From: Zingiber officinale
Taxonomy: Eukaryota > Streptophyta > Magnoliopsida > Zingiberales > Zingiberaceae
Reading direction: 5' to 3'
NCBI RefSeq assembly: GCF_018446385.1
Contig: NC_056001.1
Location: forward strand, 9,542,672-9,606,671
DNA: 64,000 nt
Part shown: positions 1 through 64,000 of the stretch, piece after piece
Layout: each line of letters opens with the position of its first letter
How positions within the stretch are numbered: position 1 is the first letter of the stretch
Translations under genes and position numbers: made by a program
The notes under the pieces: model-generated
The model's database searches: none
Told to the model about the DNA's origin: nothing
What the model saw: the letters and a program-made list of their open reading frames with translations, nothing else

Positions 1-529
1 TTTTTTTATAAATTTTTGATAAACAATAAATTTTCTATGAATTAATTATCGAAAACCTTATTTTTAAAGCTAAAAAATATTGAAAACTTATCTTTGAAAA
101 ATTAAAATTTCAATTGTTATACATTCTATTCTCAATACTTAGAAAAATTTTGAAAATTTATTTGTATGAAAATCTAATTTCAAAATTTAACTTGCAAAAA
201 TTATGATTTTACACAAAATAATTTTACAAATATGATTCTTAAATCTTGAAAAATTCAGATTTGTTAGAAAATTATTTTGTAAAAGTTTTTTTCCCTTGAC
301 TTCTATTTCCTTAACCCTTAGAAAAAGCTACAATTTTTTTTCTAACGTTATTTTTTCCTGATTTTATTTTTGCTGTGATCAAAGGGGGAGAATGAGAAAT
401 GAGAGTTTAAGTCTAGGGGGAGGTTAATTTTATAAATTGAAAATTCTAGTTTTAGCTGTTATTTTATTACCTTTATGTTTTTATTACCCTAACTCTAACT
501 TAGGTTGATGCACATTAAAAGGGGGGAGA
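1..529 (+). mobile_element. 3' internal tail and polypurine tract of an LTR retrotransposon
   Basis: The stretch is AT-rich with no credible ORF, then has purine-rich runs near 385-425 and a polypurine tract (AAAAGGGGGGAGA) at 517-529, just before an LTR. The same AT-rich spacer plus purine tract precedes the LTRs of the two complete gag-only elements further right (reverse strand, 43763-44830 and 56656-57650). The element body therefore lies to the left of the window and is read on the + strand. Autonomy of this copy cannot be judged. Confidence 0.6.
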
Positions 530-1330
530 TTTTAGTTCCTCGAGTAGTTTTGATGTAGTCAATCGAGTTAAGTTAGGTCTTATGTTTGTTTGATGTCTTG
601 TGTCTAAGTGTGTAAGAACTTAGGAGCACAGAAAGACGAGCGAAAGACGTAGCTAGCTAGAAGGATGACATGACAACGAGTCGACGGGCTCAATACGTCC
701 GAGGAACGAGGAGTTGCGGAAGAGTACGCTGGCGGACGAGAAGGAAGCGGGCAGCATTTTCGAGGGACAAGAAGCCGAAGTAGAAGCTTGCTTAAGGAGA
801 ATGCCAGAAAATGAGATCGGGTGAGCCGTATTCCGGATGACCAAAATCACTCAAGCGAACGGAGCTGAAATAGGGAGAAATCGGACAATCAATAAGAAGT
901 TGACTATTCGGGGTGCCTGGACTTGGTCCAAGCGCTCGAACCTTCCAGGTGCTCGGATCCCCTGGGCGCTTCGTCCAAGGGACAGTATCAACACGGTTCG
1001 GGCGTCCGAATCCCCTGGGAGCCCTTGGGGGCGCTTCGTCTAGAAAATTCTATCTTCTTCTGTTGCATTCCATTGTGACGTAGATAAAATTTTATCCACA
1101 CCCAGACGCCTAAAACCCTTCCAGGTGCACGAAGTAGGGCTATAAATGCAGCACTGATTTTAGTAGTTCAGAATCACTTATATATGAATCTATTTATTGG
1201 TTTACTACTTTATTTGTGAGTTGTCATTATTGTAAGAGGCTACTCTGTCCGAAGGAGATCTTCATAGTGAACTTTTTATAGTCTTGGATTAGCAATATTC
1301 TTCTATTCCAGAGCTTCTTCACACTTATTC
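530..1330 (+). repeat. 3' LTR (truncated) of copia-like retrotransposon
   Basis: It follows the polypurine tract directly. The 5' half matches, in reverse complement, the LTRs at 42826-43762, 55761-56655 and 58858-59739: a TTTTGATGT stretch, then GTTAAGTTAGGTC, GTGTCTAAGTGTG, and a region rich in GACGAG/GGACGAG. A TATA-like GGCTATAAATGC lies near 1138, with GGCGC/GGTGC-containing motifs upstream of it. The right end is uncertain because similarity to the other LTRs fades after about 1300. The expected terminal dinucleotides are decayed (TT for TG at the start). Confidence 0.6.
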
Positions 1331-2260
1331 AACAATTACTGCTCATTGTTTCTATCCCAAGGTAAAGTGCTGCTATAAACTATTCTCTCTTCTAATGGGT
1401 AAGAATTAGTGCGACCATAAACCACTTATATTCTCTTCTCTAATGGGTAATGCCCTTAGGGTATAATATAAATGGTGGACGCATGACATCTCTAACATAA
1501 TGGTCAGCAGTCAATTACTAGGAACTGACGACCTGTGGTCACCCCATCATACGTCTAACATCTGTATACTTGTATTTACCTTCATTTATGTCCAGTGGGG
1601 CCAACACAAGAGGGCCGCTAAGGTAGCATATCTATTTTTTTTTTCTAATGAGTAAGAATTGATTTGCAAATGACACATGCTTCAAACTGCACACATCTAA
1701 ATTATACTAGTAGATAAATAAATAATATAAAAAACTTGTAAAAAATTAAACAAGAAAACGTGTAAAAAATAAAAAAAAAAAAATGTGAGGAAATGAGTGT
1801 AAAAAATTAAAAAGGAAAATCGTGTAAACAATAAAAAAATATATTTAAAAATAAAAAAGGAAAAATGTGTAAAAATTAAAAATAGGAAAAATGTTAACAA
1901 ATAAAAAAGGAATATCGTGTAAAAATTTTTAAAAAAAAAAGTAAAACAGTGTAAATAATAAAAAAGGAAATACGTGTAAAAAATATTAAAATAAAAATAA
2001 AAATAAAAATGTGTAAAAATAAAAGTGAAAAAACCCAATGAGATTGACTACATCGTGCTATTGCCATTTATTCAATATTATTGATACTAGAGGATTTGGG
2101 GAGCATGTTTTGCTTAATTGAAAAGGGGGATTATAACCATGTGAAAGCTGTTCCGCGCTGGCAATCCGAGTGATGACTCATTCAATAAAATCATGCGCAA
2201 ATCCTACACATCTAGCATCCATCGTTGCTGCTATTTTTTGTCCGTCGAATAGCTTCTATC
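1331..2260. other. unassigned repeat-like DNA with AT-rich low-complexity block
   Basis: No gene is visible. From about 1697 to 2035 the + strand is a degenerate A-rich array, with GTGTAAAAA followed by AAAAAGGAAAA recurring roughly every 30-40 bases. The long minus-strand reading frame here, made almost only of Phe, Tyr and Leu, is a composition artefact. The segment 1350-1640 has a TTCTAATGGGTAA motif twice (near 1394 and 1440), but I do not recognise the family. Confidence 0.5.
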
Positions 2261-2267
2261 TCTTACG

Positions 2268-2758
2268 ATGAGTTCGATGGCGGTGGGGGGTGATGACGAC
2301 AAAGAGTGGCCATAGCAAGGCCAAGGGGGCGAAGGTTGTTTCTTGGTCATAGAAGCTTGATCTCCAGTTCCCGGTGGGGTGCATCGCTCGTTACCTTAGG
2401 GTCGATCGATACTCTCAGCGTGTTGGTTCTAGTGCACCGGTCTCTCTCTACACGCCTCTAGTACATAGATGTTGAAGTAAATCACTTCGTTGTTTTGTTC
2501 TTTCACTAGAGATCCCCTTTTCTACCTAAATTTATATTTCTTTATTGTTCAAGGTGCTGGAGTTGGCCAGAAATGGTGCATCATCCTAAGGCACATTCAA
2601 TTGCTCATGAAGAATGATGAGGAGCTTGGCAAGCTCCTAGTGTGTGCGACGATTTCCAATGGTGGGTCATGCCCAACATCCATCGGGCTTTACTGCCCAA
2701 GAAGCAAGGCAGAGGGAAGAGTAAGCCGGAGATCAGATCATCCTCACAAGAATTCTAG
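2268..2758 (+). pseudogene. histone H2A pseudogene
   Basis: The translation shows pieces of the H2A fold in order. A basic N-terminal tail is followed by LQFPVG.IARYLRV then QRVG..APV (2357-2440). After a gap, VLELA, RHIQL and NDEELGKLL appear (2553-2640), and after a frame change near 2663, VMPNIHRALLPKK and a basic tail ending at TAG 2756-2758. H2A packs with H2B in the nucleosome. This copy has an in-frame stop in the tail (TAG at about 2346), a scrambled middle lacking part of the alpha2 helix region, and the frameshift, so it cannot make H2A. The 70-80 bases between the two blocks may be a relic intron. Order and similarity make the family call firm; the exact H2A subtype is not resolvable. 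Confidence 0.8.
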
Positions 2759-3049
2759 GATTTTTTTGTTAATCTTCATGTTTTGATTGTAAAAGAATCT
2801 TTAGAGTTGTAATTAAAAACATCTTTTAATTTAGTATTCGCAAGTATCTAATCTCAAATCATGTTGATTTATTCATCATTAGGCACAATTAACATGATAA
2901 TTTTGATTTACATAATTGATTAGGTAGCTTAATCTATAAAATTATTTAGATCACTTTTAATAAATCAATAGATTGTACTTTTAAGCATAGTTTGAAACAA
3001 ATCTAAAATTTCTAACATCAATTTTGAAATTACTCTTATTTTCGTGACA

Positions 3050-3604
3050 TATAAGAGCACGGTTCAAGAGTGGTTTGTAGAGCTCTTAAAGTTTTTTAAA
3101 ATGCCCTTTTATCCATGACATTTAGAAGTGGTTTGAATTTGCTCATATATTGTAAAAACACTCCTATATTTCTAGCTTTAACAATATTTTGAAGTGCTTC
3201 TATACCCATGACATTTAGAAGTGGTTTGGACCACTCCTAAATTTCTAGCATCAATAGTGTTTTAAAATCACTCTTATATTCATGGCATGCAGGAGCAGTT
3301 TAAAATTGTTCTTACACCTAAAGGGTTGTAGAGCGGTTTAAACTGCTCCTGGATTTATACCTATAGAAGCGGTTTGAAACCATTGTTACATGCACGTGTA
3401 AGATTGGTTTCAAACTGTACCTACATAGAATAATAGGAGCAGTTTTTCAACTTGTACCAACGGTTACAAAAATCGCTACTATAGGATATAAGGAAGGCAA
3501 CAAGAAGAGCAATTTTGCAACCGTTGGTAAAAGTGTAGGAGCGCTTGAAAACCGCTTTTGAAAGTAAAAAAAACTGCTCCTATATGGGTGTTTTTTTTGT
3601 AGTG
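3050..3604. mobile_element. right end of a CACTA (EnSpm) DNA transposon
   Basis: The segment ends at 3604 in GTTTTTTTTGTAGTG. Its reverse complement begins CACTACAAAAAAAAC, the classic CACTA terminus. Inside lie many copies of a subterminal motif of the form GGAGCGGTTT or AGGAGCAGTTT in both orientations (for example near 3300, 3365, 3430, 3540 and 3575), as expected for transposase-binding subterminal repeats. I could not find a matching left terminus in the window, so this is a truncated copy. No transposase is visible. The sequence to its right starts inside a copia-like LTR. Confidence 0.7.
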
Positions 3605-3937
3605 ACACTCCAACCAGGGTTATAAATACAGCCCTGGTCCCTGAAGCTGAAATAAAACACTTTGTAAACAACTTCTTCTGTCTAGCTTTGATTTTTGAGT
3701 GTTGTTATTGCTGTAAAGAGGCTTCTTCACCTGAAGAAGAATTCAGTGCGCTTTTTAATTTCCTTGGATTAACAACCTTCCTGGTTGTAACCAAGTAACT
3801 CTTTCGTGCCTCTTCTTTTCCTTATTTACTTAATTTATGTCATGCAAGTGTTTAATTAAGCTATAACATCCGAGGAAGGTTGTTTTTCTTTGCAGGGCTA
3901 TTCACCTCCCTCTAGCAGCCCACCAAGGGTCCTAACA
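3605..3937 (+). repeat. 5' LTR (3' part only) of copia-like retrotransposon
   Basis: It contains TATAAATAC at about 3620, then the R/U5 part, and ends CCTAACA at 3937, two bases before a canonical primer binding site. The U3 part is missing because the CACTA end abuts it. The U5 end resembles, in reverse complement, the LTR that starts at 55761 (ACCAAGGGTCCTAACA versus its CCAAGGGTCCTAACA), so it belongs to the same family as the gag-only elements. Confidence 0.7.
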
Positions 3938-3939
3938 AG

Positions 3940-3951
3940 TGGTATCAGAGC
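3940..3951 (+). other. primer binding site (initiator Met tRNA)
   Basis: TGGTATCAGAGC is complementary to the 3' end of plant initiator methionine tRNA and is the usual primer site of Ty1/copia elements. It starts two bases after the LTR end at 3937. Confidence 0.85.
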
Positions 3952-3996
3952 GAGGACGCCTCAGAAGGACTAACTGCCAACTAAAGAAACAAGGCA

Positions 3997-4318
3997 ATGG
4001 CCGGTGCAAGCATTCATTCACCAAAGTTCGAGGGAGACTTCGTACAATGGAAATGTTGGATGGAGGTATTTTTTAAAATGGATTTTGAGATTTTGTTAAT
4101 CATAAAATATGGTTTTATAGCCCCCAAGGACCAACATGGAGCTATAAAGGAAGAATGTTTATGGATGAAGAAAGAACAAGCTGATTTCATGGTGAATGGT
4201 AAAGCAGAATTTCATCTGTTGAGCGCCCTTCCACCCCAGAAGGTTAATCAAATCGGTAGTTACAACTCCGCCAAAGAGCTCTAGGAGGAATTTCTGGAAC
4301 TCCACGAAGGCACTCCTG
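3997..4318 (+). pseudogene. copia-like gag, N-terminal fragment
   Basis: It starts at the first ATG after the primer site and reads MAGASIHSPKFEGDFVQWK and onward, the usual start of a plant copia gag (DUF4219/UBN2 type) that would form the virus-like particle. A stop codon (TAG at 4282) interrupts the frame within KEL.EEFLELHEGTPE. The same motif is intact in the gag at 58472-58705. Homology stops abruptly at about 4318, where an opposite-strand gypsy gag begins, so the gene is truncated and dead. Confidence 0.75.
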
Positions 4319-5224
4319 AGCAGGTGGTCGAAGTCCTTCAGCGACCTTCGGATGAGTGAGCAGAAGAACTCTCCTTCAGTGAACCCCTGGGTGAAGGCAT
4401 TCACCAATATTTCCGAGGAGACTAATGGAGTATCGATGGCCACCTGGTTGAAACACTTGATGTAAGCCCTCAATGCCTCCTTGGGCCCTTGCTTCAAGGA
4501 AAACAGGTTAACGCTCGTCTTCTGGTAGCCGCGGCTGCTGGCGAAGTGATGTAAGAATACCTCTTGGAAGTCTTTGAAGCTATGGATTGATCCATTCAGC
4601 AATCTCCTGAACCAGCGTTGCGTCGATCCGGAGAAGGTCATGAGGAAGACCCAACATTTCACCCCATCGTTGTACTGATGAAGTGTGATCGTGTTATTAA
4701 ACTGGGCCAGATGGTCGTCCGGATCGATCATTCCATTGTACTCGCCGATCGTCAACTGGGTGTAGTGCTTTAGCAGAGGGTCATCCAAGATTCCCTGAGA
4801 GAACTGTTGATTGATCCCCTTGGGCAAATCATCATTCCTTAGTGCTTTCCCTTTACGCACGTCCTGAATGGGCGCATCGTCCGAGGAGGATCCTCGTTCC
4901 TTATCCACTTGGTTTAGCTCCTCATATGGAGTGTGCAAAAGTGCTCGATGGAAGGGGATCAACACGTTAGGCGCATCTCCATATATGTCGGTCGGTTTCT
5001 TACTCTGTCCCTGAACGGGTACATGCTCCACTCGATCTCCATATCCGGCTTGATGACCCACTATTGAGGCTGCAGGCTCCTGTACCTAGCGATCGGCCAA
5101 CACCTGTTGTTGTTACTCTATTATGTTTGTCGTTCAGGCTTGTATCAGCATATCCAGCTCCTCCTTTATTAAAGTCATCGTAGCGAGTCATCCAGTATCC
5201 TCCATCTTCGCATTTCAGATGCAA
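4319..5224 (-). pseudogene. Ty3/gypsy gag fragment (Tat-like)
   Basis: The minus strand reads a retrotransposon gag (capsid) domain: LTIGEYNGMIDPDDHLAQF, then TQRWFRRLLNGSIHSF, FLHHFASSRGYQK, LFSLKQGPKEALRAYIK and DFDHLLR. The same block, more decayed, occurs on the + strand at 20456-20800. The open frame (4159-5061) runs on past 4319 into antisense copia sequence, so its last about 50 residues (FVEFQKFLLELF and beyond) are an accidental fusion and not gag. The frame changes near 5061, and the N-terminal part lies at 5000-5224. Zinc knuckle and pol are missing. Confidence 0.85.
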
Positions 5225-5230
5225 GCTACG

Positions 5231-5250
5231 TTCCCACAGACGGCGCCAAT
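5231..5250 (-). other. gypsy primer binding site
   Basis: On the minus strand the sequence reads TGGCGCCGTCTGTGGGAA, a common primer site of plant Tat-type gypsy elements. It lies between the LTR and the gag start. The undecayed CpGs suggest a younger copy than the one at 19853. Confidence 0.8.
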
Positions 5251-5257
5251 ATGATCC

Positions 5258-5970
5258 TGTCCGAAAATCGTGGAGATGGCAAGCTGGGGATGTGGCTACA
5301 GCGTTGACTGGATATAGATTCCGCTCCTCTGCAACACAAGAAACGTCAGTACCGAGCCAGGGAAGGAGTCACCGGTGTTGACCCTCTGATGCTCAAGTCA
5401 GTCACCGGAAAGATGAAACAGATGAGGCAACAGTAGACACAAGTGTGAATAGTGAATAACGTGTACCTCCGTCGATGTATGAACCCATTTATATAGTGTC
5501 ATGGTGTACGATGTGCGCACTTCTCTTGAGACGTGGGCACGTTCTCCAATTGATAGTGGACACATTCTTCAATTTGTCCTATGAAAGAACATGTCAGGAA
5601 AGTGCTTCTGACACCATACCTTAACAGGGCATGCATATCCCTGATAAGACAGTAGAAGCTTTCGTCGTATGATCCGCTAGTTAATCATATCTTGTGTTAG
5701 TGGTGCTATCTCCCCGAAGGATACGTCAGTGATCCATCTGCTCGGCCGAGCGGGATAACCCCTCGACTGAGTACTCCTCCGCTCGGTCGGATTCGGTTGC
5801 TCTTCCGCATGACGACAAGTCGCGATAGTTTGTTTCCGCCAGACCGGACTAACGCTTCGGTCATACACACACTTCTCTGCTTTGTGACGATCGTGTGATG
5901 ATTTTTGCTAAACGGGCGCTTTGCTTAGATCAGTCCTTTACTGATCGGACAATATATACCCGATCAACCA
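5258..5970 (-). repeat. 5' LTR of the minus-strand gypsy element
   Basis: The inner boundary is set by the primer site: TGTCCG at 5258 on the + strand, which is CGGACA on the element strand. The outer boundary is approximate (CA at 5966 or 5970). A TATA-like ATTTATATAG lies at 5489-5498. The LTR is unlike those at 18970 and 60473, so this is a different subfamily although the gags are related. No target duplication can be checked because the element is cut at 4319. Confidence 0.6.
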
Positions 5971-8612
5971 CTATTGGAGAGATCCACTTAGTCCCTCAAC
6001 GTTTGATCATTTACCATTGACCTTCTTAACTTTGACATTCATATTAATTATTATCTTCATTATTTAATGGGTCCTCTTTTATCATTGCATCAAGTGCTAT
6101 AGTATTCGTACAATTGACCTAGTAGTCACCTGAACTAAACCCAACTGCTTTCCCAAAGTGTGTAATTAGGGAAAAAAAGGATAGGAGAGTTCAATAGGAA
6201 AAAAAGGACGCATGTGAAAGGATTCATGTGTTCATGCATGTAATCCCTACACACAGTCTTGTCAGATCATAGGTCGTACCAATTTGGCTCAAGTCATGTG
6301 GGTGCGTGATGAAACATCAAGCTGGGTCGTCCTCCATACCTTGCCTCTGGGCCAACGTTATCTTATTCGTTTCATGATTTGTCTTGGTCACCAATTCATA
6401 CCCTGTTTGGCATGCGTTCGCTTACTCGCAAATTGATTGCTGCACTTTGTATGCATTGTTTTTCATTCCTTTTGCATTGATTTTGATCAGTGGTCATTCA
6501 TCTAACGGCCGGCAAAGTTGGTCGGGTTAAATTAACTGCTATTTTTGCCGCTTGATTAACTAACGACATCTAACGGAAGCAAACGACTACTAAACCGTCA
6601 AGATTCTGCTGACACGTTAGGCCGAATCTGGGCGGTAAAATTACTCGATGATGGTGGTTGTGGTCCCCGATTAAATGACCTTACAGGCATACGGCGACCT
6701 GCCCGCCCACATGGTTTTTTATCCAATTCAAATCCGGCAACCACCGGACCGCAGAATCCGCCGACATCCCACGATCCCGACGGCAGGCACCGGGCCCACG
6801 GGCGGTGCAAGGCGGTTACGACCGTTCTTCCACGAATCCATTACGAGATACGACCTGGCGCGGCCTCAGATTCTGTGTCTGCGTTCGATTAGATTCGTTC
6901 ACTCATGTGATTGCGGCCTCTGCCTGCGCCCGCAGGCGGCCCCACCACGTGCCCCTGCGCGCCGCGTGTGAATTCGCGCGCGCTGTTTCTGGGCCGTCTC
7001 CCGGCCGAGTCATCTCCAGATGGTCGGGGCATCTACGATTACGAGATTTGAAGATGGCGGGAAGGTCGCGGTGCGGTCGGGTGTCTCGATCGGAAAAGGA
7101 ACCATGAGAACGATGCGTGGCGCTACCCGATGGGTCGCGTGTTAGTTCGCCACTTGGCAACTTCAGGCGAAGCCATTAATGTCGGCATCGTGTTTAATTC
7201 GTTCACTTCCTTAATTCACTAGTCGGCAGGTTCATTCTCGTCGTGTCCAGTTATATTAATTTTTTTATAGATATATATCCTTAACGAAAAATCTCTCAAT
7301 ATCTCTCACGTTATAAATTAATCTGATGATTTATCATATATTCTTTATATAATCTATTTATATAATCTGGGACGAATTACGGAGGAATATATGAGATAGC
7401 AATTATCTTTTTACTACAATAGTCAGCAGCATGTAGATAACTAAAACAAGATCTTAAGTAATTCATCAGTCCACTTTGGTTCCATTGAAAACAAAACTCA
7501 TTCTATCTAGAATATTAAAAATGAGAATATTTGATTAAATTTTTTTCTCAAAAATAAATAATTTTATTTTTAAAAGGCAGAAAAAGAAATTAATATTATT
7601 GTGAATTACTAAAATGAAAAACATGATATTATTCATCGCAAGTGGTTTAATATCATCAACCTCATAATTAAATACAGATGTATAAATTAGGTACCGAGAG
7701 AATCCCCATATGGAAGAGTATTTTTCACGATTTCATCATGATTCAACTAAGGACATATTTTTACCTAACATAGAGCACCAATGTGACGTTCTGATAAATT
7801 ATATGTCGGTGTTGTTGGTCCGATCAGGAGGCCAATAGGTCAAGGCATTCAATTTTTCCATTTTGTTTCTCCTCGACATGATGTTTGGCCATGTGAGATG
7901 TTGAATCCATCCATGACCCTTTGCCGAGCGATTTAACATTATCCATTTTATTCTATAAATTGTGGAACATGTAACTTTATTCTATCAATTTTTCCTTTTT
8001 GAAAAGGAGAACGCTATATATTTGTGTAAATGACGTGTACCCTTTCAATTGAAGCGTGGAAATCTTGCATTTACCTCGTCAATAATTTCAAAAAACACCA
8101 TTTATAAGAGTAAAACAAAAGGAGCTACGTTTGCACTGATGAACCTACTTAGAACAGATGTATAACATCAAATCTATGTTCTGTCTCGCAGGGAGACAAA
8201 TTAGCTAGCCACCTAATTGCTTTTACTTAGAACAAGAAATTAAAATACCCGCCACAACAACATCCAAAGCCGCGCAGCGACCAGACGGATAAACCAATTC
8301 AACGACCAGACGGATATGTTAATTAATTACTTTGCAATATTTAATTTAAAAAAAAAAGATGAGTTGTTACTTTTGCACCGCAAAACTTAAATAGTGATGT
8401 CAAATTTTAAGAAAAACTATAATTACATTTAAATCTTCATATTGTAGTAAACATGGACATCATTACGATTTCAAAAAGTAACGCGCTTTTTCAGCAAAAA
8501 AAGAATTACGTTGTGGAAAAAAACTCCTTTTTTGTTTCTCTCCTAATGTTAGGAATTAAAGAAATTTCGTATTCAAGGGAAGAAGAGCATGGGGATTGTT
8601 GGGCGAGAGGAT
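5971..8612. other. intergenic region upstream of CTP synthase gene
   Basis: I see no gene. A GC-rich, CpG-rich island lies at about 6600-7150. Its overlapping frames on both strands (70-100 codons, Arg/Pro-rich) look compositional. From 7250 the sequence turns AT-rich. It may hold distal regulatory DNA, but nothing specific can be supported. Confidence 0.5.
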
Positions 8613-8620
8613 TATAAATA
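8613..8620 (+). promoter_or_regulatory. TATA box and CT-rich leader of the CTP synthase gene
   Basis: TATAAATA at 8613-8620 lies 130 bases upstream of the ATG. From 8640 to 8705 the presumed 5' leader is a pyrimidine-rich run (CTT/TCT repeats), a frequent feature of plant core promoters (Y patch). The transcription start is inferred at about 8645. Confidence 0.65.
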
Positions 8621-8749
8621 AACCACGTTGTTGCTTCTCATCGTATTCGTCTTCTGCTGCTGTTTTCTTTCTTCTTCTTCGTCTTCTTCTTCTGCTTCTT
8701 TGCTATTGCCGTCAGCGTTAGTGGGGGGAGAAAGAGCGAAGGAGAGATC

Positions 8750-11700
8750 ATGAAGTACGTGTTGGTGACGGGCGGAGTGGTGAGTGGGTTGGGGAAAGGT
8801 GTGACGGCCAGCAGCATCGGCGTCCTCCTCAAGGCCTGCGGTCTCCGCGTTACCTCCATTAAGATCGGTACACGCCTCGGCCTTTCATATCCTCCCTAAC
8901 CAAAATATGTTAATATATATATATATATATAATATATTTCTTGCGTGTTCTCGTTTCAAATCGTCAAAATCGTTTCTTGAATCGCATTCCCCTCCCTTTT
9001 CCCTTTTTAAAAGATGGATTTTCCTTCCGTCTTTCTGATTTAATGGCGGACAAGGGCAAAAAGATTCGGGCCTCATCTGGAACACAGATGCCTGATTCAC
9101 TCCTTTGAATTTGCCAAAATTTTCTAGCAGTTTTCTTTGACTTGATGGCTTTTGTTTGAACTTTGACGGAAAACATACATCGTTGTGGATGATGTGAAGT
9201 ATTTGTCCCGAGCAAGCTGTTGTCTTTTCTAGTGTTTGCGTTTCTCGTTTAGTTTTCTTAGAAGAAAACAACGTAACAAACAGTAAACAATCCGCGAAAA
9301 TTCTTCATATCCTAATTATTTTTATACCAGGTCACAGTGATCTTCAACACACTTCATCTTAAATTTCTAACTCTGCAATTTGTTGACTCGGTGCAGATCC
9401 TTATCTAAACACTGATGCCGGGACCATGTCTCCGTTCGAGCATGGGGAAGTCTTCGTGTTAGATGATGGTGGAGAGGTAATGAGCACATCAGAGATCTCT
9501 GATACGCGTCCCGTAATCTGGAAACAAATCGCTTTTCGTTTAAGGATAGGGATCCTATTATACTTTCTTAAATCTAGAAACCATAACCTTTTCATTTAGC
9601 TGGGAAATTTCTGTGCCAAACCCTTTTCCGTGAGAGGGCAGGAAATCATTTCACTTCTTATGGCGTCCTTCTTTTGGTTCCTAGGTGGACTTGGATCTAG
9701 GAAACTATGAACGCTTCCTGGACGTCAAGCTAACTCGTGACAACAATATTACAACTGGCAAAATCTATCAGGTGACCTTTATACCTTGGATGTTTCTGAT
9801 CCTCAATTTTTTTAAATGAACTTCGGTTTGTCTTGGCCTATATTAGTTCTTTAAAAAAATTACTGTCATTCACTTCTCATAATGCTTTTTTGTCCTGTGA
9901 AGCATGTCATTAACAGAGAGAGGAGGGGGGATTACCTGGGAAAAACAGTTCAGGTGTGCCTATAATTCCTGAACCAATTTTACCTGTTCACGAAAAGTTT
10001 GGCAAGTTTCTTAGTATCCATCCCTTCACACCCGTCTTCATTTCTTTGAAGGTTGTGCCGCATATTACAGATGCCATTCAAGAATGGATTGAACGTGTGG
10101 CAATGATACCGGTGGATGGTAAAGATGAACCAGCCGATGTTTGTATTATAGAATTGGGCGGAACTATAGGTAAGTTTCCTTCAAGAATTCGGTTTTAGAT
10201 AACAAAAACTGAAGCAGTCAAAAGATACCAATTGTGAATTCCCTAAAATTAAGATTTTCATGTTCATCCAACTGTGATTTTTTATTCAGGAGACATCGAA
10301 TCAATGCCATTTATTGAAGCTTTGGGTCAATTCTCTTACCGTGTAGGTGAGAAGAATCGGCAGCCAATTAGTCGATATGTTAGTTTTTAACTGCTTATTT
10401 TAGATCCTCCTCATGAACAAGATTTTTGCTGTTCACTCAGGGCCTGGTAATTTCTGTCTGGTCCATGTCAGTCTTGTACCAGTTCTCAAATCAGTGGGAG
10501 AGCCGGTAATGACTACAAAGTCATTTCAGCTGAATATATTTCTCCTAAGTTTCATGGCTGACACTCTTGATATTCTTGTAGAAGACTAAACCAACTCAAC
10601 ATAGTGTTAGGGGATTACGAGGACTTGGGCTAGTACCACATATTTTAGCTTGCCGCTGTGAGAAGGTCCCTATTGAATTCTCATTTCATCGTTTTGGCTT
10701 CTTGTATCTCGCAACTAATTTCCTTTCTACTACTGTTATTGATCGATGGAAGTTAAATTTTATGCATTTTTTTTTTGCAGCCCCTTGAAGTAAATGTTAA
10801 AGAAAAACTCTCCCTTTTTTGCCACGTTCCAGTAATCATCTTAACTCTTACTCTTTGAGAATATTTTTCCTGCTCTCCTTCGTTTATTTTAGAATGAGAG
10901 TGCTTAATTTGATGGCAACAATCAACTATCTGTTTCTTTTAGGTGGCAAATATTATTACTCTCCATGATGTTACAAACATCTGGCACATTCCATTGATTT
11001 TGAGGGTATAGTATAATTTTTTTTTGGTTTATTGACATTACTATGAATACTCTCTATTGCAGAAATTATCTCTAGCTATTATAGCATTCATATAAACATA
11101 TCCTTCTTGACCTACAGGAGCAAAAGGCACACGAAGCTATTTTGAAGCTATTAAACCTTCAAGGGTCTGTTTGTTACAAAGCTTATTTTGTTTCAATATA
11201 CTGGTTCCCTCCCTCACAAATCAATTTTAACTTGTATAGATGCACTAAGGAACCTCTGCTGGTAGGATGGATGGATAGAGCTAAACTCTGTGATAGGTTG
11301 CATGAACCTGTGAGTTTTCAGTCTACCTTTGTGATTCTTTTATCCGTTCCAAGGGATGAGTTAAAAGTACTTGCTAATCAAACAAATATTTTTCTTCAGG
11401 TGAAGATCGCTATTGTGGGAAAATACACTGGTCTTCCAGATTCTTATCTCTCTATACTGAAGGTGAATGTACACTTCACTCTGTTCTTCTTGAGTGCAAT
11501 GATTTTCCATCAATACTTGTAATTCTCTGTGCATCTCATCTCAGGGCTATCATTGTTAAGTTGGCAACTCTTTGGCGTTAATTATTATCAAAATGAGTTC
11601 TTTCACTGATTTTGTCAACATTCTCCAGCAATAATCTCCCTGTTGAAATTACAGGCTCTTTTGCATGCTTCCGTTGAATGTCGGAAAAAACTTGTCATAA

Positions 11701-13195
11701 ATTGGGTCCCCTCATCTGATCTTGAAGAAACTTCTGCTGAAGAGGTATGTTTCCTTGATGTTCTAGTGACTCTTCCTGTCATTCCTGTCAGTGTCCTCCT
11801 TGTTTCAAAAATTACAATAATTCTCATTATGTACAGACACCAGATGCATACAAAACAGCATGGAGGTGTTTGAAAGTAAGCTTGCTTTTTCACTTGAGAA
11901 ATCAACGCCAAACATTTACAATTTGTACCCATGTTAACAAAACACCTTTTGTCTCAGAGTGCAGATGGCATATTAGTACCAGGAGGTTTCGGAGATCGAG
12001 GGGTGGAGGGGAAAATTCTTGCGGCTAAATATGCCCGTGTAAACAAAGTTCCATATCTCGGTATTTGTCTCGGGATGCAGATTGCTGTCATAGAATATGC
12101 TCGCTCAGTAATGAACTTGAGAGAAGCAAATAGCACAGAGTTTGATCCTGATACAACTACTCCTGTTGTTGTTTTTATGCCAGAGGTATCTCTCAACCTA
12201 TGTAATTTCCATCTTGTTTCTCGCGAAACACTTTCATGATTTATTCCCACTGTGTTAACGAAAAGGGCTCGAAAACTCACATGGGGGGTACAATGAGACT
12301 TGGATCAAGGAGAACTTATTTTGATGTTGCTGATTGCAAATCTGCAAAGCTGTAAGCAGAAAATTTTCTTTCAGGCTAGCATTATCATATCTAGCTAGTG
12401 TTTTAGATTAATGATTGGAAACATTGTAGAATGAAAACTGGTTGACAAGTTATTCCTTCCGGGTTCTTTAGGTATGGAAAAGCAAGCTTTGTCGACGAAA
12501 GGCATCGACACAGATACGAGGTTTGCCTTGAATCATTCTGTTGATTAGAGAGGTTTAATGTTAATGCTAGAAGTCTAATACGACTACTGAGCTTGCTTAA
12601 TCTTCTATTATTGTTTTTCTTCCCTGTGGTTTTGAATCATTAATTTTGCAGGTTAATCCCGAAATGATTACAGAATTCGAAGAAGCTGGACTTGCTTTTG
12701 TTGGTAAAGATGAGACAAGGAGACGAATGGAGGTAGTAGACATATGGATAATCTTCTTGCGCTTATGAATTTCAGATTCTTTTTGTAGGTTCTTTTTGTT
12801 TATATATCTTTTATCAACAATCATGCAGATTATTGAGCTGCCTACTCATCCTTACTTTGTCGGTGTGCAATTTCACCCAGAATTCAAGTCTAGACCAGGG
12901 AAACCCTCTGCAGTTTTCCTAGGTGTGCAGCATTTAGAATCTTGCATAACTTCAAGACACCGAGCCAATCCTGTTAGCATAGTTTTTGACAAATTCTTTT
13001 ACAGGTTTGATAGCAGCGTCATGCGGGCGGCTAGATCCTTGGTTGCAAGCTGCTGGTCAACCGAGCAACTTAAGAACTCATGCTTCCATTAATGGTTTCC
13101 CCAAGATCCACCAAAATGGGAGCAGCTTGAAGAAATCTTCTAAAAGTCTGCTTAATGGAAATTTCCACTCCAATGGAAACGGCGTGCATGTCTGA
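8750..13195 (+). CDS. CTP synthase (glutamine-hydrolysing), 21 exons
   Basis: It makes CTP from UTP, ATP and glutamine in the cytosol, the last step of de novo pyrimidine nucleotide synthesis. Exons by my reading: 8750-8867, 9397-9476, 9685-9771, 9903-9953, 10052-10169, 10290-10346, 10441-10505, 10582-10665, 10781-10831, 10943-11005, 11118-11164, 11240-11309, 11400-11462, 11655-11744, 11837-11875, 11958-12185, 12266-12351, 12472-12520, 12652-12732, 12829-12922, 13005-13195. They sum to 1812 bases in phase, or 603 residues, normal for plant enzymes. The N-terminal synthetase (amidoligase) domain opens [17 protein letters not shown] with the ATP loop at residues 12-17. The glutamine amidotransferase domain has GICLGMQ with the nucleophile Cys398, and FHPEF with His525 and Glu527. 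No stop or frameshift was found, so it looks functional. Two donors are slightly unusual (GTCCCT after 10665, GTCTGT after 11164). The polar Ser/Asn/Lys-rich tail after about 565 is typical of plant forms. Confidence 0.96.
8909..8935. repeat. AT microsatellite in intron 1 of the CTP synthase gene
   Basis: A run of AT dinucleotides lies about 40 bases into intron 1. It has no visible coding role and could serve as a length-variable marker. Confidence 0.8.
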
Positions 13196-16100
13196 TCGAC
13201 ATTAGGAGTTGTTAACTCCCTGGATATTGTTGTGGCTTTTTATGTATTGTGGTTTTATTGCCCCTTCTATTCTTCCAGATTTGCATTTGCTCTGTACAGT
13301 TAGTCGATTATGAAGTCGAGTGTCTGCTCCGGTGTTTTAACAGGGAGCAGCAGCGACCATGCCATCATTTAGGGTTTCAGGTGTAGCTTTATTTCTTCTA
13401 AAACAATGTTTGATTTTGATTAGATGAAGTTGGTTCCTTGACCTATTAGCGAATCGGAACTACGTTGTTTTAAGAGAAGAAAGAAGATTTTATGTATGAT
13501 GTCCTATTTGGAAATTGTTGTATGACTTTATAATCATTAAGTTTCAATGATCAGTATGGATTGCTTTTATGATCTGATGTATATAATTTTTCTCAATTCA
13601 CTAATTTGCATAATCTGATCGTCCAGCAAAAGTCGATTTGCCTTCTGTCTTTTTGCATTTTTTTTGTTTGTTTTCTTTTGGACAAGTCTGCATGGCAATA
13701 TAGTTGGCCTGCTCTCAGTAATTTACACGGAGTGTGATAGTTTTACTTCTCTATTCAGATTCATGCCTCTTTTTCCTCTGAATATGGCAGGCGAACTGGC
13801 AACTAACTCAACACACAGGTAAAAACAACAAAAAAAAAAAAAGTGAAGTGAGAAAATGTTTAAATCCCTTTCTTTTTTTCTTACCAATCAGGTGCATCTT
13901 TTACAATCTTTTCATACATGAACTCTTCAAGTTCTCTTGACGAGCAATCCTGAAATTTTGAGTTTCATTAACGATATATTTGTTCTCAGCTTGATCCCTA
14001 AGTTTTAGATGTTGTTAACTATCAAACATCATAGTAGGATTTCCTCTGTTGGGATCTACTTTGAACAGAAATCTTGTAGTTTAAACTAGTACGTGATCTT
14101 AGCAGCGATTCTAATTGAACCTCTTCTTGATCTTCTTTCCTCTTTAAATCTTCCTCTCCTTCATCAGCATGGCATGCAACAACCCTTTCATTCACATTCA
14201 ACAACCATTTCCTTGCTTTGAATTAGGTTGGTCAGCAAACGAATTGGACAGAGTTTTATGATTATTTTAATCAGCTCAACTTGCTAAATCAGTAAACAAG
14301 CTTATTTATAAACTGCAGTGTCAAGCAGAATAATGGTGGGGTTTAACATCAGTTCTTGATCAGGTTTGCTATGTTCTTTTCATCCAATTTTCATTCCATA
14401 TTTAAATATGAATAGCACATCCAATTTTCATTAGTGTGCATCGCCTAAATGCTAAGACAATCCTCTGAGAGAAAAGATAGACCCACCACAGCAGCTGCAG
14501 CACAATCCATGTCTCACGATCATAATCATCATGCTTTCCTTTTCATCGATCGTGCTTTCAAAGTAAATGTAGCTGTTATCATTAGAAGTCTCCAAGCTTT
14601 TTCCATGATCCATTGTCCATGGTCGATCGAGACATCTGCTTCCACCAGCCAAAACGAGGAAACCCAGGAGACCAAAAAGACTTGTCACACGTGGATGCTC
14701 CACAGTGTCAGCAAAGTAGACCGCGCCCACTCAATCTCACTTAAGAGATCTTTGTCAAGCGTTATAAATGTAGTAAACCTACACGACAAAACACATACAG
14801 CTCAGAAGCACTCTTTGAATGCTATCGTCGCTAGCTGCATATGTTTCCAAGTGAGATTGATATGACTGTCCGTGAAATTGTCCTCTTGGTGTAGGGTTTT
14901 GTAGCTTGTAATTTGTCCTTTTCTTTTTCACCCCAGTTCGACTTAGTTAATCATTTTTTTTTAGCTTATAACTGTTAAGGTGACATGTCTCTGGAGCATG
15001 GTAATTTCTGATAGGATAGTCTCTAGCTAGCACAGTAAGAAGACAGTCTAATAGCCAATAATACATATAATATAAGTAATAATTCTATTTTTTTCAATAA
15101 AAAATTTTGATATCGATCAGGATTGATATGTTCTACTTATAGCATAAGATCTTATCCTAAAAAACAAAACTAAATAAAAAATATAAAATAAAAGAGTTCA
15201 GTAAAGTCGCAAGTGGGGTTCGACTAAGTTAAAAAGATAATTTTCACCGAGATTTAGCTCATTTAAGAGAATCAGCTGATTTGGAGAGTAAGAAATCAAG
15301 AGGCCTCCCAACTTTTGGAAAAGTCTACTATCGATTAAATGCAAAGATTCGGACACAAGATTTATTAATCCTTACCCACCTTCATTTGTTCTTGTCCATC
15401 AGCAGCCACTGCCTCCATTGCTCCCGCGCGCACATGGGTTGGATTTATGGGAAAAACCTGAGTCAAGAAAGAAATATAATTCATTAATAAAATTATTATC
15501 ATGAGATATGAAAGATGATGCAGTTTTGTTCCATTGCTTAACATTTAATTTCTTCTTTAATAAAAAGTTTCATAATAATTTAAACCTTTTCTTTCCTATT
15601 TTTCCTAGTTTTCATAATAATTGCGGGATTTTTTTTTAAATTCCATTAGCGATTATGGATTTTTCTTTTTATTTTTTAGTCTCTAGTGCTTCCCTTTTTT
15701 CAAATCCAAATCTTGTGTGGAGAAAAACTTATAATAATATGATACGCGTCCATATAAGTACTAGATTACATACGACTTAAGTTAGCTTCGAATCCTGACA
15801 GGATTAATGATTAATTAATTGATAGAATCATATCTTCCTTCCTACGTGTCGCTCTCCCGCGAACGATTTCAGTCATCGGAATATAGATGATGACGCGGTT
15901 GGCATCCGATACCTATCTGATTTCCATCTGACGGTCATGCTCGATCGCGGGTAGGCGAGGGGGACCACGCCGGCGCAACCTAACCCGCCTTGTCCCCGCG
16001 CGCGTGACGAAGGCTACGGAGGAGAAGCGATCGTGGCCGTGCATTGTGGGCCAGGGAAGCTTACTCGTTACGAGGAGACGCGCGCGCGGCAGGAAGATGA

Positions 16101-16459
16101 GCTGGCCGTTAGCCGGGGAGTTGCAGGGACTACGGCACCAGCTGTAGTTAGGGTAACATAGTAAAAATGGGCAAAAGAGGAGGGTGGTGGGGACAAAAGC
16201 ATAGCGTCGCCAAGCTCAAATAAGCCATCACGTCCTCTGACCTCTCATCCTTCTGCTTCATCTCCTCCCGTCCGATCTCACTTCTCGATTTGGGCGTTTG
16301 AACTAAATCCTGGTAAAAACCTAAGCTTTTATTTTTCTCTCTTTTATCTCGATTCGCTGATTTGGAGGTTTGAAACTTGAGAAATGGTGGAAGGTGGGTG
16401 AGGCAAAGATATCTCTTTTTTTGCTGAATGTTCTTGCTCTGGAGTTGGAAGAGAAGGAA
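13196..16459. other. intergenic region between the two intact genes
   Basis: It starts with the CTP synthase 3' UTR (exact poly(A) site not assigned). From 13900 to 16000 no gene is recognised. A promoter-like patch lies at 14687-14770: a G-box-like CACGTGG at 14688, then TATAAAT at 14762. It is followed by a tiny reading frame of 17 codons at 14841-14894, treated as an observation only. The stretch 15840-16320 is GC-rich and is probably promoter and 5' UTR of the ERF gene. Confidence 0.5.
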
Positions 16460-17173
16460 ATGATTCCGGCGGACGGTGGTCGACGGATCGGCCTCAAGTT
16501 CTCCGAGCATGTCATTTCGACGAGAAAGACGGTCACGGCGGGAAGTGGGAGGAGAAGCGTCGTTCGTGTGTTCTTCGTCGATGCCGACGCCACCGACTCC
16601 TCGTCGAGCGGCGAGGAGCGCGGTGACCTCCGGCGCCGAGTGAAGCGCCACGTGCGTGAGATCCGGATCGAAGGGACGGCGCCGACGCAGAGCAGGAGGA
16701 GGGGGAAGGCGGAAAAGTGGTCTGGAGAGGCGCGCGAGAGCGGGGGGAAGCGGTTCCGCGGGGTGCGGAGGCGGCCGTGGGGTCGGTGGGCCGCGGAGAT
16801 ACGGGACCCGAACCAGCGGAAGAGGGTGTGGCTCGGGACCTTCAACACCGCCGAGGAGGCGGCGGCGGCGTACGACGAGGCCGCCGTCAGGCTGAAAGGG
16901 CCGAGGGCGGTGACCAACTTCGCGGAGAGGGCGACGTCCCCTCATTCTAAAAGTGGCGAAGTCGTAGCTGGGTCGCAATCTTCGCCGACGTCGGTGCTAC
17001 AGTATGTGGAAGACTGGGCGGCGCCGATCGAGTTCGCCGACGGCGGCTTAGCGGAGTTGGGAGGAGAGGCGTCGCCATTTTGGCTACATGACTCGTACTA
17101 TCGCCACTGGACGAGTCCGAGACTGAGTGAAGTGGCGGAGTTCGGTGACTTGGACACTGAAGATTTCTGCTAA
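16460..17173 (+). CDS. AP2/ERF transcription factor, cytokinin response factor (CRF) type
   Basis: It codes for a 237-residue nuclear DNA-binding protein with no intron. The CRF domain is at about 12-70: [14 protein letters not shown], then [15 protein letters not shown] and [13 protein letters not shown]. The single AP2 domain is at about 97-154: [21 protein letters not shown], then [21 protein letters not shown] and [10 protein letters not shown]. The Ala and Asp of the WAAEIRD block mark the ERF rather than DREB class, so GCC-box-like targets are expected. A SPTSVL motif at about 171 matches the CRF C-terminal phosphorylation motif, and the tail is acidic. CRFs act downstream of cytokinin two-component signalling. 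I chose ATG 16460 (MIPADGG) because the in-frame extension up to ATG 16370 has no CRF-like content. The gene is very GC-rich, like many monocot ERF genes. Confidence 0.93.
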
Positions 17174-17377
17174 CCGGCGGAGTTTTTTCCCTATTTTTTA
17201 TTTTTATTTTTGTGGTGTGGGTTTTAAATCGAACAATATTTGCAGCATTTTTGACATGAAAATAGTGTGGGGAGGAGAGTCAAGAGTGGGCGGCTGTATT
17301 TTGTCCTGACTGTATTTTACTGTGGATCCTGTGATATATCGGATCGTTTGTGATGAACCATATCACACCTTTACTCT

Positions 17378-17383
17378 AATAAA
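17378..17383 (+). terminator. poly(A) signal of the ERF gene
   Basis: AATAAA lies about 205 bases after the stop codon, in a T-rich 3' UTR. It is the best candidate near-upstream element, chosen by position and consensus only. Confidence 0.5.
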
Positions 17384-18969
17384 AATGAGCGGCTTTTCTT
17401 AGAATGGAATAATGTTTTTTTTCTTGACTTTTATTTATCTTTTTTTCCATTTTAATATTGGACTTGGAATCGAGGATGACATCTTTAATATTGACAACTT
17501 TCGCATTGGATCGGCATTGAACCATCCAGAGGGAAATTGTTTAAAGAGAATATGGTTTGAAAGACGCCCGTGCACATTTATCTGTACGTGGGTGGATCAT
17601 ATTACATAAAATATCTTTTTTAAATAAATAGTTTAACTAAATAAAAGTCAACTGGTATTGGAGCTCCATCTAATCATTATTGAAGGTCATCGAACCATGA
17701 CTAGTTAAATCACAATGGTTCGAAATAGTTAGGCCACTGATTCATCCACTGTATGTCACCAATGATATTCAAGCTGAGGCAACTTATAAACTCAAAAGCA
17801 ATATAAAATTGACATGGCTGGTCAGCTCCTCCTAAACCTCAAGTTCATGTGGCTCCGTGGAACTTGGATTATACCTACCATCCAACAAAAGCATGACGAG
17901 TTGATGATGCCTGTGAAATCAACAAACGGTAGGATACCGACACAGGCAAAACAAACCGGTGGGGCACTCGAATAATATGTGCGATCGATCAATCAGATCA
18001 AATTATCTGCACTATCCTGTCCCAGAGAACAGCAAAGGCACTCTTAAAATGCATGCAATATGCATGCATGCGCGATGAAACACACTGGCCACTTGCGGAA
18101 ACGAGACAGCACAGATGGACAGCAGAATGGGATCTAAGTCTCAATTAATATGAGCAACCCAGATCTACTTCTCAAATCAGATCAAGCCAGCGACGTACAG
18201 GTCAAACCAGTCATCATATATATCTGCACAAATTAAATTCAATAAAATCTAATTAAATATTCCAAATTGACTGAACCATTTGATTTTGTTTGTTTAACTC
18301 TGCCACCAATTGGATCACTTAATGTTTGGCCTGAGTAATTAAAAAAAAGGAGGGGGCTACATAGACGAAGAAGAAGAAGAAGATTCCACATGATCAAAAC
18401 AAAGATATGGAATGCGAGCAGGCAAAGTAGAGCAAGGCATGCTCAACTGCAGCAGGAGCAGCAGCACTCAGTGCACTTCCTGCGCAAGTCATGTGAGTAG
18501 GACCAAACACGATTGGTTTCTCTCGCACTAGTTCATGGGTTGGCTGAAGAGAAGATAAATCATTCAGCACCCACTGCACGGAAAAAGGTATTCATTAACC
18601 AGGTTAAGAGAAGCTCTTACATGAATTTATCCCAAGATTTCAGATGCTGGACCACGAGCACTGTAACTATGCTTAAAGTTTCATGGTTGAAATTAAGATG
18701 AACGAAGCTTTTCTTCTTCAGCTAACTGCTACTTTTCTATAAGAAACATGAAGACAGGACATGACTCAGACAAGTATCATGTTCTAGATTAACAAAAAGT
18801 TCCAATGTCTAATGATCTTTAACTGATAAGAATCACATAGCACATTTACAGATAAGAAAGAATGCATGATCTAAAGCATCTGATGACCTACTTTGATTGG
18901 ACCATCTACTCTTCAAGAGTATATATAGGCAACAGCCAAAGTTGATATGTAGATTTTCTCAATGAGTTA
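17384..18969. other. intergenic region, no gene recognised
   Basis: No supported gene is seen. A short minus-strand frame of 61 codons at 18394-18579 has no recognisable domain. A GAA run lies at 18366-18381. TATATATAGG at 18921, 40-50 bases before the gypsy LTR, may be coincidental. Confidence 0.45.
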
Positions 18970-19843
18970 TGATAGAGCCCCCAAAGACGGGGTCAAAATC
19001 AAGAAGGCCGGCCGGCGAGGTGATCAAAGTCAAGGAGAGAGCAATGGTCAAGACTCACAAGGTTGCTCGGTTCGGCCGAGCGGCTTGTCCGATCGGACCC
19101 TCTGGCCAATCAGATCTCGAGTTCCGCTGGCTCAACAAAATCCTGAGTCATCCTAGCTTCATTGAGAGTCAAGTCCTTTTAGCCTGGTCGGTTGGGCTAG
19201 AGGCAAGCTCCAAGCAAACTCTTTGTCCGATCGGGTGCTGAGTCGTCAAGAAGATCGAGTCCTCAAAAAGACCAACGTTACACAACTTATCTGACTGGAC
19301 GTCTGATGGGATCCAACTGATTTATCAGACATACCAGGGGTCATCAACCCAACGATCTAATATTCTTTTTTGGCATTTAGCATAACCGTTGTTAGAGAAC
19401 GAAGGAAATATTTCCTGTGCACATCATGACGAAAGCTTAATCAACAAAATACAGAAATTATGAGCCCAATTTGAGAAAAGTGTCAAAATTTCGGAGTGGT
19501 TGGTTTATTCTTGGAAATACATCGAAATTCATACACAAATGAAAGTAAGCACTCTTTTCTAAAGGTACAGGCACACAATGTTATGCAACATTACGCACAC
19601 ATAGGCCACTGTTCATTTCTAATGTTCTCTACATTCCATTTCCTTTAGATCACCTATTTGACTTGAGTGTTGGAGTGTCTACGCTGGAGACCCCTCCCTG
19701 GCCCCATTGCTAACGTTTTCTTCCTTGTTCATTCTTTTTTGACACGCAGGAGTACCCGACGGCATTTTCTTCTAGCTCAGAGTCTTCTCGCGGTCAACAT
19801 CAAAGTCATCTACCCAACGCACCATCTTCCCCAATTTCAGACA
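18970..19843 (+). repeat. 5' LTR of Tat/Grande-like gypsy element (outer host element)
   Basis: The LTR begins TGATAGAGCCCCC and ends at CAGACA (19838-19843), 10 bases before a decayed primer site. The whole unit is repeated with many substitutions at 60473-61368 in the same orientation. Shared blocks include CCCCCAAAGACGGGGTCAAA, GTCCGATCGGACC, AATATTCTTTTTTGGC and TAGCATAACC. Both lie outside all the nested insertions, so I take them as the LTR pair of one very old element. CpG sites are largely decayed. Confidence 0.7.
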
Positions 19844-19852
19844 AAATAAAAT

Positions 19853-19872
19853 TTAGCATCATCTGTAGAAAC
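19853..19872 (+). other. decayed gypsy primer binding site
   Basis: TAGCATCATCTGTAGAAAC matches the canonical TGGCGCCGTCTGTGGGAAC with only G-to-A and C-to-T type differences, the pattern expected from methylation-driven deamination. It marks the LTR/internal boundary. Confidence 0.75.
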
Positions 19873-20299
19873 TTCACCTGAATCTGAAATATGAAGATGG
19901 AGGAGACTGGATGATTTACTTGAATTACTTTATCGCAAGAAGACTTGAAGTTACTAATAGCTGCCCGAGCGCAGAGGCTAGAACAACAACAACAAGTAGT
20001 AGTCGGGTGTCTTTTGTCGAATGACCCGGCTGTATCTATGATAGACCCTCATACCGAGTGAGGGACCCAAATGGAGGTACCGACTGGATTTCAGCCAATT
20101 CCTCCTCCTCCGGTCGACCAGCCTTCCACACGTGCCCCCATCCCTTCTTGCATATCACTGGACATTATTTCACATGCCCTTCGAGGGCGTGGGTCGAGTG
20201 GAAAGACCCTAAGGTTCATCTTCTGGAGATGCGCCCGCTCAAGACATATGGAAGGGGAAAGCTCTGGCAAATAGTAACTCCCCCGAGCAGGTAAATATG

Positions 20300-20880
20300 T
20301 CATTTTCTCAAAAAATATTAGAGGACAAATTGCTAAGTCACTTTTGGCCTTTATCGATCGGAGAGTACGGAGGAGCAATTGACCAAGAGAACTATCTATT
20401 TAAATTTAAAAATGTCGCTATCCTCTATCAATACACGGATGACGTTAAATGTTGAGTGTTCCTTATAATCCTTTCTAGCTTGACACAAAGATGGTTCAAT
20501 CGGCTTCCTACCGATTCCATTTGTTGCTTCAAAGATTTTCGCAAGGCATTCCTCCACCACTTCACCAGCAGCCATCAATATCATAAAACCACACTGAGTC
20601 TATTTTCTCTCAAGCAAGGGTCCAAGGAGGCGTTGAGGGCGTACATTAAATAGTTCAATCAAGTGGTCATAGATGTTCCTTCGGCCACCCCAGAGATCTT
20701 AGTAAGCACCTTTTCCCAGGAACTTACAGATGGGGACTTCTTTAGGTTCCTGATCAAGAAGTCCTATAGAGACTTCGACCATTTGCTCAGAAGGGCAACT
20801 AAGTAAATTAATGTGGAAGACGCTCAGTCCGCTCGAAAGAAGGAGGTAGTTATGCCTGCTCTTGTCCTTGCCTTAGAACG
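20300..20880 (+). pseudogene. gypsy gag remnant of the outer element
   Basis: The + strand reads SLTQRWFNRLPTDSICCF, FLHHFTSSHQYHKTTLS, LFSLKQGSKEALRAYIK, then a stop, and FNQVVIDVPSATPEILV and DFDHLLRRATK with another stop. It is clearly homologous to the minus-strand gag at 4319-5061. At least two stop codons (about 20654 and 20804) kill it. A likely continuation toward the nucleocapsid runs to about 21250 but is not confidently readable. Confidence 0.8.
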
Positions 20881-21479
20881 TTGAGCTCCTCTCCCACCTC
20901 TTCCACACAAAGGACCCTGAGCAAGACACCAGTCGCATCATCACGAGCTGAGGCCCAATGCTGTACAACATGTAGAGGTCAATCAGGTACCATTCGCTGA
21001 GCCTCGCCGATGGACCCCGCTGTTCTGCACTTACCATAGGTCGAGAACCCATAATATTGAAAACTGCTATCAGTATAAGCAGGAGATGCATCGGGTAGCC
21101 AACCAAGGGTTTCTCCAATGCCCACTATCAACAAATAATTAGCATCATCAATGACCGAACAGACCCTCAGGGAGAGGAATTGGGAATGCCAATCGGGACT
21201 AACGACGACCTCAGCAGCAACAGAGCCAAGCCCTAGCTCAAGCTCCTGCCGAGTTACCACGACAATTGACCCAGGAAGAAGAAAATCACCTCAACGCCGC
21301 TGGGGGGGGGGGGCATAGGTATAATAGCAGGCGGCTTGACCGATGGAGGCTCTAACCAAGCTCGAAAGTCACACGTCTGTTGACTAGAAGTCCACACTAT
21401 TGGGTGTAGTTGAGAACAAGAACAAGGGTCAGAGATCAGTTTTGGCCCCAAGGAATTGGAGGAGGTTGAAATAGCCCAT

Positions 21480-21915
21480 AACGATGCTCTAATCATCAGG
21501 ACTATTATAGCTAATTATAACATACATCGCACTTTCATTGATGCAGGGATTCTGTTAATATTATTTTCAAGAAAGCGTTCAAACAGTTGCAGATCGAGAT
21601 AAGTGTGCTTTAACCTATGACGACGCTACTATATGGATTTATTGGCAGCGAAGTATAGCCGATCGGACAAATTTGATTGGCTATCTCTCTAGGGAAGGAG
21701 TCCCTGATGAGGACCTGTTAATCAACCTTCATCATAGTGGATGCGCCCTCAGCTTATAATGTGATTTTGGGTTGACTGACATTGAAGCAGTCATCTCACA
21801 TACTACTAGTGGGTGAAGTGAAGGGGGATCAGTTGATAGCACGCAAGTGCTACATAGATATAATTAAGATTGAAGCTCGTGCAACACGAAAGAATCAACA
21901 AGTGGAAGTTAATGA
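21480..21915 (+). pseudogene. gypsy protease remnant
   Basis: Reading across frame changes, the + strand gives RTFIDAG and NIIFKKAFKQLQ (the D-A/S-G active-site loop region and what follows in Tat proteases), then APSAYNVILG and LLVGEVKGDQLIARKCYI, the motif between protease and reverse transcriptase. Several stops are present. The sequence ends at 21915 where a different LTR begins. The reverse transcriptase that should follow is not found anywhere downstream. Confidence 0.7.
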
Positions 21916-23788
21916 TGTGTGGCAAATTTCCAAGTGCACGGAGTTGTAGTCAAGTAATAAAAGATATTGATCCCATGAGAATTGTAAATCAAGTACTAGT
22001 CAGAAGTATAAAATAGGTTATTTAAATAATCAAGGGTGTGTGTGTGTGTCACTAGAACAAGAGAGAAAGCTAGACTTGAGAGGGCAAGGGAGAGAGAGAG
22101 CACGAGAGAGTGAGAGAAGTGAGGGGGAGACAAAGAGATCATAGAAGTGGCAATGAGATCACAGAGAGAAGGCAGTAGGATCTCAATAAGAAGGTAGAGA
22201 TGATCACGGTAAGAGGCAGTGGATGAAGGCAATTCTAGGATTTCGATTTCACTCAAATGATTGTAAACACCTAATCTATGTTTGATTTTCTATCCTCAAT
22301 GAGTATCTATGTAGGTAGACCATCCTATGGTATCCTATGTGATTTACTTCTACAATGAAGTATCAACCCTAATCATTGTCTACAACGAATTAGTTTTGAT
22401 CCATTGAGCTCTATGACACCCTAGGGCTCCTCGTGGCATACTGGATTGTACTTTTGTATTCAACTATCCGTGTCTTAATTTTCTATGGGTTGCCTGACCC
22501 CTTTAGGTTCATTTCCAAATCCTTGTGAGATATAAATCTTGTATTTTGGCATTGAGATCTTGTTAATATGGTAGATCTGGACCATAAACATACATTTCAT
22601 CAAACAAAAAATATGCAAACATATAGATTAACCGAAAATATGTTCACATATCAAAAGGGCTACTCCCTACATTCTAGAATCAAGAGAACTATTCCATTGT
22701 AAGGGAATTACAAATCAAAGACACTAATAAAAGCATTCATATAGATCAAAACAGAAAATAGAGATAGAGGAATGCTTAAGGAGAAAATTTTCGGTATCTT
22801 CAGAGTGGTTCCCTTGCATCGAAGATGGAATGATCGCCGGAGTTGATGAAGATGATACCTTTAGGGTTTCCCCAAGAGGGGAAAACCCACTCACCAAGAG
22901 GGGGACAAAGTCCCCAAGTCCAAGAATGATCAAGCAAGGATTTTCTATACCACCCCTCAAGTACAAGACTCCATCAAAATGGGGTTTTTGACCCTTATAC
23001 CTGGTTTTCTTAGGTTAGACCCTGAATCAACATTGTAGAGTTTGAAAATATCTACATTTTGATAGGTGGTTTTACTCCTTTCTCTAATCGAGTTGAAAGT
23101 TATGATCTTTCAAAGTTTGATCTGCAGTTTGGGTCAAGTAGGGCAGATCTGCCAGATTTATAGGGCTCCACCAAACCATCTTTTTTGACCATTAGATCTG
23201 GTTTTCTTGGGTTGTACCCTGAAGCAAAGTTTTAGATCTCAAAATTATCTACATTTCCAAATGTAGTATGACCAATGGTTCGAACATAACTAAAAGTTAT
23301 GGTCGTTCAAAATTCGGTCTGTAGTGCAGCCAGAGCCCGCCACAATCGTGCTAGTTCACATGGGCACTCATGTGAAAATGGAAGAACCCAGAATGGGACA
23401 TGCCTATCCACATGGGTTGGCCGTGTGGGAGTTGTTTGGGGTCATATTAGCACCATCTTTCTCCCAATTGTTTCCATATTAATACGCTCGTGTCATAGGA
23501 TATTGCCAGAGCGCATTCCTTGATTAAAACTTCATTTTGATGGGCTTTTGAATCCTTTTTCTTTGTGGGTGCTTCGTGTGCTCGACTCCTTGATCCACTC
23601 TATTTTCAATGCTCCATTTAAGCTCCAAATTCATATCCTATCAATGAAAACATGCAAAAAGTAGTTCTATGAACTAAAAGTAATAAAAAGAAGCACACAA
23701 AGATGAAAATATAAAATATATGCATATAAAATGTGATAGGATGTGTGTTAAACTGATATAAAAAAACTTATATAAAATGCACATATCA
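21916..23788 (-). repeat. 3' LTR of nested Athila/Tat-like gypsy element
   Basis: On the + strand it runs from TGTGTGG (21916) to ACATATCA (about 23788). On the element strand it begins TGATATGTGCA after a purine-rich AAGGGATT. The first 600 bases match 29819-30415 closely, including the TG microsatellite, GA-rich stretch, GATCCCA and GGGCTCCTCG blocks. The outer boundary at 21916 is firm because the pair is aligned there; the inner boundary is inferred from the terminal dinucleotide and purine tract. Confidence 0.65.
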
Positions 23789-24792
23789 AAATCCCTTAAA
23801 CTTAAACATTCGTTTGTCCTCAACCAAACATCAATATCAAGAATGCATGTGAATTCATATCTCTCAAATTTCAATAAGTTCATTTAATCCTATCAAGTAG
23901 TATCATCTTTAAGCGAAGGTATTCAATTTGTTTCACCAAGTCTAATGAGCTAGCTTAAGTGCACAGTGTCTAGTTTGTTTCAAAAGTTTCAAGTTCCTTT
24001 CTAGTCAAATTGTCATTCCATTGTATTCCCATAGTTTTCAGCGTTAAACATTTACCTACTATACGTGAGATTCCCCTCTTCCCAACACTAAGTCTCAAAG
24101 GCATACTCAGTATTAAGAGAAATGGATAAATATTTCTCCAGTAACCTAACTCGGTCTCAAAGAAGCATATCATTCTTTCCACCCATGCTAATTATTTTCT
24201 ATCCCATTATTGTCACTCTTATTTTCACTCAGATATTTTATTGCATCTCAAATATTTTATTTTATTTTCTTTTCTTTTCCCCTCTTTTTTCAAATGGGAT
24301 TTTGATTTTTCCAAATGGACTTTCACAAACCAAGTATAATCCAATAACTAAGATGTTGGGGAAAAGATCATCTGTGGCCACCATGGTATTAGTCAAACAA
24401 AATGAATCATGACTATATTATACTAAATCAACCTTTCAAAAATAAATCAAAAGTGAAGTGTAATGGTCAAACTATCAAGTAGGCATATGGTGAAACAAAA
24501 ATCAATTTAGCATTGCTTCTATAAAATTTTACTACTATATAGGAAAATATGGAACACCAAAAATGAGAAAATACATCCACATGATAAACACTAAACACAT
24601 CAAAATATTGCGTAATAGACAAGGCATGCATAGGTGCTTCTATTTGATATGATGCAAACTAGAAGAAAAATTTATTAAGCAATGAGAAATATGACAAAAC
24701 TAACTAACAACCCAAAGTATGTACATTCCCCCAGACTTAAAATTTTCAATGTTTCAAGGATAATCATAACTCTAATTTGGAGGTAGTGATGT
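23789..24792 (-). mobile_element. internal region (3' part) of nested Athila/Tat-like gypsy element
   Basis: AT-rich noncoding sequence between the 3' LTR and a nested solo LTR. CCCCCAGACTTAAA near 24729 is a purine-rich run on the element strand. No gag or pol motif was found, so coding capacity is lost or never present here. Confidence 0.5.
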
Positions 24793-25383
24793 TGTAACGA
24801 CCACCCTTCTTACTACTACTACACTCTAAGGATGACCGTTACTTGACTACTAACTCTACTTAACCGGTATGATTAAAAATCACATGGAAACCCTACCGAA
24901 AAATTTCGGCAGAGTCTCCCCTGTACCGGTGACCAAATCAACAATACAAATAATATATACTCAGCCACAGGCGGCTGGAACATATAATCACTCAACCACG
25001 CAGTATAATAACTCAATAAGAAGAATGAAACTACTCTAGCAATAGTAAACAAACAATACTCCAACAATAAAACATAACAAAGTGCGGAATAGACTCAATT
25101 ACAATCTCAACTTCATCATAGCATTAAGGAGAAAAGAAAAGGAAACATAACAAATCTTAAACTAAGTGAGTTCTTTAGCTAAGTCTCAAGGATCTCCATA
25201 GTCCACACATCACACACCGTCACAGCATCTCCTTGTCGCCTTCTTCCTTATACTTTAGCTTTTCCTTTATCTGCAGTAGGAGGAAAATAGTATCTATAAG
25301 CTAAAAGCTTAGTGAGCGCTATCCTACTCACAAAAACTCGATATGCATGTATATAAATAAAACATGCTAAAACTGAATGCTAA

Positions 25384-25813
25384 CATGTAAAGCTACTCAT
25401 GCTCATAAATAGCAAAGGAATCATGCTAACTGAAATACTAAACATGTACAGCTAATCATGCTCATAAATAGCAAAGAAATCATGCTAACTGAAATACTAA
25501 ACATGTATAGCTACTCATGCTCATAAATAGCAAAGGAATCATGCTAACTGAAATACTAAACATGTACAGCTACTCATGCTCATAAATAGCAAAGGAATCA
25601 TGCTAACTGAAATACTAAACATGTACAGCTAATCATGCTCATAAATAGCAAAGGAATCATGCTAACTGAAATACTAAACATGTATAGCTACTCATGCTCA
25701 TAAATAGCAAAGGAATCATGCTAACTGAAATACTAAACATGTACAGCTAATCATGCTCATAAATAGCAAAGGAATCATGCTAACTGAAATACTAAACATG
25801 TATAGCTAATCAT
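25384..25813. repeat. 59-bp tandem array (7 copies plus a partial)
   Basis: Units start at 25384, 25443, 25502, 25561, 25620, 25679, 25738 and 25797 (partial). Each begins CATGTACAGCTA or a close variant and contains CATGCTCATAAATAGCAAAG. Differences are confined to few sites (ACAG/ATAG/AAAG and CTAC/CTAA), which suggests recent amplification. The array lies within the solo LTR. Adjacent units with no unique spacers argue against a CRISPR. Confidence 0.95.
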
Positions 25814-28070
25814 AGAACTATCATGTGTATCAATAAGAAACTGAATTGATACCTAAGCTAAACTAATTAATGCTAAACTGAGTCTAACTTGTATTCACAT
25901 AACTAATTTGTGAAGTTTTGAAAACTATTTACATAATAGATTAAAATAATAATCATGCTGCTGATGGGCCCGGCAACTGTACTTGCTGTGCGCGCATCCC
26001 TAACTAAACCCAGGATTGCAAGTTCCGAGTCTAGTAGGGTTTACTAGGTTATCTAAACCTAGGGACGACTGTGGGAGCCCAACCCAATGGATATCTAATC
26101 CAGTACAGTGCCACTGCTGAAAATAAAATACTGATTTCATAGCTAATTTTCTTACCTTGCTTTAACTAGGTTATCTGAACCTAGAACTAGGTTATCTGAA
26201 CCTAGAGGCGACTGTGGGAGCCCACCCATTGGACCGTAGTCCCATATAAGCTGAAGCAAGACTAAATAAGTTATTTTAAATGCTTCTACTGCATTAACTG
26301 AGCTATTAAAATGCCTACTGTAGCATTATATTGAGCTAAGCATTTTATCAAGCACTTGGTGTGCACTAGAACACACCCTACGTACTGAAAATCTGTATAC
26401 AAAGCTTAACATAAATCTGCATGCAAAGCTTAACAAAAATCTGCATATTAAGCCTATCAAAATCTGCATACTTTACTTATAAAAATCTGCATGCTATAAA
26501 AATAGAACTGCTCATGTTATTCCAATAGCAAATAGGAAACTAGAACAACTTAAGCATGCTGTGAAAGTAAAACAACTTAAGCATACAAAGAGATCTAACT
26601 ATACTAAAATTCTGCACTATACTACTAAATTCTGCATATTATAAGCTTAACTAAAATCTGCATATTAAGCTTATCTAAAATCTGCATACTAAGCTTATCT
26701 AAGATCTGCATGCTATACTTATCAAAATCTGCTTATTAAAATCTGCATACATACTAACTAGGGGCAAAGCTGCATGCTCATAATACATGTACAGAAACTA
26801 TGTAAAGCTTAAGCTCATGATCTATGGACTGTTCTTGTAATAACACACCTCTAACTGCATGCTAATAGCTACGGTTGTTCATGCTTATCAATGCAAGGAA
26901 ACTAAATTTGCCATGCTTAAAAAAAACAAGGCTGATCATGCTTCTTAAAACTGTAATAAAAACATCTAACCAGAAACTCAAAGTGGGACTGTTTGTGCCC
27001 ATTTCATAGCGAGGAAACTAATACCCATACTTTGAACAAAGGATAGGGCAATAGGAAACAAAACTGCAGGTCCAATTACACTGCCAAAGAATCTGGCCGA
27101 ATGCTCCCAACATCAAGAAAAACAAAAGTTGTTCATCTTCATTTCAGAACACCCAACCAAAAGCTAACGGTAAGGAAGAAAACTAACTACATGCTCAAAA
27201 CTAATATAACCCATTCTAGGTTCACTGCCTAGCAACAAAATCTGAGACTTACCATGCTCTGTATAAACCAAACATGTCTATTAAGATAACAAACATACAG
27301 GATTTAAACTGGAATAAGAAAATACCAACTACAAGGCTTGAAAGAAAACCGATCCACATGCTTAAACCAAACCTATCATTATCTTTCTTTCTTTAGGGTT
27401 CACGGCAGCAAACCCATCACCATATCTTTCACAGAATAATTTGAAAACAGGAATAAGCAAGGTTCAGCATCTAATCCAATCAAAAATCCCCTCAAACTTG
27501 CTTCGAAATCCAAAAGGAAACAAGAATCCGAAAGCCATGAAAACGAATCAAAGCTCGAAACAACTCCTACTGCAGGTGAGAAGCAACTCACAGAGATTTG
27601 CTTGGACTTACAACCGAAGGAGAGGAAGAAGATCTAGGGCTCGGAGGCTTGAAATACTCGGCTTCTTCTTGTGCTCGCGCCTCTTCTTGACGAGAGGAGC
27701 TCGGTGGTGTGATGACCTCTCGGAGAAGAGTGCTCGCCGGCCACCGCAACGCCCTAGCTTTGCTCGCTGCGGTTTCCCCCGTGGAGAGATGCGCCGTCGC
27801 GTGAGAAGAGGAGAAGAGAAGATTTTTGTCACGGGGAAAAACCTAAGTTCTCTTCTTATAACTTTAATATTCTGTTAACTAACTATTGCTTAAATACAAC
27901 TTGATTCGGGTTTTATTAACAAACCCGCGGCTGGTCTGTTGGTGGGCTGCGCTCTGCTTAAAGCCCAACTCGAGGGATCGGATCCCAGCTGCAACCATTT
28001 TATTTCCTATTATTTTACTGTTCCTAACTATTACTTAAATATATATCGCTCCATATATAATTAATAAAAC

Positions 28071-28156
28071 GAGCGTAGCTCAGCTGGTTGGGCCGGTTTT
28101 GCTTGGGTCAGTCCGACCCGAGGTCGTGGGTTCGAATCTCACCTTCAACGTTTTTT
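28071..28156 (+). other. tRNA-derived (SINE-like) block with pol III boxes
   Basis: GAGCGTAGCTCAGCTGGTTG carries a good pol III A box (TAGCTCAGCTGG). GTGGGTTCGAATCTC 50 bases further carries a B box (GGTTCGAATCT, one mismatch). A TTTTTT run at 28151-28156 could terminate pol III. The acceptor ends do not pair and the anticodon arm is not convincing, so this is not an intact tRNA gene. It is either a tRNA-derived SINE head or a tRNA-like module embedded in the LTR. Its orientation is opposite to that of the LTR. Confidence 0.65.
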
Positions 28157-28320
28157 ATCAAAACTTCTTTCTTTTTGTAACCCTACTAAACGACCTCAAA
28201 AAATTACATAAAAATACTCTAAAAATTCCTAAAAATCTCTAGAATATTTTAAAAGTATTTCCAAATATTTTTATAGACATTTGGAACTCGAAATAAGGAA
28301 AATTGGGTCGTTACAGATGT

Positions 28321-29818
28321 GTACCAAGTGTTTAAGTCATTCATGTGTTAAAAGCACCCCTCTGTCTGTTTTTCGCATTCCTCCTCAACTTTGAATTTTA
28401 AAAGAGAAAATTAGATAAGAAAAACAAGTAGGAGGATAGGAGAAAGGAAAGAAGTGAGATCAAGGGAGGCATGACCTATCATTGCTCTGGATGAAATTTG
28501 GCATGAAAGAGATCAAGTTCATGTGTTAGGCACTGTGAATTCCACTGGTTCCCACCATTATCTGTGTCGACTGGCATAAGTTCCCGTGGTAGGCTCTGGA
28601 GATAGGGCACAACCCATGCTTCATGGCACGGGTGCCCATGGCAAGGCACCAAAACGAAGCACGACCCGTGCCTCTAGGCATGGGTGGTCGTGGCAACTCC
28701 AAATTTTGTCTTTGAACTTCATTTTCACTCTCTTCGTGCCTCATTAAGAAAAATAATAAGAGTGGCTCCTCGAAATCATACTCCTTGCACTAAAATTGAG
28801 CAAAACAAAAATTTAAAACTATGAAATAAGAAAAAAGCATAAACAAAAATAAGAAAGAAACTTAAGTTGTCTCCTAAGAAGTGCTTGTTTATGGTCATAA
28901 AATCTCTTCTTTAGAGGAGTAAGATATTTTAGAGCCCTCTTTCTAAGGGTTCTTGGCCATGCATCTATCTTAAACTTTGCTCATGGAGGAGCATGGTATG
29001 CTCCTTGCCCTAAAATTGAGTAAAACAAAAGGTTAAAACTATGAAACAAGAGAAAAGAATAAACAAAAATAAGAAAAAAACTTAGGTTACCTCCCAAAAA
29101 GCGCTTGTTTATGGTTATAAGTCTAAAACTTATTTTCAAACTTGATTTGTAAGTTGCAAGACCTATTGCAATTATCGGTTGTATGTCTTGTTGTTTCACA
29201 CACCTCACAATATAATTATTATTGCAATCAATCATTATAGTCAGGGAGAACATCCTATTTTAAGACACCTCATGGAGGAGCATGGTATGCTCCTTGCCCT
29301 AAAATTGAGTAAAACAAAAAGTTAAAACTATGAAACAAGAGAAAAGAATAAACAAAAATAAGAAAGAAACTTGGGTTACCTCCCAAAAAACACTTGTTTA
29401 TGGTTATAAGTATAAAACTTATTTTCAAACTTGATTTGTAAGTTGCAAGACCTATTGCAATTATCGGTTGTATGTCTTGTTGTTTCACACACCTCACAAT
29501 ATAATTATTATTGCAATCAATCATTATAGTCAGGGAGAACATCCTATTTTTCTCCACCTACTCTATATGCAGGATCAACTAGTTGTGGATAATCATCAAT
29601 CACATGCCATGTTGCACAACAAATCTCACAATAATAAGGACAAAAATTCACATCATTAAATTGATTAAACCATTGATTATGAGTATCTATTTTTCTTTAT
29701 CATAGAAAAATAAGAAAATACAACAAAAGAGAATAAAGAAAAGAAATCTATATTAACCACAATAGTATTCAATTAATATTAATTGGCACGATCCCCAGTA
29801 ACAGCATCAAAAACTTAA
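28321..29818 (-). mobile_element. internal region (5' part) of nested Athila/Tat-like gypsy element
   Basis: It ends at a primer site on the minus strand: 29793-29814 is the complement of TTTTTGATGCTGTTACTGGGGA, a CpG-decayed form of the TTTTTGGCGCCGTTGCCGGGGA site of Athila/Tat elements. A 289-bp tandem duplication fills 28980-29557. On the element strand, GGGAGGTAACCCAAG-like text is present. No intact gag. Confidence 0.6.
28980..29557. repeat. 289-bp direct tandem duplication
   Basis: Copies at 28980-29268 and 29269-29557 share nearly all bases, starting CTCATGGAGGAGCATGGTAT. A third, more diverged partial copy lies at about 28780-28880. The duplication is inside the Athila/Tat-like internal region and produces two near-identical minus-strand open frames (28981-29253, 29270-29557) that are probably not genes. 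Confidence 0.9.
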
Positions 29819-29997
29819 TGTGTGGTAAATTTGTAAATACACAGAGATGTCTTCAGGTAATAAAAAATATCGATCCCACAAGAACTGTGAATCAAGTACT
29901 AGTTAAAATTGTAAAATATGTTATCTACATAATCAAGGGTTTGTGTGTGTGTGTGTGTGTCACTAGAATAAGAGAGAAAGCTAGAGTTGAGAGAGCA

Positions 29998-30043
<46 letters not shown>

Positions 30044-30422
30044 GAGGGGGTGATAGAGACAGCACAAAAGTGGCAGTGAGATCACAGAGAGAAGGTAGTA
30101 GAATCTCAATCAGAAGGTAGAGATAATCACGGTAAGAGGCAATGGGTGAAGGTAATTCTAGGACTTCGATTTCACCCAAATGATTGTAAACACTTAATCT
30201 ATATTTGGTTTCCTATTTTCAATGAATATTTATGTAGGTAGATCATCCTACAGTATTTGATATGAAATTTTAATTCTACAATGACATATCAACCCCAATC
30301 ATTGTCTACAACCAATTAGATTTGATCCATTAAGCCATATGATGGCTTAGGGCTCCTCGCGGCATACCGGGTTGCACTTTCGTATTCGACTTTCCTCATC
30401 TCAATTTTCTACGAGTAGGAGG
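29819..30422 (-). repeat. 5' LTR (truncated) of nested Athila/Tat-like gypsy element
   Basis: It starts TGTGTGG next to the primer site and matches 21916-22500. It contains a TG microsatellite (29940-29960) and a long GA run (30001-30042) that is much longer than in its partner. It stops at 30422, where another LTR has inserted, so the distal two thirds are missing. Confidence 0.7.
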
Positions 30423-31594
30423 TGTAGGACCATGAATACGTTAGAGGGGGTGAATAGTATTTTTTGAAATTCAAGAGCGAATTAAATCAAAGTATGCAGC
30501 AGAATAATAAAAGAGAGAAGCTAGAAGAAGAAAGACAATCACATGCTAACACAAGTAGTTTTACTTGGTTCGAAACCTTCAACGACTCCTGCTCCAAGGC
30601 CCACACTCATTGAGTGCTTTCGTTGGGCAATTCACTAATAACTCAAATGATTACAAAAGTTAAGTACAAGAACTAAAAACAATATTATCGACGACATAGA
30701 AAATAAGAAGATCTTGATCGTCGGTTGTCGGAGAAACTTCACAACGTCATAGGAGCTTTTTCAGAGCACTACGCAAGAGTGAAAGTCGTAACAGTTGATG
30801 ATCTAAACCTGCTGGTCAAAGGCCCTTATATAGGTCCATTCCGGGCACCTAGAACCTATTCGGGCACTTGGACCATGCTGACGTGACTTGGCCAGTCGAT
30901 GCGATCTAACTCAACTTCGGGATAAAATTTATAGTTCGAGCACCTAGACCATCTTCGGGGGCTCGAACCGCCCGAGTGCCTCGACCCCCGCCCGAATGAG
31001 ACTGGTCCAGGTGCCCAGACCACTACTTTTTGTCTCTTTTCTTCCCTGCAATAAAAAGTTAGTCTAGGCAATAGATTCTGCAAAATAGAGTTAGCACAAC
31101 ATTAATAAAATATGAGTAGTCATTAGATTTTGTCTCCCCGAGACCAGGATCTGGTCAGGGTCTCAACTTAGGTTTCCCAAATTGACCTGAGTTGGACCGA
31201 CGCCTATAGTTCCCTCAACCGGGAATGCGTCCTCACTAGATCTCTTCTCTAGTTGCTTACCTTCACTTACCACTTGCAGTCGTTTGACTTACCTTTGGCC
31301 CACCAGGTCTTCTCGCTAATTGTTAGGTCCTACAGACCCAACTGGATTTCGGCCAATTGTTAAGTCCAACGGATCCAACTGGACTTCCCGCCAGATATTG
31401 GGCCTCACGAACTTATCTAGACTTCCCACCAGCTATCGGGTCCCCTGGACCTAGCTGGATTTCAATCTAATGTTAGGTCCTTCAGACCAGTCAACTCCTA
31501 CATACTTGGTAAAAAAGTTAGACAAACAGCACATATAACTTTAACCTATTTATCATACATCAAAACTTGATTATCAATGCAACCTGCACCAACA
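30423..31594 (-). repeat. 3' LTR of a SIRE-like copia element (truncated element)
   Basis: On the + strand it runs from TGTAGGACC (30423) to CTGCACCAACA (31594) and is followed by ATCTCCCTCTTTTTGATG, the complement of a polypurine tract. A TATA-like CTTATATAGG lies at 30825-30834 (element reads leftward), with several GGGCACCT/GGTGCCC motifs just upstream in the element's direction. The layout is that of the LTRs at 39479, 42826 and 55761. The 5' LTR was lost at the break near 33044. Confidence 0.7.
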
Positions 31595-33044
31595 ATCTCC
31601 CTCTTTTTGATGTAATGACAACCTGAGTTAAAGTTAGAGAAAGATGCAATTAAGAAAGCATTAAAAATTAAGTAAGGTGGGTTAACATGATTTGATGATT
31701 TTTCTAACCTAACCCACAATCTTCTCCCTTTGGCATACATCAAAAATAATGCACGAAGCACAATTAAATAAAGGTTTAGCAAAAAGAACTTTACAAACTT
31801 AGTTTTTCAAACAATTATGGTAAGTACTTCAAAGAATTTTGAAAACAAAGTTTTGAAAACCAACTACTTCAAAGTGCAAGTAATGTATTCAAATAAAAAT
31901 GCTACAAAGTTTAAAACTCAGGGTTATGTTAGGGAGGAATAAATGTTTTCAAGAAGATTTTGCAAGATTTTTTAAATAATTTGGTAAAACAATTTATACA
32001 ATAGTATTCAAATGATTTTATATAATGACTTTGTAACAATATTTTGAAAGAAATTACTAGGAAACATTTGAAAAGAGTTTCAGAATTTTGTAAATATTTT
32101 TCAAATGCTTAAAAATTTTTAAAAATATTTTACGAACAATTTGAAAAAAAAACTAAGTTTTAAAATGTTTTGAATTAGTTTAAAAAAATAGTAAAAACTT
32201 TTTGAAAAGAAGATTTTTTTAAACAGATTTCAAATATTGAAAGACAATATTTAAAATGCAAATGATATTAAATACATACAAACAAACGAAAGTAAATAAT
32301 AGCAAGCATAATGTGATAAAAATATAATCAAGTCACACATACTAGCTGAAGTAACAGAAAATATCTAGTAACTAAAGTATAGATCAAATAACATCAAGTC
32401 AGGAAAATGTAGTAGAAAAATAAACTAGTGACACGACAAAGAAGAGGGATCGGAATCCCATGATTGTAAATGTCCATCAACTCGGTATGACGAGTCTGCC
32501 CCGTATCTTCCAGGCTAGAGATGTCCTATCGAAGGTCAGAGACCTCCCATCGAAGACTCATCATGGATGTCTCGAGTCTAACAACTCTGTCATCTAAAGT
32601 ACGAGGGATTGGAGGCTCGGGTGGCCCAAAAAGATCATCCATGAACTCACGTATCTCTACCTCCTCTCCTGGAGCTGGGTCAGGGTTAGCCTGGGCTGCA
32701 GGGTCAAGCTGGGGCTAGTCTGTTGGGTCAGGTGGCAGCTGAGATGCTAGGTTAGGTTGGTGTTAGGCCTCTCTCCTCCAGGATAGGATACCCTCATCAT
32801 CTATATGTACACTAGCTAAGGAGAAGTTCCTAGCACCTACTAAATCAAACTCATTTAGGGCTCTGACATTACCCGTGGTGACATCAATACCCAATAAGGC
32901 TATGTAGGCAGTCAAAATATGGCAATAAGGTATATGAACCTGCCGGCTGGCGGTAATACCTGATAAATAGATGATGGTATGAAAGATGTATAAACTAATA
33001 TCTATATCTAACCTCTGATACTCAATAAACCAATAGTTGGCAAG
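31595..33044 (-). pseudogene. SIRE-like internal region with a decayed plant-transposon-protein ORF
   Basis: After an A-rich spacer (31800-32300), the minus strand from 33030 down to about 32440 reads RLDIDISLYIFHTIIY, HIPYCHILTAYI and EGILSW, then an acidic Pro-rich linker and EDRVVRLE-like text. The same order is seen in the better preserved ORF at 36861-37748. Stops interrupt it. It is the C-terminal part of a domain found in many plant retroelement polyproteins (putative plant transposon protein, Transposase_32-like). Everything upstream of it is deleted. Confidence 0.65.
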
Positions 33045-33430
33045 TCATTGTAGGTGTATTTGTCCACCACTGAGAGAGTCGTTGGGTCGGCGTTAGTAAG
33101 GCAGGAGAGTAAGGAGCAGCAGTTTGTGTATTTTCTAAGTCATTTATTAAAAGATGTTGAATGTCGTAACACCACTCTTGAGAAATTGGCATATGGGCTA
33201 GTCTTAGGCTCTCGGAGGTTACGTTCTTATTTCCTTTCACATCCTATCATAGTATTAATTAATAGCACCCTAGGTCGAGTGCTTATCAATTTGAAGGCTT
33301 CGGGAAGATTGATCAAGTGAACCATGAAACTTAGCGAATATGACATACAGTATCAACCTCAAATAACCATTAAAGCTCAGGTCTTAGAGTCTAAAACTAG
33401 AAGAGACTTGGAAAATCTATATGGGTGAAT
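33045..33430 (+). pseudogene. gypsy RNase H remnant of the outer element
   Basis: The + strand reads YLSTTERVVGSALVRQE, QQFVYFLSHLL, LEKLAYGLVLGSRRLR and YFLSHPIIVL, the standard RNase H region of Tat gypsy pol. It begins directly at the junction with the SIRE-like fragment, so the reverse transcriptase and the N-terminal part are missing. It is probably the continuation of the protease fragment that stops at 21915. Confidence 0.8.
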
Positions 33431-33439
33431 CGTCCACTC

Positions 33440-35090
33440 AGCAAGGGAGCGGGGTCAGAATTCTTATGACATCACCCCGCTAAGACATGTTGTAATTATC
33501 TGTTCAACTAGATTATTGAGCCACTAATAATGAAGTGGAGTATGACACATTGATAGGGGTCTGCAAGCAGCAAAGTATGTGGGAGCTGCCCGACTCCTAA
33601 TCTACTCGGATTCTCATATGGCGGCTCAACAACTGTCAAGAAATTTTGAGATTAGCAATGAAAGGCTAAATTGCATGCGGATGGATTTATGAAATTGAAA
33701 GCAAGGTTTCAAGAAGTGACCTTACAGAAAATCCCCTGAGCGAAAAACTAGAAGGCTGACGAGTTAGCCAAGTTGGCTGGCTCTTTAATCCTGTGGACTC
33801 TAGATAAGCCTGTGGAGCAAACATTATTGATAGCTCATATTGAACGATAGGCTGAGCTAGAATTATAGAGCGATTGTAGAGTGCCACTAATTTCGTTCCT
33901 CCAGCACGAAAGTTTACCAGTCGACCCAGAATAAGCATGTATGATCAGGAAAAGAGCCAATTGGTTCACACTGGTGGGGGATCACTTATACAAGAGGGCA
34001 TTCTCTCGTCCTTTACTCAAGTGCCTCAAGCCAGATGACATGGAGTATATTTTATGAGAGGTGCATCAGGACTCCTATGGAAATCACTCGGGGGACCGAT
34101 CGCTTGCTCGAAAAATTTTACTAGCTGGATATTTTTGGCTCACTCTGCAAGTCGACTCACTCGGTTTCTAGCAACTTACCTGTCATGTCAAAAGCACTAG
34201 AACATCTCGCACCACCCCCACTAAGTTGCTGAAGACCTTAATTGTTTCCTGCCCATTCTACCAATGGGGAATGGATATCGTGGGCTCCTTCCTGATGGCA
34301 CCAGCTCAGAAATGATTTCTCTTAGTGGAAATCAATTATTTTTCCAAGTGGGTGGAAGTTGAGGCAGGACATCAAGCGGATGGTCATCAAGTTTTTATGG
34401 CAGGACATCATATGTCAGTATGGAATTCCTCGTAAGCTCGTCTTGGACAATGGAAGACAGTTCCAAGGTTAGAAAATTCAAGAGTGGTGCTTAAGTTATG
34501 AAATCTCATAAGTTTTTACCTCCGTAGCCTATCATCAAAGTAATAGTCGAGTGGAAGTCATTAAAAAAAAAATCATCAGGGGACTCAAAACTAAATTAGA
34601 CATGTCGGGGGAAGTTGGGTAGACGAGCTACCCAGTGTGTTGTGGGCTTATCGCACTACACCTTGAGAAGCTACAGGTATAATCCTTTTTCATCTTGTTT
34701 ATGGTGGGGAAGCGGTCTTCCCAGTGGAAGTCAGCTTAAAGTCCGATCGAAGGCAATTGTATGAAGAAGACAATTTCAGTCGGCATCTGATGGAGCTCGA
34801 TCTACTTGATGAGACCAAAGATAAAGTCATCGCTCGGATGATGGTATATTGTCAATGGATGAGACAAAATTACAACCGGAGGGCCATCCCAAGATTCTTT
34901 CAAGTCGGAGACTTAGTGTGGAAGCAGATCAAGCCAATCGAGGATGTCAGCAAATTAGAGCCGCAATAGGGGGGACCATACAGAGTCATGCAAAAGCTCA
35001 CATTGGGTTCCTACTATCTTTAAGACGCTGAGGAGAGAGACTTAGATCAGCCATGGAGTGCGAACTATCTACAACCCTATCAGACTTGAG
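33440..35090 (+). pseudogene. gypsy connection, integrase and C-terminal domain, decayed
   Basis: After a decayed linker, HQDSYGNHSGDRSLARK and FLLAGYFW-like text (33,950-34,140) is the zinc-binding region. YQWGMDIVGSF at about 34256 is the start of the integrase core with its first Asp. SKWVEVEA follows, and FQVGDLVWKQIKP at about 34900 is the C-terminal domain. Stops and frameshifts are frequent. The likely pol end is near 35080, where a long tandem array starts. Confidence 0.75.
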
Positions 35091-35159
35091 GGTATGCCTG
35101 TATTGTATAAATATGTATCTTGTTGAATGTTTATGCTCAATAAAAATACAGGCAAATTC

Positions 35160-35751
35160 AGCTTGGAAAGTCTGATTATCTAGACTCTCATGTCATTCAG
35201 CCGAGTTATAAGTGTGTTTGCTCACATGCCTAAATTCCAGACTCTCGTGTCGTTCAGTCAAGTTATAAGTATGCTTGCTCACGCACCTAAGTCTTAGATT
35301 CTCATATTATTTGACCAGGTTATAAGTGTGCTTGCTCACGCACCTATATCCCAGACTCAGTTACCATTCGGCCAAGTTATAACTGTTCTTACTCATGCAC
35401 CTAAGTTTCAGACTCTCTTACTGCTCGACCGAGTTATAAGCGTGTTTGTTCACACACCTAAGTTTTAAACTCTCAAGTTGTTCGACCGAGTTATAAGTGT
35501 AGTTGCTCACGTGCATAAGTCTTAGACTCTCATGTCGTTCGGCCGAATTATAAGTGTGCTTACTCGCACATCTAAGTCTCAGACTCTCGTGCCATTATGC
35601 CGAGTTATAAGAGTGCTTGCTCATATGCGTAAGTCTCAGACTCTCGTTTCATTCAGTCGAGTTATAAGCATGCTTGCTCACTCACCTAAGTTCCAAACTC
35701 TCATGTCGTTTGAACAAGTTATAAGCATGTTTTCTCACACGCCTAAGTCAC
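35160..35751. repeat. 57-bp tandem array, first block
   Basis: About ten diverged units carry GACTCTC.TGTCGTTC, GAGTTATAAG and TTGCTCAC..CACCTAAGT. The period of 57 bases is 19 codons, so a frame stays open across several units (35532-35750). The array lies just downstream of integrase in the outer gypsy, where Tat-lineage elements often have tandem repeats. It is split by two later insertions and resumes at 39402 and 40786. Confidence 0.9.
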
Positions 35752-36600
35752 TGTTACGATTCCGCAAGTGCACGTATTCGTCGTCAGTAATATATAAGAT
35801 TGTCGAACCACAGGGACTGTTGATTAAGCACTAGAGATGTCGTAAAGTGAGTTATCTAGATGGTCGAAAGTTGGCTTTGGCGCTTGCAAACTAACGAGAG
35901 TGATTGAAGAGAGAAAGAGAAGGACGAGAGAATCGATCTTGGAGGGAATTGAGCTTTGGGAGATGGATTCTAGGATTTCGATTTCGTTGTGGTAGAACTT
36001 GATGTATCATTCTCTATCTTTTCCTAATTGTCAATCAACATACGTTCGTCGGAAGTTAAAGCTACTATCTTTAAGTACTAAATAGAGAAGATCCCTGTGA
36101 AATCCTGTTACGGTTAACCCCTGTCACTAGGGCACTTCGGTAGATCACAAGAATACAAATCTAATCGGTATCATTAGGGATAGAGATAGAGGTTTGGTTT
36201 AGTCTCTTACTTTCTTGTGGAGAAGTTGCCTCTCCTTTCAAGGGAATATTCTAGATGTCCGTAAACGGATTACCCCTGTCACTATGGCCTCTCGGGTGTA
36301 TGATCTAAGATCCTCTCTTTACAAAATTAGTAATTCCTACACAATCGATCAATATGACGAGATAATCTCAGCAAGTCTCATGCATATCAAATAGAAGCAA
36401 AGTAAGCAAAAATCATCCAATAAGTAAAAGGATAAACATGAGTTTTACATCAAACCCTATCCAAAACTACTACCTATATCCATAGAGAAGGAGATCTACT
36501 CCATTGTGAGGGAAGAACAACCCCAAAACATGAAGTTTCCCATGCAATTTCTCACCACCCAAGGCGCCTTCAACCCAACTCTTCCTCCTCTACTCCTAGC
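35752..36600 (-). repeat. LTR fragment of an Athila/Tat-like gypsy element
   Basis: It starts TGTTACGATTCCGCAAGTGCACG, similar to the LTR end at 21916 (CCAAGTGCACGG, then a TCAAGTAATA-like block, then GATTGTCGAACCACAGGGAC). GA-rich and GGATTTCGATTTC blocks follow in the same order as in 21916-22260. It is inserted in the 57-bp array. The right boundary is uncertain. Confidence 0.55.
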
Positions 36601-36860
36601 AATGCCTCCTAGGTATACTCTAATCCACCCTTACTCATCTAGTACATGATTTTAGTACTAGTTTTTGCTATTTTCTTGTATATTGTCAAATAGAGGAAAC
36701 GTCGCATTGTTGATCCTACACCGGCTAGGGCCCTTCTACGGATCCTAGATTCCCCTCAGAGCAGTATAGGGTAGACTTTGCTAGGTTTACATTTGAGTCT
36801 ATTAAACTTAGGTATATAGGAAGGACATTTTTTACCCAGTTCTGTCACCCCGCAGTCCAG

Positions 36861-37748
36861 ATGATAGATTTCTATCACTTAGGGAAACTGGTTTACTGCA
36901 ACAATACAGTAAACCAGGATTTGTGTACACAGTTCTATCACAACCTCGAAAAGGTTGATGATAGTACGTACTCCACCAGAGTTGGTGGAACAGACATCCA
37001 GTTCACTCCCTCCCTGATTTGCATTAGCTTAGAGCTTAGGGAGTCTTCATGTACATTTCTATGCTACCCGAGTAGGGATCTACTATTCGGTGATCCCTAT
37101 TCCCATATCACCTTAGACACCATCTACATGCATTTTTTTGGGGAGGAGAGACCATTTGGCCTGACTGAGTTTAGGTCGACTCTTCTTAGGGTTCAGGACT
37201 ACGTTATGTACAGACTCCTGATAGCATGCATTTTGTCGATCACATCTCGAGACGTCTTGAAGATGCGACCGTCCCACTCATTCTTTCTGTACGCCCTAAG
37301 TCAGCGCCTAGATATAGACATTGCACTGCATATGTTCTATAACATTATACATGCATCTAGTACAGTCACATCTGGAGTAGTCCACATGCCCTACTGTCAT
37401 ATCTTGACTCAGATCTTCTCCACCTCTAGGATAGACACAGCCATAGGGACACTCATCTCACTTACACTATACGACGAGTTAGGGCAGCGTAGTCTTCGAT
37501 TAGTCGGTATAGAGGTCACCGCTGAGGGGATTCTGGCCTGGAAGGGTCGACCACAGCCAGCCGCTGCTCCTATTGCTCCAGAGGCCGAGGATGCACCGGG
37601 CGAGGGAGAGGAGTGGCCCGACTTCCTAGCCGAGGAGTTGTTCGTAGATCCGTTACCTTCCACCTCTGTCGGGCCTTCCACATCAGCCGGACCTTCGACT
37701 TCGACATCACTTTCTGTCGAGGACAGACTCGCTCGACTCGAGATTTAG
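36861..37748 (+). CDS. retroelement ORF with plant transposon protein (Transposase_32-like) domain
   Basis: A 295-residue open frame. FTQFCHP and AVQ upstream of the ATG read in the same frame back to about 36730, so the true protein probably starts earlier and is truncated by a stop near 36718. Residues 1-225 resemble the domain in many plant retrotransposon polyproteins: FYHNLEKVDDSTYSTRVGG, a motif before FTPSLICISL, and HMPYCHILTQIF. Residues 225-285 are acidic and then Pro/Ser/Thr-rich, with a repeated GPSTSAGPSTST. The end, SVEDRLARLEI, looks like a coiled-coil start. The same domain, reversed and decayed, is at 32440-33030. Function is unknown. An AT-rich spacer follows, as in SIRE-like elements. 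It is probably a fragment of a retroelement rather than a host gene. Confidence 0.6.
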   Translation: MIDFYHLGKLVYCNNTVNQDLCTQFYHNLEKVDDSTYSTRVGGTDIQFTPSLICISLELRESSCTFLCYPSRDLLFGDPYSHITLDTIYMHFFGEERPFGLTEFRSTLLRVQDYVMYRLLIACILSITSRDVLKMRPSHSFFLYALSQRLDIDIALHMFYNIIHASSTVTSGVVHMPYCHILTQIFSTSRIDTAIGTLISLTLYDELGQRSLRLVGIEVTAEGILAWKGRPQPAAAPIAPEAEDAPGEGEEWPDFLAEELFVDPLPSTSVGPSTSAGPSTSTSLSVEDRLARLEI

Positions 37749-38059
37749 TCCATTCAGACGCGACGGGCTGTGCTAGATAGTCATCGCTTCCTCCGATCTC
37801 TACGATCCGAGATAGCTGTAAGATTCGCTTCTCTCTGGGGTGAGATACATCGCCAGGGACAGCCTGAGCCTGCACCCGAGCAGCCCCTTGCACCACCTCC
37901 AGCTGACGATCCTCCAGCTGATGATCCTGCTTGTTGACACTATCATGTATCTTGGATATTACACAAACATCTCCATTTTCTACTCTGGTTGTACTAGTGT
38001 TAGAGAACTCTACTTATTTATTCTTACTAGTTTTATTTATTTAACTCTGCACAAATAGG

Positions 38060-39401
38060 AATGTGTCGGGTAGAATAGATCTTATTTTCAAATTTCTTAC
38101 AATCTAACTTTAAAATTTCTATTGATCTTTAAATCTGCTTAAGTTTAAAATTATATTTTGAAATTCTAGGAAAAATAATATTTTCAAAATCCCAGTTTTC
38201 TTAGCTCTTTTAAATGTGGACTTAGCCTAGGATCTTCCCCCTAGATATTATGTTCCCCTAGTTTCAGTCAGAGCATCTCACAAACACACTAGGCATAACT
38301 TGTTTGTGTTTGCAAAACTTAGAACGATGTGAGATACATAGGATTCAGCCTGGACTCCAGAATGCTTATTTCTGTGCATCATAGTGAGTCTGGGCGTTAA
38401 AATATGTTATATACATGAATCAACTTAAGTCATCCAGCACTAGTCAAATCTAACTGGATCTATTGACTTAACTTGACTAACCAAGTGAAAATTGTTGCCC
38501 TCTAGACAATCAGCTAGTAGCTAGATGGTTAGACATGTGGCCAAGAACTTAAGTGATTGATTTTAATTTTTTTTACTCATGCTTAGGCATTAGGGCTCTG
38601 ATACCTTACTAAAATAAATTAATTAATTTGCAATCTCTTTAACTCAGCCCATGCTTGGACATTAAGGCTTTAAGCTGATTAATCCTCCTTTGCCTTTAAA
38701 TATTTTGGACTTCTTTTTCGGTTAAATATTTTGTTAGCCTTTCTTAACTTTCAAATCTCTTCAAAATCTACTAAGTATCTTTTAATAGCTTTTGAAAATT
38801 TAGCTAAATATTTATTTTTTAACAGATTTTGAAAATTTAGCTAAGTATTTTTCTAACAGATTTTGAAAATTTAGCTAAATATTCTTCTCACAGATTTTAA
38901 AAATTTAGCTAAGTATTTTTCTAACAGATTTTGAAAATTTAGCTAAATATTCTTCTCACAGATTTTGAAAATTTAGCTAAGTATTTTTCTAATAGATTTT
39001 GAAAATTTAGCTAAATATTCTTCTCACAGATTTTAAAAATTTAGCTAAGTATTTTTCTAACAGATTTTGAAAATTTAGCTAAATATTCTTCTCACAGATT
39101 TTGAAAATTTAGCTAAGTATTTTTCTAATAGATTTTGAAAATTTAGCTAAATATTCTTCTCACAAAATTTCAAAATTTAACTAAGTATTTTTCTAAATAG
39201 ATTGTTAAAATTTAGCTAAGACTTTCAAAGTATATCAACTTACCTGAAGGATGCTTCAATATGATTTTCAAATTTTACAAAGAATTCAACTAAGGTACAA
39301 AAATTAGCTAACATTATCTTTCAAAATCAACGTTTTATTTAGTTGAAAGAAAAACATCTCTTTATACCCTTATTTCTCTATTTTTCCAACTATAAATTAT
39401 G
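38060..39401 (+). mobile_element. AT-rich retroelement spacer with 34-bp array
   Basis: This noncoding stretch follows the ORF at 36861 and resembles the A/T-rich spacer seen before the polypurine tracts of the SIRE-like and gag-only elements. A block at 38220-38420 (CTTCCCCCTAGATATTATG and CATACTAGGCATAAC-like text) is not recognised. No polypurine tract or LTR follows, so the insertion is truncated on the right. Confidence 0.5.
38788..39226. repeat. 34-bp tandem array with 68- and 136-bp higher-order periods
   Basis: Units of 34 bases start at 38825 and every 34 bases to 39131, then decay. They alternate between a TATTTTTCTAACA-type end and a TATTCTTCTCACA-type end, giving a 68-bp dimer. 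The odd units alternate again, giving a 136-bp period: 38893-39028 and 39029-39164 are identical by my reading. Diverged units flank the array on both sides. Confidence 0.9.
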
Positions 39402-39478
39402 TTTCAGTCGAGTTATAAGCTTGCTTGCTCACGTACCTAATTCCTAAACTCTTGTGTCGTTTGATCGAATTATAACCG
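39402..39478. repeat. 57-bp array, second block
   Basis: TCAGTCGAGTTATAAGC, TTGCTTGCTCACGTACCTAA and onward resume the array of 35160-35751. It stops at the solo LTR at 39479. Confidence 0.8.
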
Positions 39479-40780
39479 TGTTGGATCGAGACCGCGCTAG
39501 AGGGGGGGGGTGAATAGCGCTCGCGGCTATTTCGTTTTTCGGAATCGTAAAACCGTTCGAGTAAATGCAGCGGAAATAAAAACAATCACACAAAGAGGCA
39601 AACTATTTACTTCGTTCGGAGCCTAGATCGACTCCTACTCGAAGGCCCGCGATCCTTGATCGCTTTCGGTGGGCAACAGCTATAAGTACGATAATTTGTA
39701 CAATTATAGGAATTTACAGCTCATAAACTTTATACCGACAACTAAAGATGGAGAAGCGTAGTTCCGAGTCGTTGGTGTCGCGTCGCAGCACTTCTCGGTC
39801 GTCAGGTTCGCAGCACGTAGCAAGAGATTATTCAGAGAGAGTTGTTCTGGAAGAGGTGCTCGAACACTGCTTATAAAGGGTGCTGGAGGCGCCTCCAAGG
39901 CTGTCCGAGGCGCCTCCAAGCCCCGGGTTGCACGTGTTGATAAGCGCTGATCAAGTCGCGCATTATCCCTCTGAAGGCGCCTTCACGCGCCTTCAAGGCG
40001 CCTCCATGCTGCGGTCCAAGGCGCCTTCACTGCCCTTTAAGGCGCCTCCAACTCCTCACCTTCGCACCCGAGGCGCCTCCAAGCTCCATGGAGGCGCCTC
40101 GGACACTGTTCATCCGAGGCTAATGTTACTCTTTTGTCCCTGCACAATGTGTTAGTCTACAAACTACACACATATCCTACAAGACAAAGTTAGCACACAT
40201 AATATCATAAATATGAATGAAAGTTCGACAGTCTCCGGACTGTCCGGGTCTAACTTCGGATTTCCGACCGGAAACCCTAGGTCGACCCGACGCCTACTGT
40301 TCCCTCTACGGGGAACGCGTCCTCACCTACTCCAATCAGGAGATTTACCTGTTGTCAGTCGATCCTCCAGATCGACTGGACTTTTGCTCAGCACTCGACG
40401 CTTCCGGACTTTCTGCTGGACATCCGCTTCCCGGCCAGTCTAGTCTTTCACCTGGTTCGCGACACCAAGACTTTCCACCTAGGGTTACCGCCCCCTAGGA
40501 CTTTTGCCTGAAGTCATCGACCTGCCAAGACTTTCCGCATAGGGTTACCGCCCCCTATGACCTAAGGTTACCACCCCCTAGGGTTTTCCCTTTGCCTAAC
40601 CGCAGCTAGGACTTTTCTCCACCTAGGGTTACCACCCCCTAGGGGTTTCACCTGCCTAACCGCAGTTAGAACTTTCCTGAAACACTCATTCAACATGTTA
40701 GATAATAACACACCTTAACTTTGAATCCTTTGCCATTATCAAAACTTAGGTTCGATCGTCGGATGCTTCCCGCACCAACA
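39479..40780 (-). mobile_element. solo LTR, about 1.3 kb, SIRE-like copia
   Basis: It runs from TGTTGGATCGAG to GCACCAACA, flanked by AACCG (39474-39478) and AACCA (40781-40785). This is a 4 of 5 duplication with a likely CpG transition. No internal region. The first 200 bases resemble the LTR at 30423 (TAGAGGGGGTGAATAG, CAACGACTCC/CGACTCCTAC, GAAGGCCC, CTTTCGTTGGGCA). On the element strand a TATA-like CCTTTATAAGC (39869-39879) is preceded by eight GGCGCC palindromes within about 220 bases (39885-40105). It interrupts the 57-bp array. Confidence 0.8.
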
Positions 40781-40785
40781 AACCA

Positions 40786-41140
40786 TGTTTGCTCATGTGC
40801 CTAAGTTCAAAACTCTCGTGTTGTTCAATTGTGTTATAAGCATGTTTGATCATGCACCTAAGTTCTAGAATCTCGTGTCATTTGATCGAGTTATAAGTGT
40901 ATTTGCTCACACGCCAAAGTCTCGGACTTTCAAACCGTTCGACCGAGTTATAAGTGTGATGCTCACGTACCTAAGTCCCAGACTCTCATGCCATTCGACT
41001 AAGTTATAAGTGTGTTTGCTCACACGTCTAAGTTCTAGACTCTCATGTTGTTTGGCCGAGTAATAAGCGTGTATACTCAAATGCCTAAGTTCCAGACTCT
41101 TAAGTCTTAGCACCGAGTTATAAGCAGGTTTTCCCGTCTC
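40786..41140. repeat. 57-bp array, third block
   Basis: About six more diverged units with TTTGCTCA..TGCCTAAGT and GAGTTATAAG. The flanking copy begins TGTTTGCTCATG and joins in register to the block ending at 39478 when the solo LTR is removed. Confidence 0.85.
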
Positions 41141-41402
41141 CTTCGACTCCTCCAACCATGTGTTTAAAACTTTTGAATGGTCAAAATGGTACTTACGCAA
41201 GTTGGCAACTGTTCGAGCACCACTTGCACGAATTCAAGCAAATAAATTGAGACCACTTCAAGGAAAAAATGTAGGACACAATACTAAGGAAGGACTTCAA
41301 AGGTATAAAAGCATTGGAAAAATATATACATCAGAGCAACATAAGTTTTTAAGTTTGTTACAAGACGAGGAAGGTGAAACCCAAACCCCAAAGGAAAATT
41401 TT

Positions 41403-42825
41403 CTAAGCAAAGTTTGGGAAGCTGTCCTCCGGGATGTCTTCCAAAATCTTTTGGCAATGAATAAAATTCTTAGGGATGTCTACGGTCAAGTGACCCGCTT
41501 CCCTAAGTTGCTTTATAGCCTCTTCTGTACCATAGCCAAACATCTTGGAGGTTCGATTGACAAGCATCACGTTGAAGTCCCCAGAACATAGATAATCCAC
41601 TCTGAAAGCTTTAAGCCGCTCGAGCTCCCCTGCTTTATAATTCACTAACTCGATCTTTAAGGCCTCTAGCTCGGCGCCCTTTGAATCTAGGACTTGTTGT
41701 TTCTCTTCAATCTAGAGGTATCGAACAGTCAGCTCGGCCTCTCTTCCAACCCACCCGGAGATAAGGGTAGCCTCTATTTCTTCTAGCTTCTTAGCGAGGG
41801 CTTGGGCTTCAGTGTTCTTTGGGTCCAAATCGACTATGACTCTTAATTTCCAAGTGTTCGTTTACTGGAGGAATGACTCGAAAGTTTGTAGTTGCTTATG
41901 TAGTTTCTCAATCTAGATGGCCTAGTCATGTCCTTTACTTTTTTCTTCTGTAAGAGCCTACTCGGCTCTCAACAATAGCTCGGCTTGGCTCTCTAGCTGT
42001 CCCTTCCTGTGAGTCACTTCAACTTGAAGTTGTTTGGAGGAGCCCTACGTGGTTCCCATTACTCCAGCCGAGCCCTCTAGGGTTCGGTAGTTGTAACTGA
42101 GCTTTGCCATTTTTTGGCATATGGACATGCTAGCCACCTAGAACTAGCAAACCAGGGAGAAATTAAAGAAAGGCACATGAGAAAAATGAATGTATGACAT
42201 TGAAGAAAGTTTACCCCTATGATATCCTGGGAAAATCAATCAGGTAGCTCCTCTGGAGAGCACTCGACCATGCGTGCCCGAGAGTTGGCTCAAGTATGAG
42301 TCAGTGGGCCTTGTATCTTTATTGTGTGCTTGGAGGGGTGATGGAGAGCCACTCTTGTGAAGGGAGCCTGAGTGTAACGCTAACCCTCTTTGGCTTGTGT
42401 TGTCTGCTCGGATCCTATGAGCTGCACTTGGTCTTGGACTGTGATTTGGGAGTGGAGTATATTTTGGAATAGGTCTACGATGGTTCGGTTGGAAGATGTC
42501 GTAAAAAGGAGACCGATCATGCGACTATCGCTTTGATCGGCGGTACAGGAGTTGGTGGTGTCCGCTCGGACAATGCGTGAGTTGGACGATTGGCTCCTAG
42601 ATCAGGAGGAATCGATAAGGAGCTCTCTCCTTGCTCGGATGGTGGATGTGGTGTTGATGCTTTAGTGGAGATGTGTTGTCCGGGTGCAGCCAAGAGGCAT
42701 CTCTTGCGCTGTTGACTCTTGATCAGGGGCTCCTCGGAGGTGGACTCAGATGGAACCTCCACGGGCAGCAAAGAAGACCAGGGAGAAAACATGTCCTCAG
42801 TGTTTACGGCCACATCGCTCCCTAC
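41403..42825 (-). pseudogene. antisense accessory ORF of Tat/Grande-like gypsy, decayed
   Basis: The minus strand opposite to gag-pol reads a Pro/Ser-rich stretch (42825-42530, including PSESTSEEPLIKSQQRKR). From an ATG at 42110 (MAKLSYNYRTLEGS) a long Lys/Glu/Leu-rich coiled coil with several stops follows: LAKKLEEIEATLISG, EELEALKIELVNYKAGELERL-like text, then FGYGTEEAIKQLREAGHL near 41480. Grande-type Tat elements carry such an antisense gene between pol and the 3' LTR, and position and strand fit. The host sequence continues beyond the nested elements at 49584-49607, 55689-55755 and 59745. Confidence 0.6.
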
Positions 42826-44829
42826 TATTAGTGCAACGGGGCCGGCAAGAGAGGGGTGAATTTCTTGTAAAAATAAAACAAAACGCCTTCCCATTCTTTT
42901 GACTTGTATTAGTAGCATAATTCTAATTAAGCAACAACAATAGACGAAATAATAACTTAAAAGGAAAATAAGTAAGTGACTACAATTTTTACTTGATTAC
43001 AACCTAAGTGGTTGTTAATCCAAGGTGGTTGCAAAGCTCTACTAAAAATGCCCCCTTTGATGAAGGCGGAGAAGCCTCTTACACTCTTTGAAAAGCTCAG
43101 AAAGTTGCTAGGAAATTAATACAGAAGTTGTTATATTTTTTCTAGGTCCAAGGGCCTTTTTATAGCCCCTGGAAAAACTTTTCCTAGGTTGGAAGGTGCC
43201 TTCAATAGGGTGGAAGGCGTCTCTAGTGTGGCAAATTATATCCATGTAAAGATAAAGTCTTTCTTCACAACGGTCACTGTTTGAAGGCGCCTTCAAGGGG
43301 TTAAAGACACCTTCTATAGAGACTCGAAGGCGCCTTCAAGGGTTGAAGGCGTCTTCCTCCCGAAAGGCGCGAGGGTGCCTTCAATACCATTGAAGGCCCC
43401 TTTAACAGCTGCTACCGAGCTCCAAACTTCTCATTTAGCTCTTCCGCTGCTCCACTCGCTTGGGTGATTTCAGCCATTCAGAATAGGGCTCACCCGAATC
43501 CATTTTCTGACCTTCTCCTCGAGCAGACTTCCTCCTCGGTTTCTCGTCCCTCAAACATTACGCACGTCCTTCTCGTCTATCGGTGTACTCTTCCACAGCA
43601 CCGTGTTCGTCGGCTCCTTTCCCGTGCCATCCTTCTCGCTAGCTATATTTTTCGCTCGACTTCATGTGTTCCTAAGTTTCTGCATACTTGACACAAGGAT
43701 TAAATACAGCAGGACATAACTAAACTTGGTTGATCACATCAAAACTATCCGAGGTTCTAACAATCTCCTCCTTTTTGATGTGCATCAACTCAAGTTCAAG
43801 TTAGGGTTAAACAACAATGCAATAACATAAGTAAATTGCAAATAACAATTGTAATACAATGAATTAAAGAATTTAGTAAAAAAAAACTTATTTATGCAAA
43901 TATCCAAACTCCCCCTAAACTTGTAATAATTTCTCCCCCTTTAATCACATCAAAAATAAAGTGAGAAAGGCAAAGTTAGATAAAGAATTTTAAACTTTTC
44001 TAAGGGTTAAGGAAAATTTTTCTTAAGGTTCAATAGAATTTAAAATTTTCAAGAATAAATTTCGAGGTTTTTCAGATTTAGAAATGAAGTTTTCGGCAAA
44101 TAATCCATAGAAAATTCATTATTTATCAAAAATTTACAAAAATATATTTTTGAGTATTGAAAAAGTCTCAAAAATTTAATAGGAGTTGAATATATATAAG
44201 GCAGATATAAAGTTTTACACAAAGGAGTTAACTTAAGTAGAAAATAAATTTTAAAAAAATTAAAACTACCTATTTAACAATATTTTTTTTTTCTGATTTT
44301 GAAAATTTTATAGAAGTTAACTATTTAACAGTTAGTCTATTAAACATTTATTTCAATAATTGGCTTCTAGGCTGTGGCGAGACACTAAACCTTCTTGGAT
44401 ATTGGAACAGCAACCACTTCTTGACAAAACCTTTTAAAAAAAATTAAACATTTAATTTTCTTTCTGTAAATTGTAACTTTTAAAAAAAAATCATTTATTC
44501 TAAGCAGGATTTGGGAACCCAATATATGTTTCTTCCTACTGTATTGATTAAGTATCTTTTAGGAATACATTTTGGTGATAATTTTTTAATTTGACTCTTA
44601 TGGTATATAAAATACCAATTTAGACTTCTATAATTTTTCTAGACATTTTTATTAAGACATGCAAAATTTTTAGATTTTTAAATTTGGTCCTTCAATTTTT
44701 TATTTTCTTCCTTTAACTTAATACATTTCTAAAGGGAAAATTTTTGCTAAGATTATTTTTAATTTAACATTTTTTTTATTTCTAGTTTTACTAAATCCTT
44801 GGAAAGTACTTTAATAAATTGAAATGACT

Positions 44830-45930
44830 TTTTAAGAGTTAAGGCGCATACCTTACTTACCTCACGTTCTGATATTTCCTCTTCATCATAGCTTTCTTTT
44901 GACGATCTTCCCCCGTCATCGATGCTCATCTCTGAGCTACTTTCATTTTCTCCTTGATGGTCAGCCTGTAGAGCTAGTCCGACGTAGGCCTCGATTTCGA
45001 ATTCAGAGGATGAAGATTCATCCCATGTTGCCTTTAAATTTTTGAGTTTCGCTCTTGTTGGTCTTTTGCTCTTGTCTTTCTTTAGTTTAGGGCAGTCGTC
45101 CTTGATATGCCCTTATTCTTGGCAATTGTAACATCGAATATTCCTTTTGCTTCTTAAGTCCTTTTTTGTCTACGAGTTGAATTTGTTAGATCTAATAAAT
45201 CTATTAAATTTTCTTACCAATAATGTTGCTTCATCTACGTCGATGGATGCTTCGGAGTCTGAGTCTGGTTAGCTTTTCTAGGCTTGTAGTGCTAGGTTCT
45301 GACTTGGTCCCTTTCCTTATCTTGCACATCGAGACTCATGTAATTCAAAAGTGGAAAAAGACTTTATAATGTACTTACCTCGAGATCTTTAGAGATATGG
45401 TAGGAGTCTACTATAGATGTCCATTCTGGTGTTCTCAGGAACGCATTTAAAGCATACCTTTACGTGTCCCGATTAGTTATCGTTTCTCCTAGGTTTGTTA
45501 ATCCGGTGATTAGCTCTTTGATTCTTCCGTGCAGATAAACAATCGATTCACCTTCTTCCATCCGAAGGTTGCTGATTTAGTTTCGGAGCATATCCCGTCT
45601 CATGAGTTTCGCTTCGGACATACCTTTGCGTAGTTTCAAAAACTTCTCCCAAAGTTCCTTTGTTGATTTGTAGGCGTCGATTCTGTTGACTTCTTGCGAA
45701 GGTAGCACACTCAATAGAGGGAATTCAGCTTGTCCATTTATCACAAAATATGCTTGCTCCTTCTTGGTCCATTGATACTCCTCTTTATCTTTCATTGCTA
45801 CAAATCCATATTTTTATATTAATAATAAATCAAAATCAATTTTAAAAAATACATCCATTTTTTTTCCTATATCGTGAATTCTTCCTCGAACTTTAGCGGA
45901 TAGATGCTCAGCCCAGCCATAGTTTCGGTG
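44830..45930 (-). pseudogene. gag remnant of the first gag-only element
   Basis: The minus strand reads YQWTKKEQAYFVINGQAEF, LLSVLPSQEVNRIDAY and STKELWEKFLKLRKG (45795-45600, UBN2-type gag). Further on, about 45145-45095, it reads CYNCQE, a stop, GHIKDDCP, a CCHC zinc knuckle with one stop inside. Acidic Ser-rich text (44880-45010) follows. Relative to the copy at 57647-58705 it is more decayed. Confidence 0.75.
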
Positions 45931-46469
45931 CTTCAGTCGATTGTTAGTCCTTCTGAGGTGTTCTGGCTCTAATATCACTTATTGGTACAGCGGGACCGGC
46001 AAGAGTGGGTGAATTTCCTGTAAGAAGAAAACAAAACCCCTTCCCATTCTTTTGACTTGTATTAGTAGCAAAATTCTAATTAAGCAACAACAATAGATGA
46101 AATAATAACTTAAAAGGAAAATAAGTAAGAGACTACAATTTTTACTTGATTACAACCTAAGTGGTTGTTAATCCAAGGCGGTTGCAAAACTCTACTAAAA
46201 ATGTCCCCTTTGATGAAGGCGGAGAAGCTTCTTACACTCTTTGAAAAGCTCAAAAAGTTGCTAGGAAATTAATACAGAAGTTGTTATATTTTTTCTAGGT
46301 CCAAGGGTCTTTTTATAGCCACTGGAAAAACTTATCCGAGGTTGGAAGGCGGCTCTAGCGTGGTAAATTCTATCCATATGAACATAAAGTCTATCTTCGC
46401 AACGATCACTATTTGAAAGCGCCTTCAAGGGATTGAAGGCGCCTTCCATAAAGGCTCAAAGGTGCCTTC

Positions 46470-49129
46470 TGTTAGAATGTATACTAAAAGCCTAGATTTT
46501 GGTATAAAATATTTATCTAGAAATAAGAATCACATTGGTCAAATGTCTACATTTGTGATAAATGTAGTTGTTCAATTAATTTATATTGTAGATAACATGG
46601 TGTGTGGTGTCACACACAGAAGATCATGTTATCAGTACCTTATAAATTATAAACAGTAGCTCACGACCATGATGGAAAGGAACAAACCATTGGAAGGTCG
46701 TAGTGTAATTAGGTGTTAGTTTATCTTAACTATATAATTACACTAGTACACTAAGAGTGTATTGAGTAGGACCATTAGAGGTCATTTCTTTTATACTGAC
46801 TTTATAAAGGAACAAAGACCTCAGTTATTATGGAAGTGTGTGCTCTTAATCCTAATATAATAACAAGCACATATATTTGATATTTATTTCTTTAATTTAT
46901 CAATGGGTGAGATTTAGTTCGATGAATCAATAAGCCCGATAAGTTGGGAAATGATATCACTTATAGTGTGTGTTGTTGATTATAGAAGGAAATTGTGTCC
47001 TAGTAATCTAGGTTGAGAATGTCCCCAAGAGGAGCTCATAAGGATTGTCATGTTAAACCCTGCAGGTGGACTTAGTCCGACATGATGATGAAGTTGAGTG
47101 GTACTACTCTTGGAGCTAGATATTAATTAAGTGAGTTGTCAGTAACTTACTTAATTAGTGGACATTTGTTATCTTAAACATAGGGAGACTAACACACTCA
47201 TGATAAGAAGGAGCCCAAAATGAAATTTGGGATTGGTGCGGTAGTTCAATAATAGTTCTCTAGTGGAATGAATTATTATTGATAAAATTAAGTTGTGTAT
47301 TCGGGGTGAGCACGGGATGCTTAATTTTATCGGGAGACCAAAACCAATTCCTCCTCTCGGTCCCTATCGTAGCCTCTAGTATATAGAGATTTATATCCGC
47401 CGCATACCCACCTTCTTACCCATCCAATGGGGTCGGCCAAGCTAGCTTGGAACCCAAGCTAGCTTGGAAGCCAAGCTAGGGTCGGCCTAAGCTTGGGTCC
47501 CAAGCTTAGGTGGCCGGCCACTAGAATATTAAAAAGGATTTTTATTAAAATTATTTCTTATGTGGATATCATGATTTTAAAAGAGAGTTTAAAAATTAAA
47601 AATTTCCTTTTATAGCTTTCTACAAAAGATTAAGAGAAGAGATTAATCTCTTTCCTTATTTGTAGTTTAAAAGGATGGTTTTAATTTTTGGTAAAAACTT
47701 TCCTAATTTGTAAATCATCTACATGTTTAAAAGAGAGTTTAAATTTTGAAATCTTTCCTTATTTGTTGATTAAAGGAGGATTTTAAATTTTAAGAAAACT
47801 TTCCTTTTTAATCATGTTCATGTTTTAAAAGAGAATTTAAAATTAAATATTCTCTTTTATAAGTTTCTACAAAAGATTAAGAAAAGATTTGATATCTTTC
47901 CTTATTTGTAAATTAAAAGAGATTTTAATTTATAGAGATAACTTTCTTTTTATCCACATGTTTAAAAGAAAGATTTTAATTTATTAAATTTCCTTTTTAT
48001 AAACCAATCGTGAAGGGATAAAAATTATTGGACAAATTTTTTATAAATTTCCGAAAGCAAATAAGGAAGTTTTAATTTTTGTTTAAAATTTTATTTGCTT
48101 GGAGAATTTATGTGGTGGCCGGCCATTACAAATTGAAAAGAAAAATTGTTTTTAATTAAATAAATTTTCCTTTTCAATGGAAAAAGAATTAAGGAAGTTT
48201 TTATTAATTTTTCCTTATTTGCCAAGACCAAGGATTATAAAAGAGGGGGTAGAGGAGGCTTCAAGGCTAAGGACTCTATTCTATTTTTCTCTCTCTTTTC
48301 CTTGGTGTGGTGGCCGACCCTTCCCTTTCTCTTCTCTCCTCTTGTTGTGGCCGAAATCTATCATCTCTTGGAGCTTGGAGGATGTGGTCGGATCAAGGAA
48401 GGAGAAGAAGGAGAGAAAGCATGTATCCCTTGGAGCTTGGTTGGTGGAAAATTCTTCATCCTTTGGAAGTTCTTGTGCTTGGCCGAAACTTGAAGGAAGA
48501 AGAAAGAAGGTGCCTAGGTGGTTCTCATCTCGGAAGATCGTTGCCCACACAACGTCCGAGGTTAGAAGAGGAATACGGTAGAAGATCGAGAGGTTTTTCT
48601 AAAAGGTATAACTAGTAATTTTTCTTTCCGCATCATACTAGTTATTTTTAGAAATAATACTAAATACAAGAGGCATACGATTCTAGTGTTTCGAATTTGT
48701 TTTCGATATAGTGTTCTTTTGTTTTTCTTTTCCTTGTGATTTGATTGTTCTTTTCGGTTAACCTAAAGTTATTTTAGGAAATTAAATATTAGCTTTCCTT
48801 AAAAGGTTTTGTCTAGTCGGTGGTGGTTGCTCCCATATCCAAGAAGGCCATGTGCCTCGCCACGTCATTACTGGGAACCAATTTTGGAAATTAATATTTA
48901 ATGGAATTAATAACTTAGGTGATTTGGATCAAACGTGTTAAGTTCCGCAGGAGATCCAAGTCAAAACTTAAAAGAACAAATAGATTAAGTTTTGGATCAA
49001 ACGTGTTAAGTTTCGCAGGCGATCCAAAATTTAATTTAAAAGAACACATGGTAGCTAGGAAAAGGTTCAGACCTTTGTACAAAATTTTTGTACAGTGGAA
49101 CCTCTAGGTTTTCCGAGTAGCAACCAACA
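46470..49129 (+). mobile_element. solo LTR, 2.66 kb, copia Angela/Tork-like
   Basis: It is flanked by a perfect duplication CCTTC (46465-46469 and 49130-49134), begins TGTTAGAATGTATACTAAAA and ends GTAGCAACCAACA. The text is that of long plant copia LTRs (AACTTAAGTGATTTGG-like and GATCCAA repeats near the end). No primer site or coding region lies inside. Orientation is taken from these ends. Direct repeats of TTTGGATCAAACGTGTTAAG occur at 48923 and 48987. The ORFs at 48177-48615 lie in its transcribed leader part and are not genes. Confidence 0.85.
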
Positions 49130-49639
49130 CCTTCAAGGGTTGAAGGTACCTTCCTCCCGAAAAGCGCGAGGGCGCCTTCAATACCATTGAAGGCGCCTTC
49201 AGCAGCTGCTACCGAGCTTCAAACTTCTTCTTTGGCTCTTCCGCTGCTCCGCCCACTTGGGTGATTTCGGCCATCCCGAATAGGGCTCACCCAAACTCAT
49301 TTTATGACCTTCTCCTCGAGCAGGCTTCCTCCCCGACTTCTCGTCCCTCAAGCATCGCACACGTCTTCTCGTCCACCAGTGTACTCTTTCGCAGCATCTC
49401 GTCCCTCGGATGCACCGAGCCCGTCAGCTCCTTTCCCGTGCCATCATTCTCGCTAGCTGCGTCTTCCGCTCGATTTCTTGTATTCCTAAGTTCCTGCACA
49501 CTTAGACACAAGGATTAAACACAACATGACCTAACTGAACTTAGCTGACCACATCAAAACTACCCCTGGGTTCTAACACCTACGACTCGGCTAGCGCCTT
49601 CTTCACCCACTACAACAAAATCTCTCATAGACATCAGTG

Positions 49640-49830
49640 GAACAACAATAGTTTTAGGCTAAAACCGATGTCTTTGAGTATTTTACACCGGTTTTTCTAA
49701 AAATCGGTGTCTATGACCGCAGATTTTAGCTCATAGACATCGGTTTTTTATGCGATGTCTATGAGCGCCCTTTTTTTCGTTAATAGACACCAATTTTAAC
49801 ATCGGTTTTTAAAATCCGATGTTAATGAAC
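49640..49830. repeat. left subterminal repeats of the Pack-CACTA
   Basis: It contains several copies, in both directions, of a core close to AAACCGATGTCTATGA or its complement (TCATAGACATCGG), for example at 49660, 49700, 49728 and 49752. They probably bind transposase, by analogy with EnSpm. Confidence 0.75.
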
Positions 49831-50111
49831 CAAAATAAAATATTTTAATTTCTCCACAAGCCAAAATCTGCACACTGTGAAGTTCCCTCCAAACCTAAAT
49901 CTTTATCCCGCCCCTTCCTCCGCGCGACCATCTCTCTCGCGTAAACCTAAACCGAGACATCTCTCTCAGCCTAAACCTAAACCTCCGACCATCTCTCTCA
50001 GCCTCATCTCCCTCTTCCCCCTTCCTAGATCCTTTCCCGATCAGGATCAAGACACGACGAACTTGCTTCTCCGTCCAACCACACCGCATCTCCTCCAACT
50101 CCTCCATTTGG

Positions 50112-50519
50112 TTGAGAAGAGGAGGCCTTCTTCGCATTCCGGTAGTCCATACTTTATCTTTTCCTTTCTACTTCCTCCTGTTTTTGTGTTCGGTTCTGCT
50201 CCCTTCCCATGAGGCTGCTTTCCTCTCGGAGTTGCCCAACCTCGCCACTATCTCCTTTGAGGAAGGCTACACCCAACTGTTCGAAGACTCCAACCTCATG
50301 CTTCACGGCGACGACCGGACTATCCACCTCTCCCTCGACCAACGAATAGGTTCTGTTAAAAGATTTTTTTTAAAAAAAAGAAAGGGGCATCTTTGAACCT
50401 ACCTTGTTCTGTGATCAGGTGCTGCATTTGCGTCGCAAGATCTCTACCTCCATGGATTCTTTAGTGCCTCCATTAAACTGCCCTCCGATTACGTGGCTGG
50501 AGTGGTGGTTGCTTTCTAT
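50112..50519 (+). pseudogene. captured XTH gene fragment (exons 1 and 2)
   Basis: XTH enzymes cut and rejoin xyloglucan in the cell wall. Exon 1 ends at 50349 and exon 2 is 50419-50519; a 69-base intron with GT..AG ends is retained. The text is signal-peptide-like, then ISFEEGYTQLFEDSN, then an LDQRIG end, then FASQDLYLHGFFSASIKLPS and DYVAGVVVAFY. That is the N-terminal third of a group III XTH and stops before the catalytic ExDxE strand, so no enzyme can result. The captured frame is nearly open, which suggests a rather recent capture. The call rests on family motifs and exon phase. Confidence 0.85.
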
Positions 50520-50573
50520 GTATGCTTCTTTACTTCGAGTTTAGATTTTGCAGCACTTTCCTTTACCTGTTTG

Positions 50574-50625
50574 AAAGAAGAAGAAGAAGAAGAAGGAGGA
50601 GGAGGAGGAGGAAAAAACAAAAACA
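50574..50625. repeat. GAA/GGA microsatellite
   Basis: GAA repeats followed by GGA repeats, between the XTH and DUF1639 pieces. It generates spurious Glu/Gly, Arg and Ser/Leu frames. Confidence 0.9.
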
Positions 50626-50930
50626 ATCTCTCCTCCGCCGCGATGGGCTCTGTAACGGTCCTCGCATCACTCTGCAATGGGGGTGCCGCAAGCGCCTCCG
50701 CCGCATCAAGGTCAGGGACAAAGGATCCGCCGCAAAATCTGGCGTCCGGAGGGGAATCACGTCTCGGAATGTCCGCTACATCGCAGATCAAGAGTCCCCC
50801 CTGCACCCGCCTCTTTATCCCCTCAGGTAATAGATCGGAGGTTGATCCGGAAAAGTTAGGGTTTGATCTAGTTTGAGGTGTCGGCGGTGAGATATGGAAG
50901 TAACCACTGCTCCGATTTATCCACAGGAGG

Positions 50931-51232
50931 TTGGAATCGGCCGAGAGCGAGAACCATAACTCCCAATCTGTCTCGTCATCGCCGGATAAGGATGACCGTT
51001 GCTACACGACCAGGGGATCGGCGGCGTTGGTATGCGAGGGCGAGAACGCCGACGAAAGAGCCTCGGCAGCCTCTCTACCTCGATTCTTCGTTTCACTGTC
51101 GAACAAGGAGACGGAGGAGGACTTCATGGTGATGAGGGGTGCAAGCTGCCGCAGCGACCCAAGAAGAGATCCAAATTCGTCCAAAAATGCATACTCGTAC
51201 GCTTCCATTCCCTCCAAAAACCCGTTTTTTAA
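50931..51232 (+). pseudogene. captured DUF1639-family gene fragment
   Basis: The + strand reads SSPDKDD, then PRFFVSLSNKETEEDFMVMRG (51077-51137). After a 1-base frame change it reads CKLPQRPKKRSKFVQKC (51140-51193). This is the order of the conserved plant DUF1639 core: SLSxEEIEEDF..MTG, then RRPKKRxKxVQK. The segment ends before the LFPGLWL motif of the family. Function of the family is unknown (probably nuclear). The frameshift makes it nonfunctional. The bases at 50640-50880 upstream may be from the same source gene but are not recognisable. Confidence 0.7.
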
Positions 51233-51720
51233 GATCAAACAGTCGAAAAAACTAATTTTTTCCTCTAATTTCTTTGACAAACTCGATCTAGTTGGTGAGT
51301 CCTGGAGCATGGCTGTCAGATCTCTCACAGGAGAGGTATGTAGTCAGGGAGAAGAAGGGATCAAGAAAGGTAGAAATTCTCTCTCTACCTTCGACTAATT
51401 TGCTCGTCTCGTTCCTGCATCCCATTCACATCTCATGTTCTTTTGTTTCCTGTTCCATAATTCGCAGAGGAGAAGAGGATTAAAGGCCATGTCCATGGAG
51501 AGTGATTCAGAATGAAGCAAAAGGGAGAGGTAATACTAATTGCTATCATTGATTATGATCGAATTTGAATTTTTCCGTCAGAATTTAATTTTCCCATGAC
51601 TCATCATTCAAATTTATTTTGTATCTTGTATAACTTAGTTAATTTTGTTAATCCAGCGGATGGTGGCTGACTTTTACGGTGGGAAAATCTTACTAAAGGT
51701 TAATCTTTATGTTCGTGCAG

Positions 51721-53751
51721 ACCTAGTGGTTGCTAGTGTTGGTGACGATAAAAAGATATCACTTTGGAATAAAAATGGCCAAAGTATGGGATCCTTTCCT
51801 TCTCACGGCAGCGACCTTGCTGATGACATTGAGGTAGCTCATTGTTTGCTCATTAATTTGTTCTATTGTGATCAATACATCTGGTTTTCTGGAAATTTAC
51901 AGATGCCCGGATGCCATTCAAATCATTGCCTGCATTTTTTCCCCCCTGTCTCTCTGTCTCTCTTGGAAGAAAAGCACTGGAACTGTTGGCACGATAGAAA
52001 TTGCCACCTTCTTGCTATGTTGTGTCTGGGTATTTTCTTCCATCAATATTTTCTTCGAACAATGGTGATTGTTCGTTTGACTCCCTTATGAATTTTAGCA
52101 TACATGTTGAACAAATAAGAAGAAAATAGCTAGCATATCTCTTTTGCTAGGTAGGTTATTTCTTTTCATCTAATTGTACAGCAATGTCTGCCAATATAGC
52201 AAAGTCTGACTTTGACTTTTACAGTTGATGACTTTGCAAAAATTGCTTATTCTGCTATTACACATTGAAGAAATAAGAGACTTAAAAGCTAGATTTTCTC
52301 CTTTTCCAGGTAGTTTTTTTTCTTTGCGTTTGAGTGCAGAGCATGGAAAATGTTGCTTGTAAACATAGAATGAGTACAACTTGATTATTCTGCAAGTTTT
52401 CACTTGATGGTAAAAATTAAGAGAAATTTTATGACTGTGCCGTGTTTCGATATTTGCAATTGTAATAATATGAATCCTTTACGTTATTTTTGTATGTTTC
52501 ATTGTAATGCTAAGTACCGCTCCTGAGCCTTGTTTCCCCTTGTTGTGATTAGGGACAAATTAGTGCATACTCGCAGTCTGGGTGACTATACCTGTATTTT
52601 TTTAGTAAGCTTACCGATTCTGATTGATGCCTAACAGGACCTAAATGACAATATGGCCATGGGTTTAAGTAATAAAAACACTTCTTATCTGTGTAATTAT
52701 GAGTGCATAATATATCAAACATTTTAAAGATTTTTTTACTTTTCTCTATTTTGTAGGAATCCATAAATTGTATCAGCTTTAGTAATAAAAGTTCTAGATA
52801 TCTTTGCTCTGGAGGAAGTGGGCATATTGTCAAAATATGGGACCTGCAGAGGAAAAGGTGCATCAAACGGTTGAGTGGTCATATTGACACAATTACAGGT
52901 GTAATGTACAACTGCAAAGATGAACATTTAGCATCCATCAACGAGAAGGGGGATCTCATACTTCATTATCTTGCTTCCGGAACACGGGCTGAACTCAAGG
53001 ATCCAAATGGGCAGGTTATTGGCTGTCAAATATTTTGAAAATTCCAAACTTTCGCTCTACTAACATCTTTTTTGGTTTAACATGAATCTGTATCGGTGAT
53101 GCGATTTCAGGTACTAAGAGTACTTGATTATTCTCGATTTAGTCGACATCTTTTGTCAACAGCTGGGGATGATGGATCTATTCATATTTGGGATACAACT
53201 GGTCGCAGACCAAAGGTTAGTAAAATAATATTTCTTAATCTGCTAAAATGAAGGAGAAATTGTATTTGTTCCCTGCATTCACTAAAAAATTGATCTCCAT
53301 TCATACTGGCTCTTGGTGTCAGGTTTCTTGGTTGAAACAACATTCTGCCCCAACAACTGGTATTTGCTTCTCTCCATCAAGTGACAAGGTATTATCTTCC
53401 TAGGAATCTATTAAATGATTTGGATTTCTGGTGGATAATTATACATGGTTTGGCTAGTTTTGTTGGATGGGAGGTGCTTGTTCTATAGAAAATCAATGGC
53501 CATTATATCCTAACTTGTTTTCCTTGTAGATTATTGTTACAGTTGGTCTTGATAAAAAGTTGTATATGTTTGATTCTGGAACAAAAAGACCCTCATATTG
53601 CATGCCTTTTGAGGCACCCTTCTGATCGCTGGCATACTGTGATGATGGTAATCTATTGGTTGCTGGGACAAATAATGGACGTGTAGTATTCTATGATGTT
53701 CGAGGGAAACCTCAACCTTTCACAGTTCTTCGTGCATACAGTAGTTCAGAG
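51721..53751 (+). pseudogene. captured NEDD1-like WD40 gene fragment (five exons)
   Basis: NEDD1 guides gamma-tubulin to microtubules. Exons: 51721-51833, 52757-53014, 53111-53215, 53323-53388, 53530-53751, all with GT..AG introns. They read [108 protein letters not shown] and [20 protein letters not shown]. These are successive WD40 blades of plant NEDD1 (about residues 95-360 of nearly 800). The N-terminal blade and the coiled-coil C-terminus are absent. One premature stop (TGA 53623-53625, in APF.SLAY) is the only visible lesion, so capture looks recent. Confidence 0.9.
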
Positions 53752-55380
53752 GTAAGATATCTTATCTGCCAAGAATAGCATGTATTTCATAGTCATCTTG
53801 ATTCTTTTTTTCACTGCTTCATTAAATAGTCTATTTATATGCTGATGATAGCATGCCTTTCATAGTCATGTTTGTTCTTTTTATGCTAAACAATCCTGTC
53901 AGGTCATGCAGAACATGCAAGCATATAGATGCTGCAAAGGTTTTTATTAGTTTATTTGATCTCATATGACATATTTAGATTCAATTTCATCAAGTAATCT
54001 GAGAAAATCACACGTTTGGGTTTTAGATTATTAGATCACAGGCAGTGCACATAGATAAAAAAAATCTACCTTTTTAAATAAAGATTGATTGAAAATTACA
54101 TCTGTGCTAGTTTATTGATACCTGTTATGATGCTTGATTAGCCTTGTGAAATAAATTATAAGTGAGAACAGATACAATATATTTATGTGATATTTAAAGA
54201 AGTGTTTTCACTGTGATTTTGGGTATTCATCAAAAGTTTAATAAATAAAGAAATCATTTTTTTCCCCGTCTCTCTGGTTTACATCTTTTCTTCAGTTCCA
54301 CCATTGTTAATGATTATTCTAGAGTGACCTGCATGTCTTTGGTTTACATCTCTGATTCAATTCAATAATTGTTAGTGAATTGATTTCTACTAGATGATTG
54401 CTCTGCAACCACAGTATGTCTTTTCTGTAAGTCTTATGCATGTCTCACCTTGGGTGTTGTTTCCCACAGTTCTAAAACACAACTAATTTACTTGATGTAT
54501 TCATGAGAAGGAAAAATACAACTGAGTTCTAAAGCAATTGATGCTCTGTTAAAGTTGCAAAAGAATTACTAAAATTTGATGATGTTCTTGGCAGACTAAT
54601 AGCATGTGTGAACAATTTGAATACCACTGCTTTATATGTTAATAAATTTGAAGAAATATAATTAACCACGGCTAGCTATACATAGTATAATCTCATCTTT
54701 TGCTATTTGATGTTTTCCTTCAAATATGTCCTAAGCATTTATTTATTTCGGCTTGAACCTGCAAACATTGTTTATGTCCTACAAATATACATTCAACAAT
54801 GGTAGAAGATTTTATAGAAGTTGACTAAAAATGACAACACTGCTCCCTGCAATTATAAGCTTCATCAGAGGTAGTAGCTTTGCTCTTCTATGCTTCACTG
54901 GATTTGTTGGGTAGTCATATTTCTTTGTTCAACCATTATCATGCCTAGTAAGTTGTTGTATTATGCCTAGTAAGTTGTTGTATGATGCCTACTAATATAT
55001 TATTTATGTGTTTTTACAGTTTACAAATCTCAAGTACTCCATAGTTGAAATTGATGAAGTGCGGTTCGAGTGGGCTGAATGCATGCTAGATTACATTTGA
55101 AGTGCGGTTCTACCTTGATGTGTTGTTAAAAGAATGTTCTACCTTGATGTTGATATCTATTAGCTAGCTTTTGATGTAAAAAGAATGTTTGGGTATTTTA
55201 TGGATACTGTTGTAAGAAGATTATTTATATAATTTGTGAATATTTGTGTATTTTATGGATATTGTTGAATGAAGAATATTTGTATAATTTGTGAATATTT
55301 GTGTATTTTTTTTATTATTGTCGGTTTTTCATTGTTTCGGAAATTAAATTTGTGCTGTTAAAAAATATACATATTACATC
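53752..55380 (+). other. intron-like and 3'-end sequence of the Pack-CACTA
   Basis: No gene is recognised in 53752-55010. At 55019-55100 after a TTTTTACAG acceptor a short open stretch ends in TGA (FTNLKYSIVEIDEV and onward), which may be a terminal exon. From 55110 to 55310 there are repeats (GTTCTACCTTGATG and TTTGTGAATATTTGTGTATTTT, each twice) that resemble a 3' UTR. Confidence 0.4.
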
Positions 55381-55675
55381 GGTTTTCCACCGTTGCAAAA
55401 TTGGTGTTGTTAAATAATATTACATCGGTCATTTACCGCTGCCAAAACTGGTGTTATTAACATACAATATTACATCGGTTTTACACCGTTGATGAAACGG
55501 TGTCGTTAAGTGATACTACACCGGTTAATAACCGATTTGAAGACCGGTGTCGTTAAGTGATACTACACCGGTTTTAACCCGATGTCTAAAATGGCAGACT
55601 TTTAACATCGGCTTCATAGACATCGGTCGAAAATGAAATAGACACCGGTGGAAAACCGATGTCTATGAGGGTTTT
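55380..55675. repeat. right subterminal repeats of the Pack-CACTA
   Basis: Repeated ACATCGGTTTT, TACACCGGTT and ACCGGTGTCGTTAAGTGATAC units, in tandem and inverted, mirror those at the left end. Confidence 0.75.
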
Positions 55676-55760
55676 TGTTGTAGTGACCTGTCAGATCCTC
55701 GGTCGAGCCAATCAGTAAAAGTCTATCGCTCTCTAACTCTGCCTCACTGCAACCGTCTAT

Positions 55761-58700
55761 TGTTAGGACCCTTGGCAGCCGACTAGAAGGGCGGTTGAAT
55801 AGCCCCTACACAAAATCAAACAAAAGAACCTTTCTCGAACAAAATAACTTAACTAAAGAACACTTGCATTAAATAATAAATAAACTAAAAAGCAGAGGCT
55901 CAGAGGTTTTACTTAGTTACAACAGGGGAAGTTGTTAATCGAAGGAATAGATTAGCACTAGTTTCTCTTTTAGGCGGAGAAGCCTCTTTACAGCAGTGAA
56001 AGCACAGAAAATAAGAAGCTAAACAAAAATTGAGATGTGTACAAGTGTTGTTACAAGAATGTTTATTGTTAATAGCTTCTGGGACCAAGGTTGTATTTAT
56101 AGCCTTGATCGGGACGCTTGGAAGGGTTCCAAGCACCTGGAGTGAGATAAAAACTTATCCCTGATGCAACGGTCAAAGACCACATCGAAATGGCTGAAAC
56201 TTGGATTTCGGACGCCCGAAATCGTTCCGGGCACCCCAAAGGGAGAAAGTCAACATTTTGTTGACTTTCTCTCCAGGCCTCCAGCTTCGGCTCCGCTTGC
56301 TTCGGTCCAGATTTTTTGCTTTGGTTCCTCTTGCTTGGGTGATCTCGACCATCTAAAATAGGACTCACCCGAACCCAACTTTCGACCTTCTCGAGCAAGC
56401 TTTCGCTTCTGGCTTCTCGTCCCTCAGAAGCGTCGCGTGCCTCCTTCTCGTCCGCTCGCGTACTCTTCCGCGGCTCCTCGTCCCTCGGATGCATTGAGCC
56501 CGTCGGCTCTCTCCCGTGCCATCCTTTCTCGCTATCTGCATCTTTGTTCGACGCCCTGTGCTCCTAAGTTTCAGTACACTTAGACACAAAGTTAAACACA
56601 ACATGACCTAACTTAGCTTGTTTGAACACATCAAAACAACCTTGGGGTACCAACAATCTCTCTCTTTTTGATGTGAGCAACCCAAGTTAAGTTAGGGTAA
56701 ACTAATATAAAGTAAAAGCAATAAATTTATAATTAAAATACAAAAATTTAAAAAGGTTAAATTACCTCCCCCTAGACTTGATCTTCCCTTTTCTCCCATT
56801 TGATCACATAAAAAATAGGATACCAAAAAAATCTAAGGGTTAAATTTTTTTCAAAAAAAAAAATAGGAAAGTTCTTATAAAAAAAAACTGATTTTCAACA
56901 TTTTGAAAAACTTATCAAGTTTTTTGAAAAACTCTAAAACTTTTGAAAATTATTTTGATAGCACTTAAAATAATTTTAGAAAAATTTCTAAGTAAAAATT
57001 TTTTTTGATATCTCAAAAAAAATCAATAATCTCCTAAGTTAAACAAATTTACAAAAACTAATTTTGTAGAAATAATTTTTTAAAAAACTTTAAGTCCCTT
57101 TTTTTAAAAACAAAAATTCTAAGTTAAAAAGACCAAAAAAAATATTGAGTAACTATTTAAAGTATTATTTAATTATAATTAAATGTTTTATCAGTTAGTC
57201 AATTAAACATTTTATTTCATTAATCGACTTCTAGGCTGTGGCGAGGCACTAGGCCTTCTTGGTTATTGGAACAATAACCACTTTCTAGACAAAGCTTTTT
57301 AAGGAAATTCAAACATTTAATTTTCTCGCTAAAAGCGTTAAGTCTAATTAAAATTCAAGTTAGACAAGACTTTGGAACCCAATATAGGTTCTAACCAACT
57401 GGATTAATTAAGAATTTTTTAGAAACATATTTCTTTAAAATTTTTCTAATTTGTCTCTTATGAAATCTAAGATGTCAGCTTAGTCTATTATAATTTTGAG
57501 TTCTAACATTCAAGCATGCATGATTTTTTAAGTTCTTTATTTCATTTTGTAAATTATCATTTTTTAAATTTTATTTTATCAAATTCTTCTAATGGACAAG
57601 ATTTTGCCAGAATTAATTTTAACTCCTTAATTTCTTTTTCTAGCTTCTAACAATTCTTTGATAAATATTTTATAAACTTAAAAGACTTATCAGGAGGAAG
57701 AGATCGTACCTGACTTACCTTGTCGATCACGTTATCTGTAGCTCCCCTTGAAGTGCTGCTTTCTTCCGATGGCGCTCCTCCTTCATCGATGCACTCGACA
57801 CTCATTTCGGACGAGCTTGCTTCATTTTCGTCGTCTTGATAGCTTTCCATTAACGCGAGTCTGAAGAAAGCCTCAATCTCTAATTCGGACGATGTTTCGC
57901 CCCACGTCGCCTTCAGGTTTTTGTGTTTGTTCGTTCAGATGGGCTTCTTGTTCTTGCCGTTGTCCTTGTTCTTCAATTCAAGGCAATTGTCTTTAACGTG
58001 TCCTTCTTCATTGCAGTGGTAGCATCTGATTTTTCTTCTCTTTCTACTCTGCAGATGGTTAGTTTTTCTAGATTTAAATAACTTTTTATATTGATTTACG
58101 ATCATCGCCATTTCCTCGTCGTCGAAAGAAAATTCTGACTCTTGTTCATCCATCTTCACCTTAAGGGCAATATTGTGCTTTGACTCCTTCTTTAAATCTG
58201 TATATCTCGATTCATGGACTTCAAACGTTGAAAATAACTCTTTTAAGGTAACAGATTCTAAGTCCTTAGAGATATAGTAGGCATCTACTAATGATGCTCA
58301 TTTCTTATTTCTAAAGAAAGCATTTAGAGCGTACCATAGCAAATCTCGGTTGCTTACCTTTTCTTCGAGATTCGAAAGTCCGGTGATGAGCTCCGTAATC
58401 CTCGAGTGAAGGTGTGCAATGGATTCGTCTTCTTCAAATCGAAGGTTGGTGAGTTGGTTGCGAAGTAAGTCTCATCTCGCGAGCTTGGCTTCGGGCGTCC
58501 CTTCGTGTAGCTCAAGGAACTTCTCCCAAAGCTCCTTTGTTGAGTTGTAGGTGCTGATCCAGTTGACTTCTTGTGGCAGTAGAACGCTCAGCAAATGGAA
58601 CTCTACTTTACCATTTGCCACGTAGTCGGCCTGCTGCTTCTTCGTCCAGTAGTATTCTTCCTTACCTTCAGGTACTACAAAACCGAACTTCATTATTAAA

Positions 58701-59739
58701 AGCAATTCAAAATCAGTTTTAAAGAATACCTACATTATCTTTTTCCAACTCTCGAACTCCCCCTCAAACTTCAGTGGGTATATACTCAGTTCGGCCATCG
58801 ATTCGGTGCTTCGATCGGCGGTTAGTCCTCCTGAAGCGTCCTGACTCTGATACCACTTGTTAGAACCCTCGGTAGCCAGCTAGAAGGGGCGGGGTTGAAT
58901 AGCTCATGCATAAAATCAAACAAAAGAACCTTTCTTGGACAAATAACTTAATTAAAGAACACTTTCATTAAATAATAAATAAACTAAAAAACAGAGGCTT
59001 AGAGGTTTTGCTTGGTTACAACCGGGGAGGTTGTTAATCCAAGAAATAGAGTAGCACTAGTTTATCCTTTAGGTGGAGAAGCCTCTTTACAACAGTGAAA
59101 GCATAGAAAATGAGAAGCTAAACAAAAACTGAGATGTGTACAAGTGTTGTTGCAAGAATGCTTGTTGTTAATAGCTTCTGGGACCAAGGCTGTATTTATA
59201 GCCTTGGTCGAGGCACCTGGAAGGGTTCTAGCACCTGAAGTGGGATAAAAACTTATCCCTGACTCAACGGTCAAAGACCATGTCGAAATGGCTAAAACTT
59301 GGATTTCGGGTGCCCTGAAGGGAGAAAGTCAACAAAATGTTGACTTTCTCTCCGGACCTCCAACTTCGGCTCCGCTTGCTTCGGTCTGGGTTTTCCACTC
59401 CGGTTCCTCTTGCTTGGGTGATCTCAGCCATCTGGAATAAGGCTCACCCAAATCCAACTTCCAGTCTTCTCGAGCAAGCTTCCGCTCCTGACTTTTTGTC
59501 CCTCAGAAACATTGCGCACCTCATTCTCGTCCGCCCGCATACTCTTCCGCAGCTCCTTGTCCCTCAGACGCACCGAGCTCATCGACTCTCTCCCGTGTTG
59601 TCCTTCTCGCTAGCTGCGTCTTTTGCTCAATGCCCTATGCTCCTAAGTTCCTGTACACTTAGACTCAAGGTTAAACACAACATGACCTAACTTAACTTGT
59701 TTGATCACATCAAAATAACCTTGGGGCCGGGTACCAACA
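55761..59739 (-). mobile_element. gag-only LTR retrotransposon (copia-like), complete, 3979 bp
   Basis: Perfect target duplication TCTAT (55756-55760 and 59740-59744). The 3' LTR is 55761-56655 (895 bp) and the 5' LTR is 58858-59739 (882 bp), both TGTTAG/GAACC...GGTACCAACA on the + strand. A polypurine tract complement (ATCTCTCTCTTTTTG) follows the 3' LTR. The primer site lies at 58848-58857 (complement of TGGTATCAGAG). The internal region (2202 bp) holds only gag text. LTR promoter: TATTTATAGCC at 56094-56104 (complement GGCTATAAATA), with GGAAGGGTTCC and GCGTCC-like motifs upstream. The element lies in the outer gypsy, to the right of the Pack-CACTA. Confidence 0.93.
57647..58705 (-). CDS. 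gag-like polyprotein of the gag-only element (broken)
   Basis: The minus strand, in three broken frames, reads: 58705-58472, WTKKQQADYVANGKVEFHLL then QEVNWISTYN and STKELWEKFLELHEGTPEA (UBN2-type capsid); 58159-57935, MKMDEQESEFSFDDEEM, then NHLQSRKRRKIRCYHCNEEGH and VKDNCLELKNK, a CCHC zinc knuckle (C-x2-C-x4-H-x4-C) that binds RNA; 57850-57647, an acidic Ser/Glu-rich C-terminal part. The start ATG would lie near 58790 on the gag leader. Frame shifts between the parts mean it is probably not translated whole. Compare the partner copy at 44830-45930. Confidence 0.75.
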
Positions 59740-59744
59740 TCTAT

Positions 59745-60472
59745 TTCCTCATCATCCAACTTGATGGAATCTCCGAGACAAACTTTCCACATAGTTTTAG
59801 CTGCAAAATAGAAAAAATATCAGTTGGATACAACAGTAAAGAGAGATTGAATTTCTCACTGAATTTGTCAAACAGTCGGAATTGAATAGGGCTAAGTCCG
59901 TGATGATCCTCGTAAAAACCTAAGTCGCATGAATTCTAGATAATCAAAATAAGAATTCGTATAGGAAAAACAAGAACATATAAGCATGGATCTTCGTTTC
60001 ATCAAGAACATGACATAAGAAAGTAAATAATGCATAAACATAATGATAAAGAACCTGATTGAAGAGTCATATCTTTATCCTTTAGCGTCATCAAGAAGAT
60101 CCTGTGGAAGAAGAAATAGCGGAAGGAAAAGGTAGGTCTTCCGGAGGAGTTAGGGTTGATGACGCCGAATTCTCTTGGTCAATGGGGAACGAAGAGGCGT
60201 CTCAAGATTACCCTAATCCTCTGGGGACCAACCCATTATATAGTGCACATCTATTATCATCCATCGATAATAATAGATGCGGGACTATAGGTTCTACACA
60301 CATGAGATCCACATCCAATTACCCGAAATTCACTAGACATAAGCTAGATCACTTTAAAGGGTTTGGATCAAATTACCCGAGTGTCTGATTGGGTAATGAG
60401 AGACACAGAAGATACAAGAGTACAATTAGTTGGACTTGCACCTCCTTCAACTCGACTTGAAGGTGAGGCTTA
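59745..60472 (+). mobile_element. tail of the outer gypsy internal region (unrecognised)
   Basis: Between the gag-only element and the 3' LTR lies sequence with a + frame at 60104-60388 of no known domain. GAAGGTGAGG just before 60473 may be the polypurine tract. Its content could be the downstream end of the antisense ORF, but I see no homology. Confidence 0.4.
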
Positions 60473-61368
60473 TGATACGACGAATAAGATAGGGCCCCCA
60501 AAGACGGGGTCAAAGTGAAGAAGATCGGTCTATGTGGAGGTCAAAGTCAAGGAGAAAGCAATGGTCAGGGCTCACAGCATTGCCCAGTTCGGCTGAGTGG
60601 CCTGTCCGATCGGACCTTCTGGCCGATTGGATCTTGAGTTTTTCTGGCTCGACGGAATTCTCAATCATCCTAGCTCCATTGAGAGGAGTCATTTCAACCC
60701 GGTCGGTTGGCCTAGAGGCAAGCCCCAAGCTGACTCTCTGTCCAATCGGGCGCCGAGTCGTTAAGAAGACTGAGTCCTCAAAAAAGACTAACATTACACA
60801 GTTGATCTGACTGGATGTCCGAAGGGACCAGATCGGTTTATCAATAGAGACATATCAGGGGTCATCAACCCAATAACCTAATATTCTTTTTTGGTGTTTA
60901 GCATAACCATTGTTAGAGAATTAACAAAATATTCCCTGTGCACGTTGTACAGCGGAAGCTTCTACTCTACAAAACACAGAAATGGTGGGCCAAATCTGGG
61001 AAAGGTGTCAGGATGTCAGAGTGGTTGGTCTATTCTTAGAAATACATTGAGATTCATTCATAGATGAAAATAAACACTATATAAGAGGCCTCCTCTAAAG
61101 GTGCAGGTACACAACATTACACACTCATAGTCCACTGTTTATTTCTATTGTTCACTGCATTCCATTTCCTCTAGACCATCTGTTTGACTTGAGTGTCAAA
61201 GTATCTGTGTCGAGACCTCTCCCTAGTCTGGTTGCTGACGTTTTCTTCCTTGTTCGTTCTTTTTTGATATGCAAGAATATTAGACGTCATTTTCTTCCGG
61301 CTCAGAGTCTATTCACAGTCAACATCAAAGCTATTTACCTAATGCACCATTTTTCCTGATTTTTGAGA
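60473..61368 (+). repeat. 3' LTR of Tat/Grande-like gypsy element (outer host element)
   Basis: It matches the LTR at 18970-19843 over its length, in the same orientation, with substitutions throughout and small indels (start TTATGATACGACGAATAAG, where the 5' copy has TGATAG). The end is GATTTTTGAGA, opposite the 5' copy AATTTCAGACA. A target duplication is not evident (AGTTA before the 5' copy; GGATC after this one), so pairing is inferred. Confidence 0.65.
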
Positions 61369-62349
61369 GGATCACGTTATAATACTTGACTATTAAGATA
61401 TCTAAGAACTTTACTCCCACTAATACTATTCAGAGAAGCATGCCTCATGTCCTAGATTAATAATGGTCTTTCGAATTACTAATCCTAGGTTTCCATAATC
61501 CAATGCAAACCGACAAGCTCATTTGAATTATTCCAGTCAGTTTTCATAAAAACCAGCTACTCCAGTTTGGTTTAAATTTTTATATAAATTTCCAGTTTCT
61601 TTCTGTTTCATTATAAGCTTCAAACCAAATTCTATCAAACCATAAAACAAGAGTTTAATAATTTCTAGTAACTCTACTAAAGAAAATTTCTAATGACTAT
61701 AGTAAACAAATAATAATTTAGTTATGATTTCTTACTGAATAAAATAAATAGTAAACCAAAAGAAACCCTGATTTGGTTTGTTTCAATTTCTAAGGGATTC
61801 ATTGCAGTTTCTAATGAAATTCGACTCGGCTCTTTCTACAAAACAAATAAAAATTGAACCAGTCCTTTTCGTTTTTCAATTTGAACCGAATGGAAAGTTC
61901 AATTTCCTTCGGAATTTGCTATTGAAATTAAAAAAAAAAAAATCTTAGAATTCCAGCTTATGTAGATATGATCGCACTATTATCACTGATTTAGAATTTT
62001 ATGAGTTCTAAAGATCTAAATATTAATTACCAATCCTATCTAGATGTACTTGTAGGAAAATTAGGTTATGGGAACCTGTAAAAACACACAATATAAAGGC
62101 TCTCGCCGAGCCCAAACCCAAGCCCAACCAGTCCATGTGATACATTAAAATAAATATATATGTGAATATAAAAATTATATTAATTTTAATATTCACGGCC
62201 GTGGGTGATCGGGTCGTGATTTGTATTAATTCGTATGAACGGATAAAATTAGATAAACAAAAAAAAACTTTTTTAAAAAATAAATAAAAAAGAAAAAAAT
62301 ATCATAAATAATTTTTTTTATTTATGATAAACAGTGACTTAAACTCTTA
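61369..62349. other. intergenic AT-rich sequence
   Basis: No gene, TE domain or RNA gene was recognised. Poly-A and poly-T tracts occur. Confidence 0.4.
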
Positions 62350-62560
62350 GGCTGTTTGAAAGGAGTGATACAATTAGGATTAGAATTAAGTTGATTAAGA
62401 TAGGATTGAGATGAGATTAATAATCATTCTTTATGTCTAGGTATTATGAATTTTATCCCTAATTAATTTTAATCTTACACCTAATCAATCCTACCAAACG
62501 GTATATTAATAATTTTTTAAAAACATAATCCTAATCTTATCATCTTTACCAAACGGAGCC
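62350..62560. mobile_element. Tourist-like MITE (PIF/Harbinger)
   Basis: It is flanked by TTA on both sides (62347-62349 and 62561-62563), the 3-bp duplication typical of PIF/Harbinger. The ends are GGCTGTTTGAAAGG and, inverted, GGCTCCGTTTGGTA, which resemble the GGGNNTGTTTGG termini of Tourist MITEs. Length 211 bp, AT-rich, no ORF. A possible internal hairpin of ATTAGGATTAG- and CTAATCTTA-type complementarity is present. Confidence 0.75.
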
Positions 62561-64000
62561 TTATAGGTTTATTGTAGTAATAAAGATGATTATGCTATAT
62601 GTCTCACAAGTCGATTTATAGCTGACTGTTAAATGACCAGGAGTACAAGAATTTTTTTTTTTCCGAAGACATACGTCTGTCAAAATTGATTTCTTGCTCT
62701 ATTATAATAAGTTTACTATCCTATAACCAACGACTCTTACATCTTTATACATCATGCAGGAGTGTAGTCATCTTAAAGAGAGGGGGAACGACTCTTACAT
62801 CTTTATACATCATGCAAGGGGTGTAGTCCCCTCAAGGAGAGGGGGTGTGACCGTTTGAGTAATGGATTTATTATCATTCATTATTAAAAATTGAAATTGA
62901 TCATATAGACCTAAGCTATCTATTGATGCTATTTCTATGAGAAAATATAGCGATTTGAAATATTAAATATTAAATTTTAAAAATAAAATATATAATAATA
63001 AACGAATGAACTAAATTGTAGGACGTAAATAAGGAAACTAAATTGAAATTGAATTGGATTTGAACTAAATCCAACAGGTAAATACAGAAATAAGGATTAT
63101 GTTGATTTAAATCGGGATTGATTTAAAACTGAGTTATGATCGAATCAAGTTTAATATTTAAATGAATTCAATCGATTTAAAAAGAATTAGGATATTTTTG
63201 ATGAAATCTTTCCCTTTTTTCCTCTCACTCTTCTCCCGACGCATGTTGCACGTTGCAGCCCTTTCATCCATTCTTCTTTTTTAATTTTTTTTCTTCCTCT
63301 TCTTCTTCATTTGCCTCTTCTCCTTCTCTTTTCTAATGTAAGTAAACCTATAATTTTTTTCGTCTCCTCTTATGAAGAAGTAGGAAATGCAGCATAAGTT
63401 GCTACCTTCTTCCAGCTACAAGATTGAGCAGCCCTTAGCCTCCATATCTTCTTCCTCTTCTCGTATTTTTAGGATTTTATTGGTATCGTAAAAATAATCC
63501 TATTTTATTTTACCTTGCTCTTTTTTTGTCGTTATCAAACTCATTCAAACTAGTTAAAATTACTAACGAAGAACATAAATCTCTCTTTTTTTATTTTTTT
63601 TATTTATTTTTTATGTTTTTTTTTAATTTCTTTCTCTCTATATCATATAGTTTTTATTTTTCTAAAGATATGATATTTGAATAAATTATTCCTCTCTTCT
63701 TTCATAAATTTTTAAAAATTATCCTACCTGATAAATCCCCACTGACATCATGCATCACTTATGTTAATTCATATCTAATGCAATAACAATAATACCGATG
63801 AATTTTAAATTTTGAGGTTGTTATTTTAAAGAAAGAAAGTGCATTAAAGAAAAATAGAAGTTTAAATATAATATTTCTGGACAGAATAACAAACTTCTAT
63901 CCACGATAAGAGACAATCATGGGGTCTATTCAAAAATTCCTGACGAGTGTGAAATGAAAAACAAACTTTGGGTGAAATAAAAATTAAAAAGTTCGTGTGG
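62561..64000. other. intergenic AT-rich sequence with a 58-bp duplication
   Basis: It holds a tandem duplication (62729-62786 and 62787-62845, about 85 percent alike by eye) of a unit beginning AACGACTCTTACATC. No gene was recognised; short open frames are not convincing. A TTCTTCTTC-rich tract lies at 63260-63330. Confidence 0.5.
62729..62845. repeat. 58-bp tandem duplication
   Basis: Two units of 58 to 59 bases begin AACGACTCTTACATCTTTAT and end in a GAGAGGGGG run. They differ at the GTAGTCATC/GTAGTCCCC segment. Confidence 0.85.

Follow-up and report, generated by a model that had tools for sequence, protein, structure and literature searches.

The window, a stretch of 64,000 nucleotides from the ginger (Zingiber officinale) genome, contains a 6.1-kb non-autonomous CACTA element (Pack-CACTA) at positions 49608-55685, in which pieces of an XTH28, a DUF1639 and a NEDD1 gene follow one another on the forward strand. 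The features are listed below, with coordinates given as positions within the whole window.

49605..49607, target-site duplication ACC, left
49608..49638, +, left terminal inverted repeat, CACTACAACAAAA..., 28 of 31 nt pairing with the right end
49608..49850, +, left subterminal repeat region with ATCGGT/ACCGAT motifs
49851..50154, +, leader between the CACTA end and the XTH piece, with 30-bp tandem units at 49926-50004
50155..50349, +, XTH28 exon 1 from about codon 5 (alignment to intact P0123; left edge approximate, protein-level)
50350..50418, retained XTH intron
50419..50519, +, XTH28 exon 2, donor GTATGC directly after
50520..50672, +, XTH intron-2 remnant and linker with a purine run
50673..51515, +, DUF1639 gene, starting near codon 24 and ending with the stop TGA at 51513-51515; exons 50673-50826, 50927-51196, 51292-51369 and 51468-51515
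51575..54256, +, captured NEDD1 DNA, reaching from intron 1 to intron 5 of the parent with flanking intron included, in the same order as in parent alleles L039/L040
51721..51833, +, captured NEDD1 coding exon 1 of 5 (the parent's second coding exon)
52757..53014, +, captured NEDD1 exon 2 of 5
53111..53215, +, captured NEDD1 exon 3 of 5
53323..53388, +, captured NEDD1 exon 4 of 5
53530..53751, +, captured NEDD1 exon 5 of 5, containing a TGA (53623-53625)
54255..54394, +, return to a piece of the parent's intron 1 (L039 3307-3427, 79.7% with gaps), at the 3' border of the captured NEDD1 DNA
55020..55102, +, possible terminal exon past an AG acceptor, ending in TGA
55351..55685, +, right subterminal repeat region
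55655..55685, -, right terminal inverted repeat, 28 of 31 nt complementary to the left end
55686..55688, target-site duplication ACC, right

Results

Element ends and captured gene pieces

The inverted termini begin with CACTA, as in the CACTA superfamily, and two mismatches fall within the first 28 of their 31 nucleotides, as the initial annotation had counted. Its further observations of a perfect ACC duplication, subterminal repeats and a missing transposase were borne out as well: ACC flanks both element ends, A[CT]CGGT/ACCG[AG]T motifs occur 15 times within 560 end bases as against 0.61 expected from 2000 first-order Markov simulations (simulated maximum 4), and no transposase domain was found in the 10 ORFs scanned, out of 30 stop-to-stop ORFs with 55 aa or more. 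A Pfam match was absent from the scanned ORFs of the leader, and no Pfam family matched the candidate 3' exon at E 1.

The XTH piece matches GH16 (E 1.2e-7) and represents exons 1-2 as first described, but it begins at about codon 5 and has no ATG. DUF1639 was recognised through Pfam PF07797 (E 1.2e-19) and aligns with the intact protein P0002 at 172/184 aa; what had been called a fragment is nearly the whole gene, with about the first 23 codons missing. The five NEDD1-like exons match PDB chain 9pzm_I colinearly over residues 47-301 (E 1.4e-126). A lost splice acceptor at the XTH-DUF1639 junction of the window copy was considered and dropped, AA being found there in 16/16 aligned copies; the interval 50612-50680 can be aligned without a break in 16/16 copies.

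Eight GT-AG introns lie within the gene pieces (one in XTH, three in DUF1639 and four in NEDD1), while a ninth GT-AG interval, 53752-55019, is composite. Retrogenes and LTR-mediated captures are recognised by intron loss, and here the eight introns are present. Their retention, the intact parents and the dispersed copies with target duplications uphold the earlier claim of capture from DNA and not from mRNA, and support a Pack-CACTA that took DNA from three unrelated genes.

Parent genes and dispersed copies

Parents located elsewhere, as expected for Pack-CACTA cargo and as the initial annotation had proposed to look for, were found for all three pieces: XTH28 (P0123) and DUF1639 (P0002) as proteins, and NEDD1 as DNA in two alleles on contigs C18 (L039) and C17 (L040), the NEDD1 parent not being among the best 120 of 490 proteins listed (length window 275-875 aa). 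In both alleles the five captured exons are all open (254 aa, 0 stops), the preceding and following exons are in place, and no CACTA-like ends occur in the 6.8 kb covered for each. Parent NEDD1 DNA is 98.9% identical to the window copy (98.2-98.3% over element positions 2363-4649) and up to 99.5% identical to other copies. Four NEDD1 sites differ from both parent alleles in 26/26 element copies, so that a single captured NEDD1 copy likely gave rise to all of them; alternatively, these shared sites could reflect parent-side changes or capture from another allele.

The genome holds at least 13 full-length copies of the element among 47 match rows, window included, and near-identical copies are dispersed over many chromosomes. 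An alignment of sixteen sequences, which includes two structural variants, shows 97.6-99.1% similarity among them. Pack-CACTA target duplications are 3 bp long, and a perfect 3-bp duplication was present at 20 of the 21 loci read at both ends (the window and 20 others, with full-length copies, variants and sister elements taken together), the exception being L012. When joined flanks were searched for an empty allele in the window and in the genome (40 of 17178 candidates scored in the latter), no junction-spanning match and no empty allele were found; the matches listed consisted of the two flanks and of repeated sequence resembling either one, and the left flank of the window element is a high-copy repeat.

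The family is modular. In sister elements, XTH is joined to Tat/Hcf106 or to aldehyde dehydrogenase, XTH+DUF1639 is joined to CCT-eta, and PPR+DEG2+NEDD1 elements occur at five loci, two of which are probably allelic. At NEDD1 sites 381 and 1009, these five loci and L024/L025 share a derived state that the remaining 19 element copies lack. In L027, the rightmost 330 bp show 99.4% identity to L025 and 94.8-95.2% to L009 and the window copy, and the left end shows 87-88% to all four tested. By its sequence, the PPR+DEG2+NEDD1 element looks like a hybrid of two elements.

In the XTH tree, the 10 rows from elements group in a single clade (99/94) next to P0123, whose branch is 0; T69I and G72A are found in 10/10 element rows and A95V in 9/10. 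A clean split of the XTH models by cargo finds no support in this tree, which does not part DUF1639-bearing from Tat/aldehyde-dehydrogenase-bearing models (2 and 3 changes). Residue 29, which is S in 6/6 DUF1639-type rows and P in 3/4 others, suggests a cargo-wise split.

Age, decay and coding potential

The NEDD1 capture is roughly 0.2-0.4 My old, and the XTH capture seems older. The original description of a recent capture is apt for NEDD1, with its parent DNA 98.9% identical to the window copy and up to 99.5% identical to others. Changes at CG/CHG sites account for 327 of 628 counted, these sites making up 681 of 5347 positions. Over 16 copies, N/S relative to expectation is 0.98 for NEDD1 (5 nonsense changes) and 1.21 for DUF1639 (7 nonsense changes), and by these counts the two pieces show no sign of purifying selection. 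The XTH value of 0.39, with 0 nonsense among 52 changes, does not fit neutrality, though shared ancestry inflates such counts. Both lesions listed at the outset are real in the copy alignment, each in 2/16 copies: the NEDD1 TGA in the window and L026, and a 1-bp deletion in DUF1639 near 51134 in the window and L009.

Splice sites are present in the gene pieces of the window copy. Given the absent XTH start codon and the DUF1639 stop ahead of NEDD1, however, a three-part protein would be unlikely from this copy, and with the DUF1639 frameshift and the NEDD1 TGA in addition, the proposed chimeric transcript appears weaker for it. Chimeric models exist in the public ginger annotation, some named 'GH16 domain-containing protein' or 'NEDD1-like'.

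Discussion

The analysis shows CACTA ends with target duplications, copies dispersed in the genome, parents that are intact, retained introns and sister elements with other cargo. Very probably, they reflect a non-autonomous Pack-CACTA that gained host DNA stepwise and would be mobilised in trans by a transposase from an autonomous relative. An ancestor would have taken the XTH28 exons first, DUF1639 would have been gained second and NEDD1 DNA last, about 0.2-0.4 My ago. New cargo may have come partly from two neighbouring elements mobilised as one, the first supplying its left part and the second its right part, a mechanism that has been suggested for Pack-CACTAs of Arabidopsis (PMC8903248). 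The copies would afterwards have been methylated, silenced and left to decay, with most of the gene pieces carried along passively and perhaps spliced into occasional stray transcripts.

It is also possible, if somewhat unlikely, that capture occurred by template switching in repair of a CACTA excision gap, with parent genes copied and no joint mobilisation. At 54255-54256 NEDD1 intron 5 switches to intron 1 with a 2-nt overlap, and this jump back points to template switching and runs counter to simple fusion; nor do terminal repeats remain at capture junctions inside the element, only 2 motif matches being found between the two end regions. However, the piece of intron 1 may itself belong to a dispersed repeat, and in PPR+DEG2+NEDD1 elements the left end comes from one subfamily and the right half from another, which is what joint mobilisation would produce.

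We consider it highly unlikely that the element is a selected gene whose chimeric or truncated protein is of importance to ginger. Public models for XTH+DUF1639 (P0003, P0004 and others) and for the three-way chimera (P0008), a cluster of 283-aa NEDD1-like proteins with 18 members, and the low XTH N/S would agree with such a role, as would the predicted structure of P0237, which resembles a WD40 propeller with NEDD1 WD with augmin (9nbi_I) as best PDB match, albeit at moderate model confidence (pLDDT 69). By contrast, the N/S values of NEDD1 and DUF1639 are neutral, CG/CHG sites carry an excess of changes, the window copy has no XTH ATG but has a frameshift, a stop and a TGA, and gene models in an annotation do not amount to expression data. 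That three adjacent degraded genes happened to fall between CACTA-like ends by chance can practically be dismissed, as identical ends and, where inspected, junctions recur at many loci with differing flanks and target duplications while the parents lie elsewhere, the dispersed copies with their target duplications already refuting it. No points for this last reading were found.

Several captured gene fragments are likewise carried by Pack-MULEs and gene-carrying Helitrons, but these have other termini and target duplications; Pack-MULEs have 9-11-bp duplications and MULE ends, in contrast to the 3-bp duplications and CACTA ends in ginger. Arabidopsis Pack-CACTA has CACTACAA ends, no transposase and coding DNA from several loci (PMC8903248). 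The ginger element shares these properties and the 3-bp duplications, and differs in its 6.1-kb length, three captures and eight retained introns, and in that the same assembly contains both NEDD1 parent alleles and sister elements that appear to be hybrids. Soybean Tgm-Express1 is a 5.7-kb CACTA element that similarly keeps exons and introns of parts of five unrelated genes, spliced into chimeric transcripts within a host gene (PMC1947982). Unlike that case, where RNA was shown, the ginger element belongs to a multi-copy family, described here from its DNA.

No report of a ginger Pack-CACTA or gene capture was found in open-licence PMC literature, and the word CACTA has 0 occurrences in the main text of the two ginger genome papers. 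To that extent the combination is undescribed, as initially supposed, although chimeric models already stand in the ginger annotation.

It is improbable, though conceivable, that ginger undergoes ongoing combinatorial exon-shuffling in which CACTA elements exchange their left and right halves to form new sets of genes, and that one product or more, for example the truncated NEDD1 WD40 propeller that many copies would encode, is expressed as protein and disturbs augmin or the nucleation of microtubules. The element is a clear, young ginger case of a known plant exon-shuffling route, and it carries a warning for annotation: among the ginger gene models labelled 'GH16 domain-containing' or 'NEDD1-like', a number represent cargo of transposons. 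CACTA gene pick-up and exchange are hard to reconstruct from old, degraded copies. With two NEDD1 parent alleles, many young copies, intermediate variants and apparent hybrids in one assembly, the order of capture and the choice between fusion and template switch become directly testable.

Structure and cargo of the element

The element at 49608-55685 is bordered by 31-nt inverted ends (28 positions paired) with an ACC duplication, and 15 subterminal ATCGGT/ACCGAT-type motifs were counted in its ends vs 0.61 expected. Of the element's 30 stop-to-stop ORFs (55 aa or longer), 10 were scanned, and no transposase domain was detected in them. The XTH piece matched the GH16 domain (E 1.2e-7), the DUF1639 piece matched its own domain (E 1.2e-19), and the NEDD1 piece matched PDB 9pzm_I (E 1.4e-126) colinearly across residues 47-301. 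Eight GT-AG introns persist within the pieces (one in XTH, three in DUF1639 and four in NEDD1), and capture from spliced mRNA is therefore disfavoured. These results bear out the initial annotation in its claims of CACTA ends with a target duplication and subterminal repeats, absence of transposase, three captured gene parts, and capture from DNA rather than mRNA. One further GT-AG interval, the ninth, spans 53752-55019; it is composite, and a possible terminal exon follows it. This exon and other features of the window are:

55020-55102, possible terminal exon near the element right end, ending ...LKYSIVEIDEVRFEWAECMLDYI*
4162-5061 (minus strand), retrotransposon gag domain
16370-17170 (plus strand), ORF encoding an AP2/ERF domain (E 4.6e-16), likely a host transcription factor gene
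25355-25813, tandem array with periods of 59/118 bp
35182-35749, tandem array with a period of 57 bp; another 57-bp array lies at 40786-41125
36861-37745 (plus strand), ORF weakly matching Transposase_32 at a level short of the Pfam cut-off (E 1.3e-8)
38763-39220, tandem array with periods of 34/68 bp
49130-49578, left flank of the element, belonging to a repeat with further copies near 43333, 56334 and 59413 in the window and at many genomic places

Dispersed copies and parental genes

A search for other copies, as had been suggested, returned 47 match rows, of which 13 are full-length copies, the window copy counted among them; because 29 of 6152 candidates were scored, the copy count is a lower bound. 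Both CACTA ends could be read in 20 of 28 stretches retrieved by position, and a perfect 3-bp duplication was present at 19 of these, the sole exception (L012) having imperfect TTA/TCA flanks. Two loci with common flanks, L028 and L033, are probably alleles. Of the remaining eight stretches, two are NEDD1 parents and six are truncated at one end, in L024 perhaps due only to the bounds of the retrieved stretch. Sixteen aligned element sequences, comprising 13 of standard form, L021 with a shortened right end and the variants L025 and L026, were 97.6-99.1% alike. L024, L025 and L026 retain about 190 bp of NEDD1 intron 1 (window position about 51964) absent from standard copies, and L026 also lacks most of XTH. 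The XTH piece alone found 117 candidate genomic places, and each of the 40 scored was at least 95% identical.

Parent genes elsewhere, which the annotation had made a check of its proposal, were recovered as DNA for NEDD1 and as proteins for XTH and DUF1639. The NEDD1 parent stretches L039 and L040 (6.8 kb each, on contigs C18 and C17) cover the gene from its first exon through the five captured exons to the next downstream exon, in that order, and no CACTA-like ends were found within either. The five parental exons are open, encode 254 aa without a stop, and are flanked by AG and GT throughout. Being 99.6% alike in the compared segment, the two stretches are read as alleles of one parent. Compared against L039, parental NEDD1 DNA in the element starts within intron 1 at window 51575 and extends into intron 5, ending at 54256; from there the sequence jumps back to a piece of intron 1. 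By protein comparison, the XTH parent is XTH28 (P0123, 333 aa), captured from about codon 5 to the end of exon 2; DELDFEF, the XTH active-site motif, lies beyond, so neither the start codon nor catalysis is carried. Likewise, P0002, a 206-aa protein that has its own N-terminus, is the DUF1639 parent and agrees with the window piece at 172 of 184 positions.

Age and order of the captures

Across a 1592-bp NEDD1 segment, 18 standard copies differ by 0.50-1.38% from the parent alleles (mean 0.78%; window copy 1.07%) and by 0-1.65% from one another (mean 0.53%), while the parent alleles differ by 0.38%. One applicable substitution rate is 6.5e-9 per site per year. A rate of 1.3e-8 per site per year was applied to LTR elements in ginger, according to PMC8342452. 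At one or other of these rates the NEDD1 capture would be roughly 0.2-0.4 My old, an age inflated because 58 of the 79 changes in the segment are C>T or G>A. The recent capture originally claimed thus holds for NEDD1, but XTH looks older: of 99 residues in the window piece, 7 depart from the parent protein, three of these being common to nearly all elements, and mean between-copy identity declines from NEDD1 (99.2%) through DUF1639 (98.1%) to XTH (97.4%). We infer that XTH may have been captured first and NEDD1 last, an order kept tentative because base composition and methylation add to the identity gradient.

Sister elements and probable exchange of cargo

Among annotated ginger proteins, the same XTH exons are joined to a Tat/Hcf106 piece (P0122, P0124) or to aldehyde dehydrogenase (P0125), and P0126 is listed with XTH fusions to these or to an unidentified piece. 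L045, covered for 4 kb including its left end (L045:14-4000), retains the left CACTA end together with XTH and the greater part of DUF1639 (element 1-1845, 94.8%), followed, in place of NEDD1, by a CCT-eta piece (PDB match E 2e-12; Pfam Cpn60 E 4.8e-8, slightly below the Pfam cut-off). It also contains ORFs at 2963-3208 and 3252-3494 with no clear match.

Another type, of 5.4 kb and represented by L027 (L027:1061-6444), carries a PPR ORF (E 3.2e-85), a DEG2-like protease piece (E 1.4e-26) and NEDD1; L028, L033, L034 and L035 are 99.5-99.8% like it. The right 330 bp of L027 is 99.4% like L025, 97.9% like L026 and 94.8-95.2% like the copy L009 and the window, and its left end is 87-88% like each of the four. 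All five PPR+DEG2+NEDD1 elements, together with L024 and L025, have derived bases at NEDD1 sites 381 and 1009, which none of the other 19 element copies share. At site 655 the parental base survives in those seven and has been lost from the other 19, and site 1525 gives a mixed picture. The simplest reading is that the PPR+DEG2+NEDD1 elements are hybrids, the left part of one element having been combined with the right part of another. Such hybrids agree with a prediction of the neighbouring-insertion model, as set out in PMC8903248 and PMC13317346.

In an XTH tree of 24 rows (six truncated models left out), 10 element rows formed one clade (support 99/94) adjoining P0123, within which models with different cargo were not separated. 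Four NEDD1 sites unlike both parent alleles occur in 26 of 26 element copies, across all cargo types sampled. Together, the clade and the four sites point to single captures that would afterwards have spread and been exchanged. The four common sites could instead have arisen as changes in the parent, or stem from capture of an unsampled allele.

Coding capacity and selection

Over chosen regions of 16 copies, 628 changes from the majority sequence were counted. CG and CHG sites, 681 of the 5347 positions, account for 327 of these changes, the bulk of which (289) are C>T or G>A, the pattern expected for methylated DNA. N/S relative to expectation was 0.98 for NEDD1 (28 N, 11 S, 5 nonsense) and 1.21 for DUF1639 (76 N, 25 S, 7 nonsense), with no sign of purifying selection in either across the 16 copies. 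The XTH ratio of 0.39 (25 N, 27 S, 0 nonsense), with counts non-independent across related copies, goes against plain neutrality.

No joined XTH-NEDD1 ORF was found in the window copy among the three longest ORFs for each of six exon combinations. The longest in-frame XTH-DUF1639 ORF there is 218 residues long; its end, beyond the deletion, is out of frame, and it requires joining at 50600, which is not a splice site. Chimeras, including the three-way model P0008, are annotated at other copies, which is annotation and not expression. One annotated cluster (18 members) is a 283-aa NEDD1-like protein, predicted to fold into 24 strands (pLDDT 69), with 9nbi_I, the NEDD1 WD domain in an augmin entry, as best PDB match; interference with augmin or microtubule nucleation is conceivable and unsupported. 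Another NEDD1-like model, P0238, runs into reverse transcriptase (RVT_1 among its precomputed domains) and is probably a CACTA copy beside a retroelement, or a wrong model.

Relation to known elements

No paper on the ginger family was found in searches of the open-licence PMC literature. Its kind is already known, since soybean Tgm-Express1 is described in PMC1947982 as a 5.7-kb CACTA element carrying fragments of five genes, and splicing of their exons yields chimeric RNAs. Within this known kind, the ginger CACTA family is young, well preserved and modular.
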